From NCBI RefSeq assembly GCF_900128455.1, contig NZ_LT635783.1:534322-598321 (forward strand): DNA of 64,000 nucleotides, read 5' to 3'. The position numbers and the translations under genes are program-made. This document shows positions 1 to 64,000 of this stretch, in pieces. Numbering within the stretch: the stretch's first letter is position 1; every line of letters begins with the position of its first letter. Under the pieces are notes generated by a model, which searched no databases, had not been told where the DNA came from, and saw only the letters and a program-made list of their open reading frames with translations. This DNA comes from Bacteroides mediterraneensis (GTDB lineage: Bacteria; Bacteroidota; Bacteroidia; Bacteroidales; Bacteroidaceae).

Positions 1-2
1 AT

Positions 3-929
3 GCGGCTGACAAGTATTCCAATCCGGTGATTGATTACAGTCTGCCCGACCCTTCCATTATCAAAGGGGATGACGGTTATTTCTATCTTTATGCCACGGA
101 GGATATCCGTAATCTACCGATTCACCGTTCCCGGGATTTGGTGAACTGGGAATTCGTGGGGACTGCGTTTACTGATGCCACGCGTCCTGATTTTGAACCT
201 GACGGAGGGCTTTGGGCGCCCGACATCAACAAGATAGGCAATCAATATGTGTTGTATTACTCGATGTCTGTCTGGGGAGGAGAGTGGACTTGCGGCATTG
301 GTTGTGCGGTAGCCGACCGTCCGGAGGGACCGTTCAAGGACTGCGGCATGATGTTTCGGAGCAATGGCATGAAGGTGCAAAACTGCATCGATCCGTTTTA
401 CATAGAGGAAGACGGACAGAAATATTTGTTCTTTGGAAGTTTCAGCGGTATTTATGCGGTGGAACTGCGCGAAGACGGTTTGGCGGTGAAGGAGGGGGCA
501 GCCCCGAAGCAGGTGGCAGGAACCGCTTACGAAGGAACTTATATTCACAAACGCGACGGGTATTACTATCTTTTCGCTTCGGTTGGAAGCTGCTGTGAAG
601 GATTGAAGAGCACTTATACGACGGTGGTGGGACGGTCTGCAAACTTGCTGGGCCCTTATGAGAACAGAAAGGGAGAAGGCATGCTGGACAATCATCACGA
701 GGTGCTCATTCATAAGAATGCGCAGTTTGTAGGAACCGGACACAATTCGGAAATCGTGACCGATGAGGCCGGGAACGACTGGATTCTGTATCATGCGGTG
801 AGCGTGAAGCATCCCGACGGACGGGTCCTGATGCTCGATAAGGTCTCCTGGAAGGACGGATGGCCTGTGGTAGACGGGCAGAGTCCTTCTATTTCTGCGG
901 AAAAACCATTTTTTAAGACTAAAGAATAA
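3..929 (+). CDS. Glycoside hydrolase family 43 protein, 5' end cut by window edge
   Basis: Five-bladed beta-propeller glycosidase of family GH43, probably an alpha-L-arabinofuranosidase, endo-arabinanase or xylosidase-type enzyme. The frame is open from base 3, so the codon at 27 that could serve as a GTG start is internal, and the true start with any signal peptide lies outside the window. Counting from base 3, the family's three acidic residues can be placed: Asp16 in the PDPSI motif (base), Asp130 in NCIDPF (pKa modulator) and Glu177 in AYEGTY (acid). The stop lies 4 bases before the next start, so the two are almost certainly cotranscribed. GH51, GH43 and GH35 neighbours downstream point to arabinan or arabinogalactan. 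Family assignment is firm; substrate is inferred. Confidence 0.88.
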   Translation, partial: AADKYSNPVIDYSLPDPSIIKGDDGYFYLYATEDIRNLPIHRSRDLVNWEFVGTAFTDATRPDFEPDGGLWAPDINKIGNQYVLYYSMSVWGGEWTCGIGCAVADRPEGPFKDCGMMFRSNGMKVQNCIDPFYIEEDGQKYLFFGSFSGIYAVELREDGLAVKEGAAPKQVAGTAYEGTYIHKRDGYYYLFASVGSCCEGLKSTYTTVVGRSANLLGPYENRKGEGMLDNHHEVLIHKNAQFVGTGHNSEIVTDEAGNDWILYHAVSVKHPDGRVLMLDKVSWKDGWPVVDGQSPSISAEKPFFKTKE

Positions 930-933
930 TGCA

Positions 934-2964
934 ATGAACCTAAGAAGATTATTATCAGTAATGGCTTTGGGGATGGGAGTATTGGGGGTACATGCCTTTG
1001 AGTATGGGCCGTCGAATGTGTCGGCTTCCATTGCCTTGAAAGTGCCGGGGAATAAGGCTGTGCAGTATCCGCTGACGTTAAATGCGTTGTCGGAGAGTGA
1101 GTTTGATTATCAGTTGTCAAGCCATCATAAGTTGCCCGTCCTCTTGTATCAGAATGTGACGGGAGAGGGACAGACGAAGCAGGTGCACGTATGGATTGTG
1201 GCCCTGGAGGATGTCTATTTTAATTTTAGCGAACAGCTCAAGTCGGATGCACGCCATGAAGACTGTCTGTTCTACATGCCGGGCTTCTGGTACCGGCGGA
1301 ACTTGCGGTCGCCCAAAGAGGCCCCTTCCTTCCATACTTCAGACAGCTGGGTGGTGCGTGAAGACCGTTTGAGCACCCCGATGACGACGATTTTTGATGA
1401 GAAAAATAAGAAATCTCTTTCTGTGACTCGCCTGTCAGCCTTTGGAGAGGAAGCCCTGACTACACACAAGGAGGGAGAGGTGATTCTTTCAGGGAGAACT
1501 TCCATCGGTTATACGGGATTTGAGAATGTAGGGGGTACGGCAACACTGGCTTTCGGTTATCCTTATAAGGAGGCTCCTAAAACCTATATCCGTAAGCTGA
1601 CGCTGGCTCCCTCGGTCGAGGCCTATCAGTTTCTGAAGAAAGGAGAGACTTTGACGCTGACCTGGGAAATTCACGAAACGGAGGCAACGGATTTCTCGGA
1701 TTGTGTGAAGCAGGCCTGGGAATACAGCTATGATTTGTATAAGCCGGCTCCGGTGGAAACACCTTATACGACCGACTTTGTGAAAGAGGTGTTGAGTAAT
1801 TTCTTTGTGGAGAGTTATGTGGACGATGCTGTCACGAAATACTATTCCGGGGTGGAATTGCAGACGGCCACCTGTGATAAACTGGATGTGGCCGAAGTGG
1901 GTTTTGTGGGCCGTACCTTATTGAATGCGTTTAATGCCTTGGAATATGGGGAAGAAAAGCAGCGTCCGGATTTGGTGGCCAATGCCAACCAGATTTTTGA
2001 TTCTTATCTGGAGCATGGATTTTCTGCGGCTGGATTTTTCAACGAGGTAGTACATTTCAAGCGTAATTTTGTGGAAAGCATCCATAGCATCCGTCGTCAG
2101 TCGGAAGGCGTGTATGCGGTGTTGTATTATCTGGATTACGAAAAACGTCAGGGACGGAAACATCCGGAATGGGAAACACGTCTGAAGACCATGCTCGATG
2201 CCTTTTTGCGTCTGCAGCACTCCGACGGCAGCTTCCCGCGCAAGTTCAAGGATGATTTCTCTCTTGTGGATGCTTCCGGAGGAAGCACTCCGTCTGCCAC
2301 TCTTCCATTGGTGATGGGGTATAAGTATTTTAAGGATAAACGTTATCTGGAAGCAGCGAAGCACTCTGTCGGCTATCTGGAAAAGGAACTGATTTCCAAG
2401 GCGGATTATTTTTCTTCGACATTGGATGCGAACTGTGAGGACAAGGAGGCTTCCTTGTATGCTTCTACGGCAGCTTACTATCTGGCCTTGGTGACCAAAG
2501 GAAAGGAACAGGCGCATTATGCCGAACTGGCAAGGGAGGCGGCTTATTTTGCTTTGTCGTGGTATTATACCTGGGACGTACCGTTCGCCAAAGGACAGAT
2601 GTTGGGCGACCTGGGACTGAAAACACGCGGTTGGGGAAATGTGTCGGTGGAAAACAATCACATTGATGTGTTCGTTTTCGACTTTGCCGATGTGCTGCAT
2701 TGGCTGGCGAAAGAATTCAATGAGCCTCGTTTCACTGCATTTTCGAATGTCATCAGTACGTCGATGCGGCAGCTGTTGCCCTACGAGGGCCATTTGTGTG
2801 GAATCGCCAAGAAAGGATTCTATCCCGAAGTGGTGCAGCATACCAACTGGGATTATGGAAAGAATGGAAAAGGGTATTACAATGATATCTTTGCGCCCGG
2901 ATGGGTGGTCGCTTCTTTGTGGGAGCTGCTGTCACCGGGGCGTGCAGAGCGTTTTTTGGAATAG
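934..2964 (+). CDS. Secreted protein of unknown function with toroid-like C-terminal half
   Basis: A 676-residue protein with a signal peptide ending near the VHAFEY segment (about residue 21), so it is probably periplasmic or surface-bound. I do not recognise the family. Residues about 25-270 look beta-rich, like a sandwich domain. Residues about 290-670 contain repeated helical pairs with aromatic and acidic residues (RRQSEGVYAVLYYLDYEK, LQHSDGSFPRKF, NVSVENNHIDVF), the usual look of an (alpha/alpha) toroid glycosidase or lyase. It starts 4 bases after a GH43 gene, which suggests translational coupling and a role on the same polysaccharide. It could be an unclassified glycoside hydrolase or an enzyme acting on uronic acids. 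The gene is intact; function is inferred only from fold impression and context. Confidence 0.8.
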   Translation: MNLRRLLSVMALGMGVLGVHAFEYGPSNVSASIALKVPGNKAVQYPLTLNALSESEFDYQLSSHHKLPVLLYQNVTGEGQTKQVHVWIVALEDVYFNFSEQLKSDARHEDCLFYMPGFWYRRNLRSPKEAPSFHTSDSWVVREDRLSTPMTTIFDEKNKKSLSVTRLSAFGEEALTTHKEGEVILSGRTSIGYTGFENVGGTATLAFGYPYKEAPKTYIRKLTLAPSVEAYQFLKKGETLTLTWEIHETEATDFSDCVKQAWEYSYDLYKPAPVETPYTTDFVKEVLSNFFVESYVDDAVTKYYSGVELQTATCDKLDVAEVGFVGRTLLNAFNALEYGEEKQRPDLVANANQIFDSYLEHGFSAAGFFNEVVHFKRNFVESIHSIRRQSEGVYAVLYYLDYEKRQGRKHPEWETRLKTMLDAFLRLQHSDGSFPRKFKDDFSLVDASGGSTPSATLPLVMGYKYFKDKRYLEAAKHSVGYLEKELISKADYFSSTLDANCEDKEASLYASTAAYYLALVTKGKEQAHYAELAREAAYFALSWYYTWDVPFAKGQMLGDLGLKTRGWGNVSVENNHIDVFVFDFADVLHWLAKEFNEPRFTAFSNVISTSMRQLLPYEGHLCGIAKKGFYPEVVQHTNWDYGKNGKGYYNDIFAPGWVVASLWELLSPGRAERFLE

Positions 2965-2999
2965 AATGACCGGAATTCTCCGGGATTTCCTTTGATGGA

Positions 3000-3049
3000 A
3001 CAGGATGGCTTGCCGTGCAAGAAGTATTTCTTCACAGAAGCCATCCTGT
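3000..3049. terminator. Bidirectional terminator between convergent genes
   Basis: A perfect 12-base inverted repeat (ACAGGATGGCTT and its complement) with a loop of 26 bases lies between the 676-residue protein gene and the convergent lipoprotein gene. The flanks are T-rich on both strands, so it could stop transcription from either side. Confidence 0.6.
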
Positions 3050-3053
3050 GCGT

Positions 3054-3422
3054 TTATTCTCCTACGCTGAGTATTTCCACCACTTCCATCACGCCGTCGT
3101 ATTCAGCGGCAAAGCCTTCGGTGGCACGCCCCTTTAGACGTACTTTCAGTTGGGCCGGTATGGCCGCATACGGAGGAGCTTCTGGAGAAAGAGCCGCCTT
3201 GTACCGGGTTTCCAGTGTGCCCGAAGGGTCACTGACCCAGTAGGCCGTGGTATCTCCGTCGATTGTGAAACTCTGGGCTTCGTGTCCCATCAGCAGTTGG
3301 CCATGTACTATCCGGATGGAGTCGGGGGATACGGCTTCCACGGAATTTTCACTGTTTTTCTGGGAGCCTGAGCCACAGGCGGCCAGCAGGCTGAGCCCCA
3401 AAAGGTAAATGATTTTTTTCAT
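3054..3422 (-). CDS. Small lipoprotein of unknown function
   Basis: A 122-residue protein with an N-terminal hydrophobic stretch ending in a lipobox (LLAAC, Cys16), so it should be lipid-anchored. The mature part begins with a Ser/Asn-rich linker, and its remaining 80 or so residues look like a small beta-barrel: alternating hydrophobic strands, with IDGDTTAYWVSDPSGTLE in the middle and a C-terminal MEVVEILSVGE. It faintly recalls NlpE-like or other small envelope lipoproteins, but I cannot assign a family. It begins 23 bases after the Na+/Ca2+ antiporter stop on the same strand, so the two probably form an operon. Function unknown. Confidence 0.8.
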   Translation of the reverse strand: MKKIIYLLGLSLLAACGSGSQKNSENSVEAVSPDSIRIVHGQLLMGHEAQSFTIDGDTTAYWVSDPSGTLETRYKAALSPEAPPYAAIPAQLKVRLKGRATEGFAAEYDGVMEVVEILSVGE

Positions 3423-3445
3423 GATTCAAGTAGGTTGTTTAAGGG

Positions 3446-4411
3446 TTATTGTTGTGAAATAAGAAAAGCGGTGTAAGCTACATAGCATATCACCAGCAAG
3501 GCTCCTTCTATGCGGGTGATGGTCCGTTTTTTGAAGAACCAGCCCACCAGCCAGAAAAGGATGGAAGAGCCTACCAGCACTGCCATGTCGATGTTGTTGA
3601 TATTACCCATGGGGAGAGGGGAGAGGGTGGCGCTGCATCCCAGCACGAAGAACACGTTGAACAGGTTGCTGCCAATCACGTTTCCGATGGCAATACCCGG
3701 ATTCTTTTTCAAGGCTGCCGTGACGGAAGTCGCCAGTTCGGGCAGGGAGGTACCTCCGGCCACCAGTGTCAGGCCGATGATGGAATCGCTGACCCCCAAG
3801 GAGCGGGCAATGCCACTGGCTCCGTCCACAAAAAACTGTCCGCCGAAAATCAGTCCGGCCAGTCCTCCCAGAATATATACCGCCGATTTCCAGGCCGGCA
3901 GTTCCTTTACTTTCTGTACTTCGTCGTCCTCTTCATTCCCGTTGCGGGCAATGGCGAAAGTGTAGCGCATGAAAATCAGGAAAAAACCCAGCAACACCAG
4001 ACCGTCTATCCGGCTGATGATATTCTGGCTTCCTCCGTCCAGCAGACAGTCGTTGGCAAAGCAGGTCAGTACCAGGGCCGAGAGGATGACCAGTGGAATT
4101 TCCTTGCTCAGGGTGCCTTGTCCCACCTGGATAGGAAGAACCAAGGCAGTACACCCGATAATCATCAGTACATTGAAGATGTTGCTTCCCACCACGTTGC
4201 CGATGGCCATTTCCGCGCTTCCCTGCAAGGCAGACAGTACACTGATGACCAGCTCGGGAGCGGAAGTGCCGAAGGCCACGATGGTCAGTCCGATGACCAG
4301 GTCGGAGATGCGGAAGCGTTTGGCTACGGAGGCTGCTCCGTCTGTCAGCCCATTGGCTCCCACCAGAATCAGGGCTAATCCGCCAAGTAATAATAGTAAA
4401 TTCATCCACAT
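3446..4411 (-). CDS. Calcium/sodium antiporter, CaCA family (YrbG-like)
   Basis: A 321-residue inner-membrane exchanger of the cation/Ca2+ superfamily, expected to export Ca2+ in exchange for Na+ or H+. Two homologous halves in inverted topology are visible, each carrying the signature alpha-repeat: AFGTSAPELVIS near residue 50 and AGGTSLPELATS near residue 220. About ten membrane segments flank a short hydrophilic loop rich in Glu and Asp (RNGNEEDDEVQK) in the middle, as in YrbG. Length fits the family. It is followed by a small lipoprotein on the same strand and is read against the surrounding carbohydrate genes, which it separates into two blocks. Confidence 0.92.
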   Translation of the reverse strand: MWMNLLLLLGGLALILVGANGLTDGAASVAKRFRISDLVIGLTIVAFGTSAPELVISVLSALQGSAEMAIGNVVGSNIFNVLMIIGCTALVLPIQVGQGTLSKEIPLVILSALVLTCFANDCLLDGGSQNIISRIDGLVLLGFFLIFMRYTFAIARNGNEEDDEVQKVKELPAWKSAVYILGGLAGLIFGGQFFVDGASGIARSLGVSDSIIGLTLVAGGTSLPELATSVTAALKKNPGIAIGNVIGSNLFNVFFVLGCSATLSPLPMGNINNIDMAVLVGSSILFWLVGWFFKKRTITRIEGALLVICYVAYTAFLISQQ

Positions 4412-4446
4412 AATTAGGTTCGTTTTTTATTTTCGTTTGTTGGTCG

Positions 4447-4454
4447 CAAATATA
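4447..4454 (-). promoter_or_regulatory. Bacteroidetes -7 element for the antiporter
   Basis: Read on the minus strand this is TATATTTG, matching TAnnTTTG, 36 bases upstream of the antiporter start. No good -33 TTTG was found at the usual distance. Confidence 0.5.
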
Positions 4455-4554
4455 AGCAAGAATATGCAAAGACTGAAATTTGTCGTTTTAAATATAAGAG
4501 AAAGACAAGAGGGGGAAATGCATGATTTTCTTCCCTTTTTTGCACGAATAATTG

Positions 4555-4585
4555 TTGTATGTGATACACCAATTCTCTATCTTTG
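4555..4585 (+). promoter_or_regulatory. Bacteroidetes-type promoter for the GH43-GH51 genes
   Basis: TATCTTTG at 4578-4585 matches the -7 consensus exactly, and a TTG at 4555-4557 lies 20 bases upstream as a -33 element. Transcription would begin about 20 bases before the GH43 start at 4611. Confidence 0.7.
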
Positions 4586-4610
4586 CACCAAACGTTAACA
4601 TGTAAAGTAT

Positions 4611-6533
4611 ATGAGAAACAGAATCCTGTCTTTATTGTTCTTGCTTCCGTTCATCTCGGAATCGTTGTCTGCCGCCCTGGTGGATGAAAAAGATTATGTC
4701 GCGTATTTGTTCACTTATTTCACGGGAAACCACATCAGTGAAGAGGCGGTGTGTTATGGGGTAAGTATGGATGGATATACCTACTATGCCTTGAATCACA
4801 ACAAACCGGTGATTGATTCGAAGGTAATCAGTTCTACGGGTGGTGTGCGTGACCCTCACATTCTGAGAGGGGAAGACGGCCAGACGTTTTACATGGTGGT
4901 GACCGACATGGTTTCCGACAACGGATGGGATTCGAACCGGGCGATGGTGCTGTTGAAATCGACAGACCTGGTCAACTGGTCGCATTCGGTGGTGAACATA
5001 CAGAAACGTTATCCGGGACAGGAAAAACTGAAACGGGTGTGGGCGCCTCAGACTATTTTCGACAAAGAGGCAGGAAAATACATGGTCTATTTCTCCATGC
5101 AGTATGCCGGAGGACCGGACGTCATCTATTATGCGTATGCCAATGACGATTTCACGGACCTGGAAGGAGAACCGAAACCGCTTTTCATCCCGGAAGACAA
5201 GAACTCTTGCATCGATGGGGACATCGTATTCAAAGATGGGGTGTATCATCTCTTCTATAAGACCGAAGGACATGGCAACGGCATCAAGGTAGCAACTACC
5301 CGTGCGTTGACTTCCGGCAAGTGGGAAGAACAACCGGACTACAAGCAGCAGACCAAGGAAGCCGTGGAAGGTGCCGGTACGTTCAAGTTGATTGGACAGG
5401 ACAAATACATTCTGATGTATGATGTGTATATGAAAGGTGCTTACCAGTTTACGGAAACCACCGACCTGAAGCATTTCAAGGTGATAGACCATGCGGTAAA
5501 GATGAACTTCCATCCGCGTCACGGTACCATCATTCCGATTACCCGCGCCGAACTGAAGCGCATCACGGACAAGTGGGGCAAACCGGCCGAGCTGGGTGAG
5601 CTTCCGGTGAATCCTGCGTTGCCGGGATTCCATGCCGATCCTGAAGTGCTGTATTCTCATCAGACGCAGCGTTATTACATCTATTCTACCACCGACGGAC
5701 AGCCCGGATGGGGAGGATGGTATTTCACCGTATTTTCTTCTGCCGACCTGAAGGACTGGCAGTATGAAGGGGTGATGTTGGACTTGCGTTCGCCGCAGGT
5801 GCCATGGGCCAACGGAAATGCCTGGGCACCGGCCATTGAGGAAAAACTGATTGACGGAAAATACAAATATTTCTTCTATTACAGCGGTAACCCGAACGAC
5901 GATTCCGGTAAGAAAATCGGAGTGGCAGTGGCCGATTCGCCGGTAGGGCCTTTCAAGGACATGGGCAAACCCATTGTGACGGATTCGCCGGTAGGACATG
6001 GCCAGCAGATTGATGTGGATGTGTTCACCGATCCGGTATCGGGCAAGTCGTATCTGTACTGGGGAAACGGCTACATGGCCGGTGCGGAACTGAACGACGA
6101 CATGGTATCCATCAAGAAAGAAACCTTGAAGGTGCTGACCCCGAAGGGAGGTACGTTGAAAGACTATGCTTACCGCGAAGCTCCCTATGTGTTCTATCGC
6201 CAGGGTACTTACTACTTCATGTGGTCGGTAGATGATACGGGTTCGGCCAACTACCATGTGGCTTACGGCACGTCGGATTCTCCGTTGGGACCGGTTAAGG
6301 TGGCCAAAGACCCGGTGGTGCTGATACAGGACCCGTCACAGGAAATCTATGGGACTGCACATAATTCAGTGGTACGTAAACCGGGAACCGATGAATGGTA
6401 TATTGTCTATCACCGCATCAACAAGAATTACTTGGACAAGGATAAAGGGCCGGGCGTACACCGTGAGGTATGCATCGACCGGATGGAGTTCAACGCCGAC
6501 GGTACTATCCAGCGTGTGAAAGTATCCAAATAA
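4611..6533 (+). CDS. Secreted protein with two tandem GH43-like propellers
   Basis: A 640-residue protein with a signal peptide (about residues 1-20) followed by two five-bladed propellers. The N-terminal one (about 25-310) has RDPHIL, VWAPQTIFD and CIDGDIVF motifs, resembling the GH43_34 type. The C-terminal one (about 330-640) has a full candidate catalytic set: Asp343 in GFHADPEVL, the acidic pair 468/470 in IDVDVF, and Glu523 in YREAPYVF. The second domain is therefore the more secure glycosidase; the first may be catalytic or ligand-binding. It is followed after 25 bases by a GH51 arabinofuranosidase, so arabinan or arabinogalactan side chains are the likely substrate. Double-GH43 proteins occur in Bacteroides pectin and arabinogalactan loci. 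Confidence 0.9.
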   Translation: MRNRILSLLFLLPFISESLSAALVDEKDYVAYLFTYFTGNHISEEAVCYGVSMDGYTYYALNHNKPVIDSKVISSTGGVRDPHILRGEDGQTFYMVVTDMVSDNGWDSNRAMVLLKSTDLVNWSHSVVNIQKRYPGQEKLKRVWAPQTIFDKEAGKYMVYFSMQYAGGPDVIYYAYANDDFTDLEGEPKPLFIPEDKNSCIDGDIVFKDGVYHLFYKTEGHGNGIKVATTRALTSGKWEEQPDYKQQTKEAVEGAGTFKLIGQDKYILMYDVYMKGAYQFTETTDLKHFKVIDHAVKMNFHPRHGTIIPITRAELKRITDKWGKPAELGELPVNPALPGFHADPEVLYSHQTQRYYIYSTTDGQPGWGGWYFTVFSSADLKDWQYEGVMLDLRSPQVPWANGNAWAPAIEEKLIDGKYKYFFYYSGNPNDDSGKKIGVAVADSPVGPFKDMGKPIVTDSPVGHGQQIDVDVFTDPVSGKSYLYWGNGYMAGAELNDDMVSIKKETLKVLTPKGGTLKDYAYREAPYVFYRQGTYYFMWSVDDTGSANYHVAYGTSDSPLGPVKVAKDPVVLIQDPSQEIYGTAHNSVVRKPGTDEWYIVYHRINKNYLDKDKGPGVHREVCIDRMEFNADGTIQRVKVSK

Positions 6534-6558
6534 ACGTTCTCATTAAATCTTTTACTCA

Positions 6559-9054
6559 ATGAAACACCTGACACACTTGGCAGCTTTGTGCGTCTGCCTT
6601 ACCAGTCTTCCTGTATCAGCACACGTGCAGGAAGTGATGAACGAACCGGATTCGGTCTACTTGTTCTCGTATGCCACTGTAAAGGATGCGGGACGCAGCG
6701 GGTTGAAACTGGCGTGGAGTCCGGATGCCGACCGTTGGTTCAGTATCGGCAACGGGTATGGCTATGTGAAATGCGATTACGGGACCTGGGGGGCCGAGAA
6801 GCGCATGCTGAATCCTCATCTGACGCGGGATGCAAAAGGCGTATGGCATTGTGCCTGGCAGTTGAACGAAAGCGGAAAGGAGTGGGGACAGGCCACTTCG
6901 CCAGACTTGATGAAATGGAATCCGCAGACGTATTACCTGCAGACGCCGGGAGAAGGAACTGGAATCCGGGGAAGTGAAACCCGCAAGAAAGCGGTTGTGG
7001 ACGGTGTAGTAGAACAAGGATATATGCAGAAAGTGGCCTGGGAGGAGGTGGACCGACTGTTGAAGTTTGTCGACTACCGGGCCTATAGAGACCAATTGCA
7101 CAATGAACGGACGGAACAGGATGGCCAACGCTTTGCAGGGTTGGCTCCTGTATCCTTGCAGCTGACAGTCCGTGAGGAAGAAGCCAAGCCTATCAGTGAC
7201 AAACTGATGGGGATTTTCTTTGAAGATATCAACTACGGAGCCGATGGCGGGCTTTATGCCGAACTGGTGCAGAACCGTGATTTTGAATATTCTTCGCAAG
7301 ACGGGGCCCCTCAAGGATTTGACAGTGGTTATGCCTGGAGTATATGGGAGAACGGGCAGTCGTCGGCTGTACAGGTGGCCACGGAGCATCCTTTGCATGC
7401 CAATAATCCGCATTATGTGGTGTGGCAGGCCAAACCGGGAATGTCTCTCCGCAATACCGGCTTCGACGGGATTACGCTGAAAAAAGGTGAGAAATATGAT
7501 TTCTCTCTCTTTGCCTCTATGCCCGAGGGCAGTAAGGGGGGAAAGATAGTGGTGCGTTTGCTGGATGCCCAAGGCAAGGAAGTGGCACAGTCTTCCGTAA
7601 AGGTGAAGGCGGGCGACTGGAAAAAGCAGACTGCGGTGCTGACGGCACAGGCCGATGTGGAGGCAGCGGTCCTTTCACTGGAGCCGGAACTGACGGGAGA
7701 ATTGCACTTGGACATGATTTCACTCTTCCCGCAAAAGACCTTCAAAGGACATAAGAACGGGTTAAGAGCCGATTTGGCACAGACTTTGGCCGACTTGCAT
7801 CCTCGTTTTATGCGTTTTCCGGGCGGTTGTGTGGCCCATGGAAACGGAATTGACAATATTTACCGTTGGAAAAATTCCGTCGGTCCGCTGGAAGCCCGCA
7901 AGCCGATGCGGAACCTGTGGGGGTATCATCAGACGCTGGGGCTGGGATATTTCGAATATTTCCAGTTCTGCGAAGATATAGGGGCAGAACCGTTGCCAGT
8001 CTTGGCCGCTGGAGTGCCGTGCCAGAATTCAGCCTGTATCCCGGGCAAACCTTTGAGCGGCGGACAGCAAGGAGGTATCCCCATGGAGGAAATGGATGCC
8101 TACGTGCAGGACATCCTGGACTTGATTGAATATGCCAACGGCGACCCGAAGACCAACAAATGGGCAAAGATGCGGGCCGAAGCCGGACATCCGAAACCGT
8201 TCAACCTGAAATACATCGGCATCGGCAACGAAGATTTGATTACTCCGATTTTTGAAGAACGCTTTGAGATGATTTTCAAGGCCATCCAAGAAAAATATCC
8301 GGAAATCACTGTCATCGGTACGGTAGGTCCTTTCTATGAAGGTTCAGACTACGAAGCGGGATGGAAATTTGCTACCCGCCTGCAGGTGCCGATGGTAGAC
8401 GAACACTATTATAATACACCGGGTTGGTTTATCAATAATCAGGATTATTACGACCGTTACGACCGTTCCAAACCCAAAGTATACCTGGGAGAGTATGCCG
8501 CTCACTTGCCCGGTCGTCCGAACAACATTGAAACGGCCTTGGCTGAGGCCTTGTACCTGACGTCCGTCGAACGGAACGGCGATGTGGTATCCATGACTTC
8601 GTATGCGCCGTTGCTGGCCAAGGAAGGACACACCCAGTGGAATCCCGATTTGATTTATTTCAACAACAAGGAAGTGAAACCGACCGTAGGTTATTACACC
8701 CAGCAGCTTTACGGACAGAATGCCGGTGACATGTATTTGCCGGCCGACCGGCGGATAGACAACTCCCGTCAGGATGTACAGCGCCGAATCGGTACGTCGG
8801 TGGTACGCGACAGCAAGACGGGCGATGTGATTGTGAAGCTGGTCAACCTGCTGCCGGTTCCGGTCAAGACCCAGTTGAACGGGCTGACATTGCAGGAAGG
8901 ACAGGCTACCTTGCATGTACTTTTCGGAAATCCGACCGACCAGCAGGCGCGTCCTGTGAAGAAAGAAATCTCGGTAGCAGATTTGTCTCAATATGAAATG
9001 CCGGCCTATTCTTTGAACGTAATCCGTATTCATTCGGAAAAAGAAGGGAACTGA
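6559..9054 (+). CDS. GH51 alpha-L-arabinofuranosidase with extra N-terminal module
   Basis: An 831-residue secreted enzyme expected to release terminal alpha-L-arabinofuranose from arabinan or arabinoxylan. After a signal peptide (residues 1-21) comes an extra module (about 25-170; YLFSYA, LAWSPD, GYVKCDYGTWG) that resembles part of a GH43-type propeller. The GH51 body follows: a carbohydrate-binding-like beta domain (about 190-390), a TIM barrel (about 400-740) and a C-terminal beta domain. The acid/base is Glu558 in IGNEDL and the nucleophile Glu645 in YLGEYAAH, both in the expected motifs. The gene lies 25 bases after the double GH43 and is probably in the same transcript. Family assignment is secure; the role of the N-terminal module is not known to me. 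Confidence 0.95.
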   Translation: MKHLTHLAALCVCLTSLPVSAHVQEVMNEPDSVYLFSYATVKDAGRSGLKLAWSPDADRWFSIGNGYGYVKCDYGTWGAEKRMLNPHLTRDAKGVWHCAWQLNESGKEWGQATSPDLMKWNPQTYYLQTPGEGTGIRGSETRKKAVVDGVVEQGYMQKVAWEEVDRLLKFVDYRAYRDQLHNERTEQDGQRFAGLAPVSLQLTVREEEAKPISDKLMGIFFEDINYGADGGLYAELVQNRDFEYSSQDGAPQGFDSGYAWSIWENGQSSAVQVATEHPLHANNPHYVVWQAKPGMSLRNTGFDGITLKKGEKYDFSLFASMPEGSKGGKIVVRLLDAQGKEVAQSSVKVKAGDWKKQTAVLTAQADVEAAVLSLEPELTGELHLDMISLFPQKTFKGHKNGLRADLAQTLADLHPRFMRFPGGCVAHGNGIDNIYRWKNSVGPLEARKPMRNLWGYHQTLGLGYFEYFQFCEDIGAEPLPVLAAGVPCQNSACIPGKPLSGGQQGGIPMEEMDAYVQDILDLIEYANGDPKTNKWAKMRAEAGHPKPFNLKYIGIGNEDLITPIFEERFEMIFKAIQEKYPEITVIGTVGPFYEGSDYEAGWKFATRLQVPMVDEHYYNTPGWFINNQDYYDRYDRSKPKVYLGEYAAHLPGRPNNIETALAEALYLTSVERNGDVVSMTSYAPLLAKEGHTQWNPDLIYFNNKEVKPTVGYYTQQLYGQNAGDMYLPADRRIDNSRQDVQRRIGTSVVRDSKTGDVIVKLVNLLPVPVKTQLNGLTLQEGQATLHVLFGNPTDQQARPVKKEISVADLSQYEMPAYSLNVIRIHSEKEGN

Positions 9055-9111
9055 TTGATTCTTGTTTTGCTTTTGACGGATTTTTGATGGCTGGATATAG
9101 AGGAAAAGGTC

Positions 9112-9119
9112 TAATTTTG
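9112..9119 (+). promoter_or_regulatory. Possible -7 element before the GH35 gene
   Basis: TAATTTTG matches TAnnTTTG and ends 24 bases before the chosen GH35 start, so GH35 may have its own promoter as well as read-through. No clear -33 partner. Confidence 0.4.
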
Positions 9120-9143
9120 AACAGCAATATTATTAAGTATATC

Positions 9144-11504
9144 ATGAAATATAAACACACATTGTGGGGCGTAGGCCTTTCTTTATTGTTCTCTTGGGGA
9201 ATGCTTTCTGCTTCGGCGGCTGCGCCGGCAGGAGAAGAGACTACCGCAAAGGAAACTTTTGAGGTAGGGAAGGGAACATTTCTGTTGAACGGAAAGCCTT
9301 TTGTGGTAAAGGCTGCCGAGGTGCATTATCCGCGTATTCCGGAACCTTACTGGGAACAGCGTATTCTTTCTTGTAAGGCATTGGGCATGAATACCCTTTG
9401 CTTGTATGTATTCTGGAACTTGCATGAACAGCATCCGGGTGAGTTCGATTTTTCAGGTAACAAGGACATTGCCAAATTCTGCCGCCTGGCACAGAAACAC
9501 GGAATGTATGTCATCGTACGTCCGGGACCGTACGTTTGTGCGGAATGGGAAATGGGCGGACTGCCTTGGTGGTTGCTGAAGAAAAAAGATGTGCAGCTGC
9601 GTACACTCGACCCTTACTACATGGAACGGGTCGGCATCTTTATGAACGAAGTAGGCAAACAGCTGGCCGACTTGCAGCTTTCCCGTGGGGGAAACATCAT
9701 CATGGTACAGGTGGAAAATGAATACGGTTCGTATGGCATCAACAAGCCTTACGTATCGGCCATCCGCGACATCGTGAAAAAAGCGGGCTTCACCGACGTG
9801 CCACTCTTCCAGTGTGACTGGAGTTCCAACTTCACCAACAATGCGCTGGATGATTTGTTGTGGACAGTAAACTTCGGTACGGGTGCCAATATTGACGAAC
9901 AGTTCAAGAAACTGAAATCGTTGCGTCCGGAAACACCGATGATGTGCAGCGAGTTCTGGAGCGGCTGGTTCGACCACTGGGGGCGGAAGCATGAAACCCG
10001 CGATGCGGCTACCATGGTGAGCGGTATCAAGGACATGCTGGACCGGAACATTTCGTTCAGCTTGTATATGACACACGGAGGTACGACCTTCGGCTGGTGG
10101 GGCGGTGCCAATAACCCGGCTTATTCGGCCATGTGCAGTTCATACGATTACGATGCGCCTATCAGTGAGGCCGGATGGACTACTCCGAAATATTTCCAGT
10201 TGCGTGACTTGTTGAAGCAATATCTTCCGGAAGGAGAAACCCTACCTGAACCTCCGGCACAGTATCCGGTGATTTCCGTGCCGGCCATTACGGACTGGAA
10301 GGTGGCTCCGTTGTTCAACAATCTGCCGCAGCCTAAGCAGTCGGAAGATATCCAGCCGATGGAAATGTTCGACCAGGGCTGGGGAACGATTCTGTATCGC
10401 ACGACTTTGAAAGAAGATGTGAAAGGTACCTTGCACATCGATGAAGTACACGACTGGGCACAGGTGTTTGCCAACGGTAAACTGTTGGGACGTTTGGATC
10501 GTCGTCACGGTGAATTTACCTTGCCGTTGAAAGAAACCTTGAAGAAAGGTACCCAGCTGGACATCCTGGTAGAAGCCATGGGACGTGTGAATTTTGACAA
10601 ATCTATCCACGACCGGAAAGGAATCTCAAAGAAGGTAGAGGTGGTCAATGGCGACCAGGCACAGGAACTGAAGGGCTGGACCGTGTATAACTTGCCTCCG
10701 TTCTATGAATTTGTGAGTCAGAAAAACTACCAGGCGGGTAAACCGGTGGAGGGACCTGCCTATTATAAAGCCACTTTCCATCTGGACAAGACGGGTGATA
10801 CATTCCTGGACATGCAGACCTGGGGAAAAGGTATGGTTTGGGTAAACGGACATGCCATGGGACGTTTCTGGGAAATCGGTCCGCAGCAGACACTGTACAT
10901 GCCGGGATGCTGGCTGAAGGAAGGCGACAATGAAATCATTGTGCTCGATTTGAAGGGCCCGGCCGAAGCCAAAGTGGTCGGCGTGGAAAAACCGATATTG
11001 GACATGTTGCGTGAAAAGGCTCCGGAAACCCATCGTAAAGACGGCCAGAACCTGAACCTGAAAGCTGAGAAGCCGGTGATGACAGGTACATTCAAGGCAG
11101 GCAACGGCTGGCAGGAAGTACGCTTTGCACAACCGGTAGCCGGACGTTACTTCTGTCTGGAAGGTGTTTCCAACTACGACGGTACCAACATTGCCGCTGT
11201 GGCAGAGATGGATGTGCTGGGCGCAGACGGAAAACCGGTTTCCCGCGAAAGCTGGAAGATTGTCTATGCCGACAGCGAAGAAACTCGCAGTGGTAACCGT
11301 ACAGCCGACAAGGTGTTCGATTTACAGGAAAGTACCTTCTGGCAGACGGTGGACAATACCGCTTATCCGCATCAGATTGTCATAGATTTAGGAAAAGAAT
11401 ATCAGGTGACAGGTTTCCGTATGCTGCCTCGCGCGGAGGCCGGTGCGCCAGGTTTGATAAAGGATTACAAAGTATATGTAAAGAAAGCAGATTTTACATA
11501 TTGA
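9144..11504 (+). CDS. GH35 beta-galactosidase with C-terminal discoidin-like domain
   Basis: A secreted beta-galactosidase of 786 residues when started at the ATG at 9144. The frame opens earlier at 9084, but only the later ATG places a proper signal peptide (KYKHTLWGVGLSLLFSWG then ASAAAP) at the terminus. The TIM barrel spans about residues 40-360. The acid/base is Glu193 in VENEYGSYG and the nucleophile Glu270 in MCSEFWSG, both in canonical GH35 motifs. Beta-sandwich domains follow (about 400-640), then a F5/8-type-C-like module (about 665-786) that probably binds carbohydrate. It would remove terminal beta-galactose, which fits galactan or arabinogalactan chains beside the GH43 and GH51 enzymes. 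A strong terminator follows. Confidence 0.95.
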   Translation: MKYKHTLWGVGLSLLFSWGMLSASAAAPAGEETTAKETFEVGKGTFLLNGKPFVVKAAEVHYPRIPEPYWEQRILSCKALGMNTLCLYVFWNLHEQHPGEFDFSGNKDIAKFCRLAQKHGMYVIVRPGPYVCAEWEMGGLPWWLLKKKDVQLRTLDPYYMERVGIFMNEVGKQLADLQLSRGGNIIMVQVENEYGSYGINKPYVSAIRDIVKKAGFTDVPLFQCDWSSNFTNNALDDLLWTVNFGTGANIDEQFKKLKSLRPETPMMCSEFWSGWFDHWGRKHETRDAATMVSGIKDMLDRNISFSLYMTHGGTTFGWWGGANNPAYSAMCSSYDYDAPISEAGWTTPKYFQLRDLLKQYLPEGETLPEPPAQYPVISVPAITDWKVAPLFNNLPQPKQSEDIQPMEMFDQGWGTILYRTTLKEDVKGTLHIDEVHDWAQVFANGKLLGRLDRRHGEFTLPLKETLKKGTQLDILVEAMGRVNFDKSIHDRKGISKKVEVVNGDQAQELKGWTVYNLPPFYEFVSQKNYQAGKPVEGPAYYKATFHLDKTGDTFLDMQTWGKGMVWVNGHAMGRFWEIGPQQTLYMPGCWLKEGDNEIIVLDLKGPAEAKVVGVEKPILDMLREKAPETHRKDGQNLNLKAEKPVMTGTFKAGNGWQEVRFAQPVAGRYFCLEGVSNYDGTNIAAVAEMDVLGADGKPVSRESWKIVYADSEETRSGNRTADKVFDLQESTFWQTVDNTAYPHQIVIDLGKEYQVTGFRMLPRAEAGAPGLIKDYKVYVKKADFTY

Positions 11505-11542
11505 TTTTCAGTTCGTATAGAACTTAAGGTAATTCAGGAGGG

Positions 11543-11579
11543 ATATCCCGCGGACAGCAAGTCTGCGGGATATTTTTTT
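11543..11579 (+). terminator. Rho-independent terminator after GH35
   Basis: A 13-base stem with one mismatch (ATATCCCGC core), a five-base loop and a run of seven Ts. It closes the carbohydrate gene block. Confidence 0.9.
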
Positions 11580-11697
11580 GTCTGATGGAAGAAAAATCCC
11601 TTTATTCCATGTCTTTATGACATTTTTTTACGAAATTTGCCGCCCAATGTGAAATTAGGTATGCAAGGAGAGTTTGCATCGGATAACAGATGAAAGA

Positions 11698-13011
11698 ATG
11701 AACGATTCAAAACCGACATTTAAGGAAATAAACGAAAGTTATACATTAAAAGAAGCCATTGCGGAAGCCAAGCGTTGCCTGAACTGCAAGCATCCTTCCT
11801 GTAAGAAGGGATGTCCGATTGAAAATGATATTCCTGAATTTATCCATGAGTTATCGAAGGGGAACATGGGGAACGCCATGGCAATTATCAATGAAAAAAG
11901 TAATCTTCCGGCTATTTGCGGCCGTGTCTGCCCGCATGAAAAACAGTGTCAGGGACATTGCGTGCTCTATCCGAAAGGGAAAGGTATTGAAATCGGGAAG
12001 CTGGAACGCTTCATCGCCGATTTTGATACGGAGATGAATTTGATTCGTGAGAAACTGCCGCAGAAAACCCGTGGAAAGGTGGCCGTCATCGGTTCGGGTC
12101 CTGCCGGACTGACTGTGGCAGGCGACTTGGCCCGCCAGGGTTTCAATGTGACCATCTTTGAAAGTCAGGCGGAAGCCGGCGGTGTCTTGATGTACGGTAT
12201 TCCGGAATACCGCTTGCCCAAACAGGTGGTACGTCAGGAAATCCAGAAGATTGAAGCGCTGGGAGTGACTTTCGTGTTGAATTGTGTGGTGGGAAAACAG
12301 CTGAACATCGATGATCTTTTTGCACAGGGCTATGATGCCATTTTTATCGGTTCGGGTACGGCGTTGCCGAAATCGCTGGATGTTCCGGGGGCCGGATTGC
12401 GTGGTGTCATTCAAGCCACATACCTGTTACACATGGCCAATATCTACAACGAAGGTACGGTGGGACGTGACAAGGTGCCGGTCATTGAAGGCGAGCATGT
12501 GGCCGTGATGGGATGCGGCAACGTAGCCATGGATGCAGCCCGTACGGCTGTACGTATGGGAGCTGCCAGTGTGACCATTGTGTACCGTCGCACGGAGGCC
12601 GACATGCCGGCCATTCAGGCAGAGTATCAGGCGGCCTTGCAGGAAGGAGTGAAATTCCTGTGGCAGACCTCTACCACGGAGTTTCTGGGCAATGCGGAAG
12701 GAAAGGTTGTCGGCTTGCGGGCCAACACCCCGGAGGGTGTCAAGGAATATGCCTTCGACCGTATCTGTCTGGCAGTAGGTTCTCGTCCGGCCAGCCGGAT
12801 TGTATCTACGACCGAAGGCATTGATACCGACGATAACGGCTATGTACTGGTGAAGGAACGTCCGTTTGGCATGACCAGTCGCAAGGGAGTCTTTGCTGGA
12901 GGTGATGTGGTCCATCGGCCGCAGACTGTGGTGATGGCCATGAAAGCGGCCAAGAGTGTGGCTGTGGGTATCGCGCAGTATGTAGATGCCATAAAACTAT
13001 TGAGTGAATGA
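11698..13011 (+). CDS. gltA: NADPH-dependent glutamate synthase-type oxidoreductase (GltA/GltD family)
   Basis: A flavoprotein oxidoreductase of the family that supplies electrons to glutamate synthase or acts with NfnA/SudB-like partners. The ATG at 11698 gives 437 residues; a TTG at 11674 would add eight and is less likely. The N-terminal domain carries two cysteine clusters for 4Fe-4S centres (CLNCKHPSCKKGCP near residue 30 and CGRVCPHEKQCQGHC near residue 80). An FAD-binding Rossmann motif (VIGSGPAGL, about residue 130) and an NADPH-binding motif (VMGCGNVAMDAARTAVR, about residue 275) follow. The usual partner subunit is not next to it here, which fits the stand-alone homotetrameric type. 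No promoter could be fixed with confidence. Confidence 0.88.
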   Translation: MNDSKPTFKEINESYTLKEAIAEAKRCLNCKHPSCKKGCPIENDIPEFIHELSKGNMGNAMAIINEKSNLPAICGRVCPHEKQCQGHCVLYPKGKGIEIGKLERFIADFDTEMNLIREKLPQKTRGKVAVIGSGPAGLTVAGDLARQGFNVTIFESQAEAGGVLMYGIPEYRLPKQVVRQEIQKIEALGVTFVLNCVVGKQLNIDDLFAQGYDAIFIGSGTALPKSLDVPGAGLRGVIQATYLLHMANIYNEGTVGRDKVPVIEGEHVAVMGCGNVAMDAARTAVRMGAASVTIVYRRTEADMPAIQAEYQAALQEGVKFLWQTSTTEFLGNAEGKVVGLRANTPEGVKEYAFDRICLAVGSRPASRIVSTTEGIDTDDNGYVLVKERPFGMTSRKGVFAGGDVVHRPQTVVMAMKAAKSVAVGIAQYVDAIKLLSE

Positions 13012-13131
13012 CCTAATTATAAAATAAATACTAAAGTTTGGGCTGTATCTCCTGATAACTCAGGAAAAAGCATTAATTTCGCGAATTCAAATGAATGTGT
13101 AGAAATTAGATACCAAAAATAATTTACGACA

Positions 13132-14481
13132 ATGATGGAGCTTGATTTACTCACAGCTGTATCGCCGATTGACGGCCGATACAGAAGCAAAGCGGGAGCT
13201 TTGGCTGCTTATTTTTCTGAATATGCACTCATGAAATATCGTGTGCGGGTGGAAATAGAATATTTCATTACCTTGTGTGAGCTGCCGTTGCCGCAGTTGA
13301 GTTCATTCGACGCGGCTCGTTTCGAATCTCTCCGTGATATTTACCGCAACTTTTCGGAAGCTGATGCGGCACGTATCAAGGAAATCGAAAGTGTGACCAA
13401 CCACGATGTGAAGGCTGTAGAGTATTTCATCAAGGAGCAGTTTGATAAACTGGGCGGACTGGAACCTTACAAGGAATTCATCCATTTCGGACTGACTTCT
13501 CAGGATATCAACAATACTTCTGTCCCCTTGTCGATTAAAGATGCGCTGGAAGAAGTTTATTATCCGCAGATTCAGAAGCTGATTGACCAGCTGACAACGT
13601 ATGCGGAAGAATGGAAGAACATTCCGATGCTGGCAAAAACACACGGACAGCCGGCTTCCCCGACTCGTCTGGGAAAAGAAATCATGGTCTTTGTGTATCG
13701 TCTGAACCGTCAGCTGGCCGTATTGAAAGCTTGTCCGCTGACCGCGAAGTTCGGTGGGGCTACCGGCAACTACAACGCCCATCACGTGGCTTATCCGGAG
13801 TATGACTGGAAGGCATTCGGCAACAAGTTTGTATCGGAAAAACTGGGGCTGGAACGGGAAGAATATACCACACAGATTTCCAACTATGACGGACTGGGAG
13901 CTATCTTTGATGCCATGAAGCGGATCAATACCATCATGATTGACATGAACCGTGACTTCTGGCAATATATCTCCATGGAGTACTTCAAGCAGAAAATCAA
14001 AGCGGGCGAAGTGGGCTCCAGTGCCATGCCGCATAAGGTGAACCCGATTGACTTTGAAAATGCGGAAGGTAATCTGGGAATGGCCAACGCCATTTTTGCA
14101 CATCTGTCTTCCAAGCTGCCGATATCTCGTCTGCAGCGTGACTTGACCGACTCTACGGTATTGCGTAACATCGGCGTACCGTTCGGACATACTATCATTG
14201 CCATCCAGAGTTCCTTGAAGGGCCTCGGCAAATTGCTGCTGAACGAGCATAAGATTTATGAAGATTTGGATAACTGCTGGAGCGTAGTGGCTGAAGCTAT
14301 TCAGACGATTCTGCGTCGCGAAGCTTATCCGCATCCGTATGAAGCCCTGAAGGCTTTGACTCGTACGAACCAGGCTATTACGGAAGCATCCATCAAGGAC
14401 TTTATCGAGACACTGAACGTGAGTGAAGACATCAAAAAAGAATTGCGTGCGATTACTCCGCACAACTATACTGGAGTATAA
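13132..14481 (+). CDS. purB: Adenylosuccinate lyase
   Basis: Catalyses two beta-eliminations in purine synthesis: SAICAR to AICAR, and adenylosuccinate to AMP, each releasing fumarate. The protein of 449 residues starts LDLLTAVSPIDGRY like its homologues. Two adjacent ATG codons (13132 and 13135) make the exact start uncertain by one residue. The superfamily signature GSSAMPHKVNP lies near residue 293 on the mobile loop, a TSQDINNT motif near 124, and KTHGQPASPT near 165 with the catalytic His. Length fits the family. It stands alone, with gltA upstream and an RNA-modifying enzyme 64 bases downstream. Confidence 0.97.
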   Translation: MMELDLLTAVSPIDGRYRSKAGALAAYFSEYALMKYRVRVEIEYFITLCELPLPQLSSFDAARFESLRDIYRNFSEADAARIKEIESVTNHDVKAVEYFIKEQFDKLGGLEPYKEFIHFGLTSQDINNTSVPLSIKDALEEVYYPQIQKLIDQLTTYAEEWKNIPMLAKTHGQPASPTRLGKEIMVFVYRLNRQLAVLKACPLTAKFGGATGNYNAHHVAYPEYDWKAFGNKFVSEKLGLEREEYTTQISNYDGLGAIFDAMKRINTIMIDMNRDFWQYISMEYFKQKIKAGEVGSSAMPHKVNPIDFENAEGNLGMANAIFAHLSSKLPISRLQRDLTDSTVLRNIGVPFGHTIIAIQSSLKGLGKLLLNEHKIYEDLDNCWSVVAEAIQTILRREAYPHPYEALKALTRTNQAITEASIKDFIETLNVSEDIKKELRAITPHNYTGV

Positions 14482-14545
14482 CTTAAAACAATAAATATCG
14501 CCCGAGAGGGTGTCAGAGTATTAATTAGCATTAAACAGAAAAATT

Positions 14546-15862
14546 ATGGCAGAAAAAGAATTCAGACAGGAAGGCGAAAACAGCCAGTCTGGCCGCGATG
14601 GTTACAAGTCTTATAACAGAGAAGGGTATAATAAGTACGGTAGAGGCGAGAAAAGCAACAGCTACGGTCGCCGTCCGTATAACAACAATAGAGAAGGGGG
14701 AGAGGGTTATCGCTCTTCCTATAATCCTCGTTTCAATAACAACAACGGGGAGGACCGTCCGCAGAGAGGTGGCTACGGCAATCGTCCGCAGCGTCCTTAT
14801 GGCAACCGTCCGTATAACAATGAAGGAGGAGAACAGCGCTCTTCTTACAATCCGCGTTTCAATAACAACAATGGAGGACGTCCGCAGCGTTCTTACGGCA
14901 ACCGTCCGTATAATAACAACAATGAGGGGGGTGAGCAGCGCCCGTATCGTCCGCGCTTCAACAATGGCGGACAGCAGGGTGGTGAACAGCGTTCCTATCG
15001 TCCGCGTTTCAATAACGGTGGACAGCAAGGTGGTTATGGACGTCCGCAAGGAGGGTACCGTCCGCGTACAGCTGACTACAATCCGAATGCGAAATACAGC
15101 ATGAAGAAGCAGATTGAGTACAAGGATGTGCTGACCGACCCGGATGAACCGATTCGTTTGAACAAGTTCCTGGCCAATGCGGGAATCTGCTCTCGCCGTG
15201 AAGCGGATGAATTCATCACCGCCGGAGTGGTTTCAGTGAACGGTGAAATCGTGACGGAACTGGGTACGAAGGTGAAACGTTCGGATGAAGTGAAGTTCCA
15301 CGACCAGCCGGTGAGCATCGAACGCAAGGTGTATGTGTTGCTCAACAAACCGAAAGATTGTGTGACGACTTCCGACGATCCTCAGGAACGCAAGACGGTG
15401 ATGGATTTCGTGAAAGGTGCCTGCAAGGAACGCATTTATCCGGTGGGACGTCTGGACCGCAATACTACGGGTGTGCTCCTGTTGACGAACGACGGAGACC
15501 TGGCTTCCAAGCTGACGCATCCGAAGTTCCTGAAGAAGAAAATCTACCATGTATATTGCGACAAGAACGTGACTAAGGCGGATTTGGATCAGATTGTACA
15601 GGGTATCACACTCGACGATGGTGAAATCCATGCCGATGCCATCAGTTATGCTTCGGATACGGACAAGTCGCAGGTAGGCATTGAAATCCACTCCGGAAAG
15701 AACCGTATCGTGCGCCGTATTTTCGAATCGCTGGGATATCGGGTAGTGAAACTGGACCGTGTGTATTTCGCCGGACTGACCAAGAAGGGACTTCGTCGGG
15801 GTGACTGGCGCTACTTGACAGAACAGGAAGTAGCCATGTTGCGTATGGGGTCTTTTGAATAA
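14546..15862 (+). CDS. rluB: 23S rRNA pseudouridine synthase (RluB/RsuA family) with long disordered N-terminus
   Basis: Isomerises a uridine to pseudouridine in rRNA, most likely 23S rRNA as in RluB. The conserved part starts near residue 198 with an S4 RNA-binding domain (RLNKFLANAGICSRREADE), followed by the catalytic domain with Asp304 in GRLDRNTTGVLLLTNDG. The first 190 residues are unusual: a low-complexity region of Gly, Arg, Asn, Tyr and Gln in imperfect repeats around YNPRFNNNN, YGNRPYNN and RPRFNNGGQQGG. It resembles the RGG tails of RNA-binding proteins and is probably disordered and RNA-binding. Family assignment is secure; RluB rather than a paralogue is likely but not proven. 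Confidence 0.9.
   Translation: MAEKEFRQEGENSQSGRDGYKSYNREGYNKYGRGEKSNSYGRRPYNNNREGGEGYRSSYNPRFNNNNGEDRPQRGGYGNRPQRPYGNRPYNNEGGEQRSSYNPRFNNNNGGRPQRSYGNRPYNNNNEGGEQRPYRPRFNNGGQQGGEQRSYRPRFNNGGQQGGYGRPQGGYRPRTADYNPNAKYSMKKQIEYKDVLTDPDEPIRLNKFLANAGICSRREADEFITAGVVSVNGEIVTELGTKVKRSDEVKFHDQPVSIERKVYVLLNKPKDCVTTSDDPQERKTVMDFVKGACKERIYPVGRLDRNTTGVLLLTNDGDLASKLTHPKFLKKKIYHVYCDKNVTKADLDQIVQGITLDDGEIHADAISYASDTDKSQVGIEIHSGKNRIVRRIFESLGYRVVKLDRVYFAGLTKKGLRRGDWRYLTEQEVAMLRMGSFE
14690..15065 (+). repeat. Imperfect coding repeats in the rluB N-terminal region
   Basis: Repeated words such as CGTCCGTATAACAA and CGTTTCAATAACAA recur about every 60-100 bases and encode RPYNN and RFNN blocks. Such a tract can gain or lose units by slippage or recombination. 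Confidence 0.75.
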
Positions 15863-15876
15863 CGAGAAACAAATGG

Positions 15877-15917
15877 AACACAGGGATAGGCGGATACCAA
15901 ATATCTCTGTGTTTTTT
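15877..15917 (+). terminator. Terminator between rluB and asnS
   Basis: A 12-base stem with one mismatch (AACACAGGGATA against TATCTCTGTGTT), a 13-base loop and six Ts. Confidence 0.75.
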
Positions 15918-15945
15918 AGATTAATTGATAAAACAGAGAATCAAA

Positions 15946-17349
15946 ATGGAAACAATTCGTAGAACAAAAATTGTTGACCTGCTGAAGCGTGAAGATTTTG
16001 GAGCGATGGTCAATGTGAAGGGTTGGGTACGTACTCGCCGTGGTAGCAAGCAAGTAAACTTTATTGCGTTGAATGATGGTTCTACTATAAATAATGTGCA
16101 GATTGTGGTTGATCTGGCTAATTTCGACGAGGAACTGCTGAAGCTGATTACCACCGGTGCATGTCTGAGCGTGAACGGAGAACTGGTGAAGTCAGTCGGT
16201 GCCGGTCAGGCTGCCGAAATCCAGGCGCGTGAAATTGAGGTACTGGGTACTTGCGACAATACTTATCCGTTGCAGAAGAAAGGACACTCCATGGAATTCT
16301 TACGTGAAATCGCTCATCTGCGTCCGCGTACGAATACGTTTGGTGCTGTATTCCGTATCCGTCATAACATGGCAATCGCCATTCATAAGTTCTTCCATGA
16401 AAGAGGTTTCTTCTATTTCCATACTCCGTTGATTACCGCTTCCGACTGCGAAGGAGCAGGACAGATGTTCCAGGTAACGACCATGAACCTTTATGACTTG
16501 AAGAAGGATGAGAACGGTTCTATCATTTATGACAATGACTTCTTTGGAAGACAGACCAGTCTGACGGTTTCCGGACAGTTGGAAGGTGAGCTGGCAGCTA
16601 CTGCTTTGGGAGCTATCTATACGTTCGGACCGACTTTCCGTGCCGAAAACTCCAATACACCGCGTCACTTGGCTGAGTTCTGGATGATTGAACCGGAAGT
16701 GGCTTTCAATGACATCAATGACAACATGGATTTGGCAGAGGAATTCATTAAATATTGCGTACAGTGGGCTTTGGACAACTGTTACGACGATGTGAAGTTC
16801 CTGAATGACATGTTTGATAAGGGCTTGATTGAACGTCTGCAAGGAGTTTTGAAAGAGTCTTTCGTGCGTTTGCCCTATACGGAAGGTATCAAGATTCTGG
16901 AAGAAGCAGTAGCTAACGGCCACAAGTTTGAATTCCCGGTTTACTGGGGCGTGGATTTGGCTTCAGAACATGAACGTTTCTTGGTGGAAGAGCACTTCAA
17001 ACGTCCGGTTATTTTGACGGATTATCCGAAGGAAATCAAGGCCTTCTATATGAAGCAGAACGAAGACGGAAAGACCGTACGCGCAATGGATGTATTGTTC
17101 CCGAAGATTGGCGAAATTATCGGCGGTTCAGAGCGTGAGGCAGACTACGACAAACTGTTGACCCGTATCCAGGAATTGCATATTCCGATGAAAGACATGT
17201 GGTGGTATCTGGATACCCGTAAGTATGGTTCATGTCCTCATTCAGGCTTCGGGCTGGGTTTTGAACGTTTGCTGTTGTTTGTGACTGGTATGTCGAACAT
17301 CCGTGACGTGATTCCGTTCCCACGTACCCCGAGAAATGCCGAATTCTAA
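15946..17349 (+). CDS. asnS: Asparagine--tRNA ligase
   Basis: Charges tRNA-Asn with asparagine. The ATG at 15946 gives 467 residues, the usual length; an upstream TTG in frame would add seven residues not typical of the family. An OB-fold anticodon-binding domain occupies about residues 1-115 ([20 protein letters not shown]), and the class II catalytic core follows, with motif 2 around [22 protein letters not shown] and motif 3 around [15 protein letters not shown] near the C-terminus. The [10 protein letters not shown] ending is typical of AsnRS. It is flanked by terminators on both sides and so appears monocistronic. Confidence 0.98.
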
Positions 17350-17374
17350 GCGTAAATAATATTTTTGTAAGGAG

Positions 17375-17409
17375 AAAAAAAGTCATTCCAAGCGGAATGA
17401 CTTTTTTTT
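17375..17409 (+). terminator. Terminator after asnS
   Basis: A perfect 9-base stem AGTCATTCC with loop AAGC, preceded by an A-run and followed by eight Ts; with the A/T runs it could act in both directions. Confidence 0.93.
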
Positions 17410-17463
17410 ATGTGTTTTGGGTAGAAAAAAGTGCATAAAATGCGTGATTTTCAAATTATTTTA

Positions 17464-17471
17464 TAATTTTG
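17464..17471 (+). promoter_or_regulatory. -7 element for the DUF4488 gene
   Basis: TAATTTTG matches TAnnTTTG, 36 bases before the start. The upstream region is A/T-rich and a -33 TTTG is not distinct. Confidence 0.6.
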
Positions 17472-17507
17472 TAGGTAACCTAACGAGTAATTCTAATACT
17501 TTAAGTT

Positions 17508-17999
17508 ATGAAAATACGTTATTTCTTTCTGATGGCATTTCTAATGCTTTTGGCTGTCGGCAATTCGATGGCTCAGGATGTACAGGAGAAGACTCCAATC
17601 ACTTTACATGGGGTATGGCAGATGTGTTTTTATCGTTCTAATTCTCCGGATATTCCCGGTGAACTTAAGACAAGTAATTCCTTGAAGATTCTTTCAGATG
17701 ACGGGCATTTTACGAATCTGCTGATGATGCAGACGGGGGCTGTGATTCTGGGGTATGGTACCTACGAAATCAACAATGAGGGCCTTTATACAGAATATGT
17801 AGAGAAAAACGTACATCTTCCACAATTAAACGGGGGAAAGAATGAAATGCATTTCGAACTGAAGGAAAACGGAACGTTGATGTATGTGAAATATTTCCTG
17901 AAAAATGACGCCAATGGAAATGAGATTGATTCGTGGTGTCATGAAATTTGGAAGAAAGTCGAAATGTCGCCGGTTTACCCGGGTGATGAACTGAGATAA
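17508..17999 (+). CDS. Secreted DUF4488-type protein, function unknown
   Basis: A 163-residue protein with a clear signal peptide (residues 1-22, ending NSMAQ), hence periplasmic or secreted. The mature sequence starts TPITLHGVWQMCFYR and ends SWCHEIWKKVE, a pattern I associate with DUF4488, a small lipocalin-like domain common in Bacteroides. The core is a run of amphipathic strands, consistent with a small beta-barrel that could hold a hydrophobic ligand. It has its own -7 element upstream and a terminator downstream, so it is a single-gene unit. No enzymatic motif is visible. Family call moderate; function unknown. Confidence 0.82.
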   Translation: MKIRYFFLMAFLMLLAVGNSMAQDVQEKTPITLHGVWQMCFYRSNSPDIPGELKTSNSLKILSDDGHFTNLLMMQTGAVILGYGTYEINNEGLYTEYVEKNVHLPQLNGGKNEMHFELKENGTLMYVKYFLKNDANGNEIDSWCHEIWKKVEMSPVYPGDELR

Positions 18000-18028
18000 G
18001 GAAATCCGAAAATGAAGAATAAAGAAGG

Positions 18029-18074
18029 AAGGCGGTTCCGGGATGAGGTCCGGATACCGCCTTTCTTGTTTTTG
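18029..18074 (+). terminator. Terminator after the DUF4488 gene
   Basis: A stem AAGGCGGT-CCGG pairing with CCGG-ACCGCCTT, with one bulge, an eight-base loop and a T-rich tail. Confidence 0.85.
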
Positions 18075-18132
18075 GGCATAGAGTCGCTATTCATAATCAA
18101 CCGTTTATCCCGCGAAAAAAAAACTTAAAATC

Positions 18133-18163
18133 TTTGTCGGTTAAAAGAAAAGCCGTACCTTTG
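18133..18163 (+). promoter_or_regulatory. Consensus promoter of the rplM-rpsI-rpsB-tsf operon
   Basis: TTTG at 18133-18136 and TACCTTTG at 18156-18163 are separated by 19 bases, a perfect match to the Bacteroidetes promoter consensus. Confidence 0.88.
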
Positions 18164-18288
18164 CAAGCCGATTATTATCAACTAGTGATAAATTTTTAAT
18201 TCTGAGTGCTTTATTCTTCTTTGTCCGGGAAGAGTAGGGCGGGAGGAATTTGTTTTTTAGTAGTTAACATTTTAAAAAAGATTTAAGA
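18164..18288 (+). promoter_or_regulatory. Long 5' leader before rplM, possible autoregulatory site
   Basis: About 120 bases separate the predicted start of transcription from the GTG start of rplM, much longer than at neighbouring genes. It contains a GC-richer segment (about 18214-18247) that could fold. Ribosomal protein operons are often controlled by a protein binding its own leader. That L13 does so here is inference only. Confidence 0.35.
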
Positions 18289-18750
18289 GTGGATACTTTA
18301 AGTTACAAGACCATTTCTGCAAACAAGGAAACAGCAACGAAAGAATGGGTTGTTGTGGATGCTACCGATCAGGTTGTAGGCCGTCTCGGTGCGAAAGTTG
18401 CAAAGTTGTTGAGAGGTAAGTACAAACCTAACTTCACCCCTCATGTAGACTGCGGTGATAACGTAATCATCATTAACGCAGACAAAGTGAAATTTACAGG
18501 TAAGAAAATGACTGACAAGATTTACCTGAGCTATACAGGTTATCCTGGTGGTCAGCGTGAAATTACTCCGGCTCGTCTGATGGCAAAACCGAATGGCGCT
18601 GAGAAATTGATGAAGAGAGTAGTTAAAGGTATGCTTCCTAAGAATCGTCTGGGAGCTAAGTTGCTGGGCAACTTGTATGTTTACGAAGGAAGTGAACACA
18701 AACACGAAGCTCAGACTCCGAAAGTAATCGATATTAATTCACTTAAATAA
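18289..18750 (+). CDS. rplM: 50S ribosomal protein L13, GTG start
   Basis: L13 of the large ribosomal subunit, 153 residues. The start is GTG at 18289, since homologues begin MDTLSYKTISANK and no ATG lies in frame near it. The conserved core VVDATDQVVGRLGAKVAKLLRGK and the YTGYPGGQ motif are present, with the family's VKGMLPKNRLG segment near residue 115. It is first in an operon with rpsI six bases downstream and then rpsB and tsf. The use of GTG after a long leader may limit or tune translation. Confidence 0.97.
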   Translation: MDTLSYKTISANKETATKEWVVVDATDQVVGRLGAKVAKLLRGKYKPNFTPHVDCGDNVIIINADKVKFTGKKMTDKIYLSYTGYPGGQREITPARLMAKPNGAEKLMKRVVKGMLPKNRLGAKLLGNLYVYEGSEHKHEAQTPKVIDINSLK

Positions 18751-18756
18751 TAAAGA

Positions 18757-19143
18757 ATGGAAGTAGTAAATGCATTAGGCAGACGTAAAAGCGCAGTTGC
18801 TCGCGTTTTCGTAAGCGAAGGTACAGGAAAGATTACTATTAACAAGAGAGACCTTGCACAGTACTTTCCATCAACGATTCTGCAGTATGTAGTTAAACAG
18901 CCGTTGAACAAATTGGAAGTGGCTGAAAAATATGATATCAAAGTAAACTTGTGTGGTGGCGGTTTCACTGGTCAGTCTCAGGCTTTGCGTCTGGCTATCG
19001 CTCGTGCACTGGTTAAAATCAACCCCGAAGACAAGAAAGCTCTTCGTGCAGAAGGCTTCATGACTCGCGATTCTCGTTCTGTTGAACGTAAGAAACCGGG
19101 ACGTCCGAAAGCACGTCGTAGATTCCAGTTCAGTAAACGTTAA
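18757..19143 (+). CDS. rpsI: 30S ribosomal protein S9
   Basis: S9 of the small subunit, 128 residues, with a globular N-terminal domain starting NALGRRKSAVARVFV and the basic C-terminal tail SVERKKPGRPKARRRFQFSKR that reaches into the P site. The last residues KR are the conserved ones. It begins six bases after rplM, the usual bacterial L13-S9 pair, and is followed by a 211-base gap holding a composite inverted repeat before rpsB. Confidence 0.98.
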   Translation: MEVVNALGRRKSAVARVFVSEGTGKITINKRDLAQYFPSTILQYVVKQPLNKLEVAEKYDIKVNLCGGGFTGQSQALRLAIARALVKINPEDKKALRAEGFMTRDSRSVERKKPGRPKARRRFQFSKR

Positions 19144-19237
19144 CGAGGGGACAAGTTGGATAAGGGACAAGTTGGCAAGGATACTCTCTCTTATGGATTA
19201 TTTCCTTGTTGCCTCGTCAACTGATACCTCGTCACCT
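19144..19237. repeat. Composite imperfect inverted repeat between rpsI and rpsB
   Basis: The left arm holds two copies of GGGACAAGTTGG, the right arm holds CCTTGTTGCCTCGTCAAC and a second CCTCGTCA word. The arms are roughly complementary with several mismatches. It resembles the element between rpsB and tsf in its design of short tandem words facing their complements. No coding potential is seen. Confidence 0.55.
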
Positions 19238-19354
19238 AAAGAAGCGTTTAGTATCTAAACTGCCAGGATTCTTCCTGCAAGCATTTGTCGGAAAGACTAC
19301 CGGACAGTTGGTTCAATAAACAAAAAAGAAAGTAAACGATTAAAATTAAAAACA

Positions 19355-20194
19355 ATGTCAAGAGTAAATTTTGATACATTATTGGAGGCTGGTTGCCACT
19401 TCGGACACCTTAAAAGAAAGTGGAACCCTGCAATGGCTCCTTATATTTTCATGGAACGCAACGGTATTCATATCATCGATTTGAACAAAACTGTTGCTAA
19501 AGTTGATGAAGCTGCTGAAGCTTTGAAACAAATCGCAAAATCAGGAAAGAAAGTCCTGTTCGTTGCTACTAAGAAACAAGCTAAACAGGTAGTAGCTGAG
19601 AAAGCTGCTTCTGTAAACATGCCGTACGTTATCGAACGTTGGCCGGGTGGTATGTTGACAAACTTCCCGACAATCCGTAAGGCTGTGAAGAAAATGGCTA
19701 CTATCGATAAACTGACTAACGATGGTACTTATTCTAACCTGTCAAAGAGAGAAATCCTGCAGATTTCTCGTCAGCGCGCTAAATTGGAAAAGAACCTCGG
19801 TTCTATCGCTGATTTGACTCGTCTGCCGTCTGCATTGTTTGTAGTCGACGTAATGAAAGAAAACATCGCAGTTCGCGAAGCTAACCGTTTGGGTATTCCT
19901 GTATTTGCTATCGTAGATACAAACTCTGACCCGACAAACGTTGATTTCGTTATTCCGGCAAATGATGACGCTACTAAGTCTGTAGAAGTTATCTTGGATG
20001 CTTGCTGCGCTGCAATGGCAGAAGGTCTGGAAGAAAGAAAAGCTGAAAAAGTAGATATGGAAGCTGCAGGTGAAAACGCACCGAAAGCTGCAAAGAAAAA
20101 ATCTACTAAGGCTCGCATGGACAAGGCTGAAGAAGAAGCCATCAACGCTTCTAAAGCAGCTGCCTTCATGAACAAGGACGAAGAAGAAGCTTAA
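19355..20194 (+). CDS. rpsB: 30S ribosomal protein S2 with charged C-terminal extension
   Basis: S2 of the small subunit, 279 residues. The core (about 1-225) begins VNFDTLLEAGCHFGHLKRKWNP and contains the conserved segments FVATKKQAK, RWPGGMLTNF and FAIVDTNSDP. About 50 extra C-terminal residues are rich in Lys, Glu and Ala (AAKKKSTKARMDKAEEEA), as in other Bacteroidetes S2 proteins, and are probably disordered or helical. It is third in the rplM operon and is followed by an inverted-repeat element and tsf. Confidence 0.97.
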   Translation: MSRVNFDTLLEAGCHFGHLKRKWNPAMAPYIFMERNGIHIIDLNKTVAKVDEAAEALKQIAKSGKKVLFVATKKQAKQVVAEKAASVNMPYVIERWPGGMLTNFPTIRKAVKKMATIDKLTNDGTYSNLSKREILQISRQRAKLEKNLGSIADLTRLPSALFVVDVMKENIAVREANRLGIPVFAIVDTNSDPTNVDFVIPANDDATKSVEVILDACCAAMAEGLEERKAEKVDMEAAGENAPKAAKKKSTKARMDKAEEEAINASKAAAFMNKDEEEA

Positions 20195-20202
20195 TATAAA
20201 GT

Positions 20203-20271
20203 AAGTTGAGAATTGAAAATTGAAAATTGGGAAGACTGTATTCTCGATTCTCAATTCTCAATTCTCAACTT
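20203..20271. repeat. Hairpin of repeated GAATTGA words between rpsB and tsf
   Basis: The left arm is a run of AATTGAAA/G words beginning AAGTTGAGAATTG, and the right arm carries their complement ending TCAATTCTCAACTT. The arms pair over about 25 bases with few mismatches around a short loop, and TTGTTTTT follows, so it could attenuate or process the rpsB-tsf transcript. Confidence 0.75.
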
Positions 20272-20312
20272 TGTTTTTATGCATATTATTAACTCAAAAT
20301 AAAGATATTATT

Positions 20313-21305
20313 ATGGCTGTAAGTATGGCTGATATCACCAAGCTCCGTAAAATGACGGGAGCTGGTATGATGGACTGTAAAAATGCTTTGACAGAAGCTG
20401 AAGGCGATTTCGACAAAGCAGTAGAAATTATCCGTAAAAAAGGACAGGCTGTAGCTGCAAAACGTTCTGACCGTGAAACTTCAGAAGGTTGTGTATTGGC
20501 AAAATCAACTGGCGACTATGCAGCAATGATTGCTTTGAAGTGTGAAACTGACTTCGTGGCTAAGAATGCTGATTTCGTAGCGCTGACTCAGGCTATTCTG
20601 GATGCGGCTATCGCTAACAAATGCAAGACTTTGGATGAAGTAAAAGCTCTGCCGATGGGTAGCGGTACAATTGCTGACGCAATCGTAGAACGCAGCGGTA
20701 TCACAGGTGAAAAGACTGAATTGGATGGCTATAACTTTGTATCTGGCGCTTGTACAGCTGTTTACAACCACATGAACAAGAACCAGCTTTGCACTATCGT
20801 AGCTTTCAACAAGGTTTGTGATGAAAAAATCGCTCACGAAATTTGTATGCAGATTGCAGCTATGAACCCGATTGCTATTGATGAAGCCGGTGTTCCTGAA
20901 GCTGTAAAACAGGAAGAAATTAACGTGGCTATCGAAAAGACTAAAGCTGAACAGATTCAGAAGGCAGTAGAAGCTGCTTTGAAGAAAGCTGGCATCAACC
21001 CGGCTCACGTAGACAGCGAAGAGCACATGGAAAGCAACATGGCAAAGGGCTGGATTTCTGCTGAAGACGTAGCTAAGGCTAAGGAAATCAAAGAAACTGT
21101 AGCTGCTGAAAAGGCTGCCAATCTGCCGCAGGCTATGATTGAGAACATTGCGAAAGGTCGTCTGGGCAAATTCTTGAAGGAAGTTTGTCTGTTGAACCAG
21201 GAAAGCATCATGGAGCCGAAGAAGACTGTAGCTGATGTATTGAAGGAAGCTGATCCTGAATTGGCTATTACAGAATTCAAGCGTTTCACTTTACGTGCTG
21301 AATAA
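20313..21305 (+). CDS. tsf: Translation elongation factor Ts
   Basis: Guanine nucleotide exchange factor that regenerates EF-Tu-GTP. The frame is open from 20220, but the ATG at 20313 starts the conserved UBA-like domain (MADITKLRKMTGAGMMDCKNAL), giving 330 residues; the upstream part overlaps the hairpin and is not protein-like. The EF-Tu contact motif MIALKCETDFVAKNADF lies near residue 70. Two core dimerisation subdomains follow. It is last in the rplM-rpsI-rpsB-tsf operon and ends at two successive terminators. Confidence 0.97.
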   Translation: MAVSMADITKLRKMTGAGMMDCKNALTEAEGDFDKAVEIIRKKGQAVAAKRSDRETSEGCVLAKSTGDYAAMIALKCETDFVAKNADFVALTQAILDAAIANKCKTLDEVKALPMGSGTIADAIVERSGITGEKTELDGYNFVSGACTAVYNHMNKNQLCTIVAFNKVCDEKIAHEICMQIAAMNPIAIDEAGVPEAVKQEEINVAIEKTKAEQIQKAVEAALKKAGINPAHVDSEEHMESNMAKGWISAEDVAKAKEIKETVAAEKAANLPQAMIENIAKGRLGKFLKEVCLLNQESIMEPKKTVADVLKEADPELAITEFKRFTLRAE

Positions 21306-21325
21306 TCATTATTCGATATCCTTTT

Positions 21326-21358
21326 TCGGGCATGCAGTTTTGCATGCCCGATTTGTTT
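21326..21358 (+). terminator. First terminator after tsf
   Basis: Perfect 11-base stem TCGGGCATGCA, a GTTT loop, then a T-rich tail. Confidence 0.88.
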
Positions 21359-21360
21359 TG

Positions 21361-21390
21361 CGGCTGTTTGTTTCAAGCAGCCGTTTTTTA
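21361..21390 (+). terminator. Second terminator after tsf
   Basis: A 10-base stem CGGCTGTTTG against CAAGCAGCCG with one wobble, a three-base loop and six Ts, immediately after the first terminator. Confidence 0.85.
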
Positions 21391-21434
21391 TTGATTATTA
21401 TCAGGAAAAGTAATCTTTCAAGCTGGATATTTTG

Positions 21435-21442
21435 TATTTTTG
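21435..21442 (+). promoter_or_regulatory. -7 element for gpmI
   Basis: TATTTTTG matches TAnnTTTG, 48 bases before gpmI. No TTTG at the ideal -33 spacing. Confidence 0.6.
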
Positions 21443-21490
21443 CTGTCGGAAAACATAGAATGAAATTCTAACTTTTAAACAAAATAGATT

Positions 21491-23005
21491 ATGGCAAAGA
21501 AAGCGCTTTTAATGATTTTGGATGGTTGGGGATGTGGCGACCATCAGAAAGATGATGTAATCTTCAATACTCCGACTCCTTACTGGGACAGCCTGCTGGC
21601 TACCTATCCTCACTCACAGTTGCAGGCCAGTGGTGAAAATGTAGGTCTTCCCGACGGACAGATGGGTAACTCTGAAGTAGGCCACCTGAACATCGGTGCC
21701 GGACGTATCGTATATCAGGACTTGGTGAAGATTAACCGTGCTTGTGCCGACAACAGTATCCTGAAGAACAAAGAAATCGTGTCTGCTTTCTCATACGCAA
21801 AAGAGCATGGCAAGAACATGCACTTCATGGGACTGACCTCTAACGGCGGTGTTCACTCTTCTTTGGATCACTTGTTCAAGTTGTGTGACATTGCAAAAGA
21901 ATACGGACTGGAAAATACATTCATCCACTGCTTCATGGACGGTCGTGACACTGACCCGAAGAGCGGTAAAGGATTCATCGAACAGCTGACTGCGCATTGT
22001 GAGAAATCAGCCGGAAAGGTTGCCTCTATCGTAGGACGTTTCTATGCGATGGACCGTGACAAACGCTGGGCACGTGTGAAAGAAGCATACGACTTGCTGG
22101 TAAGCGGTATCGGTAAGAAGGCTACTGACATGGTACAGGCCATGCAGGAATCATACGACGAAGGTGTGACCGACGAATTCATCAAACCGATTGTCAATGC
22201 CAACTTCGACGGTACCATCAAGGAAGGCGATGTAGTGATTTTCTTCAACTACCGTAACGACCGTGCGAAAGAGCTGACTATCGTATTGACTCAGCAGGAT
22301 ATGCCGGAAGAAGGCATGAAGACCATCCCAGGATTGCAGTACTACTGTATGACTCCGTACGATGCTTCTTTCAAGGGCGTACACATTCTTTTCGACAAGG
22401 AAAACGTACAGAACACATTGGGTGAATACCTGGCCAACAACGGTAAGACACAGCTGCACATTGCAGAAACAGAAAAATATGCACACGTTACCTTCTTCTT
22501 CAACGGTGGACGTGAAACTCCATATACCAATGAAGACCGTATCCTGGTTCCGTCACCGAAAGTAGCCACTTATGACCTGAAACCGGAAATGAGTGCTTAC
22601 GAAGTGAAAGACAAACTGGTAGAAGCCATCGGTACACAGAAATATGATTTTATCGTGGTAAACTATGCCAACGGTGATATGGTAGGTCACACAGGTATCT
22701 ACGAAGCCATCGAAAAAGCAGTAGTTGCCATCGACAACTGTGTGAAAGATACAGTAGAAGCTGCCAAGGCAAACGGTTATGAAGTCATCATCATTGCCGA
22801 CCACGGAAATGCCGACCATGCTTTGAATGCTGACGGTACACCGAACACAGCTCACTCTTTGAACCCGGTTCCGTTTGTGTACGTAACTGAAAACAAGGAT
22901 GCCAAGGTAGAAAACGGTGTATTGGCCGATGTAGCTCCTTCTATCCTGCACATTCTGGGTATGGCCCAGCCGGCAGAAATGACAGGTCATGACCTGATTA
23001 AATAA
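21491..23005 (+). CDS. gpmI: 2,3-bisphosphoglycerate-independent phosphoglycerate mutase
   Basis: Converts 3-phosphoglycerate to 2-phosphoglycerate in glycolysis, using Mn2+ and a phosphoserine intermediate. The 504-residue length is typical. The alkaline-phosphatase-like fold begins MILDGWG, with the metal ligand Asp in that motif, and the phosphorylated serine is Ser61 in [13 protein letters not shown]. The substrate-binding insert contains [12 protein letters not shown] and [12 protein letters not shown]. Further metal ligands appear in [12 protein letters not shown] and [11 protein letters not shown]. It has its own -7 element and terminator, hence monocistronic. Confidence 0.98.
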
Positions 23006-23041
23006 GCTGTCTGAGAATCCTCAAGAGAACCAGATAAAAGT

Positions 23042-23081
23042 CGGGCTTCACTGCGGAAAAGTGGTGAAGTCCGTTTTTTTT
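23042..23081 (+). terminator. Terminator after gpmI
   Basis: A 10-base stem CGGGCTTCAC against GTGAAGTCCG with one wobble, followed by eight Ts. Confidence 0.85.
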
Positions 23082-23083
23082 AT

Positions 23084-23305
23084 GCCTTGTGGTCACACCG
23101 TATACCTGATGAGACTTTGTGAATGGGGAGGGGACAGCGGAAGCACTGGACGGTTCGCCGTTTGGGAGGCGATGTGTGGTTTCTTGCCTGATGAGTGTGA
23201 TACGGCTTGCTCGTGGAAACTGGATAGAAGAGGATGAAATCGCAAACATTCCGTCTTTCAGAGACTGTCCTGTTTTCTTGCCGAAATCTGACAGGAAAGA
23301 AAATA
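23084..23305. other. Intergenic stretch without recognisable content
   Basis: Between the gpmI terminator and the rpmH terminator I see no promoter, repeat or protein-like reading frame; the short open frames here have unlikely composition. It may be remnant sequence. Confidence 0.5.
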
Positions 23306-23346
23306 AAAAGCCGCAAAGTAAAAAAAAGGATTACTTTGCGGCTTTT
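23306..23346 (-). terminator. Terminator of rpmH
   Basis: A perfect 16-base stem (AAAAGCCGCAAAGTAA) with a 9-base loop. Read on the minus strand it ends in a T-run just after the rpmH stop. Confidence 0.88.
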
Positions 23347-23366
23347 CTGTCAAACAGAGTGCTTGA

Positions 23367-23528
23367 TTAAGCTTTAACTCCGTTGTATTCGTCAGATACA
23401 GTTAATTTCTTGCGGCCTTTAGCGCGACGTGCTGCCAATACTCGGCGACCGTTAGCGGTAGCCATTCTTTCACGGAAACCGTGTTTGTTTCTTCTCTTTC
23501 TGTTAGAGGGTTGGAATGTTCTTTTCAT
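23367..23528 (-). CDS. rpmH: 50S ribosomal protein L34
   Basis: A 53-residue basic protein of the large subunit. The translation starts [19 protein letters not shown] and continues [20 protein letters not shown], the unmistakable L34 signature, with a Bacteroidetes-type extension [15 protein letters not shown] consensus promoter lies upstream on the same strand and a strong hairpin downstream. Here rpmH is not next to rnpA or dnaA as in many bacteria, but is divergent from efp. Confidence 0.98.
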
Positions 23529-23572
23529 TTTCGTATATACTATTTATGTTATTATTCCATGCGTTCGGGCTG

Positions 23573-23603
23573 CAAAATTAGTGACTTTTTTTTAATAATC
23601 AAA
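23573..23603 (-). promoter_or_regulatory. Consensus promoter of rpmH
   Basis: On the minus strand TTTG (23603-23600), 19 bases, then TAATTTTG (23580-23573): a perfect Bacteroidetes promoter, leaving a leader of about 40 bases. Confidence 0.85.
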
Positions 23604-23630
23604 GTGCTAAATCATTTTTAGACAAATCTT

Positions 23631-23662
23631 TTTGCGTTTTTTCGTGATTTAGATTAATTTTG
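23631..23662 (+). promoter_or_regulatory. Consensus promoter of efp
   Basis: TTTG at 23631-23634 and TAATTTTG at 23655-23662 with a 20-base spacer. It is back to back with the rpmH promoter, only 27 bases apart. Confidence 0.83.
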
Positions 23663-23717
23663 CAACCGTATTCAGAGGATAAATCAACTATAACATAATA
23701 ATAAAAGGATTTAAGTT

Positions 23718-24284
23718 ATGATTAATGCTCAAGACATTAAAATCGGAACCGCTATCCGTATGGATGGCAAATTGTATTTCTGCATTGACTTCCTGCATGT
23801 AAAACCGGGTAAAGGAAACACTTTCATGCGTACAAAGCTGAAAGATGTGGTAGACGGATACGTATTGGAACGTCGTTTCAACATCGGTGAAAAACTGGAA
23901 GATGTACGTGTAGAACGTCGTCCTTACCAGTATCTGTATAAAGAAGGTGAAGACTATATCTTCATGAACCAGGAAACTTTCGAACAGGTGCCCATCGCTC
24001 ACGACCTGATTGAAGGTGTGGATTTCCTGAAAGAAGAAATGGTGGTGGAAGTGGTTTCTGATGCTTCTACTGAAACTATCCTGTTCGCTGAACTGCCGGT
24101 AAAAGTACAGTTGAAGGTGACTTACACTGAACCGGGTCTGAAAGGTGATACAGCAACCAACGCTACCAAACCGGCTACTGTAGAAACAGGTGCTACTGTA
24201 CGTGTGCCGTTGTTCATCAACCAGGACGAAATTATCGAAGTGGATACTCGTGACGGTTCATACGTAGGTCGTGTAAAAGCTTGA
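23718..24284 (+). CDS. efp: Translation elongation factor P
   Basis: EF-P, 188 residues, binds between the P and E sites and rescues ribosomes stalled at polyproline. Three beta-barrel domains are expected: the KOW-like N-terminal domain (1-65), OB domain II (66-128) and OB domain III (129-188). The tip loop is KPGKGNTF with Lys32 at the position that is modified in other bacteria. I see no modification enzyme (epmA or epmB) nearby. The C-terminal signature EIIEVDTRDGSYVGRVK is conserved. It has its own promoter and a shared terminator with the convergent GH95 gene. Confidence 0.98.
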   Translation: MINAQDIKIGTAIRMDGKLYFCIDFLHVKPGKGNTFMRTKLKDVVDGYVLERRFNIGEKLEDVRVERRPYQYLYKEGEDYIFMNQETFEQVPIAHDLIEGVDFLKEEMVVEVVSDASTETILFAELPVKVQLKVTYTEPGLKGDTATNATKPATVETGATVRVPLFINQDEIIEVDTRDGSYVGRVKA

Positions 24285-24326
24285 TAAGATAGATTTGTCA
24301 GAGAAATCATTCTCAAAAGATAAAAA

Positions 24327-24359
24327 GAAAGCCGCATTGGACATTCCAGTGCGGCTTTC
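24327..24359. terminator. Bidirectional terminator between efp and GH95
   Basis: A 14-base stem GAAAGCCGCATTGG with one wobble and a five-base loop; A-rich on the left and T-rich on the right, suiting both convergent genes. Confidence 0.85.
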
Positions 24360-24379
24360 TGCGTATTGATACCTTCAGC

Positions 24380-26809
24380 TTACAAGAGCTGGATACCTTT
24401 GTTCGCTTTCAAGTTGACGGTTCGGGTCTTTCCGTTGAAGCAGACTTTTGTCTTGCCTCCTTTTCGGGCCTGGATGTACAGGGAAGTTACCTTGCCGTCT
24501 TTCCATTCCATGTCGACCACGAAACCTCCACGGGCACAGATTCCTTTCACGCTGCCGTCTTTCCATTCTTCCGGAAGGGCCGGAAGCAGGGTGATGCTGT
24601 TTTCAGACGACTGCATGAGCATCTCAATCACGCCGGCACAACCTCCGAAGTTGCCGTCAATCTGGAACGGAGAGTGGGCGTCGAGCAGGTTCGGATAAGT
24701 TCCTCCTCCGCGGCGGGCATCTTTCCCTTTGTAACCGTCCGGGCTGACGTAACGCAACAGACGGCGGTAGATGTGGTAGGCATTCTTACCGTCTTTCAGG
24801 CGGGCATAAAGATTGACACGCCAACCGGTGCTCCAACCGGTGGTGTTGTCGCCCTTGATTTCCAATGTACGGGCGCAAGCCTTGGCCAGGTCGGGTGTGT
24901 TTTCTACCGACAGATGGCGACCGGGATACAGACCAAACAGGTGCGATTGGTGACGGTGTTGCGGGTCTTCGTCGCTCCAGTCGTGGAACCATTCCTGCAG
25001 GTTGCCGTTCTTTCCTATCCGATAGGGCAGCAGACGGGCCAGGGTCTTGTCAATCTGTTTCCGGAAGTCCTTGTCCGTACCGAGCGCTTCGGCAGCCTTG
25101 GCGGCATCAATCAGGCATTCGCGGGTCATGGCCAGGTCGGCCGTACAGCCGTAGGATGTGGCACCGACATACCCGTCGGGTGTCACGAACTTGTTCTCCG
25201 GCGAAGTGCCCGGTGAGGTGAGCAGTTTGCCGTCCTTCTCAATCAGCCAGTTCAAGCAGAATTCAGCCGCCCCTTTCAGCACCGGATAATATTGCTGCAG
25301 GAACGCCTTGTCTTGTGTGAAGGCATAACGTTCCCAAATGTGAGTCGACAGCCAGGCGCCTCCCATGGTCCAGCAGGCCCACGACGGATCGCCTACGTTC
25401 AGTCCCACGGGGCAGGTCATGGCCCAGATGTCCGTGTTCTGTCCCAGGCACCATCCCTTCTGTACACCGTAATACGCCTTGGCTGTGGCTTCTCCCGTAT
25501 GTTGCAGGTTGGCAATGAATTCCATCAGCGGACGGTGCATCTCACTCAGGTTGGCTGTCTCGGCGGCCCAGTAGTTTTCCTCCAGGTTGATGTTGCTGGT
25601 ATAGTTGCAGCTCCAGGGTGGAAGGAGCCGTTCGTTCCACAATCCCTGCAGGTTGGCCGGCACACCCGGTGTGCGCGAGCTGGAGATGAGCAGGTAGCGG
25701 CCATACTGGAAATACAAGGCTTCCAGTTCCGGATTCTTCTGCGACTGGTCCGTGTATTGCAGGAGCTGTATGTCGGTGGGCAGGTTGGCGATGGTTTTGT
25801 CCGTGCTTCCGAGGTTCAGCTCTACGCGGTTGAAGAACGACTGGTAGTCGGCCACATGCGCCTTTTCGAGTGTCTCGAACGATTTCCGTGCCGCCCGGTC
25901 CATACGCTGTGCCACCAGGTTCCGGTAGTCACGGCCTTCTTTCATCGGGTCCTTGTCGAAACCGTTGAAGCTGGTCACGTTGGCTACCAGAATCAGGGCC
26001 TCTTTTCCGCCCGCTATCTTCAGTTCCCCCGACGGGAAGCTCTTTACCTGGCTTTCCGGGGCGATGACCCGAATCAGCGTGCGGAAATGCGTACCCCGTT
26101 CCGGGTCGTACAGGTGCTTGTTTTTCACGTCATCGAAATATACCGGATACGAATGATAGGCTGCATAGCCTTCGGCCGAGATTTCATTGCCGGAAGCCGT
26201 GGTGGAATGGGGCAGGAGTGAGGTGAAAGAAAGAAGTGCCTGAATGCCTTTTTCGCTTTCTGTCTGCAGGCGGAGCACAATCACGGAGTCGGGAGCCGAG
26301 GCGAAATAGTCGCAGGAAAAAGCTTTGCCGTTCCGCTGGTAGCTGGTCCGTGCGAGGGCTTGCCGGATGTCCAGGCTCCGCTGGTAGCCGGTCACCTGTG
26401 CCGGTTCGTCCAGATACGTGAGGGAGAGTTGCCCCAAGGGCTGGTAGTTTTCGCTGTAATGTCCCTGCACCTTTCGTTGGGCAAGGTCGGCGCCGCGGTA
26501 GTCTTCCTTATCGAGCAAGGCCCGTATTTCTGGAATTGCCTTGTAGGCATCGGGAGTAGTGACTTTCCGGTCGGGTTCGCCGGTCCATAGTGTCAAGTCG
26601 TTCAGGGAGAGGACATCCTTGTCCGTGCCTCCGTAAAGAATGGCTCCCATCGTACCGTTTCCGATGACCAGAGCCTCTTCAAAATATTCCGCCGGTCGGT
26701 CGTAGTGCAGCACCAGCCGGTTTTGTGCGGAAAGTGAGAATGCGTGTAATGAAATGGTACAGGCCATTACCGCAATGCCTTTCCATTTACGGATAGAAAT
26801 ACTTTTCAT
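24380..26809 (-). CDS. GH95 family alpha-L-fucosidase or alpha-L-galactosidase
   Basis: A secreted glycosidase of 809 residues, started at the ATG at 26809, which gives a signal peptide (KGIAVMACTISLHAFSLSAQ); the frame extends upstream without a better start. Domains: N-terminal beta-sandwich (about 30-280), helical linker, (alpha/alpha)6 barrel (about 370-730) and a C-terminal beta domain. The family's key residues can be placed: Asn406 and Asn408 in NINLEENYW, Glu538 in SPGTSPENK as acid, and Asp718 in IDGNFGG. The inverting enzyme removes alpha-1,2-L-fucose or L-galactose. The NINLEENYW motif differs from the more usual NINTEMNYW, which may shift specificity. It is an orphan among housekeeping genes, with an array of short palindromes upstream of its start. 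Confidence 0.93.
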   Translation of the reverse strand: MKSISIRKWKGIAVMACTISLHAFSLSAQNRLVLHYDRPAEYFEEALVIGNGTMGAILYGGTDKDVLSLNDLTLWTGEPDRKVTTPDAYKAIPEIRALLDKEDYRGADLAQRKVQGHYSENYQPLGQLSLTYLDEPAQVTGYQRSLDIRQALARTSYQRNGKAFSCDYFASAPDSVIVLRLQTESEKGIQALLSFTSLLPHSTTASGNEISAEGYAAYHSYPVYFDDVKNKHLYDPERGTHFRTLIRVIAPESQVKSFPSGELKIAGGKEALILVANVTSFNGFDKDPMKEGRDYRNLVAQRMDRAARKSFETLEKAHVADYQSFFNRVELNLGSTDKTIANLPTDIQLLQYTDQSQKNPELEALYFQYGRYLLISSSRTPGVPANLQGLWNERLLPPWSCNYTSNINLEENYWAAETANLSEMHRPLMEFIANLQHTGEATAKAYYGVQKGWCLGQNTDIWAMTCPVGLNVGDPSWACWTMGGAWLSTHIWERYAFTQDKAFLQQYYPVLKGAAEFCLNWLIEKDGKLLTSPGTSPENKFVTPDGYVGATSYGCTADLAMTRECLIDAAKAAEALGTDKDFRKQIDKTLARLLPYRIGKNGNLQEWFHDWSDEDPQHRHQSHLFGLYPGRHLSVENTPDLAKACARTLEIKGDNTTGWSTGWRVNLYARLKDGKNAYHIYRRLLRYVSPDGYKGKDARRGGGTYPNLLDAHSPFQIDGNFGGCAGVIEMLMQSSENSITLLPALPEEWKDGSVKGICARGGFVVDMEWKDGKVTSLYIQARKGGKTKVCFNGKTRTVNLKANKGIQLL

Positions 26810-26908
26810 AGTGTATGTGTGAATAAAGAAAATTAACAACCGCAAGTTATTAAGAAAATCCCGTACGGGCAAAAACTTGGCCTGAAACATGGAAAAAAGG
26901 GGTGAAAA

Positions 26909-26990
26909 AAACGCCTTTGCGTTTGACTTGAAACGCAAGTGCGTTTGAAGGAAAACACAAGTGCGTTTTGACCGAAACGTAAAGGCGTTT
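26909..26990. repeat. Four-unit palindrome array, 22-base period (array A)
   Basis: Four 16-base imperfect palindromes of the form AAACGYNNNNGCGTTT (one arm varies slightly per copy) start at 26909, 26931, 26953 and 26975, each followed by exactly 6 bases before the next, a strict 22-base period. It lies about 100-180 bases upstream of the GH95 start. Confidence 0.88.
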
Positions 26991-27033
26991 TTGGCGGGGT
27001 GTCAAAAGTCTTCAGAGGTCGACGAAAGTCTAC

Positions 27034-27070
27034 AAAAAAAGCCTTCCCATCATCGCGATGGAAAGGCCTT
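27034..27070 (-). terminator. Terminator of rpmE
   Basis: Stem GCCTTCCCATC against GATGGAAAGGC with one mismatch, ending in seven Ts when read on the minus strand, 28 bases after the rpmE stop. Confidence 0.85.
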
Positions 27071-27097
27071 TCTTTATTTTTCCCGAAAAATAATCAA

Positions 27098-27352
27098 TTA
27101 TTTTTTCTTGTGGTTTGCATAACGGCTCATGAACTTGTCCACACGTCCTGCTGTATCCACCAGTTTAGACTTACCAGTGTAGAACGGGTGAGATGAGCTA
27201 GAGATTTCCAGCTTAACCAACGGATAAGTTTCTCCTTCGAATTCAATTGTGTCCTTCGTAGCACAAGTTGAACGAGACAGGAACATGTCGCCGTTTGACA
27301 TGTCTTTAAATACTACCGGACGGTAGTTTTCAGGATGAATGCCTTTTTTCAT
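27098..27352 (-). CDS. rpmE: 50S ribosomal protein L31, type B
   Basis: L31 of the large subunit, 84 residues, starting [17 protein letters not shown]. The zinc-binding cysteine pairs of the C+ type are missing (only one Cys, in RSTCATKD), which together with the length marks type B (L31B). The conserved [13 protein letters not shown] segment is present and the C-terminus is basic. It is monocistronic, with a -7 element upstream and a hairpin downstream. In other bacteria the type B form is used in low zinc; whether a zinc-binding paralogue exists cannot be judged from this window. Confidence 0.97.
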
Positions 27353-27436
27353 TTTAGTATATACTTTTTGTTGTTATTATTGACAAATAAATATGTGGTA
27401 ACACCGATAAAGTGTGTAATGGTCTATTTCGGGTTG

Positions 27437-27444
27437 CAAAGATA
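27437..27444 (-). promoter_or_regulatory. -7 element for rpmE
   Basis: Read on the minus strand TATCTTTG, matching TAnnTTTG, about 85 bases upstream of rpmE. No distinct -33. Confidence 0.55.
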
Positions 27445-27627
27445 CGCTATTTCTTTGAAACTAAAAAGAAATAGCCGAAAAAATTATTCTGTCAGTCAAA
27501 GGCTTTTATAATATAGGTGGGCGGTTTTTGTCACATCTACTTTGCATCCTTACCGCATCTTTTGGTAAATATTCCGGTTAAAATTGATTTGCCTCAAGAA
27601 AAGACAGAAAATCTCCGATTCAGGATA

Positions 27628-27657
27628 TTGCTAATTCTTTTTATATTGTTACTTTTG
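27628..27657 (+). promoter_or_regulatory. Promoter of fba
   Basis: TTG at 27628-27630, 19 bases, then TACTTTTG at 27650-27657. The leader is about 35 bases. Confidence 0.7.
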
Positions 27658-27697
27658 CAGGTGGAATTAATTACTAACAATTATAAAACTTACAAAA

Positions 27698-28705
27698 ATG
27701 GTTAATTACAAAGAGTTAGGCTTGGTGAACACAAGAGATATGTTTGCCAGAGCAATCAAAGGTGGATATGCTATCCCTGCTTTCAATTTCAATAATATGG
27801 AACAGTTGCAGGCCATCATCAAGGCTGCTGTAGAAACAAAATCTCCGGTAATTCTCCAGGTTTCTAAAGGTGCTCGTAACTATGCTAACCAGACTTTGTT
27901 GCGTTACATGGCAGAAGGTGCTGTAGAATATGCAAAGGAACTGGGTTGTGCACATCCTGAAATCGTGCTTCACCTTGACCACGGAGATTCATTCGAACTG
28001 TGCAAGTCTTGCATCGACATGGGATTCTCTTCAGTAATGATCGACGGTTCTCATCTGCCATACGAAGAAAACGTAGCTTTGACTAAGAAAGTAGTTGACT
28101 ATGCACATCAGTTCGACGTAACAGTTGAAGGTGAGCTGGGTGTATTGGCCGGTGTAGAAGATGAAGTTTCTGCAGAACACCACACTTATACTAACCCTGA
28201 AGAAGTAATCGACTTCGCTACTCGTACAGGTTGCGACTCATTGGCTATCTCAATCGGTACTTCTCACGGTGCTTACAAGTTCAAACCTGAACAGTGCCAC
28301 GTAGATCCGGCTACTGGTCGTCTGGTTCCTCCTCCATTGGAATTCGCTGTACTGGACGCTGTAATGGAAAAACTTCCGGGATTCCCTATCGTTCTTCACG
28401 GATCTTCATCAGTTCCTCAGGAAGAAGTGGACACTATCAACAAATATGGTGGCAAGCTGGAAGCTGCTATCGGTATTCCTGAAGACCAGTTGCGTAAGGC
28501 TGCTAAATCTGCAGTTTGCAAGATCAACATCGACTCAGACTCTCGTCTGGCTATGACTGCTGCTATCCGTAAAGTATTCGCTGAAAAACCGGCTGAATTC
28601 GACCCGCGTAAATACCTGGGCCCGGCTCGTGACAACATGGAAAAACTTTACAAGCACAAAATCATCAACGTATTGGGTTCTGACAACAAGTTGGCTCAGT
28701 GCTAA
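27698..28705 (+). CDS. fba: Class II fructose-1,6-bisphosphate aldolase
   Basis: Zn2+-dependent aldolase of glycolysis and gluconeogenesis, 335 residues, (beta/alpha)8 barrel. The metal-binding motif HLDHGDSFE lies near residue 90 and a second zinc-site region VEGELGVLAGVEDEV near 150. SIGTSHGAYKF and VLHGSSSVP carry further metal and phosphate ligands. The catalytic residue set is complete. It has its own promoter and terminator. The codon choice (GCT, GTA, CGT) is like that of the ribosomal genes nearby, as expected for a highly expressed enzyme. Confidence 0.97.
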   Translation: MVNYKELGLVNTRDMFARAIKGGYAIPAFNFNNMEQLQAIIKAAVETKSPVILQVSKGARNYANQTLLRYMAEGAVEYAKELGCAHPEIVLHLDHGDSFELCKSCIDMGFSSVMIDGSHLPYEENVALTKKVVDYAHQFDVTVEGELGVLAGVEDEVSAEHHTYTNPEEVIDFATRTGCDSLAISIGTSHGAYKFKPEQCHVDPATGRLVPPPLEFAVLDAVMEKLPGFPIVLHGSSSVPQEEVDTINKYGGKLEAAIGIPEDQLRKAAKSAVCKINIDSDSRLAMTAAIRKVFAEKPAEFDPRKYLGPARDNMEKLYKHKIINVLGSDNKLAQC

Positions 28706-28741
28706 TCGTGTTTGATACTTATCACACCTGATAAAATGAAT

Positions 28742-28774
28742 AAAGGCTGCTTCCCTTTCGGGAGGCAGCCTTTT
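28742..28774 (+). terminator. Terminator after fba
   Basis: Stem AAAGGCTGC-TCCC against GGGA-GCAGCCTTT with a short loop and a T-rich tail; it can also serve the convergent small gene. Confidence 0.85.
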
Positions 28775-28794
28775 CATTTGTTTGCATTCTTTTT

Positions 28795-28971
28795 TTACCA
28801 GAACTTGTTCTGCGAGGGGTTGTATTCGAATCCCACCGCTTTCAGACGGTTCACGATATCTTCCTTGCTCACGTTCAAATCGGCACAGAGTGCGTCGAGT
28901 GAAGGATAATAGTCTCTCAATTTCATGTTGATGAAGCTGAACAGCATCATCGGGTCTTTGGGTAATTCCAT
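28795..28971 (-). CDS. DUF4250 family small protein
   Basis: A 58-residue protein. The translation starts MELPKDPMMLFSFINMKLRD and ends VGFEYNPSQNKFW, matching what I know of DUF4250, a short conserved protein of Bacteroidetes and Firmicutes. The middle (YPSLDALCADLNVSKEDIVNRL) looks like a helix-turn-helix-like helical pair. The C-terminal Phe-Trp is part of the family pattern. Function unknown. A -7 element lies 42 bases upstream, back to back with that of the metallohydrolase gene. Confidence 0.9.
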   Translation of the reverse strand: MELPKDPMMLFSFINMKLRDYYPSLDALCADLNVSKEDIVNRLKAVGFEYNPSQNKFW

Positions 28972-29012
28972 ATTCTGAACTTGTTTTTACGGATTCTTCT
29001 TTTTTCGGGGTG

Positions 29013-29020
29013 CAAAGTTA
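29013..29020 (-). promoter_or_regulatory. -7 element for the DUF4250 gene
   Basis: Read on the minus strand TAACTTTG, matching TAnnTTTG, 42 bases upstream of the start. No clear -33. Confidence 0.5.
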
Positions 29021-29067
29021 CGGCTTTTATTGTTTCCTTGTACTTATTCTATTGATAATTTATTTGT

Positions 29068-29075
29068 TATCTTTG
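29068..29075 (+). promoter_or_regulatory. -7 element very close to the YgjP-type start
   Basis: TATCTTTG ends only 7 bases before the ATG at 29083, so transcription from it would start at or next to the start codon and give a leaderless mRNA. Confidence 0.55.
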
Positions 29076-29082
29076 CAAGGCT

Positions 29083-29790
29083 ATGTCAACTAAACGAGTG
29101 ATAGAAGATAAAGATTTCCGTCGCATTGTGATTGCCACCCGACGCGGGGCAAGAAACATCACGATGCGTGTGAAGCCCGACGGCCTGTATCTCACGGTGC
29201 CGCCTTACAGCAAGACCGATAAAGTGTTGGCCACGCTGGAACAGTTCCGGACAGATTTACTGGAGCGTTTCCGCCGGGTGGCCCAGCAGACCTTGGACTT
29301 TAATTTCCGGATAGAAGCCGATTGTTTCCGACTGTCGCTGGAACCCAGCCAGTTGAAATGTTTTACCGTACGGCTACGGCCCTCGGGCGAGGTGACCGTA
29401 TTTTGTCCGGCACACACCGATTTTTCGGATGAGGCCGTGCAGAAGCTGGTACGGGCAGCCATTGTGCGGGCCCTGAAGAAAGTGGCCTCGGAATTTCTGC
29501 CTCCCTTGCTGAAAGTATGGGCCGAACGTTTCGGCCTCACCTACCGGAAGGTGCGGATTACGGGTGCCCGTTCGCGGTGGGGCAGTTGTACGTCGGCCCG
29601 CACCATCAGTCTTTCCTGCTATCTGATGCTGGTACCTTCCCACCTGATTGATTATGTCATCCTGCACGAACTGGCCCACACGAGGGAGATGAACCATGGT
29701 CCCCGTTTTTGGGAATTGCTGAACGATATGACGGCTGGACAGGCCTTGCGCCTGCGTGCGGAACTCCGTCGGTTTCATCCTTCTTTCTGA
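29083..29790 (+). CDS. YgjP-type metal-dependent hydrolase (DUF45, M48-like)
   Basis: A 235-residue cytoplasmic protein of the DUF45/WLM family, related to SprT and M48 zinc metallopeptidases; the E. coli homologue YgjP has been described as a UTP pyrophosphatase. The zinc motif is HELAH (His195, Glu196, His199), followed by the third ligand region NHGPRFW. The preceding SRWGSCTSARTISLS segment is the family signature. The N-terminal part (ARNITMRVKPDGLYLTVPP) is the usual beta-rich DUF45 start. It lies 90 bases before an MFS gene that has its own -7 element. Confidence 0.9.
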   Translation: MSTKRVIEDKDFRRIVIATRRGARNITMRVKPDGLYLTVPPYSKTDKVLATLEQFRTDLLERFRRVAQQTLDFNFRIEADCFRLSLEPSQLKCFTVRLRPSGEVTVFCPAHTDFSDEAVQKLVRAAIVRALKKVASEFLPPLLKVWAERFGLTYRKVRITGARSRWGSCTSARTISLSCYLMLVPSHLIDYVILHELAHTREMNHGPRFWELLNDMTAGQALRLRAELRRFHPSF

Positions 29791-29838
29791 GACATTTAAA
29801 AAGAAGGGATATTGTGTCTTTTATACACTTTTTTGATG

Positions 29839-29846
29839 TAAATTTG
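29839..29846 (+). promoter_or_regulatory. -7 element before the MFS gene
   Basis: TAAATTTG matches TAnnTTTG and lies 34 bases before the MFS start. No clear -33. Confidence 0.5.
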
Positions 29847-29880
29847 CATCGGAAAAGGTTAGGTAAAAAAGATTGTTTGA

Positions 29881-31065
29881 ATGAAAAAGAGTTTGTTGGC
29901 GTTGGCTTCCGGCACATTGGGGCTGGGCATCGCCGAATTTGTCATGATGGGAATCCTTCCCCATGTAGCTCGTGATTTAGGTATTAGTATTCCCCAGGCG
30001 GGGCATTTTATTTCGGCGTATGCCATCGGTGTGTGTGTGGGTGCTCCGTTGACGGTGTTGATTGCCCGTACACGGCCCCTGAAGCAGATATTGCTGGGGC
30101 TGGCGGCCATTTATGTGATAGGAAATCTCTGTGCGGCACTTTCGCCGGGCTATTGGATGCTGTTGCTGATGCGTTTCGTGTCGGGACTTCCTCATGGAGC
30201 CTTCTTTGGAGTGGGGTCCATTGTGGCCGAGAAAGTGGCCGATAAGGGAAAGACCTCGCAGGCTGTGGCACTGATGATTGCGGGTATGACCATAGCCAAT
30301 TTGTTCGGTGTGCCTTTCGGCACGTTGCTGAGCACATTGTTCTCCTGGCGTTTCCCCTTCTTGTTCAACACGTGTTGGGGACTGCTGGTGTTCTATCTGG
30401 TGTGGAAGTGGATTCCTTCGCTGCCGGCTTTGCCCGACACGGGACTGAAGGGACAGTTCCGCTTTCTCCGTAATCTGGCTCCGTGGCTTATCATTCTGAC
30501 CACGATGTTCGGCAACGGAGGGGTGTTCTGTTGGTTCAGCTATGTCACTCCGCAGATGCTGCACGAAGCTGGGTTCCAGCCGGAAAGTCTGACGTGGATT
30601 ATGATGCTGGCCGGACTGGGAATGACCCTCGGTAACCTGATTGGCGGACGTTGCGGTGATTTGTACGGGCTGGCCCCTGTGGTACAGTTCACGCAAGTGT
30701 TCATGATGCTGGCTTTGCTGGGTACTTTCCTCTTTGCGGGAGTGCCGTGGCTTTCCGTCTTGCTGATGTTTGTTTGTGCGGCTGCCCTGTTTGCCGTGTC
30801 ACCTCCCCAGCAGCTGTTGCTGTTGCAGAATTCCCGTGGGAGTGAGATGATGGGAGCCGCTTGCGTGCAGATTGCGTTCAATCTGGGAAATGCGGTTGGG
30901 GCATACGCCGGAGGACTGCCGATTGACGCCGGACTGGGTTACCGGTATCCGGCACTGGTGGGAGTCTTTGTGGTGGCCTTGGGATGGATTTGCGTCACTT
31001 GGTATATCAGGCGGGAGCGCAGGTGCCTTCTGAAAAGAAAAACGACAGATACGGTTGTATCATAA
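29881..31065 (+). CDS. AraJ-type MFS exporter
   Basis: A 12-segment major facilitator transporter of 394 residues. The N-terminal LGLGIAEFVMMGILPHVARDLG and the SAYAIGVCVGAPL and RFVSGLPHGAFFGVGS segments are typical of the AraJ/YdhP drug:H+ antiporter-1 branch, thought to export sugars or small drugs. The middle loop after helix six is short. It ends 11 bases before the hybrid two-component gene, so the two are probably cotranscribed; this suggests the transporter could serve the same locus, perhaps exporting excess sugar or by-products. Substrate unknown. Confidence 0.9.
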   Translation: MKKSLLALASGTLGLGIAEFVMMGILPHVARDLGISIPQAGHFISAYAIGVCVGAPLTVLIARTRPLKQILLGLAAIYVIGNLCAALSPGYWMLLLMRFVSGLPHGAFFGVGSIVAEKVADKGKTSQAVALMIAGMTIANLFGVPFGTLLSTLFSWRFPFLFNTCWGLLVFYLVWKWIPSLPALPDTGLKGQFRFLRNLAPWLIILTTMFGNGGVFCWFSYVTPQMLHEAGFQPESLTWIMMLAGLGMTLGNLIGGRCGDLYGLAPVVQFTQVFMMLALLGTFLFAGVPWLSVLLMFVCAAALFAVSPPQQLLLLQNSRGSEMMGAACVQIAFNLGNAVGAYAGGLPIDAGLGYRYPALVGVFVVALGWICVTWYIRRERRCLLKRKTTDTVVS

Positions 31066-31076
31066 AACAATATACT

Positions 31077-34000
31077 ATGAGATTGCTTTTGTTGACTTTG
31101 ATAATATGGCTGGGAGGATGTTCTTTTCGTCTGGAAGCAAAAGATACTTTCTTCTCGCAATACCATTTCTATCATCTTACGGAAGAGTCGGGTTTACCCA
31201 ATAACTCGGTAACTTCCGTGATAAAAGATTCGTATGGTTACGTCTGGATTGCCACTCAGGACGGACTGGCACGTTACGACGGTTACCGCTTCCTGACCTA
31301 TGGGGTGGAAAAGGCCTTGTATCGCTTGAAAGGAGATTATGTGTATGCCGTGTGTGAGGACCGTTACAAGAGGCTTTGGGTAGGTTCGGGTGCCGGATTG
31401 GATTTGATAGACCTGCAGACGGGGATGCCATTATCCCTGTCGAGGTTGGGGGGAGAGGAGTTCCCGGAACTCTCAGCTTTGTTCGCTTCGTTCGTACGTT
31501 CCGTTGTGCAGGCCTCGAATGGAGATGTCTGGGTGGTAACCGACAAGATGCTGTGGTGCCTGGAGCTGGGTGATGACGGAAAGATTACGGGATGTTATCG
31601 GATGCAGGGACAGCCGGATAATTCCATTTCCGCCGTGGCAGAACTGGAAGGAGGGCTTTGTGCCGGTATAGGGAACCAGCTTTACTGGATTATGAAAAAA
31701 GGCGGCAATGTGCTCGAAAAGCAGTTGCTTTCGGATGACATTGTGCCTTTCAGCGATGACTGGCGTATTTCCTGTTTGCAGGTGGATGGTGATTTCCTAT
31801 GGATAGGAAGTAACCGTGGACTTTTCCGCTACGGACGGGCCACAAGAAGTCTGAAGCGTTATCGGTATTCTTCACACCGGGAAGGGATGCTCAGTCAGGC
31901 TTATATTACAGATATCAAACGGACGTCGGACGGGCATCTGATTGTCTCTACCTTTAACGGGCTGAATGTGTATAACCGGGCTTCCGACTCGTTTTCCTTT
32001 ATCCGCCGTCTGGAGGCTCCGGATGAAGGCGGATTGAATTCCAACACCATTGGTTGCCTGTTTGTCGATGGACAGGATATCTGGGCTGGCACGCAGGACG
32101 GGGGTGTGAATCTCCTGTACCGTTCGCGCAGGCTGGAGGTGTCCCGATTGGGAGATATCCCTTGGAAATTGTCGGAAGGGCGTACACCCCAAATCAGTGC
32201 CATTACAGAGGACAAGACGGGGAACTTGTGGATTGGAACGATTGAAGGAGGGCTTTATCAGATGAATCCGGTGACGGAGGCTGTAAAGCATTATGCTTTC
32301 ATACCGCAGAATCCGGCGTCTATTCTTTCGAACAATGTGAACGGACTCTTGATTGACAGGGATAATCACCTGTGGGTATATACGTGGGGAGCAGGCATCA
32401 GTGAACTGGATTTGAATAAGCCGCAACCGTCGTTCCGCCAGCATTCCAATGGGAAGGTTCCCGGTCTGGAGGATGATTTTATCATGAGTGCGGCCGAAGA
32501 TTCCATCAACCGGGGTATCTGGTTTGGCACCACGCATGGGCTGGTTTTTTATGACAAAGGACAGGAGCGGTTCCGTCGGGTGGATTTTCGTGCGGCGGTG
32601 TCGGAGTTCAAGTCAATCGGTTCGTTGTGCGTCGATTACAAGGGGCGCCTGTGGGTAGGTACTTCTGAGGGGCTGTTTGTGGTGGACTTGTTTTCTTTTG
32701 CACGTTCTCGTCAACATTTCAATTATATTTATTTGCGCTACAAACTCGATGATGCCAAATCCACGCAAGTGGAGCAAATCAACGTGGTTTTTCAGGACAG
32801 TCAGGGAAGAATCTGGCTGGGAGGAAAGGGCACGGGACTGTATCGTTTGGTTTCGGATGAAGGAAACCGTTTCCGGTTCAAGCATTATGGCAAAGAAGAG
32901 GGCTTTGCTGAGAATTCGGTGTATGGATTGTCGGAAGATAGCAAAGGGAACTTGTGGATTGCGACGGATAACGGGCTGTCCCGTTTGCGGGTAGCGGAAG
33001 GTACGTTTGTCTCCTACGGCAAGTCCGACGGCCTCTTGGATAGCGATTACGATGTGAATACATTGCATTTTTCTTTGAGACACAATCGATTGTATTGTGG
33101 AAAGGACCATGGGTTGTATGAGGTGTTTCTTAAAAGAATCGCTCCACATACCAACGAGCGTTCAATCGCCATCTCTTCATGTCGCATCAATGACGGAGAA
33201 TGGGAGTATTGGACACAGGACTGTGTGGCTGGTCTGGAGGAGGGAGACAAACTGGAACTGGCTCTGACGACTCATGAATATGGTTATAATGAGGCTGTCC
33301 GTATCCGTTACAGAGCGGAGGAAGACGGTGGAAAATGGACGGAACTTCCGGCACAGAATCCAGTGGTGGTACTGCCCTCGCTTCCGTCGAGAAACTGCCG
33401 GCTGGAAATACAGGTCACCAATCCGGAGGGAGAATGGCAGCAGGATACGTTGAGGCTGGACTTGCAGGTACGTCCGTATTATTATAAGTCCTGGTGGTTC
33501 TGGTCGCTGATTCTTCTGGCGGCGGGCTCCCTTTCTGTTCTCTTCTATCGTTATAAGGTACGTCGGCTGAAACGCCGGCAGGTTGTTTTGGAACAGTTGG
33601 TGGCACAGCGTACACACGAACTGGAGGTACAGAATCACAGCCTGGAGGTCATGGCACATCATGTGGAAGAAATGGCCGAGGAAAAGATTCGTTTCTTTAC
33701 GCACATCACCCATGAGTTCCGTACGCCGGTCACGCTCATCCACGGCCCCATTGAGCAGGCTCTGTCGCTTACTTCCGATGAGGAGGTGAAAGAGCAGCTT
33801 CAAATTGCCGAACGGAATGTGGAGGATTTACTTTCCTTGGTGAATGAACTGATGGATTTCCGGAAACTCGATGCGGAGAAAGTGAAGTTGAATGTGCATC
33901 CGTTTGATTTGGTTTCCATGATAGACGATTTGCTTCTGCCTTTTGTTACGTTTGCGAAGGACCGCCACATTACGTTGCAGACGTATTATCACTTGCAGGG

Positions 34001-35225
34001 ACTTTCTGTCAATGCCGATCCGCAATATCTTCACCGGGTATTGACGAACTTGCTGGCCAATGCGGTGAAGTTTACACCCGATGGCGGTACTATCCGTTTG
34101 TATGCGGCCCGTGTGGTGGATGATGAAAGGAAGGTACAGCTCTATCTGGCTGTATCGGATACGGGCTGCGGTATCCCTGAAAAGGACCTTCCGCAGGTGT
34201 TCGACAGCTTCTTCCAGGCACAAAATGCCGTGGCTTACCCTGTATTCGGACAAAGCGGGACCGGTATCGGCTTGAATGTCTGTAAGCGTATTGTCGCACT
34301 TCATGGTGGGGTTATCTCTGCCCGGAATAATCCGTCTGGAGGAGCTTCTTTCCGGATTCTGCTACCCATGAAAGAAATGCCTGCAGAGGAACACCATGCA
34401 GCTGGAGAAACAGTTCTTCCACCCGAAAAGAGTGCTACGGCTGAGGCTGTTTCGGCAGCACAGGCTACCGTATTGATTGTGGACGACAACCATGACATGC
34501 GTCGTTATATCCGTTCGCTTCTGAAAAAAGACTATAAGCTGCTGGAGGCTGAAAATGGACTGAAGGCCTTGGAGGTGATAAAGCAACATTCTGTCGATTT
34601 GATTATCAGCGACTTGCTCATGCCGGAGATGGACGGACTGGAATTGTCGAAGCGGGTGAAGGAGAACCTGGAAAGCAGTCACATTCCTTTCTTGATTTTG
34701 ACGGCTGTCCGCTCGGAGGAGAATGAAAAGATTTGTTATTCGGTAGGGGTCGATGAATATTTGTGTAAACCTTTCGATGCGGAGGTGTTCAAATATCGTA
34801 TCCGTAACATTCTGGCTTTGCGGCGTGGCTATCGGGAAAGACTTTCCAAACCGGTTGCACTGGCGGATGTGAGTGAGCTGGGATTGATTGAAGATTCCAG
34901 AGACAAGACTTTCATGGATAAGGCGATGGAGCTGATGAAGCGGCATTATGCCGATTCCGAGTATGGGTTGGATACGTTTATCCGCGATATGGGGTATAGC
35001 AAGACGCTGGTGAACCAGAAAATGCAGAATCTGGCCGGGATGCCGATTGGACAGTTCATGAAGAATTTCCGTTTGGATATGGGATATCAGTTGCTGGAAC
35101 AGAGAAAAGGAGAGGCCAATGTGTCGGAAGTAGCTTATGCGGTGGGTTTCAATGATCCCAAGTATTTCACGAAATGTTTCAAGCAGCGTTTCGGTTGCCT
35201 GCCAAGTTCTATGGGACATTCCTAA
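31077..35225 (+). CDS. Hybrid two-component system sensor-regulator (HTCS)
   Basis: A 1382-residue one-protein two-component system that senses an oligosaccharide in the periplasm and activates a nearby polysaccharide locus. The ATG at 31077 gives a signal peptide (RLLLLTLIIWLGGCSFRLEA); the open frame begins earlier inside the MFS gene. The periplasmic part holds two seven-bladed propellers of Reg_prop repeats (about 30-690; many DxxGxLWxGT units) and a Y_Y_Y domain (about 715-795). A membrane helix lies near 804-825. Then come HisKA with the phospho-acceptor His879 in THEFRTP, an ATPase domain (DTGCGIPEKDLPQ, GTGIGLNVCKR), a receiver domain (LIVDDNHDM; Asp1179 in IISDLLMPEMDG) and an AraC-type DNA-binding domain (about 1280-1382). 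It converges on the GH28-GH92-SusD-SusC-GH89 genes, its likely targets. Confidence 0.96.
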   Translation: MRLLLLTLIIWLGGCSFRLEAKDTFFSQYHFYHLTEESGLPNNSVTSVIKDSYGYVWIATQDGLARYDGYRFLTYGVEKALYRLKGDYVYAVCEDRYKRLWVGSGAGLDLIDLQTGMPLSLSRLGGEEFPELSALFASFVRSVVQASNGDVWVVTDKMLWCLELGDDGKITGCYRMQGQPDNSISAVAELEGGLCAGIGNQLYWIMKKGGNVLEKQLLSDDIVPFSDDWRISCLQVDGDFLWIGSNRGLFRYGRATRSLKRYRYSSHREGMLSQAYITDIKRTSDGHLIVSTFNGLNVYNRASDSFSFIRRLEAPDEGGLNSNTIGCLFVDGQDIWAGTQDGGVNLLYRSRRLEVSRLGDIPWKLSEGRTPQISAITEDKTGNLWIGTIEGGLYQMNPVTEAVKHYAFIPQNPASILSNNVNGLLIDRDNHLWVYTWGAGISELDLNKPQPSFRQHSNGKVPGLEDDFIMSAAEDSINRGIWFGTTHGLVFYDKGQERFRRVDFRAAVSEFKSIGSLCVDYKGRLWVGTSEGLFVVDLFSFARSRQHFNYIYLRYKLDDAKSTQVEQINVVFQDSQGRIWLGGKGTGLYRLVSDEGNRFRFKHYGKEEGFAENSVYGLSEDSKGNLWIATDNGLSRLRVAEGTFVSYGKSDGLLDSDYDVNTLHFSLRHNRLYCGKDHGLYEVFLKRIAPHTNERSIAISSCRINDGEWEYWTQDCVAGLEEGDKLELALTTHEYGYNEAVRIRYRAEEDGGKWTELPAQNPVVVLPSLPSRNCRLEIQVTNPEGEWQQDTLRLDLQVRPYYYKSWWFWSLILLAAGSLSVLFYRYKVRRLKRRQVVLEQLVAQRTHELEVQNHSLEVMAHHVEEMAEEKIRFFTHITHEFRTPVTLIHGPIEQALSLTSDEEVKEQLQIAERNVEDLLSLVNELMDFRKLDAEKVKLNVHPFDLVSMIDDLLLPFVTFAKDRHITLQTYYHLQGLSVNADPQYLHRVLTNLLANAVKFTPDGGTIRLYAARVVDDERKVQLYLAVSDTGCGIPEKDLPQVFDSFFQAQNAVAYPVFGQSGTGIGLNVCKRIVALHGGVISARNNPSGGASFRILLPMKEMPAEEHHAAGETVLPPEKSATAEAVSAAQATVLIVDDNHDMRRYIRSLLKKDYKLLEAENGLKALEVIKQHSVDLIISDLLMPEMDGLELSKRVKENLESSHIPFLILTAVRSEENEKICYSVGVDEYLCKPFDAEVFKYRIRNILALRRGYRERLSKPVALADVSELGLIEDSRDKTFMDKAMELMKRHYADSEYGLDTFIRDMGYSKTLVNQKMQNLAGMPIGQFMKNFRLDMGYQLLEQRKGEANVSEVAYAVGFNDPKYFTKCFKQRFGCLPSSMGHS

Positions 35226-35241
35226 ATCTGAAAAGAAGAAG

Positions 35242-35274
35242 CCGGAACCCGCAAGGAGTTGCGCAGTTCCGGCC
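35242..35274 (-). terminator. Hairpin between convergent HTCS and GH28 genes
   Basis: Stem GCCGGAAC plus CGCAA pairing across a four-base loop with a small internal mismatch. On the minus strand it is followed by TTCTTCTTTTC, so it probably ends the GH28 transcript; on the plus strand no T-run follows. Confidence 0.6.
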
Positions 35275-35338
35275 TAAAAAAAAGAAATTTAGAAATGTAC
35301 CGTTTCACAACGGGTGGTTTATGAGCACTAAGCTAGTG

Positions 35339-36739
35339 TCATTTTTGTATGATTCTGGCTGTATTCTCCAGGTGTACGTCTTCTGCGGCATAGTCGGGCC
35401 GTGTGTCTCCCCAGTTTACCATGCAGTCTTCCATCTGGATGTCAGAAGCCGTATGGATAAAGAATCCGTAGGTCTTGCCTTTCAGGAAACCTTCTCCGTC
35501 GCAAGGACGTTTGTCGTAGATTCCTCCTTCGAAGGTTGTCCGCTTATGGAGGTTCACTTCTACCTGGTCGAAGTAAATCCGGTTGATTTTGTCGGGGGTA
35601 TCACCACCCACAAAGACTCCGTTCTCACTCGTACATTTGATGTTGTGGAAATAAATGCGGCTTACTTCTCCGCAGGCGCCTTTCATGGCTCCTTTGGGGA
35701 AACGCCATCCCGCGTCTTTGTGGTTGCCTACAGCCCGCGGATAGGAGGTGACATAAATGGGTTCAGCCTTGCCCCACCATACGTCGGAAAAGAAGCGGCA
35801 ATCGACAATCATGTTCGAGAAAATCACGTTGGTCACCGTACCTTCGTCACGGTTCTGTATGCCGATTCCCCGGTTGCTGTCCTTGATGATGCAGTTGGTG
35901 AACAAAACGTTGTTGATTTTGTCCATGTTCTCCGAACCGATTTTTACGGCGCAGGAACGTGAAGTCATGGTGCAGTTGGTCACGACCACATCTTCGCAGC
36001 TTCCATACTCCTCAAACTCTCTTCGGTTTTTCAGGCAGATGCAGTCATCGCCCGATTCAATGAAACAGTTGGAGATGCGCACATCCTTGGAATGGTCTAC
36101 GTCGATGCCGTCACCGTTCCGGATTTTGAGGTTGTTGAGGATACTGATGCCGTCAATCATGACGTTGCGGCAGCCTATCAGATGGACTGTCCAGTAGGCA
36201 CTGTTGCAGATGTTCACATCGCGTATCACCAGCTTCTCGATATTGGTCAGGGTGAGTACGTGTGGGCGCGGGTCAAAGTCCGTCACCGGCTTCAGTTCAT
36301 AAGAATCGTCCAGTTCCTTGCCCATGAAGGCTACTCCGTTACCGTCGATGCTTCCTGTGCCGGTGATGGACACGTTTTTCAGGTCTTTTCCGCTGATCCA
36401 CATCATTCCCTCTCCGCGGTTGGCACCGAAAGCACTTTCGGTATAGATGCTTTCATCCGGGTTCGCCAGCAGCCGGGAATTAGGGGCCAGCTGTAACTCC
36501 ACATAAGAAGCCAGTTTGAACGATCCGCAAAGGAAGGTATGTCCTGAGGGTACGAGAACCGTGCCGCCTCCGGCTTCCGAGCAGGCGTTGATGGCTTTCT
36601 GGATGGCTGAGGCATCGTCCGTTTCCCCGTCACCGGCAGCCCCGTAGTCCATAATGTTGTAAATCCCCGTTTGCTGCGAGTGACATGCTCCGAGAAGGAA
36701 GATGCTGAGTAGTGCAAGTAGAATATTTTTTGTTTTCAT
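35339..36739 (-). CDS. GH28-family lipoprotein with altered catalytic motifs
   Basis: A 466-residue right-handed beta-helix protein of family GH28 (polygalacturonases and rhamnogalacturonan hydrolases), lipid-anchored through Cys19 (LLGAC). The N-terminal YNIMDYGAAGDGETDDASAIQKA opening is standard. The carboxylate set is kept: Asp210, Asp213 and Asp215 in NGDGIDVD and Asp231-Asp232 in SGDDCICLKN. The classical GHG and RIK motifs are replaced by SCAVKIGSE (262-270) and RGIGIQNR (290-297), so homogalacturonan is an unlikely substrate. It begins 26 bases after the GH92 stop, in the same transcript. Its pairing with GH92 and GH89 suggests an unusual uronic or sugar linkage. Fold secure, substrate open. 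Confidence 0.9.
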   Translation of the reverse strand: MKTKNILLALLSIFLLGACHSQQTGIYNIMDYGAAGDGETDDASAIQKAINACSEAGGGTVLVPSGHTFLCGSFKLASYVELQLAPNSRLLANPDESIYTESAFGANRGEGMMWISGKDLKNVSITGTGSIDGNGVAFMGKELDDSYELKPVTDFDPRPHVLTLTNIEKLVIRDVNICNSAYWTVHLIGCRNVMIDGISILNNLKIRNGDGIDVDHSKDVRISNCFIESGDDCICLKNRREFEEYGSCEDVVVTNCTMTSRSCAVKIGSENMDKINNVLFTNCIIKDSNRGIGIQNRDEGTVTNVIFSNMIVDCRFFSDVWWGKAEPIYVTSYPRAVGNHKDAGWRFPKGAMKGACGEVSRIYFHNIKCTSENGVFVGGDTPDKINRIYFDQVEVNLHKRTTFEGGIYDKRPCDGEGFLKGKTYGFFIHTASDIQMEDCMVNWGDTRPDYAAEDVHLENTARIIQK

Positions 36740-36765
36740 AATGTATATGGGATTTATGTTTTTAT

Positions 36766-39093
36766 TCAGAATTTTTCAATCAGTGAAGGGGGACAGTCTT
36801 CCGGAGCACTGCCCCATGTCTTATTGGGCATATTTCCCATGACAAATACCATTTCGCCTCCCTCCGTAATATCTTTATGCGTAATGTAGTTTCGGGTATA
36901 AGGTTTCCCGTTCAAGGTTACTTGTTGTATGTAAATGTTTTCCTTGGAAGTGTTTTCTGCTTGCAGGGTAAAGGTCTTGCCGTTTTCCAAGTGTAGCGTG
37001 GCCTTGGAGAAAGACGGGCTGGCCAGTACATAATAGGGGGAGCCCGGGCAAACTGGATAGAAGCCTAAAGAGGCAAAAATATACCAGGCCGACATCTGTC
37101 CCGCATCGTCGTTGCCCGACAAGCCTCCGGGGGCATTCAGGTATTCCGTTTCCATGATGTGACGTACGGTCTGCTGGGTTTTCCATGGCTGGCCCGCATA
37201 GTTGAACATAAAGGCCACCTGATGGCAGGGTTCGTTGCCGTGCCAGTATCTTTGTGCGCTGAACATGGAGTCCAGTTTCTCCACATAATGCGGGCATCCA
37301 CCCATACATTCCATGAGTCCATACGGGTCCTGTGGCGCGTACCAGGTATAATGGCAGGGTGCCCCTTCGGTGATGAACTTGGCAAACTGGAAGGCGTTCG
37401 CTTCTTTCAGGAAGGTGCCGTCGGCATGCCGTCCCTGTGCATATCCTGTAGCAGGGTCGATGACGTTACGGTAGTTCAGGGCACGGGCGGCCAATAATTT
37501 GTAATCTTCTTCTTTCTGAAGCAGTTTGGCTACTTGGGAAAGAACAAAATCATCGTAGGCATATTCCATGGTACGCGACACCTGCTCTTTGGTGTGAAAG
37601 GCATCGGGCACACTGTCCTCCAGTGGGATGTAGCCATATTCCAGGTATGACTGTAAGGCCCGGCGTCCCATCCCGTTCCGGTAGTCTGCTTCCTGGACGG
37701 GCGATTCAAAAGCATTCTGCCGCATGGCCTTGTAAGCCGTTTCGATGTCAAAGTTGCGGATACCTTTCACGTAGGCATCCCCTATGGCTGCTATGCAATG
37801 GTCGCCAATCATGGCTGCCGTATAGCTGTTCCAGCACGGGAAGATGGGTAACCAGCCACCCTGTTCATATTTGTAGACGAGCGACTGCATCATCTGTCCT
37901 CCTCGAGTGGGGTATAATAGGTTGATGAGCGGATGCAAGGCACGGTAGGTGTCCCACATGCTGAAGTCATCATAATAGGTCTCGTCTTGGGTCAGCTGGA
38001 GAATGGAATCTTTCTGTGCAAAGGCTGGGTATCTTCCATCTACGTCGTTGAATGTGCGGGGAAGGAAAGAAGCCCGATAAAAGGCTCCATAGAATTTCTC
38101 CTTGGCTTCCTGGTCAGGTGTTTCCACTTTGATGGCCGAGAGATGCTTTTCCCAGATTGCGGTAAGTTCCTTCCGCGTCTGGTCGAAATTCCAGTGCGGA
38201 ATTTCCTGTTGCAGATTCTGTTCGGCTCCTTTTCTATCGGTGAAGGAAGAAGCCGCTTTGACCAATACTTGTTCATGGCTTTTTACGTGAAAGCCTATAT
38301 AGATTCCGATATTTTTTTCATGACCGATTTTGGTCTGTCCAGGGAACAGACTGTCTTCCCGGAAAGTCCCGAAGTCGCAGAGGTCTTTCTGGTAGTCTAT
38401 AATAAAATGTCCGCTGTATCCGGCCGGTTCTCCCCAGCCTTGATAAATGCGATGTACGGGATTGTAGCCGTAAATACGTTTCTGAAGGGTATCAATTTCG
38501 ATATATCCTTCTCCTTCGTCACTGTTAGGATTGACGATGAGATAAGCTTTTCCTTCCTTTTGGTAGGAAAAACGGAAAATGGCCGACCGTGAACGGCCTG
38601 TCATTTCAGCCTGAAGATGTTCGTCAGGCAAAGTCACAGCATAATAAGATGGAGTAGCAGTTTCCTGTTCGTGCAAGAATCGGGTGGCTCTTTTTTCCGG
38701 CAAGCATCGTAATGAATCAAACGAAGCTGTTAGTGTCATGGAACCATAATCTTGTGTACATCCTCCCACAATCCAGTGGGAATTGCGGAATCCTTGAAAT
38801 AAGGAATCACGATAATAATATGGTGCGATGCATTTCAGTTCGGTGTCTTGTGTCTGTGGGGTCCAGAAATTCATGCCGTTGGGTTCCAGTACGGCAGGTA
38901 AGGTTTGTCCGTATTCCTCGGTGTGCTTACCAAACATACCGGCAGTATGAGTCGTGCTGGCGGCAGTACCTACTCTTGTGTCGATGTACGACAACAGGTT
39001 TTCGGCAGGATGACCGTTAGTGCATGAAACAATGAATGGAGCAACCGCTCCATAAATCAATGATTTGAGTAATGTAGTAAAGTGTGTCTTCAT
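36766..39093 (-). CDS. GH92 alpha-mannosidase, lipoprotein
   Basis: A Ca2+-dependent inverting exo-alpha-mannosidase of 775 residues, typical of Bacteroides loci that degrade N-glycans, O-glycans or yeast mannan. The ATG at 39093 gives a lipobox ending at Cys24 (FIVSC); the open frame runs a further 16 codons upstream without a better start. The N-terminal beta-sandwich (about 30-270) starts LLSYIDTRVGTAAST, and the (alpha/alpha)6 domain carries GWLPIFPCWNSYTAAMIGDH, HGNEPCHQVAFMFNYAGQP and GGLSGNDDAGQMSAWY, where the catalytic base region lies. Linkage (1,2, 1,3 or other) cannot be told. A hairpin separates it from the SusD gene, so its expression may be lower or separately controlled. Confidence 0.94.
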   Translation of the reverse strand: MKTHFTTLLKSLIYGAVAPFIVSCTNGHPAENLLSYIDTRVGTAASTTHTAGMFGKHTEEYGQTLPAVLEPNGMNFWTPQTQDTELKCIAPYYYRDSLFQGFRNSHWIVGGCTQDYGSMTLTASFDSLRCLPEKRATRFLHEQETATPSYYAVTLPDEHLQAEMTGRSRSAIFRFSYQKEGKAYLIVNPNSDEGEGYIEIDTLQKRIYGYNPVHRIYQGWGEPAGYSGHFIIDYQKDLCDFGTFREDSLFPGQTKIGHEKNIGIYIGFHVKSHEQVLVKAASSFTDRKGAEQNLQQEIPHWNFDQTRKELTAIWEKHLSAIKVETPDQEAKEKFYGAFYRASFLPRTFNDVDGRYPAFAQKDSILQLTQDETYYDDFSMWDTYRALHPLINLLYPTRGGQMMQSLVYKYEQGGWLPIFPCWNSYTAAMIGDHCIAAIGDAYVKGIRNFDIETAYKAMRQNAFESPVQEADYRNGMGRRALQSYLEYGYIPLEDSVPDAFHTKEQVSRTMEYAYDDFVLSQVAKLLQKEEDYKLLAARALNYRNVIDPATGYAQGRHADGTFLKEANAFQFAKFITEGAPCHYTWYAPQDPYGLMECMGGCPHYVEKLDSMFSAQRYWHGNEPCHQVAFMFNYAGQPWKTQQTVRHIMETEYLNAPGGLSGNDDAGQMSAWYIFASLGFYPVCPGSPYYVLASPSFSKATLHLENGKTFTLQAENTSKENIYIQQVTLNGKPYTRNYITHKDITEGGEMVFVMGNMPNKTWGSAPEDCPPSLIEKF

Positions 39094-39238
39094 GAATCTT
39101 AAATCTACGTGATTGCTATTTTTCAATAATAAGCATAGCAATTATATGGTTTGTATGGGTTTAAGACTATTCAACTCATCATTTGTACATCCCTGTTATA
39201 GAATTAACCTTTGAAAACTGAATGATAAAATGAATGGC

Positions 39239-39272
39239 AAATATCGGTGAGGGAAGTCCCTCACCGATATTT
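39239..39272 (-). terminator. Hairpin after the SusD gene
   Basis: A nearly perfect inverted repeat AAATATCGGTGAGGG facing its complement with a very short loop, 11 bases after the SusD stop. It may end most transcripts or protect the susCD mRNA, as seen in other polysaccharide loci. Confidence 0.8.
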
Positions 39273-39282
39273 TATAAAGTAA

Positions 39283-40950
39283 TCAATAACCCGGATTCTG
39301 TTTCCAGTTGGTATTGTTGTTCAACGCATCGATACTCAACGGCCACAAGCGGTATTGAGGATTCTTTGCATTCAGGTTAAACTGATCCTTGAAGCCCCAA
39401 GGCTCTTCAAATTTTCCGAAACGGATCAGGTCGTTACGACGCCAGTGCTCGTCGAGGAATTCACGTCCACGTTCATCCAGGATTTCCTGCAGGCTCGGGT
39501 CGTGGTCCAGCAGCGGAGCGTTCACATACGCACGGATCTGGTTGAACAGGCTCATCGGGGTATCGCCGTTAGTAGCTGTACCACCACGGACAATAGCTTC
39601 ACATTTCATCAGGATAATGTCTGCATAACGGAAGATTGGGAAGTCATTGTCCTGGTTACGGCTGAAGTTGTTATAGTCGTTGATGTCCGGGAAGAACTTG
39701 ATGGAACGGTAACCTTGTGTCCATCCTTTCAAGTCTGCACCGCAGTTCAGGTCAGCATTAGGCACTACAGGAGGATTGGCTGTCAGGTCTTCCTTCAAGG
39801 TGATGGCCTTGGTGAAAGTCACGTTCTCACCGCCATACGTGTTGCGGATGTTGGTCGGGTCACCGGTGGCATTGTCATACTGGTATACGTCGAAGGAAGG
39901 CAGTCCGATGTTCTCACCGGTACTACCGGCAATCACGTCGTTACGACGGTCGCCCGGCAGGCAGAACAATTCTACGAATTCAGGAGTCAGTGCCATATTA
40001 CCACCCACTGAGTTACTCATTTCGATGCTGTAGAAACCGTTGCTGTTCTGACCACGACGCCATGTACGGAAACGGGCGAAGGTCATACCCTGAACTGTTT
40101 CTGCATCATACGGCATGGCGTAGATGAAGTCCTTGATCTGTGAGCCGTTGGTATACATGAACTTGGTCTTGTAGTCGTCGCTCAGGTCAAAATGGCCGGA
40201 AGCGATGATACGGTCGCAGGCTTTAATACACTCATTCAGTTTCTCATTCTTGTCATTGGCGTTCCAGCTTGAACTGGTCACGTCCTTGGTATAGACGTTC
40301 CAGTTGATGTACAGCTTGGCCAGCAGGGCATCCACCATCCAGCGGGTCGGCTTGCCATAAGTGGAGGCATCCACGTTCTCGTAGCAGTTGTCGCGTACGG
40401 CAAGCAGTTCCGATTCAATCCACTTGGCCACGTCGGCACGCGGGGAACGGTCAATCTTTTCGTCGTCGGCCAGCAGGTGGTCGATGATAGGAGTATCACC
40501 CCAGTGGTCCATGATCATGAAGTGGTAGAAGGCGCGCACGGCACGTACCGGAGCCAGGTCCTCGTCGGACACACCGCCGGCGCTCAGGTCGAACAGGACA
40601 CGGTTACAGTTGGTGATGGCACTCTGCAGCTCATCGAACACGTTCAGCTGGTTCTTTGAGTTGGTCGGGTCGATCATGTGCAGTGAGAAGTTTGCCATAT
40701 CACGGCCGTTCAGGTAGTCACCGTCGAAGCTGACGGCTGTGTACTCATCCGAGTTGCAGGATACGCCCTCGTCGAAACGGCGGCCAATGGCGTTGCGGAA
40801 TCCATAGAAAGCGTTGCTCATCTGGGCCTCTATGGCGATTTCCGAATTGGGCATCTCGGTATATTGGGATTCAATATTAACGTCCAGATCGGTACAACCG
40901 AATGCGGTAAGTGCCAGGAAGGCACCAGTCAATATATTTCTTGTTTTCAT
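39283..40950 (-). CDS. SusD-like surface glycan-binding lipoprotein
   Basis: The lid protein of a SusCD importer, 555 residues, outer-membrane lipoprotein with Cys19 (LTAFGC). It has the helical TPR-like scaffold (about 100-290; RAVRAFYHFMIMDHWGDTPI) and the C-terminal RagB/SusD region with FPIFRYADIILMKCEA and DERGREFLDEHWRRNDLIRFG, which are signatures of the family. It starts 25 bases after the SusC stop. The ligand pocket cannot be inferred from sequence. Context (GH89, HGSNAT-like, GH92) suggests an alpha-GlcNAc- or mannose-containing host glycan. Confidence 0.96.
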   Translation of the reverse strand: MKTRNILTGAFLALTAFGCTDLDVNIESQYTEMPNSEIAIEAQMSNAFYGFRNAIGRRFDEGVSCNSDEYTAVSFDGDYLNGRDMANFSLHMIDPTNSKNQLNVFDELQSAITNCNRVLFDLSAGGVSDEDLAPVRAVRAFYHFMIMDHWGDTPIIDHLLADDEKIDRSPRADVAKWIESELLAVRDNCYENVDASTYGKPTRWMVDALLAKLYINWNVYTKDVTSSSWNANDKNEKLNECIKACDRIIASGHFDLSDDYKTKFMYTNGSQIKDFIYAMPYDAETVQGMTFARFRTWRRGQNSNGFYSIEMSNSVGGNMALTPEFVELFCLPGDRRNDVIAGSTGENIGLPSFDVYQYDNATGDPTNIRNTYGGENVTFTKAITLKEDLTANPPVVPNADLNCGADLKGWTQGYRSIKFFPDINDYNNFSRNQDNDFPIFRYADIILMKCEAIVRGGTATNGDTPMSLFNQIRAYVNAPLLDHDPSLQEILDERGREFLDEHWRRNDLIRFGKFEEPWGFKDQFNLNAKNPQYRLWPLSIDALNNNTNWKQNPGY

Positions 40951-40975
40951 ATCTTAAAATCTCCTGTGTTAAGGG

Positions 40976-43900
40976 TTAGAAATTCACGTTTACGCCCACC
41001 ATGAAGGTACGTGTACGCGGGTAAGTGGTATTACGCCAGTCCATACCCGGTTCCAGGCCGCCCAGACTGATTTCAGGGTCTACACCTTTGTAACCGGTGA
41101 TGGTGAATACGTTGTTGCAAGTGGCATACAGGCGCAGGTTGTTGACCCAGTTGCCCAGTTTGCCGAAGTTATAGCCTAAAGTCAAGGTAGACAGACGGAG
41201 GTAGGAACCGTTTTCCAGGTAGCGGTCGGACGGAGCCTGTGCACGTGAGTCGTGTGCGTTCTGTCCTTCAGCCACTTCTGCCAGCACGTTCTTACCGTTG
41301 CTTACCAGGCTCACGTTGTTGTAGTAGCAGCGGGTGGCGTTGAAAATCTTGTTACCGGCCACACCCTGGAAGAAGGCGGTCAGCGTCCAGTTCTTCCATG
41401 TGAAGTCGTTGTTCCATCCGTAAGTCAGTTTCGGCTGGGCTGATCCGTGAGGACGGCGGTCTTCGTCTGCCGGAGCGTCTGTAGTACCGATCAGGTTGCC
41501 GTCGGCATCATAGTCGTTGAAGATGGAGCCTCCGTTTTCATCGTAGCCGGCCCATTCATACAGGTAGAACTGTCCGAGCGGGGCACCTTCCATGATACGC
41601 TGTACCTGTGTGCTGGTGTAACCACCTACATCCGGATTGGCACGGTCGCTGTATTCTACAGAATATGTGTCGTTTGAAAGTTTCTCTACCACGTTCTTGT
41701 TGTGAGACAGGTTAAGCGTGGTGCTCCATGTGAAGTTGTGTGTCTTCACCGGAACGGCGTTGATGGTGATTTCCACACCTTTGTTGCTGATGTCACCTAC
41801 GTTGGCAGTCATCCATCCGTAAGGATAACGGTTGGTGGAAACCGCATAGTCGAAAATCAAGTCGCTGGTACGCTTGTCATAATATTCGATGGTACCGGTC
41901 AGCCGGTTGTTCAGGAAGCCGAAGTCCACACCGATGTTGAACATGCCGGTGGTTTCCCATTTCAAATCCGGGTTTGAGTTACGGGTAGCACCCAAGATAC
42001 GGTATTGTGAGGAAGTACCGTTGGCATCCACGTAAGTGAACCAGCCGGTAGAACCGTAGATAGGACGGGAATAGAAGGCATCGAATCCCAGTGAGTTACC
42101 GCTGACACCGTAGCCGACACGCAGCTTCAAGTCATCGAACACGCTCTGGCTCTTCATGAAATCCTCTTCCGTGATACGCCATGCGGCAGATACAGAGGGG
42201 AAGGTACCCCAGCGGTTGTTGACACCGAATGCGGAAGAACCGTCACGACGTACAGTGGCCTGCAACAGGTATTTGCTGTTGAAACTGTAGTTGACACGTC
42301 CGTAGAAGGAAATCATACGCAGGGTGGACAGGTTGTTGCTGATCACATCGTTGATGGAGATGTTGTTGGCCACGCCCAGATTGTGATAAGTCAGGTCATC
42401 GTTGTAGAAGTTGTACACCTTCAAACCGAAACCGTCGCTGTTGTCGGCCTGTTCCCAGGAGTAACCCAGCATGACGCCCACCTTGTGCGCATCGGCAAAG
42501 GTGTGGTTCCAGTTCAGGTAAGTTTCCATTTGCTTACGAGTGTTTTCCAGTGTGCTGCGGTCAGCTTGGCCATTACGTGAAGCCACGCTCGGCAATTCAG
42601 TCTTGCTGCTGTTGTAGTTGCTGTAGATGTACTGCTGGTTCTGGTAAGACAGGTTCAGGTTCCAGTCCAGACCGTCGAGGATGTGGAGTGTGGCCTGTGC
42701 CGTTCCCTGCAGCAGCTTCTCTTTCGTGTCATAGCGGTCTTCGCTGATCATACGGACCGGGTTGAAGTTCTGTGAAATCTGTGTGTTGCCATACCAGGAA
42801 CCGTCCGCATTTTTGACGGGAACCAGCGGGCTGTAGTAGTACATGGCGTCCAATACGCTCTGGCCGTTTCCGCCGGTAGGACCTGTAGAGCTGTTACGAA
42901 CGCTGGCATTGACGCTGAAGGCCAGTTCCAAGCGGTCGTTCAGGGCTTTTGTCTGTACGAAAGAACGGGCGTTGAGACGGTCCATGCTGGTGCCGCGTAC
43001 CACACCCTGACGGTCCATGAAGTTGATGGAGGCGCTATAGCTGGTCTTCTCGTTACCTCCGTTGATGGATACGTTGTGGTTATGGCTGAAACCGGTACGG
43101 AGCACTTCGTCCTGCCAGTTGGTATTGGCCGGGTTGTTGACGTCATAATACGGAGACAGGTCGATGTTGTTCTTGCTTGCAAAGTCCAGCAGCTGGTCTG
43201 CCGACATCATGTCGAGAGTGTTCATCGTCTTGTCCCATGCCACGTAGCCGCTGTAGCTTACGCTGGTATGTCCGTCCTTCTTTCCTTTCTTGGTTGTCAC
43301 GATGATTACACCGTTGGCTGCCTTTGAACCGTAGATGGCGGTGGCAGAGGCATCGCGGAGCACATCGATGCTTTCGATGTCATCCGGGGCGATGAGTGAC
43401 AGGCTGGCGCCCGGCACACCGTCGATTACATAGTACGGCTCCATGGCTTCACCTGCACGCAGTGAGGAAGCACCGCGCAAAGAGATGGAAGCTGAACCGT
43501 TCGGGTCACTGGTGTTGGCCACTGTCAGTCCCGGAACTTTACCTTGCAGCATCTGTGCAGGGCTGGTTACGACACCCACGTTCAGGTCTTCTGCCTTTAC
43601 GGAAGTGATGGAGCTGGTCACATCCTTGCGCTGCATGCTACCGTAACCGATGACTACCACTTCATCCAAGGTTTCCGTATCTTCCAGAAGAGTTACGTTC
43701 ATTCTGGCACCTTTCACCACATTTTCTTGTGCCACGAAACCAATATAAGAGAATACAAGTGTTTTACCTTTCTCTGTTCGAAGAGAGAAATTACCATCCA
43801 GGTCGGTAACCGTACCGTTGGTGGTACCTTTTTCAATGACGTTTACACCAATCAGTGGTTCACCTGATTTGCTCTGTACACGTCCTGTAACTGTGAGTTG

Positions 43901-43990
43901 CGCGAATGCCCATGAGACATTCATCAGAAAAAGAGCCATAAATAAAGCAAATGGCCTTAGTCTTGCATTTTTCAATTGTACTTTACACAT
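40976..43990 (-). CDS. SusC-like TonB-dependent outer-membrane transporter
   Basis: The channel of the SusCD importer, 1004 residues. A signal peptide ends near VSWAFAQ (residue 30). A carboxypeptidase-D-like regulatory domain (about 32-110; GRVQSKSGEPLIGVNV, YIGFVAQE) precedes the SusC signature DEVVVIGYGSMQRKD and the plug domain (about 120-240; APDDIESIDVLRDASATAIYG). The 22-strand barrel follows and ends in the aromatic terminus VGVNVNF. It starts 33 bases after the HGSNAT-like gene and is followed at 25 bases by its SusD partner, all on one strand. It imports oligosaccharides from the surface, driven by TonB. Confidence 0.97.
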   Translation of the reverse strand: MCKVQLKNARLRPFALFMALFLMNVSWAFAQLTVTGRVQSKSGEPLIGVNVIEKGTTNGTVTDLDGNFSLRTEKGKTLVFSYIGFVAQENVVKGARMNVTLLEDTETLDEVVVIGYGSMQRKDVTSSITSVKAEDLNVGVVTSPAQMLQGKVPGLTVANTSDPNGSASISLRGASSLRAGEAMEPYYVIDGVPGASLSLIAPDDIESIDVLRDASATAIYGSKAANGVIIVTTKKGKKDGHTSVSYSGYVAWDKTMNTLDMMSADQLLDFASKNNIDLSPYYDVNNPANTNWQDEVLRTGFSHNHNVSINGGNEKTSYSASINFMDRQGVVRGTSMDRLNARSFVQTKALNDRLELAFSVNASVRNSSTGPTGGNGQSVLDAMYYYSPLVPVKNADGSWYGNTQISQNFNPVRMISEDRYDTKEKLLQGTAQATLHILDGLDWNLNLSYQNQQYIYSNYNSSKTELPSVASRNGQADRSTLENTRKQMETYLNWNHTFADAHKVGVMLGYSWEQADNSDGFGLKVYNFYNDDLTYHNLGVANNISINDVISNNLSTLRMISFYGRVNYSFNSKYLLQATVRRDGSSAFGVNNRWGTFPSVSAAWRITEEDFMKSQSVFDDLKLRVGYGVSGNSLGFDAFYSRPIYGSTGWFTYVDANGTSSQYRILGATRNSNPDLKWETTGMFNIGVDFGFLNNRLTGTIEYYDKRTSDLIFDYAVSTNRYPYGWMTANVGDISNKGVEITINAVPVKTHNFTWSTTLNLSHNKNVVEKLSNDTYSVEYSDRANPDVGGYTSTQVQRIMEGAPLGQFYLYEWAGYDENGGSIFNDYDADGNLIGTTDAPADEDRRPHGSAQPKLTYGWNNDFTWKNWTLTAFFQGVAGNKIFNATRCYYNNVSLVSNGKNVLAEVAEGQNAHDSRAQAPSDRYLENGSYLRLSTLTLGYNFGKLGNWVNNLRLYATCNNVFTITGYKGVDPEISLGGLEPGMDWRNTTYPRTRTFMVGVNVNF

Positions 43991-44023
43991 AAACTTAGAT
44001 TTTTAAAAGGTTAGTTTTTAAAA

Positions 44024-45091
44024 TCATATCTTGATATATATTTTTTTCCGATGTAGGATGTAGCCCGTGATACACATGAGGGAGCAGAAAAGCAACGCAT
44101 AGATGAGGGAGGCAAAATATGGATCCGTAAATACGACCAGAATGCCCTGATAAATTACTTTTCGGATACCCCATTCGGAAAAGGCGATAGCTACCACTTC
44201 ACTGAGCACGTAGAGAAAGAGCGGATTCATGCCGAAAACCAGGAAGAAAGTCCAGCCTTTGTTCACTTCCTTTACGTCGATTACATACATGAGTAAGGCA
44301 AGCAGCAAGGAGCCCCATCCACAGGTTACGAAAACGAAACTCGTAGACCAGACCCGTTTGTTGAGAGGCATCCAGATGGAAAGAATATAACCCACTACCA
44401 ACATTATCACTGCCACTGTGATGAGTTTGACAACCCGTTGGCTTACGGGAATCTTTTCCAATAACAGCTTGCCACACAAAAATCCGATGAGGGTGTGGGC
44501 TACAGCGGAAATGGTTGCCACCAGTCCTTCCGGATCGACCGGACTCTTCTTGTACAGGTGGGCTTCTCCGAAAATGCTTCTGTCGATGACAGCCAGAATG
44601 TTGGTGTCGTCGCAAGCATAGCCGTTTCCCACCAGCAGAAGAATGGAATAGACCACCAGCAAGCCACCTGCAATCCATGGAAGGTATTTGTGGCGGATGT
44701 AAATGACCAGCAGTGATACAATTCCGTAGCACAAACCGATGCGTTGCAGTACGCCGGGGATACGAAGCGTGTCTATCGGGAAAAATTCACCTTTGCAGGC
44801 ATAGCCGAACCATTCGATACCGAGTCCGATGAGAATGATAAGGAAAGTCCGCCGGAAAATCTTTTTGACCACATCCTGCGAGGGCTTGAAGTCGAACTTC
44901 CGAAGAGAAATGTACGTAGAAATACCTACCATGAACAGGAAGAACGGGAAGACCAGGTCACATGGAGTCAGACCGTTCCATACGGAATGGCGCAACGGGG
45001 CATACGAAACGGAGCCTCCGGCATTGTTTACCAGAATCATGCCGCATACTGTAATGCCGCGTAATACATCGAGTGACAAGAGTCGTTTCAT
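44024..45091 (-). CDS. HGSNAT-like membrane acyltransferase (NagX/DUF5009 type)
   Basis: A 355-residue inner-membrane protein with about ten helices, homologous to human heparan-alpha-glucosaminide N-acetyltransferase, which uses cytosolic acetyl-CoA to acetylate terminal alpha-glucosamine on the other side of the membrane. It opens with RLLSLDVLRGITVCGMILVN. His35 in LRHSVWNGLTPCDLVFP lines up with the catalytic histidine of the human enzyme (HASWNGLT there, from memory). RIPGVLQRIGLCYG, DPEGLVATISAVAH and IPVSQ/MPLNKRVWSTSFV segments also match. It sits between GH89 (34 bases upstream) and SusC (33 bases downstream). An alternative role as a sugar-related transporter has been suggested for some NagX proteins. 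Confidence 0.88.
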   Translation of the reverse strand: MKRLLSLDVLRGITVCGMILVNNAGGSVSYAPLRHSVWNGLTPCDLVFPFFLFMVGISTYISLRKFDFKPSQDVVKKIFRRTFLIILIGLGIEWFGYACKGEFFPIDTLRIPGVLQRIGLCYGIVSLLVIYIRHKYLPWIAGGLLVVYSILLLVGNGYACDDTNILAVIDRSIFGEAHLYKKSPVDPEGLVATISAVAHTLIGFLCGKLLLEKIPVSQRVVKLITVAVIMLVVGYILSIWMPLNKRVWSTSFVFVTCGWGSLLLALLMYVIDVKEVNKGWTFFLVFGMNPLFLYVLSEVVAIAFSEWGIRKVIYQGILVVFTDPYFASLIYALLFCSLMCITGYILHRKKIYIKI

Positions 45092-45125
45092 GGTGCTTTC
45101 TGTTTTAAGGGGTTAGTCCCGGCTT

Positions 45126-47300
45126 TTATTTATCTTTAAATACCTCGTTGAAAACTTCTTTCGCTACACTAATGCAATCACCTTCTCCTTTTGCCGGATA
45201 CGGGTTGTGAGCCACTGTCCACGGTTCCTCCATGGCATAATAATCCAGCTCTACCATCGGTTTTCCATCCAACACATCCTGAAGTGTCTGCCAGTAGGCT
45301 GCCCAGCGTTTGTAGTAGAAATCTTTCAGTATTCCGTTCCATTCTTTGTGGGCATAATCACGGAGACCTCCGTCGTTGGCACATACACGGTCGCCCCAAG
45401 TGGTGATTTGTACGCGGGCGTTCCATTCGTACAGGTCTTTTTCTTCCGGAGTGGTTCCGAGGTTGCGAGCCTGTTCAATCCAGCGTCCCACGCGGAACTC
45501 GCTTCGGGTAGCCAGCAGACGGTCCTGCGCCAGTAGAATGTGTAGGAATTCCTGAGAGTGGGCGGCAAAGCTTTTCTTGTCGAAGCTCTTGAAGTCGGCT
45601 ACCGTCTGGTTGTAGACGATACGTCCTCTGTCGGACAAGGACTGGCGGACAATGTCTACCAAGTCATATTCGAAGTTGTTGTTGCCTTTGTATTTGTCGG
45701 CCACTTCCAACATCAGGCGGGCAGCGTCTTCTGTGGTAGTCGGGTCATAATAGTTTTCCATTTTTGACCAGCTGGAAGCCTGGAAGTTGTTCAGGCTCGG
45801 ACGGCCGCAGAAGATGGATTCGTGAGTACCCTGCTGGTTGTTGCCGAAGGGGCAGTTGTAAATACCGTTTGCCAGAATGTCCCATGCTTTGGCCACCGTT
45901 TCATCGTACGTACCATAGCGGGCCTTGATGTAGCCTTTCAACCATTCTTCTTTGGTGAATTTCTCCGGGCGCCAGGGAAGTTCGCACATCAGTTCGAACA
46001 TCACCGGATTGTTTTCGCTGCCTTCCATGGTCAGACCGATACCTTTAAGGTGGGCCGCCAGCGGATTGTTTTTTGTAAGATAGAAGTTGTTCAGCAGCTG
46101 GTCCATACGTCCGTGCAAGCCTACGTTACCTCCGAAATTTTCTATCATGCAGAACAGCCAGTCATGCTGTTCATATCCTTTTTCGCGTTTCCAGATAGAA
46201 GGGATACCCCACATCGGACGGCATTCGCTGAACAAATCCAGAATCAGGATGTCTCCGTTGTTCAGGTTCTTGATCATTTCTGGGCGCGGATTTTCCGTCC
46301 ATCCCTGAATGACCCATGTCGCTTTCGGATTGGCTTCCTTCATGGCTTTAAGTACGGCTTTCCCAGCAGCGTCGAAATCTACGCTTCCTGCATCTTCAAG
46401 TTCATGGAACGGGTCCATGGAGTAGTAGTTGGCTTTTCCGAACAATTTTTCCAGTTCTTTATAATATAAGGAGGCAATCTCATTAAAGCGTGCATCTGTA
46501 GGAAGCAGGAAGGCAGGACGGGTGAATCCGTTCCATAATGCCGGTTCCGTTACATTCAATCCCAGTTTTTTATTGGCATCGTGGGGTACCATTCCAGAAT
46601 AGCCCGGGAATACCGGTTCGATGCCGTATTCATGCATGCGTTTCAGAATCTTTTTCTGCAAGGCTTCCTGCTGTGTGTACCAGCTGTCCGGATTGGGACC
46701 ACCCCATCCTTCCAAGTTGTTCATGGCCCACCATGCCAGGAAGGCAGGTCCTGCTATGAATTTATTGATTTCTTCTTTCGTATAACCTAATTTGGCCAGC
46801 ATGTTCTTCCACACGCATTCTTGTCCGACTACGGTCAGTGGCAGGTTGATGCCGTGCAAGGCCATCCAGTCGATTTCCTTTTCCCAACGATTCCAGTCCC
46901 AGAATGCCATGGTATAAGAGTAGGTGCAGTAGTTGAAATCGTATCTCAGCGAGAGGTTGGTTTCCTTACGGACCGGTGTGTCTACTTTCGGCAGACTTTC
47001 CGGCAGCTGGGCAGTCATCCCGTTCCAGGAAAGATGGATACCTGCGTAATATTTCAGGTACCAGTTGAGTCCGGTAGCAATGTTCACGTAATTGTTTCCC
47101 CGGATGACTACCTTGTTACCTTTCTGGTCAAGTTCGAAAAAGTCGTTTTCTCCTTTTTGCAATTGTATGATAAATTTGTGGGATGCCCCCGGACAAATTC
47201 TTTCCAAAAGTCCGTCGATAGGATTACTCCACAGGCTGAATGGAATGCAAATACATGCTAAGAGAATAAGTAGGAATCGTCTGGTTTTCATAATATTCAT
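45126..47300 (-). CDS. GH89 alpha-N-acetylglucosaminidase (NAGLU-like)
   Basis: A secreted exo-enzyme of 724 residues that releases terminal alpha-linked GlcNAc, as found in heparan sulfate and in gastric-type mucin (alpha-1,4-GlcNAc caps). Start at 47300 or at a second ATG three codons on. A signal peptide ends near LWSNP (residue 26). An N-terminal alpha/beta domain (about 28-110) is followed by the TIM barrel, with Glu300 in SMDPFHE and Glu426 in IGLTMEGSE at the positions equivalent to the two catalytic glutamates of NAGLU, and ENFGGNVGLHGR between them. An all-helical C-terminal domain completes the family architecture. It is the first gene of the minus-strand locus. Confidence 0.95.
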   Translation of the reverse strand: MNIMKTRRFLLILLACICIPFSLWSNPIDGLLERICPGASHKFIIQLQKGENDFFELDQKGNKVVIRGNNYVNIATGLNWYLKYYAGIHLSWNGMTAQLPESLPKVDTPVRKETNLSLRYDFNYCTYSYTMAFWDWNRWEKEIDWMALHGINLPLTVVGQECVWKNMLAKLGYTKEEINKFIAGPAFLAWWAMNNLEGWGGPNPDSWYTQQEALQKKILKRMHEYGIEPVFPGYSGMVPHDANKKLGLNVTEPALWNGFTRPAFLLPTDARFNEIASLYYKELEKLFGKANYYSMDPFHELEDAGSVDFDAAGKAVLKAMKEANPKATWVIQGWTENPRPEMIKNLNNGDILILDLFSECRPMWGIPSIWKREKGYEQHDWLFCMIENFGGNVGLHGRMDQLLNNFYLTKNNPLAAHLKGIGLTMEGSENNPVMFELMCELPWRPEKFTKEEWLKGYIKARYGTYDETVAKAWDILANGIYNCPFGNNQQGTHESIFCGRPSLNNFQASSWSKMENYYDPTTTEDAARLMLEVADKYKGNNNFEYDLVDIVRQSLSDRGRIVYNQTVADFKSFDKKSFAAHSQEFLHILLAQDRLLATRSEFRVGRWIEQARNLGTTPEEKDLYEWNARVQITTWGDRVCANDGGLRDYAHKEWNGILKDFYYKRWAAYWQTLQDVLDGKPMVELDYYAMEEPWTVAHNPYPAKGEGDCISVAKEVFNEVFKDK

Positions 47301-47338
47301 TTTTTAGTGTTACAAAATTCATATTTTATAAATAATGT

Positions 47339-47392
47339 AAGGGGGAAAATAGTCAAGAAAAGGGAGAAAATAGTACAATGTGAGGGGGAAGG
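47339..47392. promoter_or_regulatory. Direct repeats with 21-22-base period upstream of GH89, candidate operator
   Basis: AAGGGGGAAAATAGT at 47339 recurs as AAGGGAGAAAATAGT at 47360 (21 bases on), and a third partial copy (AGGGGGAA) lies at 47383. Direct repeats two helical turns apart suit an AraC-type regulator such as the neighbouring HTCS. No TAnnTTTG was found for GH89 itself, as expected of an activator-dependent promoter. Confidence 0.55.
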
Positions 47393-47436
47393 CTTGAAAT
47401 TGACCTATATCAAGATACTCTCTACAGCAAATATCG

Positions 47437-47444
47437 TATTTTTG
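47437..47444 (+). promoter_or_regulatory. -7 element for the MATE gene
   Basis: TATTTTTG matches TAnnTTTG, 23 bases before the MATE GTG start. Confidence 0.55.
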
Positions 47445-47467
47445 CAATGTTTTTAGAGAGTTAACAC

Positions 47468-48817
47468 GTGGAACAGACAATTCAACAGACGAACATCCGG
47501 AAGGGCTTGACGAAGCTTGTGATTCCTATCTTCATAGAGACTTTATTGATTATGATGCTGGGGGCAGTAGACACCATCATGCTGAGCCAGTACTCCGACG
47601 AGAGTGTGGCGGCAGTAGGAGTGGTGAACCAGATTGTAATGTTTGCTTTCCTCATTTTCGAGGTCATCAATATCGGTACGTCGGTGCTATGTTCACAGTA
47701 TCTGGGTGCCGGACTGAAGAACAAGATGGTACAGGTGGTCGGAGTGTCTCTGTTGCTGAATCTGGTGGTGGGTATTCTGGTCAGTGCCATTCTGCATTAT
47801 GGGGCTACTACCTTGTTGGGCTGGATGGGACTGCGTCCGGAATTGTTGAAGTACGGTATCGGTTACATGGAGATTGTGGGAGCCTTTGCCTTCTTTCAGG
47901 CTATTTCGCTGACCATTTCCGCTTCGCTTCGCAGTGCGAACAAGGCCATCTATCCCATGCTGGTCACCGTGCTGGTCAATGTGATGAATATCATCGGAAA
48001 CTATTCCCTGATTTTCGGTAAGTTCGGTCTGCCTGCCATGGGAGCGGAAGGAGCGGCTATTTCTACCTCCATTGCCCGAGGCGTCAGCATGATTGTGTTG
48101 TTTGTCATCCTGTTCAAGAAACATATTCCTTCTTTCCCGCTGGCCCTGTTCCGTCCTTTCCCGTGGAAAGAGTTGAAAAATCTGTTGAAGGTGGGATTAC
48201 CTTCGGCGGGCGAGAACATGTCGTACAGTTTCTCGCAGGTGGTGATTACTTATCTGATTAATATTTTGGGAAACGATTCGCTGGCCACCCGTACCTATAC
48301 GGTGAATACCACTATGTTCGTCTACTTGTTTGCCATCGCCATGGCACAGGGTGGAGCTATCAGTATCGGACATCTGGTGGGACAGAAGAAGATTCGCGCG
48401 GCCTATCTGCTGGGAAAATACGTGATGCGCCTGTCCATTCTGGTGTCCTTGGGGCTTTCGTGCATTTGGGCCATCTTCGGCCATACCATTTTCAGTCTGC
48501 TCACCGATAACGAGCACATCATCCGCCTGGGTGTGACCATTCTGATTGTCGATGTCATTGTGGAGATTGGACGTGCCGTGAACATTTATGCCACGAATGC
48601 TCTGCGTTCGGCGGGCGACGTGAATTTCCCTTTCTATGTGGGACTGGTCGTGCAATGGACGGTTTCCGTGGGCTTGAGCTATCTGTTCGGTATCCATTGG
48701 GGATGGGGATTGGTAGGCATGTGGTGTGCCTTCCTGCTCGACGAGAATATCCGTGCCCTTATCTTTGTGAAACGTTGGAACAGTCTGAAGTGGGCCAAGA
48801 AGGGGTTTGTGAGATAA
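47468..48817 (+). CDS. MATE family multidrug exporter, GTG start
   Basis: A 449-residue inner-membrane antiporter expected to export cationic drugs or metabolites with Na+ or H+. Twelve membrane segments in two homologous halves are visible; the N-terminal half contains GAVDTIMLSQYSDESVAAVG and the second half starts near LKVGLPSAGENMSYSFSQV. The start is GTG at 47468, giving VEQTIQQTNIRKGL; no ATG lies in frame before the first membrane helix. It is divergent from the GH89 locus. MATE proteins are numerous in Bacteroides, so the substrate cannot be named. Confidence 0.92.
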   Translation: MEQTIQQTNIRKGLTKLVIPIFIETLLIMMLGAVDTIMLSQYSDESVAAVGVVNQIVMFAFLIFEVINIGTSVLCSQYLGAGLKNKMVQVVGVSLLLNLVVGILVSAILHYGATTLLGWMGLRPELLKYGIGYMEIVGAFAFFQAISLTISASLRSANKAIYPMLVTVLVNVMNIIGNYSLIFGKFGLPAMGAEGAAISTSIARGVSMIVLFVILFKKHIPSFPLALFRPFPWKELKNLLKVGLPSAGENMSYSFSQVVITYLINILGNDSLATRTYTVNTTMFVYLFAIAMAQGGAISIGHLVGQKKIRAAYLLGKYVMRLSILVSLGLSCIWAIFGHTIFSLLTDNEHIIRLGVTILIVDVIVEIGRAVNIYATNALRSAGDVNFPFYVGLVVQWTVSVGLSYLFGIHWGWGLVGMWCAFLLDENIRALIFVKRWNSLKWAKKGFVR

Positions 48818-48834
48818 AAAGGTTTGACCGGACG

Positions 48835-49050
48835 TCACATCAGGTAGAGATAGAAAAGGATGATGCAGATGATGTCGATGGTCAGTGCGATGACCGACCA
48901 GCGGAGGAACCGCTTGTTCCTTTTGACAGCCCCGTACACAATGCCCAGGATGGCGGATAGGAAGACACCCGCCACGATTCCGAACAAGCCTTGTATGGCC
49001 ACACCCAGCAATACCAGGATGCCCATGGTGATAAGAATGTTGTTTTTCAT
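48835..49050 (-). CDS. Small two-helix or three-helix membrane protein
   Basis: A 71-residue protein made almost wholly of hydrophobic helices: residues about 5-40 (ILITMGILVLLGVAIQGLFGIVAG then FLSAILGIVYG), a basic turn VKRNKRFLR, and a last helix WSVIALTIDIICIILFYLYL. I do not recognise it. It lies 17 bases from the convergent MATE stop and 56 bases after proC on the same strand, so it may be the last gene of the proC transcript. A small integral-membrane peptide is likely; function unknown. Confidence 0.65.
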   Translation of the reverse strand: MKNNILITMGILVLLGVAIQGLFGIVAGVFLSAILGIVYGAVKRNKRFLRWSVIALTIDIICIILFYLYLM

Positions 49051-49106
49051 GTCGATTCGGGTTAAGTGAGGAAAACAGGGAGCACGAAGCCCCCTGTAGA
49101 ATTCGT

Positions 49107-49880
49107 TTATAAACTGGCCTTGATGGCACGAATGATGGCCGACGTGAAACCGTCGTGTTCCAGTGAGTTGATGCCTTTGATGGTGATACCCCCCGGAGTG
49201 GTTACCTTTTCTATTTCGGTAGCCGGATGTGCGTGCTCGTTGTTCAGCAGCAGTTGTGCGGCTCCCTCCAGTGTCTGTGCCAGCATGGTCTGCGCGTCGT
49301 GGGGCTTGATGCCCAGTTCCACTCCAGCCTGCATGGCAGCCTGCACGTATTTCAGTACGTAGGCAATGCCACAGGAAGTCAGTGAGGTGGCGGCCGCAAA
49401 CAGCTTTTCGTCAATCAGCAGGGAACGCCCCATCTCGTTGAACAAGGCAGTCATGCCTGCCACCTGTTCTTCCGAAGCATTGCGTGCGGCAATCAGGGTC
49501 ATGCTGGCTCCTTCCGAGATAGCTGTATTCGGGATGACGCGGAAAATCGGCATTTCCGGGTCCACGAAGTGGGCCAGGTCTTCAATCGTCAGTCCGGCAG
49601 CTACGGACACCAGTGCCTGAGGTTGCCGCAGTCTCAAGGGTTTCAGCACTTCTTCCACCTTCCAGGGTTTTACTGCGATAATGACGATGTCGGCATCTTC
49701 TGCCGCTTCCTTGTTGGAATGAGTTACGTGAATGGCGGGAAATTCCGCTTTCAGCGCTTCCAGCTTTCCGGCACTGGGATTGGATACCGCTATCTGTTGT
49801 GCCTGAATATAATGTCCGTTGGCCAGACCACGGGCAATGGCACCTCCCATGTTTCCGGCTCCGATGATTGCTACTTTCAT
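49107..49880 (-). CDS. proC: Pyrroline-5-carboxylate reductase
   Basis: Last step of proline synthesis: reduces pyrroline-5-carboxylate with NAD(P)H. The ATG at 49880 starts directly at the Rossmann motif MKVAIIGAGNMGGAIA, giving the standard 257 residues; the open frame extends upstream through non-protein-like sequence. The signature FRVIPNTAISEGASM lies near residue 115, and the C-terminal TPGGITIKGINSLEHDGF motif is conserved in the helical dimer domain. proB, for an earlier step in the same pathway, lies at the right edge of the window. The gene follows the arginine genes but is separated from argD by a plus-strand esterase. Confidence 0.96.
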   Translation of the reverse strand: MKVAIIGAGNMGGAIARGLANGHYIQAQQIAVSNPSAGKLEALKAEFPAIHVTHSNKEAAEDADIVIIAVKPWKVEEVLKPLRLRQPQALVSVAAGLTIEDLAHFVDPEMPIFRVIPNTAISEGASMTLIAARNASEEQVAGMTALFNEMGRSLLIDEKLFAAATSLTSCGIAYVLKYVQAAMQAGVELGIKPHDAQTMLAQTLEGAAQLLLNNEHAHPATEIEKVTTPGGITIKGINSLEHDGFTSAIIRAIKASL

Positions 49881-50032
49881 ATTTTCCAAGTTTGAGTTGT
49901 TTATCTGCAAAGTTATAATTAAAAATGGGAGTCTGGCTATATAATGGTATTTATTTTGGCTGTTCGCGAGGGGGAGTGTAGCCATTTGGTGAAACATACG
50001 GGCATTTATACATTATTCCCCGTTCGTTTTTT

Positions 50033-50120
50033 ATGTTTCCCTTAAGGAAAACGTACGTTTCCCTTGGCCGAAACGTATGTTTCCGCATTGGGGAACGTAC
50101 GTCTCCGCTTCGGGAAACAT
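50033..50120. repeat. Four-unit palindrome array, 22-base period (array B)
   Basis: Four units start at 50033, 50055, 50077 and 50099, each exactly 22 bases, of the form RYGTTTCC-N6-GGAAACRY with small deviations. The unit joints read AAACGTACGTTT, so the DNA is palindromic in two registers. It lies about 150-240 bases from proC and 180-265 from the esterase start. Confidence 0.88.
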
Positions 50121-50219
50121 AGAAGATGCAGAGGGACTTGGAAGAAAATGTAGCGTCATTGGAAAGATTTAGGAAAAACTTGGATAAAAAAGTACCAAGC
50201 GAATTCGCAAGAGATGCAT

Positions 50220-50227
50220 TATCTTTG
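50220..50227 (+). promoter_or_regulatory. -7 element for the SGNH esterase
   Basis: TATCTTTG matches TAnnTTTG; transcription would begin near 50234, about 65 bases before the chosen start. Confidence 0.6.
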
Positions 50228-50298
50228 TAGAGCATTCCGCTTCGCGTTTTGTGCGGAAAGGAATGTCTGTGAAGAACGTAAAACCTGAAAGAAATAGC

Positions 50299-51729
50299 AT
50301 GAAAACAAAGAAATGGATGGTAAGTGCCTGCCTGTTGCTGATGCAGGCAGGTGCATGGGGAAAGATTACGTTGCCTGACATTGTGAGTGACAATATGGTA
50401 TTGCAGCAGCAGACCGAGGCTTGTTTGTGGGGAAAGGCGAATGCCAATGCCGAAGTAACCATCCGCCCGTCGTGGAACCGGGAAGTATATAAGGTAACCG
50501 CGGATGCGGAGGGAAAATGGGTGGCTAAAATCCAGACACCGACGGCCAGTTACCAGACCTATACGATTTCCATTTCCGATGGAGAGGAAGTGAAACTGAA
50601 CAATGTGCTGGTGGGAGAAGTATGGTTCTGTTCGGGACAGTCGAACATGGAGATGCCTCTCCGTGGATTTTGGAATTGTCCGATCGCAGGAGCCAATGAA
50701 ACCATTGCCACTGCCTCGAAGTGGAAAGGCATTCGGGTAGCTACTGTCGAAAAGAACGGACAATTGCAACCCGTTGAAGAGTGTAAGGGAAACTGGAAGG
50801 TGAGCAATCCGGAAAATGCGCCTGCCTTCAGTGCTACGGCTTTTAATTTTGCCATGATGATGAACCAGGTGCTGGATATTCCGGTGGGCATTATCAATTG
50901 CAGCTGGGGAGGTTCCATGGTGGAAGGCTGGTTGCCCCGTGAAATCGTGGCGCAGTACCCCGATATTGATTTGAAGAAGGATATCCGTAAGGAAGACGGA
51001 CATGACTGGTGGCATTACCTGAGTCCGACGTTGATGTATAACGGTATGCTCAAGCCGTTGCAGAATTATACGATTAAAGGTTTCCTGTGGTATCAGGGCG
51101 AATCGAATGTCGGGAAACACAAGACTTATGGCGAGCGGTTGAAAACAATGGTGGAGCTCTGGCGCAAGGAATGGGGACTGGGAGAACTTCCGTTCTATTA
51201 TGTGGAGATTGCTCCGTTCAATTCTACGGAGACCACAGGTTGTGCCTTGTTGCGTGAAGCACAGTTCAAGGCACAGGCGCTCATCTCGAACAGTGGCATG
51301 ATTTCAACCAACGATTTGGTGGAACCTTATGAGATGAAGAACATTCATCCGAAAAATAAGACCGATGTCGGAAAGCGTCTGGCTTATATGGCACTGAGCA
51401 AGACGTATCATGTGCCGGGAATTGAGGCATACGGACCGGTGTATAAGTCGATGGAAGTGAAAGACGGGGCGGTGATTCTTTCGTTTGAGCATGCGGAGGA
51501 AGGATTTAACCGCTTGTCGGGGATGGAAGGTTTTGAAGTGGCCGGAAGCGACAAGGTGTTCTATCCGGCCAAAGCGGAAGTTTTTAACAACCTGCAGATA
51601 AAGGTGACCTGCGACAAAGTGGCACAGCCCGTAGCCGTGCGTTATTGTTTCCGTGACTTCCAGCCGGGTAACGTAGCCAATCTGCGTGAGCTTCCTTTGT
51701 ATCCGTTCCGTACGGATGATTGGGAATAA
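50299..51729 (+). CDS. Sialate O-acetylesterase-like SGNH carbohydrate esterase
   Basis: A 476-residue secreted SASA-family esterase, which would remove O-acetyl groups from sialic acid or from plant glycans. The ATG at 50299 gives a signal peptide (KWMVSACLLLMQAGAWG); an open frame from 50251 adds 16 residues that spoil it. The nucleophile serine is in FCSGQSNMEMPL, the glycine/asparagine blocks in NCSWGGSMVEGW and WYQGESNVGKH, and the catalytic His in NIHPKNKTDVGKR near residue 355. Beta-rich regions flank the SGNH core. It is read opposite to argD and proC on either side. Substrate cannot be named. Confidence 0.9.
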   Translation: MKTKKWMVSACLLLMQAGAWGKITLPDIVSDNMVLQQQTEACLWGKANANAEVTIRPSWNREVYKVTADAEGKWVAKIQTPTASYQTYTISISDGEEVKLNNVLVGEVWFCSGQSNMEMPLRGFWNCPIAGANETIATASKWKGIRVATVEKNGQLQPVEECKGNWKVSNPENAPAFSATAFNFAMMMNQVLDIPVGIINCSWGGSMVEGWLPREIVAQYPDIDLKKDIRKEDGHDWWHYLSPTLMYNGMLKPLQNYTIKGFLWYQGESNVGKHKTYGERLKTMVELWRKEWGLGELPFYYVEIAPFNSTETTGCALLREAQFKAQALISNSGMISTNDLVEPYEMKNIHPKNKTDVGKRLAYMALSKTYHVPGIEAYGPVYKSMEVKDGAVILSFEHAEEGFNRLSGMEGFEVAGSDKVFYPAKAEVFNNLQIKVTCDKVAQPVAVRYCFRDFQPGNVANLRELPLYPFRTDDWE

Positions 51730-51747
51730 TTTGAAGGGACTTAAAAC

Positions 51748-51796
51748 AAAAATCTCCTTATTCGTGTGGTTTCGGCAGAATAAGGAGATTTTTTTG
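51748..51796. terminator. Bidirectional terminator between esterase and argD
   Basis: A perfect 16-base stem (AAAAATCTCCTTATTC and its complement) around a 14-base loop, with A- and T-runs built into the arms. Confidence 0.9.
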
Positions 51797-51800
51797 TTTC

Positions 51801-52931
51801 TTATTTCATGACGTGTTGCAAACGGGTCAGGAAGTCATCGGCTTCCTGCATGCTCAGACAGAGCGGAGGAAGCAGACGAAGCACGTTGGTTCCACTGACT
51901 CCGGTAAATACTTTCTGTTCGAACAGGAGTTGCTTGCGGAGTTCCTTGATAGGTTCTTCAAATTCCAGTCCAATCATCAGACCACGTCCGCGTACTTCCT
52001 TGATGCCTTTGAACTTTTTCAGTTCTTCCAGCAGGTGGGCACCCACTTTAGCCGCATTCTCTACCAGATTCTCTTCCTTCATTACATCAAGTACGGCGAC
52101 GGCGGCCGCACAAGCCAAGTGGTTGCCTCCGAAGGTGGTTCCCAGCTGTCCGTACACCGGGGTGAACTTCGGGCTGATTAATACGGCGGCCATCGGGAAG
52201 CCGTTACCGATACCTTTGGCCACGGTAATCATGTCCGGGCGGATGCCGTTGTACTGGTGGGCGAAGAATTTACCACTTCGTCCGTAACCGGATTGGATTT
52301 CATCGAGAATCAATACCGTGTTGGTTTCATCGCAGGCCTGGCGCATGGCTTTCATGAAATCGGTGTCGGGTACCTGAATACCGCCTACACCCTGAATGCC
52401 TTCGATGATTACTGCACAGACATCGCCCTTGGCCAGTTCGGCTTTCAAAGCTTCGGTATCGTTCAGCGGAAGGTAGGTGACATGACCGTTGTCATTGATA
52501 GGAGCAATGATTTTCGGGTTGTTGGTCACTTCTACCGCCAATGAAGTACGTCCGTGGAACGCTTTGGCGAAAGAGACGACACGGGTACGTCCGTTATAAA
52601 AAGAGGCCAGTTTCAAGGCATTTTCGTTGGCTTCTGCTCCGGAGTTAATCAGGAAAAGCTGGTAATCGTCGTAGCCGCTGATTGCTCCCAGACGGTCGGC
52701 TACTTCCTGCTGCAGTTTGTTGATGACGGAATTGGAATAGAATCCCAATGTGGCTACTTGTTTGCTGATGGCTTCCACGTAGTGAGGATGTGCGTGGCCG
52801 ATGGAGATTACGGCATGGCCTCCATAGAGGTCAAGGTATTCCTGGCCTTTGTCGTCCCATACGTGACAGCCTTTTCCCTTGACGATGTTTACATCGAAAA
52901 GGGGATATACGTCGAATAATTTCATACTCAT
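51801..52931 (-). CDS. argD: Acetylornithine (or succinylornithine) aminotransferase
   Basis: PLP-dependent class III aminotransferase, 376 residues, converting N-acylglutamate semialdehyde to N-acylornithine in arginine synthesis. The PLP-binding segment ILDEIQSGYGRSGKFFAHQ and the Schiff-base lysine in TVAKGIGNGFP are present, with SGAEANENALKLA near residue 95. In B. fragilis arginine synthesis is known to use N-succinyl instead of N-acetyl intermediates, so the succinyl form is the likely substrate here. Either of two start ATGs (52931 or 52925) is possible. It follows argC after a gap that holds a 16-base inverted repeat. Confidence 0.95.
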   Translation of the reverse strand: MSMKLFDVYPLFDVNIVKGKGCHVWDDKGQEYLDLYGGHAVISIGHAHPHYVEAISKQVATLGFYSNSVINKLQQEVADRLGAISGYDDYQLFLINSGAEANENALKLASFYNGRTRVVSFAKAFHGRTSLAVEVTNNPKIIAPINDNGHVTYLPLNDTEALKAELAKGDVCAVIIEGIQGVGGIQVPDTDFMKAMRQACDETNTVLILDEIQSGYGRSGKFFAHQYNGIRPDMITVAKGIGNGFPMAAVLISPKFTPVYGQLGTTFGGNHLACAAAVAVLDVMKEENLVENAAKVGAHLLEELKKFKGIKEVRGRGLMIGLEFEEPIKELRKQLLFEQKVFTGVSGTNVLRLLPPLCLSMQEADDFLTRLQHVMK

Positions 52932-52943
52932 ATTAAGATTAAG

Positions 52944-53005
52944 AATGAATAATTAAAAACAGGGACAGAGGATGCTACTTGGCCTTTCATTTTTAATTAT
53001 TCATT
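52944..53005. repeat. A/T-rich inverted repeat between argC and argD
   Basis: AATGAATAATTAAAAA (52944-52959) and its perfect complement (52990-53005) are separated by 30 bases; a further ATTCATT word follows the right arm. It is built of short repeated words like the hairpin between rpsB and tsf. Confidence 0.85.
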
Positions 53006-53015
53006 ATTCATTGAT

Positions 53016-53984
53016 TTAGAACGCACTTGGCTTCAGTTTCAGTCCAACAGTTTCTTCCAGGTTGAACATCAGGTTCATGTTGTGTACTGCCTGACCGCTG
53101 GCTCCTTTCAGCAAGTTGTCGATGCAAGACACGATGAGCAGCTTGTCTCCATGCTTTTCCAGGTGAATCAGGCATTTGTTGGTGTTGACCACCTGCTTCA
53201 GGTCGATGTTCTTGTCCACGATGTGGGTGAAAGAATCTTCCGCATAGTATTCTTCGTACATCTTCACGATTTCTTCCAGTTCCACTTTCGTTTTCACTAC
53301 GATGGTGGCGAAGATGCCGCGCGGGAAATCACCTCTATAAGGGATGAAGTCGATTTCAGAATGGAAGCTGTTCTGCAACTGTTTCAGCGACTGTTTGATT
53401 TCCGGTACATGCTGATGTGCGAACGGTTTGTAGATGCTGAGGTTGTTGTTGCGCCAGCTGAAGTGGCTGGTAGCTCCCGGTTTGACACCGGCTCCGGTAC
53501 TTCCCGTAATGGCGTTGACCATGATGTCGTCGTTCAGCATCAGGTGTTTGGCCAGCGGCAGCAGACCCAGCTGGATGCAAGTGGCAAAACAGCCCGGATT
53601 GGCCACGTGCTTACTTTGGCAGATAGTCCGGCGGTTCAGTTCCGGCAGACCGTATACGAAGTCGTGGTCGTCCGACTTGATGCGGTAGTCCATGGAGAGG
53701 TCGATGATTTTCAAATCCTCTGGCACGTTGTGGCTTTCCATGAACTTCTTTGTATCTCCGTGTGCCGTACAGAAGAACAGCACATCGATGGTATCGAGCG
53801 GAAGTTCATCGGTGAATACCAAGTCGGTTTCCCCATACAGTCCTTCGTGCACATCGGTAATCTTGTTGCCGGCATTGCTGGAACTGTTGATGAATTTGAT
53901 TTCTACATCCGGGTGGTTGATGAGCAGGCGAATCAGTTCGCCTGCTGTATATCCTGCACCTCCTATAATTCCTACTTTAATCAT
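53016..53984 (-). CDS. argC: N-acetyl-gamma-glutamyl-phosphate reductase
   Basis: Reduces N-acylglutamyl phosphate to the semialdehyde with NADPH, 322 residues. The NADP-binding motif GIIGGAGYTAGELIRLL opens the protein and the catalytic cysteine is in VANPGCFATCIQLGLLP near residue 130. The GSTGAGVKPGATSHFSWRN and HQHVPEI motifs are typical of the shorter argC type. Its ATG overlaps the argG stop (ATGA), so translation is coupled. Like argD, it may work on N-succinyl intermediates. Confidence 0.96.
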   Translation of the reverse strand: MIKVGIIGGAGYTAGELIRLLINHPDVEIKFINSSSNAGNKITDVHEGLYGETDLVFTDELPLDTIDVLFFCTAHGDTKKFMESHNVPEDLKIIDLSMDYRIKSDDHDFVYGLPELNRRTICQSKHVANPGCFATCIQLGLLPLAKHLMLNDDIMVNAITGSTGAGVKPGATSHFSWRNNNLSIYKPFAHQHVPEIKQSLKQLQNSFHSEIDFIPYRGDFPRGIFATIVVKTKVELEEIVKMYEEYYAEDSFTHIVDKNIDLKQVVNTNKCLIHLEKHGDKLLIVSCIDNLLKGASGQAVHNMNLMFNLEETVGLKLKPSAF

Positions 53985-55189
53985 ATATTGGCCTCGTCTT
54001 TATGGTTTGCATAATACGCACGAAGCGGAGTGGAAAGCACTTTGATGAAACCTTTGGCATCTTCAGCCGTCCATCCTTTCTGCATTTCACCATATTCTCC
54101 GAACTTGTTCTTTACTAAGTCGTCTTTAGAGTCTACGCCCACGGTAGAGAAGCAGTACGGACGAAGTTCCAGAATGGCAGTTCCGTTCACGTTACGCTGT
54201 GATTCCTGCAGCATGGCTTCGATATCGCGCATCACAGGTTCCAGGTACTGGCTTTCATGCAGGAACATGCCATACCAGTTGGCTACCTGGTCTTTCCAGT
54301 ACTGTTGCCATTTGCTCAAGGTATATTTTTCCAAGAATTTGTGAGCACCGATAATCAGCATCGGAGCGGCTGCTTCGAAACCTACACGTCCCTTGATACC
54401 GATGATAGTGTCGCCTACGTGCATGTCACGTCCGATACCGTAAGCTGCACCGATTTCTTCCACTTTCTGGATAGCTTTGATTTTGTCGTCGAAGATGACA
54501 CCGTTGACGGCATACAGCTCTCCTTTCTTGAATTCCAGTTTCAACAGTTCGCTGCCTGTCTTGCTCACCTGTTTCAGGTAAGCGCTTTCCGGCAGTCCCT
54601 GTGTAGAGTCCAGAATCTCACCGCCGCAGATGGAAGTTCCCCAAATACCTACGTTGTAGGAGTATTTCAGTTTGGTGAAGTCGGCTTCAAATCCGTGTTC
54701 TTTCAGGTAGTTGATTTCATAGTCACGGCTCAAAGCCATGTCGCGAGTCAGGGTGATGATTTCCACTCCCGGAGCCATTACCAGGAAGGTCATGTCGAAA
54801 CGAACCTGGTCGTTTCCGGCACCTGTAGAACCGTGTGCGATGGCGTGTGCACCGATTTCGTTGGCATAGCGGGCAATGGCCAGTGCTTGGAAGATACGTT
54901 CAGAACTTACAGAAATGGGGTAGGTCCCGTTGCGGAGCACATTACCGAATACCATGTATTTCAGACTCTTTTCGTAGTATTCCTGTGTGACGTCCAGTGT
55001 GACATATTTTACGGCGCCCAGCTTGTATGCGTTTTCTTCGTTCTTCTTCAGCTGTTCGGGACTGAATCCGCCGGTGTTGGCACATGCCGCATATACTTCA
55101 TATCCTTTTTCCTTTGCCAGGTACATCACGGTAAAGGATGTATCCAATCCGCCGCTGAAAGCAACGACAACTTTTTTCTTTTCTTCCAT
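53981..55189 (-). CDS. argG: Argininosuccinate synthase
   Basis: Joins citrulline and aspartate using ATP, 402 residues. The PP-loop nucleotide-binding motif AFSGGLDTSF lies at residues 9-18, and AHGSTGAGNDQVRFD near residue 115 is the aspartate and citrulline site. The ICGGEILDSTQGLPE segment and the C-terminal helix that forms the tetramer are recognisable. It follows the GNAT gene and overlaps argC by four bases. Length is typical for the family. Confidence 0.97.
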   Translation of the reverse strand: MEEKKKVVVAFSGGLDTSFTVMYLAKEKGYEVYAACANTGGFSPEQLKKNEENAYKLGAVKYVTLDVTQEYYEKSLKYMVFGNVLRNGTYPISVSSERIFQALAIARYANEIGAHAIAHGSTGAGNDQVRFDMTFLVMAPGVEIITLTRDMALSRDYEINYLKEHGFEADFTKLKYSYNVGIWGTSICGGEILDSTQGLPESAYLKQVSKTGSELLKLEFKKGELYAVNGVIFDDKIKAIQKVEEIGAAYGIGRDMHVGDTIIGIKGRVGFEAAAPMLIIGAHKFLEKYTLSKWQQYWKDQVANWYGMFLHESQYLEPVMRDIEAMLQESQRNVNGTAILELRPYCFSTVGVDSKDDLVKNKFGEYGEMQKGWTAEDAKGFIKVLSTPLRAYYANHKDEANI

Positions 55190-55269
55190 GGTGCTTATCT
55201 TTATTTGGGAGAAGTCTTCCAGACTGGTGTTCAGGAGAAGAAGGCTTCGTCTTCAGTTATTTTTGTATT

Positions 55270-55839
55270 TTAGAAATTGTTTACTTTGTCATCTGTGTGC
55301 AGGGCCGGGTCGTAGAGCATGGCGGTGCAAATACAGAACTTACGCTTCTTGGCCATCAGGATTTCGTGGTTGATGCAGCCTTCGCATCCTTTCCAGAACG
55401 ATTCATCGTCTGTCAGTTCATTGAAGGTGACCGGTACATATCCCAGTTCCGTATTCATTTTCATGACGGCAGCTCCTGAAGTCAGGCTGAAAATCTTGGC
55501 TTTCGGCCATCGCAGGCGGGCCAGTGTAAACGAAGCGTGTTTGATACGTTTGGCCAGTCCCAGACCTCTGTATTTCGGATGGACAATCAGTCCGGAGGTA
55601 GCCACATATTGTTTGTTACCCCATGATTCGATGTAAGTAAATCCGGCAAAGTCGTCGCCGCACAATGCAATGATGGCTTTCCCTTCCTTCATTTTGGTAG
55701 CCACATATTCATGTGTACGTTCGGCAATTCCCGTACCGCGGACTTTGGCTGCTTCTCTGATCGTGTCCAATATTGTGTCAACATAAACCTCGTGTGAGGC
55801 GTCGGCTACCATTACATCAATTTGTTTAGTAGGTTCCAT
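55270..55839 (-). CDS. GNAT acetyltransferase in the arginine operon
   Basis: A 189-residue GNAT-fold acyltransferase. The acyl-CoA-binding segment is LIVHPKYRGLGLAKRIKHASF (V-x-P-x-Y-R-G-x-G-x-A pattern, about residues 85-105), preceded by the beta-4 strand VATSGLIV. The C-terminal part has five cysteines close together (WKGCEGCINHE, KFCICTAM), unusual for the fold and possibly a metal or redox site. It sits between argR (18 bases upstream) and argG, as in other Bacteroides. No argA or argJ is seen, so it is a good candidate for the N-acetyl- or N-succinylglutamate synthase. That role is inferred from position. Confidence 0.88.
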   Translation of the reverse strand: MEPTKQIDVMVADASHEVYVDTILDTIREAAKVRGTGIAERTHEYVATKMKEGKAIIALCGDDFAGFTYIESWGNKQYVATSGLIVHPKYRGLGLAKRIKHASFTLARLRWPKAKIFSLTSGAAVMKMNTELGYVPVTFNELTDDESFWKGCEGCINHEILMAKKRKFCICTAMLYDPALHTDDKVNNF

Positions 55840-55857
55840 TCTTGTTCTTATCAGTTA

Positions 55858-56337
55858 TTATTGGTTTATATTCGGAATGATAGTAGAAAGGGCATGCTTG
55901 ACTTCCGTGCGGGTACTGTTTTCGCTGAGTACGAGCATGATGGTGTCATCGCCGGCAATGGTGCCGATGATTTCGTGGAAGTTATGCATGTCAATGTCGT
56001 AAGCCAGACTGCTGGCATAACCGGGTCGGGTCTTGATTACGGCGATGTTGTGGGAGAACTCGATAGAGATGAAACCATTGTGGCGCAGCATTTCGCTGGC
56101 TTTCTGCGGCTCGGTCATGCGTTTGTACATCGTGTTGTTGGGGAGTACATACACATAGTTTCCGTTCATGCTGGCGGCTTTGGCCACTTTCAGCTGTTTT
56201 AAGTCGCGTGACAAGGTGGCTTGTGTCAATTGGAATCCTTCTTTCGTCAACTCTTGCAAGAGTTCGTCCTGACTTCCAATCTCCTTGCTGGAGATGATCA
56301 TTTTAATGGAATCAAGTCTGCTATTCTTGTTCTTCAT
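55858..56337 (-). CDS. argR: Arginine repressor
   Basis: Arginine-responsive transcription factor, 159 residues. The N-terminal winged helix (about 1-75) contains the recognition helix LTQATLSRDLKQLKVAK, matching the ArgR signature. The C-terminal domain, which forms hexamers and binds arginine, has the conserved GTIAGDDTIMLVL segment, where the Asp pair holds the effector. It is first in the minus-strand operon argR-GNAT-argG-argC-argD and probably represses its own transcript; TGAAT half-sites lie at its promoter. Confidence 0.96.
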   Translation of the reverse strand: MKNKNSRLDSIKMIISSKEIGSQDELLQELTKEGFQLTQATLSRDLKQLKVAKAASMNGNYVYVLPNNTMYKRMTEPQKASEMLRHNGFISIEFSHNIAVIKTRPGYASSLAYDIDMHNFHEIIGTIAGDDTIMLVLSENSTRTEVKHALSTIIPNINQ

Positions 56338-56361
56338 TGTATAATTATTCTTTTACGGCTG

Positions 56362-56369
56362 CAAAAATA
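56362..56369 (-). promoter_or_regulatory. -7 element for the argR operon
   Basis: Read on the minus strand TATTTTTG, matching TAnnTTTG, 25 bases upstream of argR. Confidence 0.6.
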
Positions 56370-56380
56370 CGGATATATTT

Positions 56381-56447
56381 TGAATATCATGCATAAATTC
56401 TTACTTTTTTAGGTGATTTTTCTGAAAAATGCATGAATATAATGAAT
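56381..56447. promoter_or_regulatory. Cluster of ARG-box-like TGAAT half-sites
   Basis: TGAAT occurs at 56381, 56434 and 56443 and TGCAT-type words at 56389-56394 and 56429-56434, in A/T-rich DNA just upstream of the argR -7 element. They resemble halves of the known ARG box but none gives a perfect 18-base site. Confidence 0.4.
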
Positions 56448-56473
56448 AAATAACCACAATGGATTTTGTTTTG

Positions 56474-56481
56474 TATCTTTG
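56474..56481 (+). promoter_or_regulatory. -7 element for the methyltransferase gene
   Basis: TATCTTTG matches TAnnTTTG, 26 bases before the ATG at 56508. Confidence 0.6.
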
Positions 56482-56507
56482 TGCAGTTTATAGAAAAGAA
56501 GACAATA

Positions 56508-57233
56508 ATGGATACTGCAATTTTGCCAAAAGAGAAAGACCCGATGGGGACTGCCATATACGAGTATTTCAAGACCGGGAAAGCCGGAAAACTGAGGGTA
56601 TTTTCTTCTCAGTTCGAAGAAGATGAGATTCCGGTGAAGGAATTGTTCCGCACGTATGACCACATGCCTGTGCTGGAGCAGACGGCTTTGGAACTGGCGG
56701 AAGGAAAGATTCTGGATGTAGGTGCAGGCAGCGGATGTCATTCGCTGGCTTTGCAGGAAATGGGAAAGCAGCCGGTGGCCATCGACATTTCGCCGCTTTC
56801 GGTGGAGGTGATGCAGGCCCGCGGAGTGGATGCACGGCTGGTGAATTTGTTCGACCCGCATTTTGTGGAGCGTTTTGATACCATCCTGATGCTGATGAAC
56901 GGTTCGGGCATCATTGGTCGGGTGGAAAATTTCGGGGCTTTCTTCCAGCGGATAAAGCTGCTGCTGAATCCCGGAGGTTCCATCCTGATGGATTCCAGTG
57001 ACCTGAGATACCTGTTTGAGGAAGAGGACGGGAGTTTTGTGGTGGATTTGGCGGCCGATTATTACGGACAGCTGGACTTCCGGATGCAGTACAAACAAAT
57101 AAAAGGGGAAGCATTCGACTGGCTGTATGTGGATTTCAATACATTGAGTCTGTATGCTTCCCAATATGGATTCAAGGCCGAACTTGTGAAGGAAGGCAGT
57201 CATTACGACTACCTGGCCCGGCTTACCTTGTAG
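56508..57233 (+). CDS. Class I SAM-dependent methyltransferase
   Basis: A 241-residue cytoplasmic protein. The ATG at 56508 follows the -7 element at a normal distance; the frame is open a little further upstream. The SAM-binding motif I is ILDVGAGSGCHSLAL near residue 65, followed by VAIDISPLSVEVMQARG (motif II with the acidic residue) and FDTILMLMNGSGIIG. The C-terminal part (DWLYVDFNTLSLYASQYGFKAE) is typical of small-molecule methyltransferases. The last 11 bases overlap the end of the convergent xusC-like gene. Substrate unknown. Confidence 0.88.
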   Translation: MDTAILPKEKDPMGTAIYEYFKTGKAGKLRVFSSQFEEDEIPVKELFRTYDHMPVLEQTALELAEGKILDVGAGSGCHSLALQEMGKQPVAIDISPLSVEVMQARGVDARLVNLFDPHFVERFDTILMLMNGSGIIGRVENFGAFFQRIKLLLNPGGSILMDSSDLRYLFEEEDGSFVVDLAADYYGQLDFRMQYKQIKGEAFDWLYVDFNTLSLYASQYGFKAELVKEGSHYDYLARLTL

Positions 57234-58347
57234 GTCTTCGTTTCTTTTTCCACCACAGGTAATACCCGCTGAGTGGAAGTACGCCTCCTATAAAGGCGGC
57301 TAGAAAATAGAGTACCTTGGTGTAGATTCCTCCCCAGCTTCCGGTGTGGAAGGCATAAAACCAGCTTCTCAGCTTTTGCGAACGGGGTGTTTCCGTAGAG
57401 GGAATGATTCGTGTGGGTTCCCCGTTTGCCGGGTTGAATTCTACGGTATCCGTACGGCGCAGGTAGCGGCTTTGGTTCACTTGTATCTTGTTCTTTTCGA
57501 TACGAAGGGAGGCATAACCGGAATACTGGGCCTGTACATGCTGGAATGCTTTATCCCATGCCGTATAGTCAGTCTCTGTGTTTCTCTTTCCTTTCGCACG
57601 CATGCTCTCTGCCTCCTGCGAGGCAGAGTGAGAATGGGGGGAGGTGGAAGAAGATGCAGTGGCACCGAAAAGTCCGTAGGCAAACGAGCGGTACCATCCG
57701 AACGACCAGGTGAGACCGGTAAGGGCCATGACCAGCAGGAAAAGGGTGGAGTAGAATCCCAGGGTTACGTGGCTGTCGTACCAGAAACGGCGCCAGCCTT
57801 TGGTGCAGGACACTTGCAGCCGGTTGCGCAGGGCCTTCCGGCTACGTGGCCACCAGATAACGAGTCCGCTTACCAGAATCACGACCATCAGCAAGGTAGA
57901 GATGCCAACGATTACTTTCCCGGCGGAGTATGCACCTTTTTGTAAAGGAGGGTTCAACAGCCAGCGGTGCAGTTTCCGCATGGTCTGGAAGAACGGATAG
58001 CTTTTGGTCCATCCGTTCACTTCTCCGGTATAGGGATTCACGCTCAGGCTTTTCCGACTCACATTCTGGAAGGTGACCATGACGGGTTCGTTGGCTGTAC
58101 CCCCGTATTGGAGGGCACTCAGCCTCAACGAATCGGCGACCTGTGTTTTCAGACAGGCTACCAGCTCCGACGGAGTCAGGAGGGCGGCACTTTTCTCGGG
58201 AATGCCTACCTTATATATATGGGGATTCAACCACTGGGTGATTTCCTTCTCGAAGACCAGTGTGGCCCCCGTGAAACAGATGACCGAAAGAATGATTCCC
58301 AATGGGATGGAAATCCAGCGGTGTATTTTTCCAAATAATTTTCTCAT
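57223..58347 (-). CDS. xusC: PepSY-domain inner-membrane protein (XusC-like)
   Basis: A 374-residue inner-membrane protein of the PepSY-associated (PiuB) family, in siderophore systems thought to reduce or release iron at the membrane. Four membrane segments: about 12-34 (ISIPLGIILSVICFTGATLVF), 140-165, 190-215 and 340-365. Conserved histidines flank them (KIHRWIS, KLHRWLL, DSHVTLG, AFHTGSWGG), which suit haem binding or electron transfer. PepSY-like folds occupy the periplasmic loops. It is third in a three-gene transcript with the lipoprotein 9 bases upstream and the TonB receptor before that, the order of xusABC in B. thetaiotaomicron. Orthology is inferred from family plus gene order. 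Confidence 0.85.
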   Translation of the reverse strand: MRKLFGKIHRWISIPLGIILSVICFTGATLVFEKEITQWLNPHIYKVGIPEKSAALLTPSELVACLKTQVADSLRLSALQYGGTANEPVMVTFQNVSRKSLSVNPYTGEVNGWTKSYPFFQTMRKLHRWLLNPPLQKGAYSAGKVIVGISTLLMVVILVSGLVIWWPRSRKALRNRLQVSCTKGWRRFWYDSHVTLGFYSTLFLLVMALTGLTWSFGWYRSFAYGLFGATASSSTSPHSHSASQEAESMRAKGKRNTETDYTAWDKAFQHVQAQYSGYASLRIEKNKIQVNQSRYLRRTDTVEFNPANGEPTRIIPSTETPRSQKLRSWFYAFHTGSWGGIYTKVLYFLAAFIGGVLPLSGYYLWWKKKRRPTR

Positions 58348-58356
58348 TTTTTTATG

Positions 58357-62231
<3,875 letters not shown>

Positions 62232-62275
62232 TTACTGTAATTCGTATTTGTTGTTTCGCACTAATTTTCTGCCTG

Positions 62276-62283
62276 CAAAATTA
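62276..62283 (-). promoter_or_regulatory. Promoter of the xusABC-like operon
   Basis: Read on the minus strand TAATTTTG, matching TAnnTTTG, with an ATTG about 20 bases upstream as a weak -33 element. Confidence 0.6.
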
Positions 62284-62357
62284 GCTTGGTTGTGCGGAGA
62301 AGGCAATCGCCAAAAGTGGGTAATTTAGACAGCGTATAAATACCTACTTATGGGTAT

Positions 62358-62369
62358 TGCAGGCCTGCA
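62358..62369. promoter_or_regulatory. Perfect 12-base palindrome upstream of xusA
   Basis: TGCAGGCCTGCA lies 75 bases upstream of the xusA -7 element, next to an inverted AATACC/GGTATT pair (62338-62357). It could be an operator or part of the end of the HAD transcript. Confidence 0.35.
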
Positions 62370-62405
62370 TATCCTGTGACAGAACGAATTACAGTAGTGT
62401 GTACT

Positions 62406-63188
62406 TTATAAAATGTGGAAATGCTGCAAGGCTTTCAGGATGCCGTCGTCATCGACAGAGGCGGTTACGTAGTCGGCTACCGCCTGAATATGAGGGGCTG
62501 CATTTCCCATGGCAACCCCCAGACCTACGTGCTTCAGCATCGGGATATCGTTGCCGCCGTCTCCAAAGGCCATGGTATCTTGCAGGTCGATGCCGTAGAA
62601 AGCCAGCATCTGGTCGATGCCGTGGCTTTTGCTGTTTCCCCGGGCAATGATGTCAGCAAAGAGCGGATGCCAGCGCATCGGTTCGCAGTGCGTAAGTACG
62701 GTGCCGAAAATCTCTTCGTCCTTATCTTCCGGGAAGTAGCCCATGATTTGCAGGATTTCCTTGTCTCTGGCTGTTTCAATGGGGAGGATTTCCGGAATGC
62801 CGATGTGGATGAGTCGGGCAATCTCACGGACCGCCTCATTTTCGTGGGTCAGGAACCAGGTATTGTCGTGCACAAAGACGAAAGGCATTTCCGGATGAGT
62901 GTGCTGGTAGCGGATGAGGCGCTCGATGTCCTCCTGCGGCACACAGCCTTTGTAGATGTCCTGCCCTTCGGCAGTGAAACAGTAGGCTCCGTTCAGGGTG
63001 ACATATCCGTCGAAGTCGAGGTCGCCCACGGCCTCCATCATTAACGATTTGGGGCGTCCGGTGGCAATGAATACCTTGATGCCTTTTTCTCTTAAAAGTT
63101 GCAAGGCCTTGCGGGTGGAGGCTGGTACGGTGTGGGTCTGGAAAGAAACCAGTGTGCCGTCGATGTCAAAGAATATCGCTTTTATCAT
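62406..63188 (-). CDS. Cof-type HAD-IIB sugar-phosphate phosphatase
   Basis: A 260-residue cytoplasmic phosphatase of the haloacid dehalogenase superfamily. Motif I is FFDIDGTLVSF with the nucleophile Asp8, motif II is FIATGRP near residue 42, and the C-terminal motifs are the lysine in GNSKSHGIDQML and the acidic pair in MAFGDGGNDIPML. The cap (about 85-190) is the IIB type of Cof-like enzymes, which hydrolyse sugar phosphates or FMN. It has a -7 element of its own and is read towards xusA. Substrate not predictable. Confidence 0.93.
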   Translation of the reverse strand: MIKAIFFDIDGTLVSFQTHTVPASTRKALQLLREKGIKVFIATGRPKSLMMEAVGDLDFDGYVTLNGAYCFTAEGQDIYKGCVPQEDIERLIRYQHTHPEMPFVFVHDNTWFLTHENEAVREIARLIHIGIPEILPIETARDKEILQIMGYFPEDKDEEIFGTVLTHCEPMRWHPLFADIIARGNSKSHGIDQMLAFYGIDLQDTMAFGDGGNDIPMLKHVGLGVAMGNAAPHIQAVADYVTASVDDDGILKALQHFHIL

Positions 63189-63213
63189 TTGTCTTGTGCA
63201 TTAAAAATCCGTG

Positions 63214-63221
63214 CAAAGATA
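63214..63221 (-). promoter_or_regulatory. -7 element for the HAD gene
   Basis: Read on the minus strand TATCTTTG, matching TAnnTTTG, 26 bases upstream of the start. Confidence 0.58.
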
Positions 63222-63329
63222 AGGAATAAACGACAGAGAAGGTACACAGGTCGTTCTATAATCGAGGCTGGATACCTATTTTCTTTTTCCAATCTCCGGT
63301 GCGATAATGCATAAGGGGATGGCCGTTTT

Positions 63330-63417
63330 CTACGTTTCCTGTGGCGGAACCCTATGTTTCCCGCCCGTAAACCCTACGTTTCCGCTTGGGAAAACCTACG
63401 TTTCCCGGTGCGGAAAC
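63330..63417. repeat. Four-unit palindrome array, 22-base period (array C)
   Basis: Units start at 63330, 63352, 63374 and 63396, each exactly 22 bases, all opening CTAYGTTTCC and closing with AAAC, AACC or a close variant, with a variable centre. After the last unit a GTA continues the pattern. It lies about 140-230 bases upstream of the HAD start and 215-300 upstream of proB. Confidence 0.9.
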
Positions 63418-63525
63418 GTAAAGGAATCAGAAAAAGATTGGTATTTACGGGCTTGCGTTTTTTCCAGCCGCTAGGCAGGGGGAGACAACCTTTCACACGA
63501 ATATCCTTTTAGGGTGATAATTTGT

Positions 63526-63555
63526 TTTGTTTATCCGATGTATTTATTACATTTG
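63526..63555 (+). promoter_or_regulatory. Promoter of proB
   Basis: TTTG at 63526-63529, 18 bases, then TACATTTG at 63548-63555. The leader would be about 70 bases. Confidence 0.65.
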
Positions 63556-63630
63556 CTGCGCAAAGTAAAGAAAATAATGAGTGTTTGAAAGTAATTTCAG
63601 AAAAACACTTTTGTAGAGATAGAAAGAATC

Positions 63631-64000
63631 ATGGAAAACAGAACTTATCAATATAAACGGATTGCCGTAAAGATAGGCAGCAATGTGCTGACCCGTCGGG
63701 ATGGGACATTGGATGTGACCCGTATGTCGGCTTTGGTCGACCAGGTGGCCGAACTGCACAAGGCCGGAGTGGAAGTGGTATTGGTGTCATCCGGAGCGGT
63801 GGCTTCCGGAAGAAGCGAGCTGAAACCGTTGAAAAAGCTGGACAGTGTGGACCAGCGGCAACTCTTTTCTGCCGTGGGACAGGCCAAACTGATTAACCGG
63901 TATTACGAACTGTTCCGCGAACACGGCATTACGGTGGGGCAGGTGCTGACCACCAAGGAGAGTTTTTCCACCCGCCGCCACTACCTGAACCAGCGCAACT
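63631..64000 (+). CDS. proB: Glutamate 5-kinase, 3' end cut by window edge
   Basis: First step of proline synthesis: phosphorylates glutamate. Only the first 123 codons are inside the window. The translation starts MENRTYQYKRIAVKIGSNVL and continues with VEVVLVSSGAVASGRSELK, the nucleotide-binding motifs of the amino-acid kinase fold, and QRQLFSAVGQAKLINRYYELF, which matches the family's glutamate-binding helix region. The frame is still open at the edge. proC is 14 kb upstream, so the pathway is split in this genome region; proA may follow outside the window. Confidence 0.93.
   Translation, partial: MENRTYQYKRIAVKIGSNVLTRRDGTLDVTRMSALVDQVAELHKAGVEVVLVSSGAVASGRSELKPLKKLDSVDQRQLFSAVGQAKLINRYYELFREHGITVGQVLTTKESFSTRRHYLNQRN

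Follow-up and report, generated by a model that had tools for sequence, protein, structure and literature searches.

Short palindromes dispersed between genes are known as REP and BIME elements, whose sequences are species-specific and which are linked to RAYT transposases; the foot of a REP palindrome carries a GTAG/GGAG-type tetranucleotide. The matS and Noc sites are marks of chromosome domains, and sites of the ParB/Noc type consist of GTTTC/GAAAC half-sites that are recognised by a ParB-like protein; the half-sites of the arrays described below may resemble them. The systems that follow are summarised from excerpts of the papers cited. Lrp-type dimers read palindromic sites of 13-17 bp that lie two or three helical turns apart, and the octamers of Lrp/AsnC proteins wrap the DNA (PMC2995911, PMC10201364). 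RemA of Bacillus is a ring protein thought to wrap repetitive DNA, and the promoter repeats concerned are poorly conserved (PMC8481266). BrickBuilt of Porphyromonas gingivalis is a minisatellite or MITE with a 23-nt tandem unit at 19 loci, with 1 to 22.8 near-identical direct repeats set in a leader and a tail, IS5-like ends and a range of one species group; 22-nt direct repeats of P. gingivalis are mentioned there without locations (PMC4596501).

The array studied here, array C, lies in a window of 64,000 nucleotides, the whole stretch of DNA that was analysed (C1:534322-598321 of a 4.08-Mb genome). A preliminary description had reported four successive 22-base units at 63330-63417, which was borne out when TRF returned the same interval with a period of 22, 4.0 copies and a score of 69. 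With an ungapped 102-column profile, the natural limits were set at 102 bp, and the four 22-bp units lie between a T-rich left end and an A-rich right end (Table 1). The name proB for the right neighbour fits both the AA_kinase domain and matches in Phocaeicola plebeius. The start of ProB is 96% identical over 123 aa to the locus of P. plebeius DSM 17135, the best among the 80 loci listed, and the genome was therefore taken as that of a close relative of P. plebeius. Array A sits behind the gene of ribosomal protein L31 (Pfam). Elsewhere in the window, an ORF of 438 aa (14546-15862) has S4 and pseudouridine synthase domains; ahead of S4, a 51-bp tandem repeat runs in frame at 14925-15034.

Table 1. 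Arrays of the window and the genes next to array C (window coordinates)
Feature	Position	Strand	Basis or remark
Array C, C-type element	63325..63426		102-column profile, TRF, model R1 match C1:597647-597745
Array C unit 1	63332..63353		profile
Array C unit 2	63354..63375		profile
Array C unit 3	63376..63397		profile
Array C unit 4	63398..63419		profile
Array B, C-type element	50026..50127, units 50033-50120		between proC and SASA-family esterase gene (Pfam)
Array A, A-type	26909..26990		four 16-bp pseudo-palindromes, 22-bp spacing: 26909, 26931, 26953, 26975
HAD-family hydrolase gene, left neighbour of array C, outside the element	62406..63188	-	Pfam PF08282
proB start, right neighbour of array C	63631..63999	+	Pfam AA_kinase; gene cut by the window end

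The abundance of such arrays was determined over the whole genome. GTTT repeated four times at exactly 22 bp gave 92 + 88 matches, compared with 2 + 0 for the pattern read backwards, which excludes chance. The three arrays of the window had been taken as one architecture; arrays B and C do belong to one family (C-type), but array A belongs to a separate one (A-type). Similarity searches with array C and its relatives and a sequence-only model led to at least 43 C-type loci, and a search seeded with array A and a model led to at least 60 A-type loci, 59 of which were parsed. These counts are lower bounds because only part of the first-look candidates was scored by the models (150 of 1357 for C-type, 150 of 996 for A-type). 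For the C-type, 86 matches on both strands were merged by hand into the 42 main-contig loci analysed; for the A-type, at least 163 matches were merged by hand into the 60 loci, and locus 3903183 did not parse. For the C-type, 20 of 23 copies went into model A2 (L018, L035 and L037 left out), and for the A-type, 24 of 25 went into model A3 (L061 left out). Nearly all loci of both families are outside called genes. The genome-wide search proposed in the preliminary description thus found about 100 loci, far beyond the three of the window.

The C-type unit reads TANGTTTCC-N6-GGAAACNTA with NTAN at its ends. Four units follow each other at exactly 22 bp and adjoining units share the TA; the symmetric site is 24 bp long. 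In alignment A2, only short T/A-rich stretches are common to the ends of the copies. The A-type unit is AAACGY-N4-RCGTTT, a symmetric site of 16 bp, followed by a 6-bp linker. Its core was ACTT in 79, AAGT in 70, CCTT in 35, AAGG in 28, CTTT in 14 and AAAG in 13 of 283 units; the cores point in both directions about equally, and their central dinucleotide is self-complementary in 5/283 units, against 106 expected. The number of units had been described as always four. This is the case for the C-type, where 39 of the 42 main-contig loci have four units, one has five and two are truncated, but not for the A-type, where 20 of the 59 parsed arrays have four, 31 have five and 8 have six.

The C-type arrays resemble BrickBuilt as dispersed, intergenic tandem arrays of a short unit in a Bacteroidales genome. 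In contrast to the 23-nt direct repeats of BrickBuilt, which vary widely in number (PMC4596501), they have a period of 22 bp, nearly always four diverged pseudo-palindromic units and no leader or tail, and such arrays occur in many species with many sequences. The RemA repeats, as far as the excerpts describe them, have no fixed palindromic form (PMC8481266), unlike the C-type arrays. In the open-licence literature, supplements aside, nothing was found that describes Bacteroidaceae arrays of 4 x 22 bp, nor a repeat family of matching form, in line with the earlier remark that no named element of this form was known; what comes nearest is BrickBuilt and the palindromic RNA candidates of a microbiome survey (PMC8040213).

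The conservation of the C-type elements was investigated in the relatives G337, G318 and G348, where they were found beside the same genes as the copies of the present genome in 20/20, 6/10 and 6/9 cases; 4/10 elements of G318 and 3/9 of G348 are without a partner here. The changes relative to our copy were counted by an ungapped column-by-column comparison of elements chosen by model score, in which the G318 figures take in L089 and the pair L320/493922 is kept, with unaligned flanks and perhaps no true counterpart. For G337, G318 and G348, respectively, they amounted to 0/160, 1/56 and 1/48 in the TA (0-2%), 43/640, 25/224 and 26/192 in the arms (7-14%), 69/320, 40/112 and 34/96 in the inner arm, 37/160, 33/56 and 26/48 in the junction base and 123/480, 79/168 and 69/144 in the free bases (26-48%). 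When a four-unit model was used to find the relatives' copies, the four-unit block matched ungapped in 40/40. The different fill noted earlier for the arrays is the stretch between their arms, where the bases evolve freely. The ungapped block across species, with inner bases turning over, supports the selection on spacing that the preliminary description had suggested.

These unequal rates bear on whether the arrays are dispersed mobile palindromes, REP/BIME or MITE-like, that were spread by a transposase and now decay in place. Decay would strike arms and free bases alike, which argues against such an origin. Like REP and BIME elements, both families are short, dispersed intergenic palindromes in many copies, with sequences particular to the species, and they have defined outer ends. 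The differences are the exact four-unit 22-bp form of the C-type, the kept arms with free centres and the absence of a RAYT from the present genome, which makes RAYT-driven REPs unlikely: PF01797 had 0 matches here and in G337, G348, G318, G313, G315 and G297, and was present in 6/61 genomes of the genus (one match in G320, two in G302). Mobility could also account for the near-identical C-type copies 963155/3781057/4031764 and 1958504/1808783 and for the one strong copy of G312, with surroundings 89% identical to those of 1958504. Since the flanks of the near-identical copies are similar too, these may be copies of larger DNA. Taken together, we regard a mobile origin as distinctly improbable. 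The two C-type elements of the present genome at C1:1958504 and C1:1808783 and the strong copy of G312, at C1:3680720, are closely related and lie in similar surroundings (for G312, 89% over 340 bases); a larger piece may have been transferred.

For a control, the comparison was repeated with ProB as the anchor. ProB had a match in 11 of 12 genomes, and in 3 of these 11 (G337, G348 and G318) an array was found 171-205 bp before proB. In these three genomes, changes were seen in 1/24 TA positions, 7/96 of the arms, 15/48 of the inner arm, 11/24 of the junction base, 34/72 of the free bases and 10/42 of the ends, which agrees with the model-picked comparison at this one locus. The C-type array upstream of proB was absent in 8 of the 11 genomes with a ProB match, and the site is therefore not kept across the whole genus. 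Genomes without it yet with C-type matches elsewhere were G313, G315, G320 and G354 (30-47 matches) and G345 (10 matches).

Arrays of another 22-bp sequence were observed about 330 bp before proB in G313 and, at locus L162, with a start 177 bp before the proB match. The families of 22-bp arrays upstream of proB thus differ by species (L440, L441 and L442 versus L444 of G313 and L162). It looks as if the place stays and the code is swapped; the cases are too few to tell.

Of 20 A-type loci, 18 could be parsed as a pair with shared neighbours in G337; one locus was partnerless and one of our arrays was unparsed. The unit number differed in 13 of the 18 pairs, by whole units. In the 12 well-aligned pairs, after dropping 6 of 18 with a difference of at least 20%, changes were found at 14/540 positions of the arms, 25/216 of the core and 56/258 of the linker. 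Free variation of the copy number is not seen for the C-type in these relatives, and for the A-type the number varies by whole units.

The gene contexts of both families were taken from our own codon-based caller, with 3/42 C-type and 4/60 A-type loci left unclassified. Of the 56 A-type loci that could be classified, 43 had a 3' end within 100 bp (null 13.1 +- 3.1), 24 were flanked by convergent genes (null 6.2) and 5 by divergent genes (null 18.3). The C-type showed no clear preference for an orientation, with 6 convergent (null 4.4) and 14 divergent (null 12.8) settings among 39, and was within 100 bp of a gene start at only 4/39 loci, more rarely than the random intergenic null of 12.7 +- 2.9. 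An enrichment upstream of starts, which the preliminary description had raised, was thus not found: the C-type is depleted there and the A-type lies behind genes.

The neighbours of the C-type elements fall into 121 Pfam families over 78 proteins (3/81 left out of the scan), the commonest being the TonB receptor plug in 6. A regulon was considered and rejected, as the 25 families listed from the 121 of Pfam and from the 339 of NCBIfam revealed no shared function; they include no transposase. Proline genes adjoin both C-type elements of the window (proB and proC), which at 2/42 proves nothing. Matches to the Bacteroidetes sRNA family FopS (RF04319) at L239:1688-1754, L243:1730-1796 and L245:2315-2381 are each some hundreds of bases away from one of three C-type elements that are near-identical; two of these loci extend as far as 16S rRNA genes, and a 5S gene is present in the third.

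We also considered whether the families mark chromosome domains as matS or Noc sites do, with the C-type towards the origin and the A-type towards the terminus. The A-type loci show a mild clustering around a mean of 1.92 Mb (Rayleigh p 0.009), the skew over 20 samples switches sign near 2.3 Mb and the two distributions differ (90/20000 permutations). However, the C-type is unclustered (p 0.21), both kinds occur all round the chromosome with random-like gaps (CV 0.96 and 0.97), and the A-type trend may follow gene organisation. A role as domain marks is therefore very improbable.

The involvement of RNA was evaluated by comparing the partner bases of the palindromes, which in stems would be expected to vary jointly. 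In 40 C-type elements of the genome, partner bases agreed 1083 times within units, versus 1106 +- 12 in column shuffles, and 672 times across junctions, versus 710 +- 8. The symmetrised test gave z -2.8 within units, z -4.9 across junctions and +2.5 for non-adjacent units. This below-chance palindromy could also stem from an avoidance of strong hairpins that is independent of the function. In the A-type, no compensation was found at the variable stem position, and the departures along the transcript in one-direction settings were 42 GU and 48 AC, showing no GU bias. In the C-type, the same settings gave 70 GU and 38 AC (p 0.003), at the junctions 54 and 33 (p 0.03). C-to-T changes (76) exceeded G-to-A changes (48) there, and the flanks contained 508 G and 397 C. 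Such a GU excess would be expected of arrays that act as RNA. The composition of the strands may account for it, but does not have to.

Arrays that work as RNA would be terminators or transcript structures, two-way between convergent genes, and this is most plausible for the A-type with its position near 3' ends and between convergent genes. At least two extra A/T bases run on at one or both ends of 51/59 A-type arrays, where on the right 43/59 carry at least two extra Ts and on the left 34/59 carry extra As; inside the arrays, extra A and T runs are rare (11 and 6 of 224 linkers). Both families fold well, with a median z of -5.65 (C-type) and -6.22 (A-type) against mononucleotide shuffles, and array C has z -3.72 against dinucleotide shuffles. 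In the excerpted survey of human microbiomes, most palindromic RNA candidates are called terminators; its candidates in Bacteroidetes are palindromic structured RNAs of 80-132 bp, treated as RNA, with no array period given in the excerpt, and some of them could be C-type or A-type arrays (PMC8040213). Measured against an intrinsic terminator, the A-type has the placement behind genes and the T-tract but no sign of selection on an RNA stem. Compensatory pairs were found in neither family, the A-type cores are two-way and confined to a few tetramers, limits that a loop would not need, and the T-left/A-right ends of the C-type are opposite to those of a terminator, without a preference for 3' ends. 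The lack of stem compensation and the two-way cores point to the DNA level, and the strand bias of the C-type points against it. On balance, we consider a function as RNA unlikely.

The kept half-sites, the free inner bases, the ungapped block of whole sites and the lack of compensation fit cooperative binding along one face of the helix, and a putative protein on one helix face is the best reading of the spacing. We propose that the C-type element is a four-site DNA platform, phased for a cooperative DNA-binding protein with a geometry like that of Lrp/AsnC and selected in place, and give this proposal an even chance of being right. Each element would offer four complete pseudo-palindromic sites, in which two TANGTTTCC half-sites face each other around six free bases and adjoining sites share the TA, phased at two helical turns. 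A dimeric DNA-binding protein would occupy each site, the dimers would line up on one helix face and bind cooperatively, and perhaps about 90 bp would be wrapped, as by an Lrp/AsnC octamer of four dimers. The A-type may be a second platform with its own sites just behind genes, and it may double as a two-way terminator. Our guess as to the role of the platforms is a part in local chromosome architecture or the insulation of transcription units from one another, since the neighbouring genes share no pathway. Array C is one of about forty such fixed blocks, which suggests an undescribed kind of protein landing platform on the DNA.

The likeness to Lrp/AsnC operator arrays lies in pseudo-palindromic sites two turns apart, 4-5 in a row, and in the octamer of four dimers. 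In the excerpts, however, Lrp/AsnC operators belong to particular promoters, whereas about forty blocks of the same form are found here, away from starts and beside mixed genes, and the 24-bp site of the C-type is longer than the 13-17 bp of Lrp-type sites. We use Lrp/AsnC as the closest working model, by analogy and with no claim of membership. The co-distribution with Lrp/AsnC proteins was tried as a clue to the binder and was uninformative: PF01037 had 3 matches in the present genome and was present in 61/61 genomes of the genus, arrays or not, which singles out no binder.

The spread of the arrays was followed in wider samples. At E 1e-4, the C-type was detected in 14/61 genomes of the genus, three of which gave weak matches only. 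Among 8 relatives searched, the A-type was present in G337, G348, G318 and weakly in G297, and was not found in G313, G315, G320 and G312. GTTT four times at 22 bp occurred in 74/161 genomes of the family, in some of them with tens of matches and with unit sequences of their own. In part of these genomes the backward-read control was raised as well, a hint of further array families. In a phylum sample, 17/296 genomes had the pattern, three of them inside the family.

Periods were also counted independently of GTTT in 1.5 Mb taken from the present genome, 80 proB loci mostly of Bacteroidaceae and two more genomes of the family. Outside open frames, arrays had period 22 eleven times, with L110 and L113 looking like one orthologous pair among these, 23 three times, 21 twice, 8 four times, 16 three times and other periods at most once each; the count requires four exact 4-mer repeats and misses many C-type arrays. 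Seven further period-22 clusters of the in-family samples, array A of the window included, were inside chance or real open frames. A genome from outside the family, sampled over 360 kb, had no array at period 22 or 23. In other Bacteroidaceae, arrays of unrelated sequence were again mostly of 22 bp. The predominance of the 22-bp period among families of unrelated sequence is a second point in favour of selection on spacing.

We extend the platform reading to the Bacteroidaceae more tentatively, and would sooner doubt this extension than rely on it. The family would have unrecognised, chromosome-wide phased platforms with a near-invariant 22-bp ruler, in which the recognised sequence is replaced by lineage, along with a DNA-binding protein that presumably diversifies as well; two or more codes per genome would be possible, one at gene ends and one elsewhere. 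If the platform reading holds, each chromosome of common gut bacteria would bear dozens of fixed nucleoprotein platforms of strict geometry, unnamed in the literature searched, whose sequence code turns over between species. They would then provide a test case for the joint change of specificity of a DNA-binding protein and some forty scattered sites. The 102-bp element, for which a scrambled version is a clear control, could serve as the bait in a search for the putative protein. A caution applies to the palindromic candidates between genes that have been listed as structured RNAs in Bacteroidetes, since they may be DNA-level sites.

Two further 22-bp arrays were observed. One, with AGTACT-like palindromes, is located in the present genome at L082:6850 (C1 ~2606850), which makes at least one 22-bp array there beyond the two families. 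The other, with TCACCTTAGTGA-like units, is found at matching places in Phocaeicola vulgatus ATCC 8482 and P. sartorii (L110:7394 and L113:7386).
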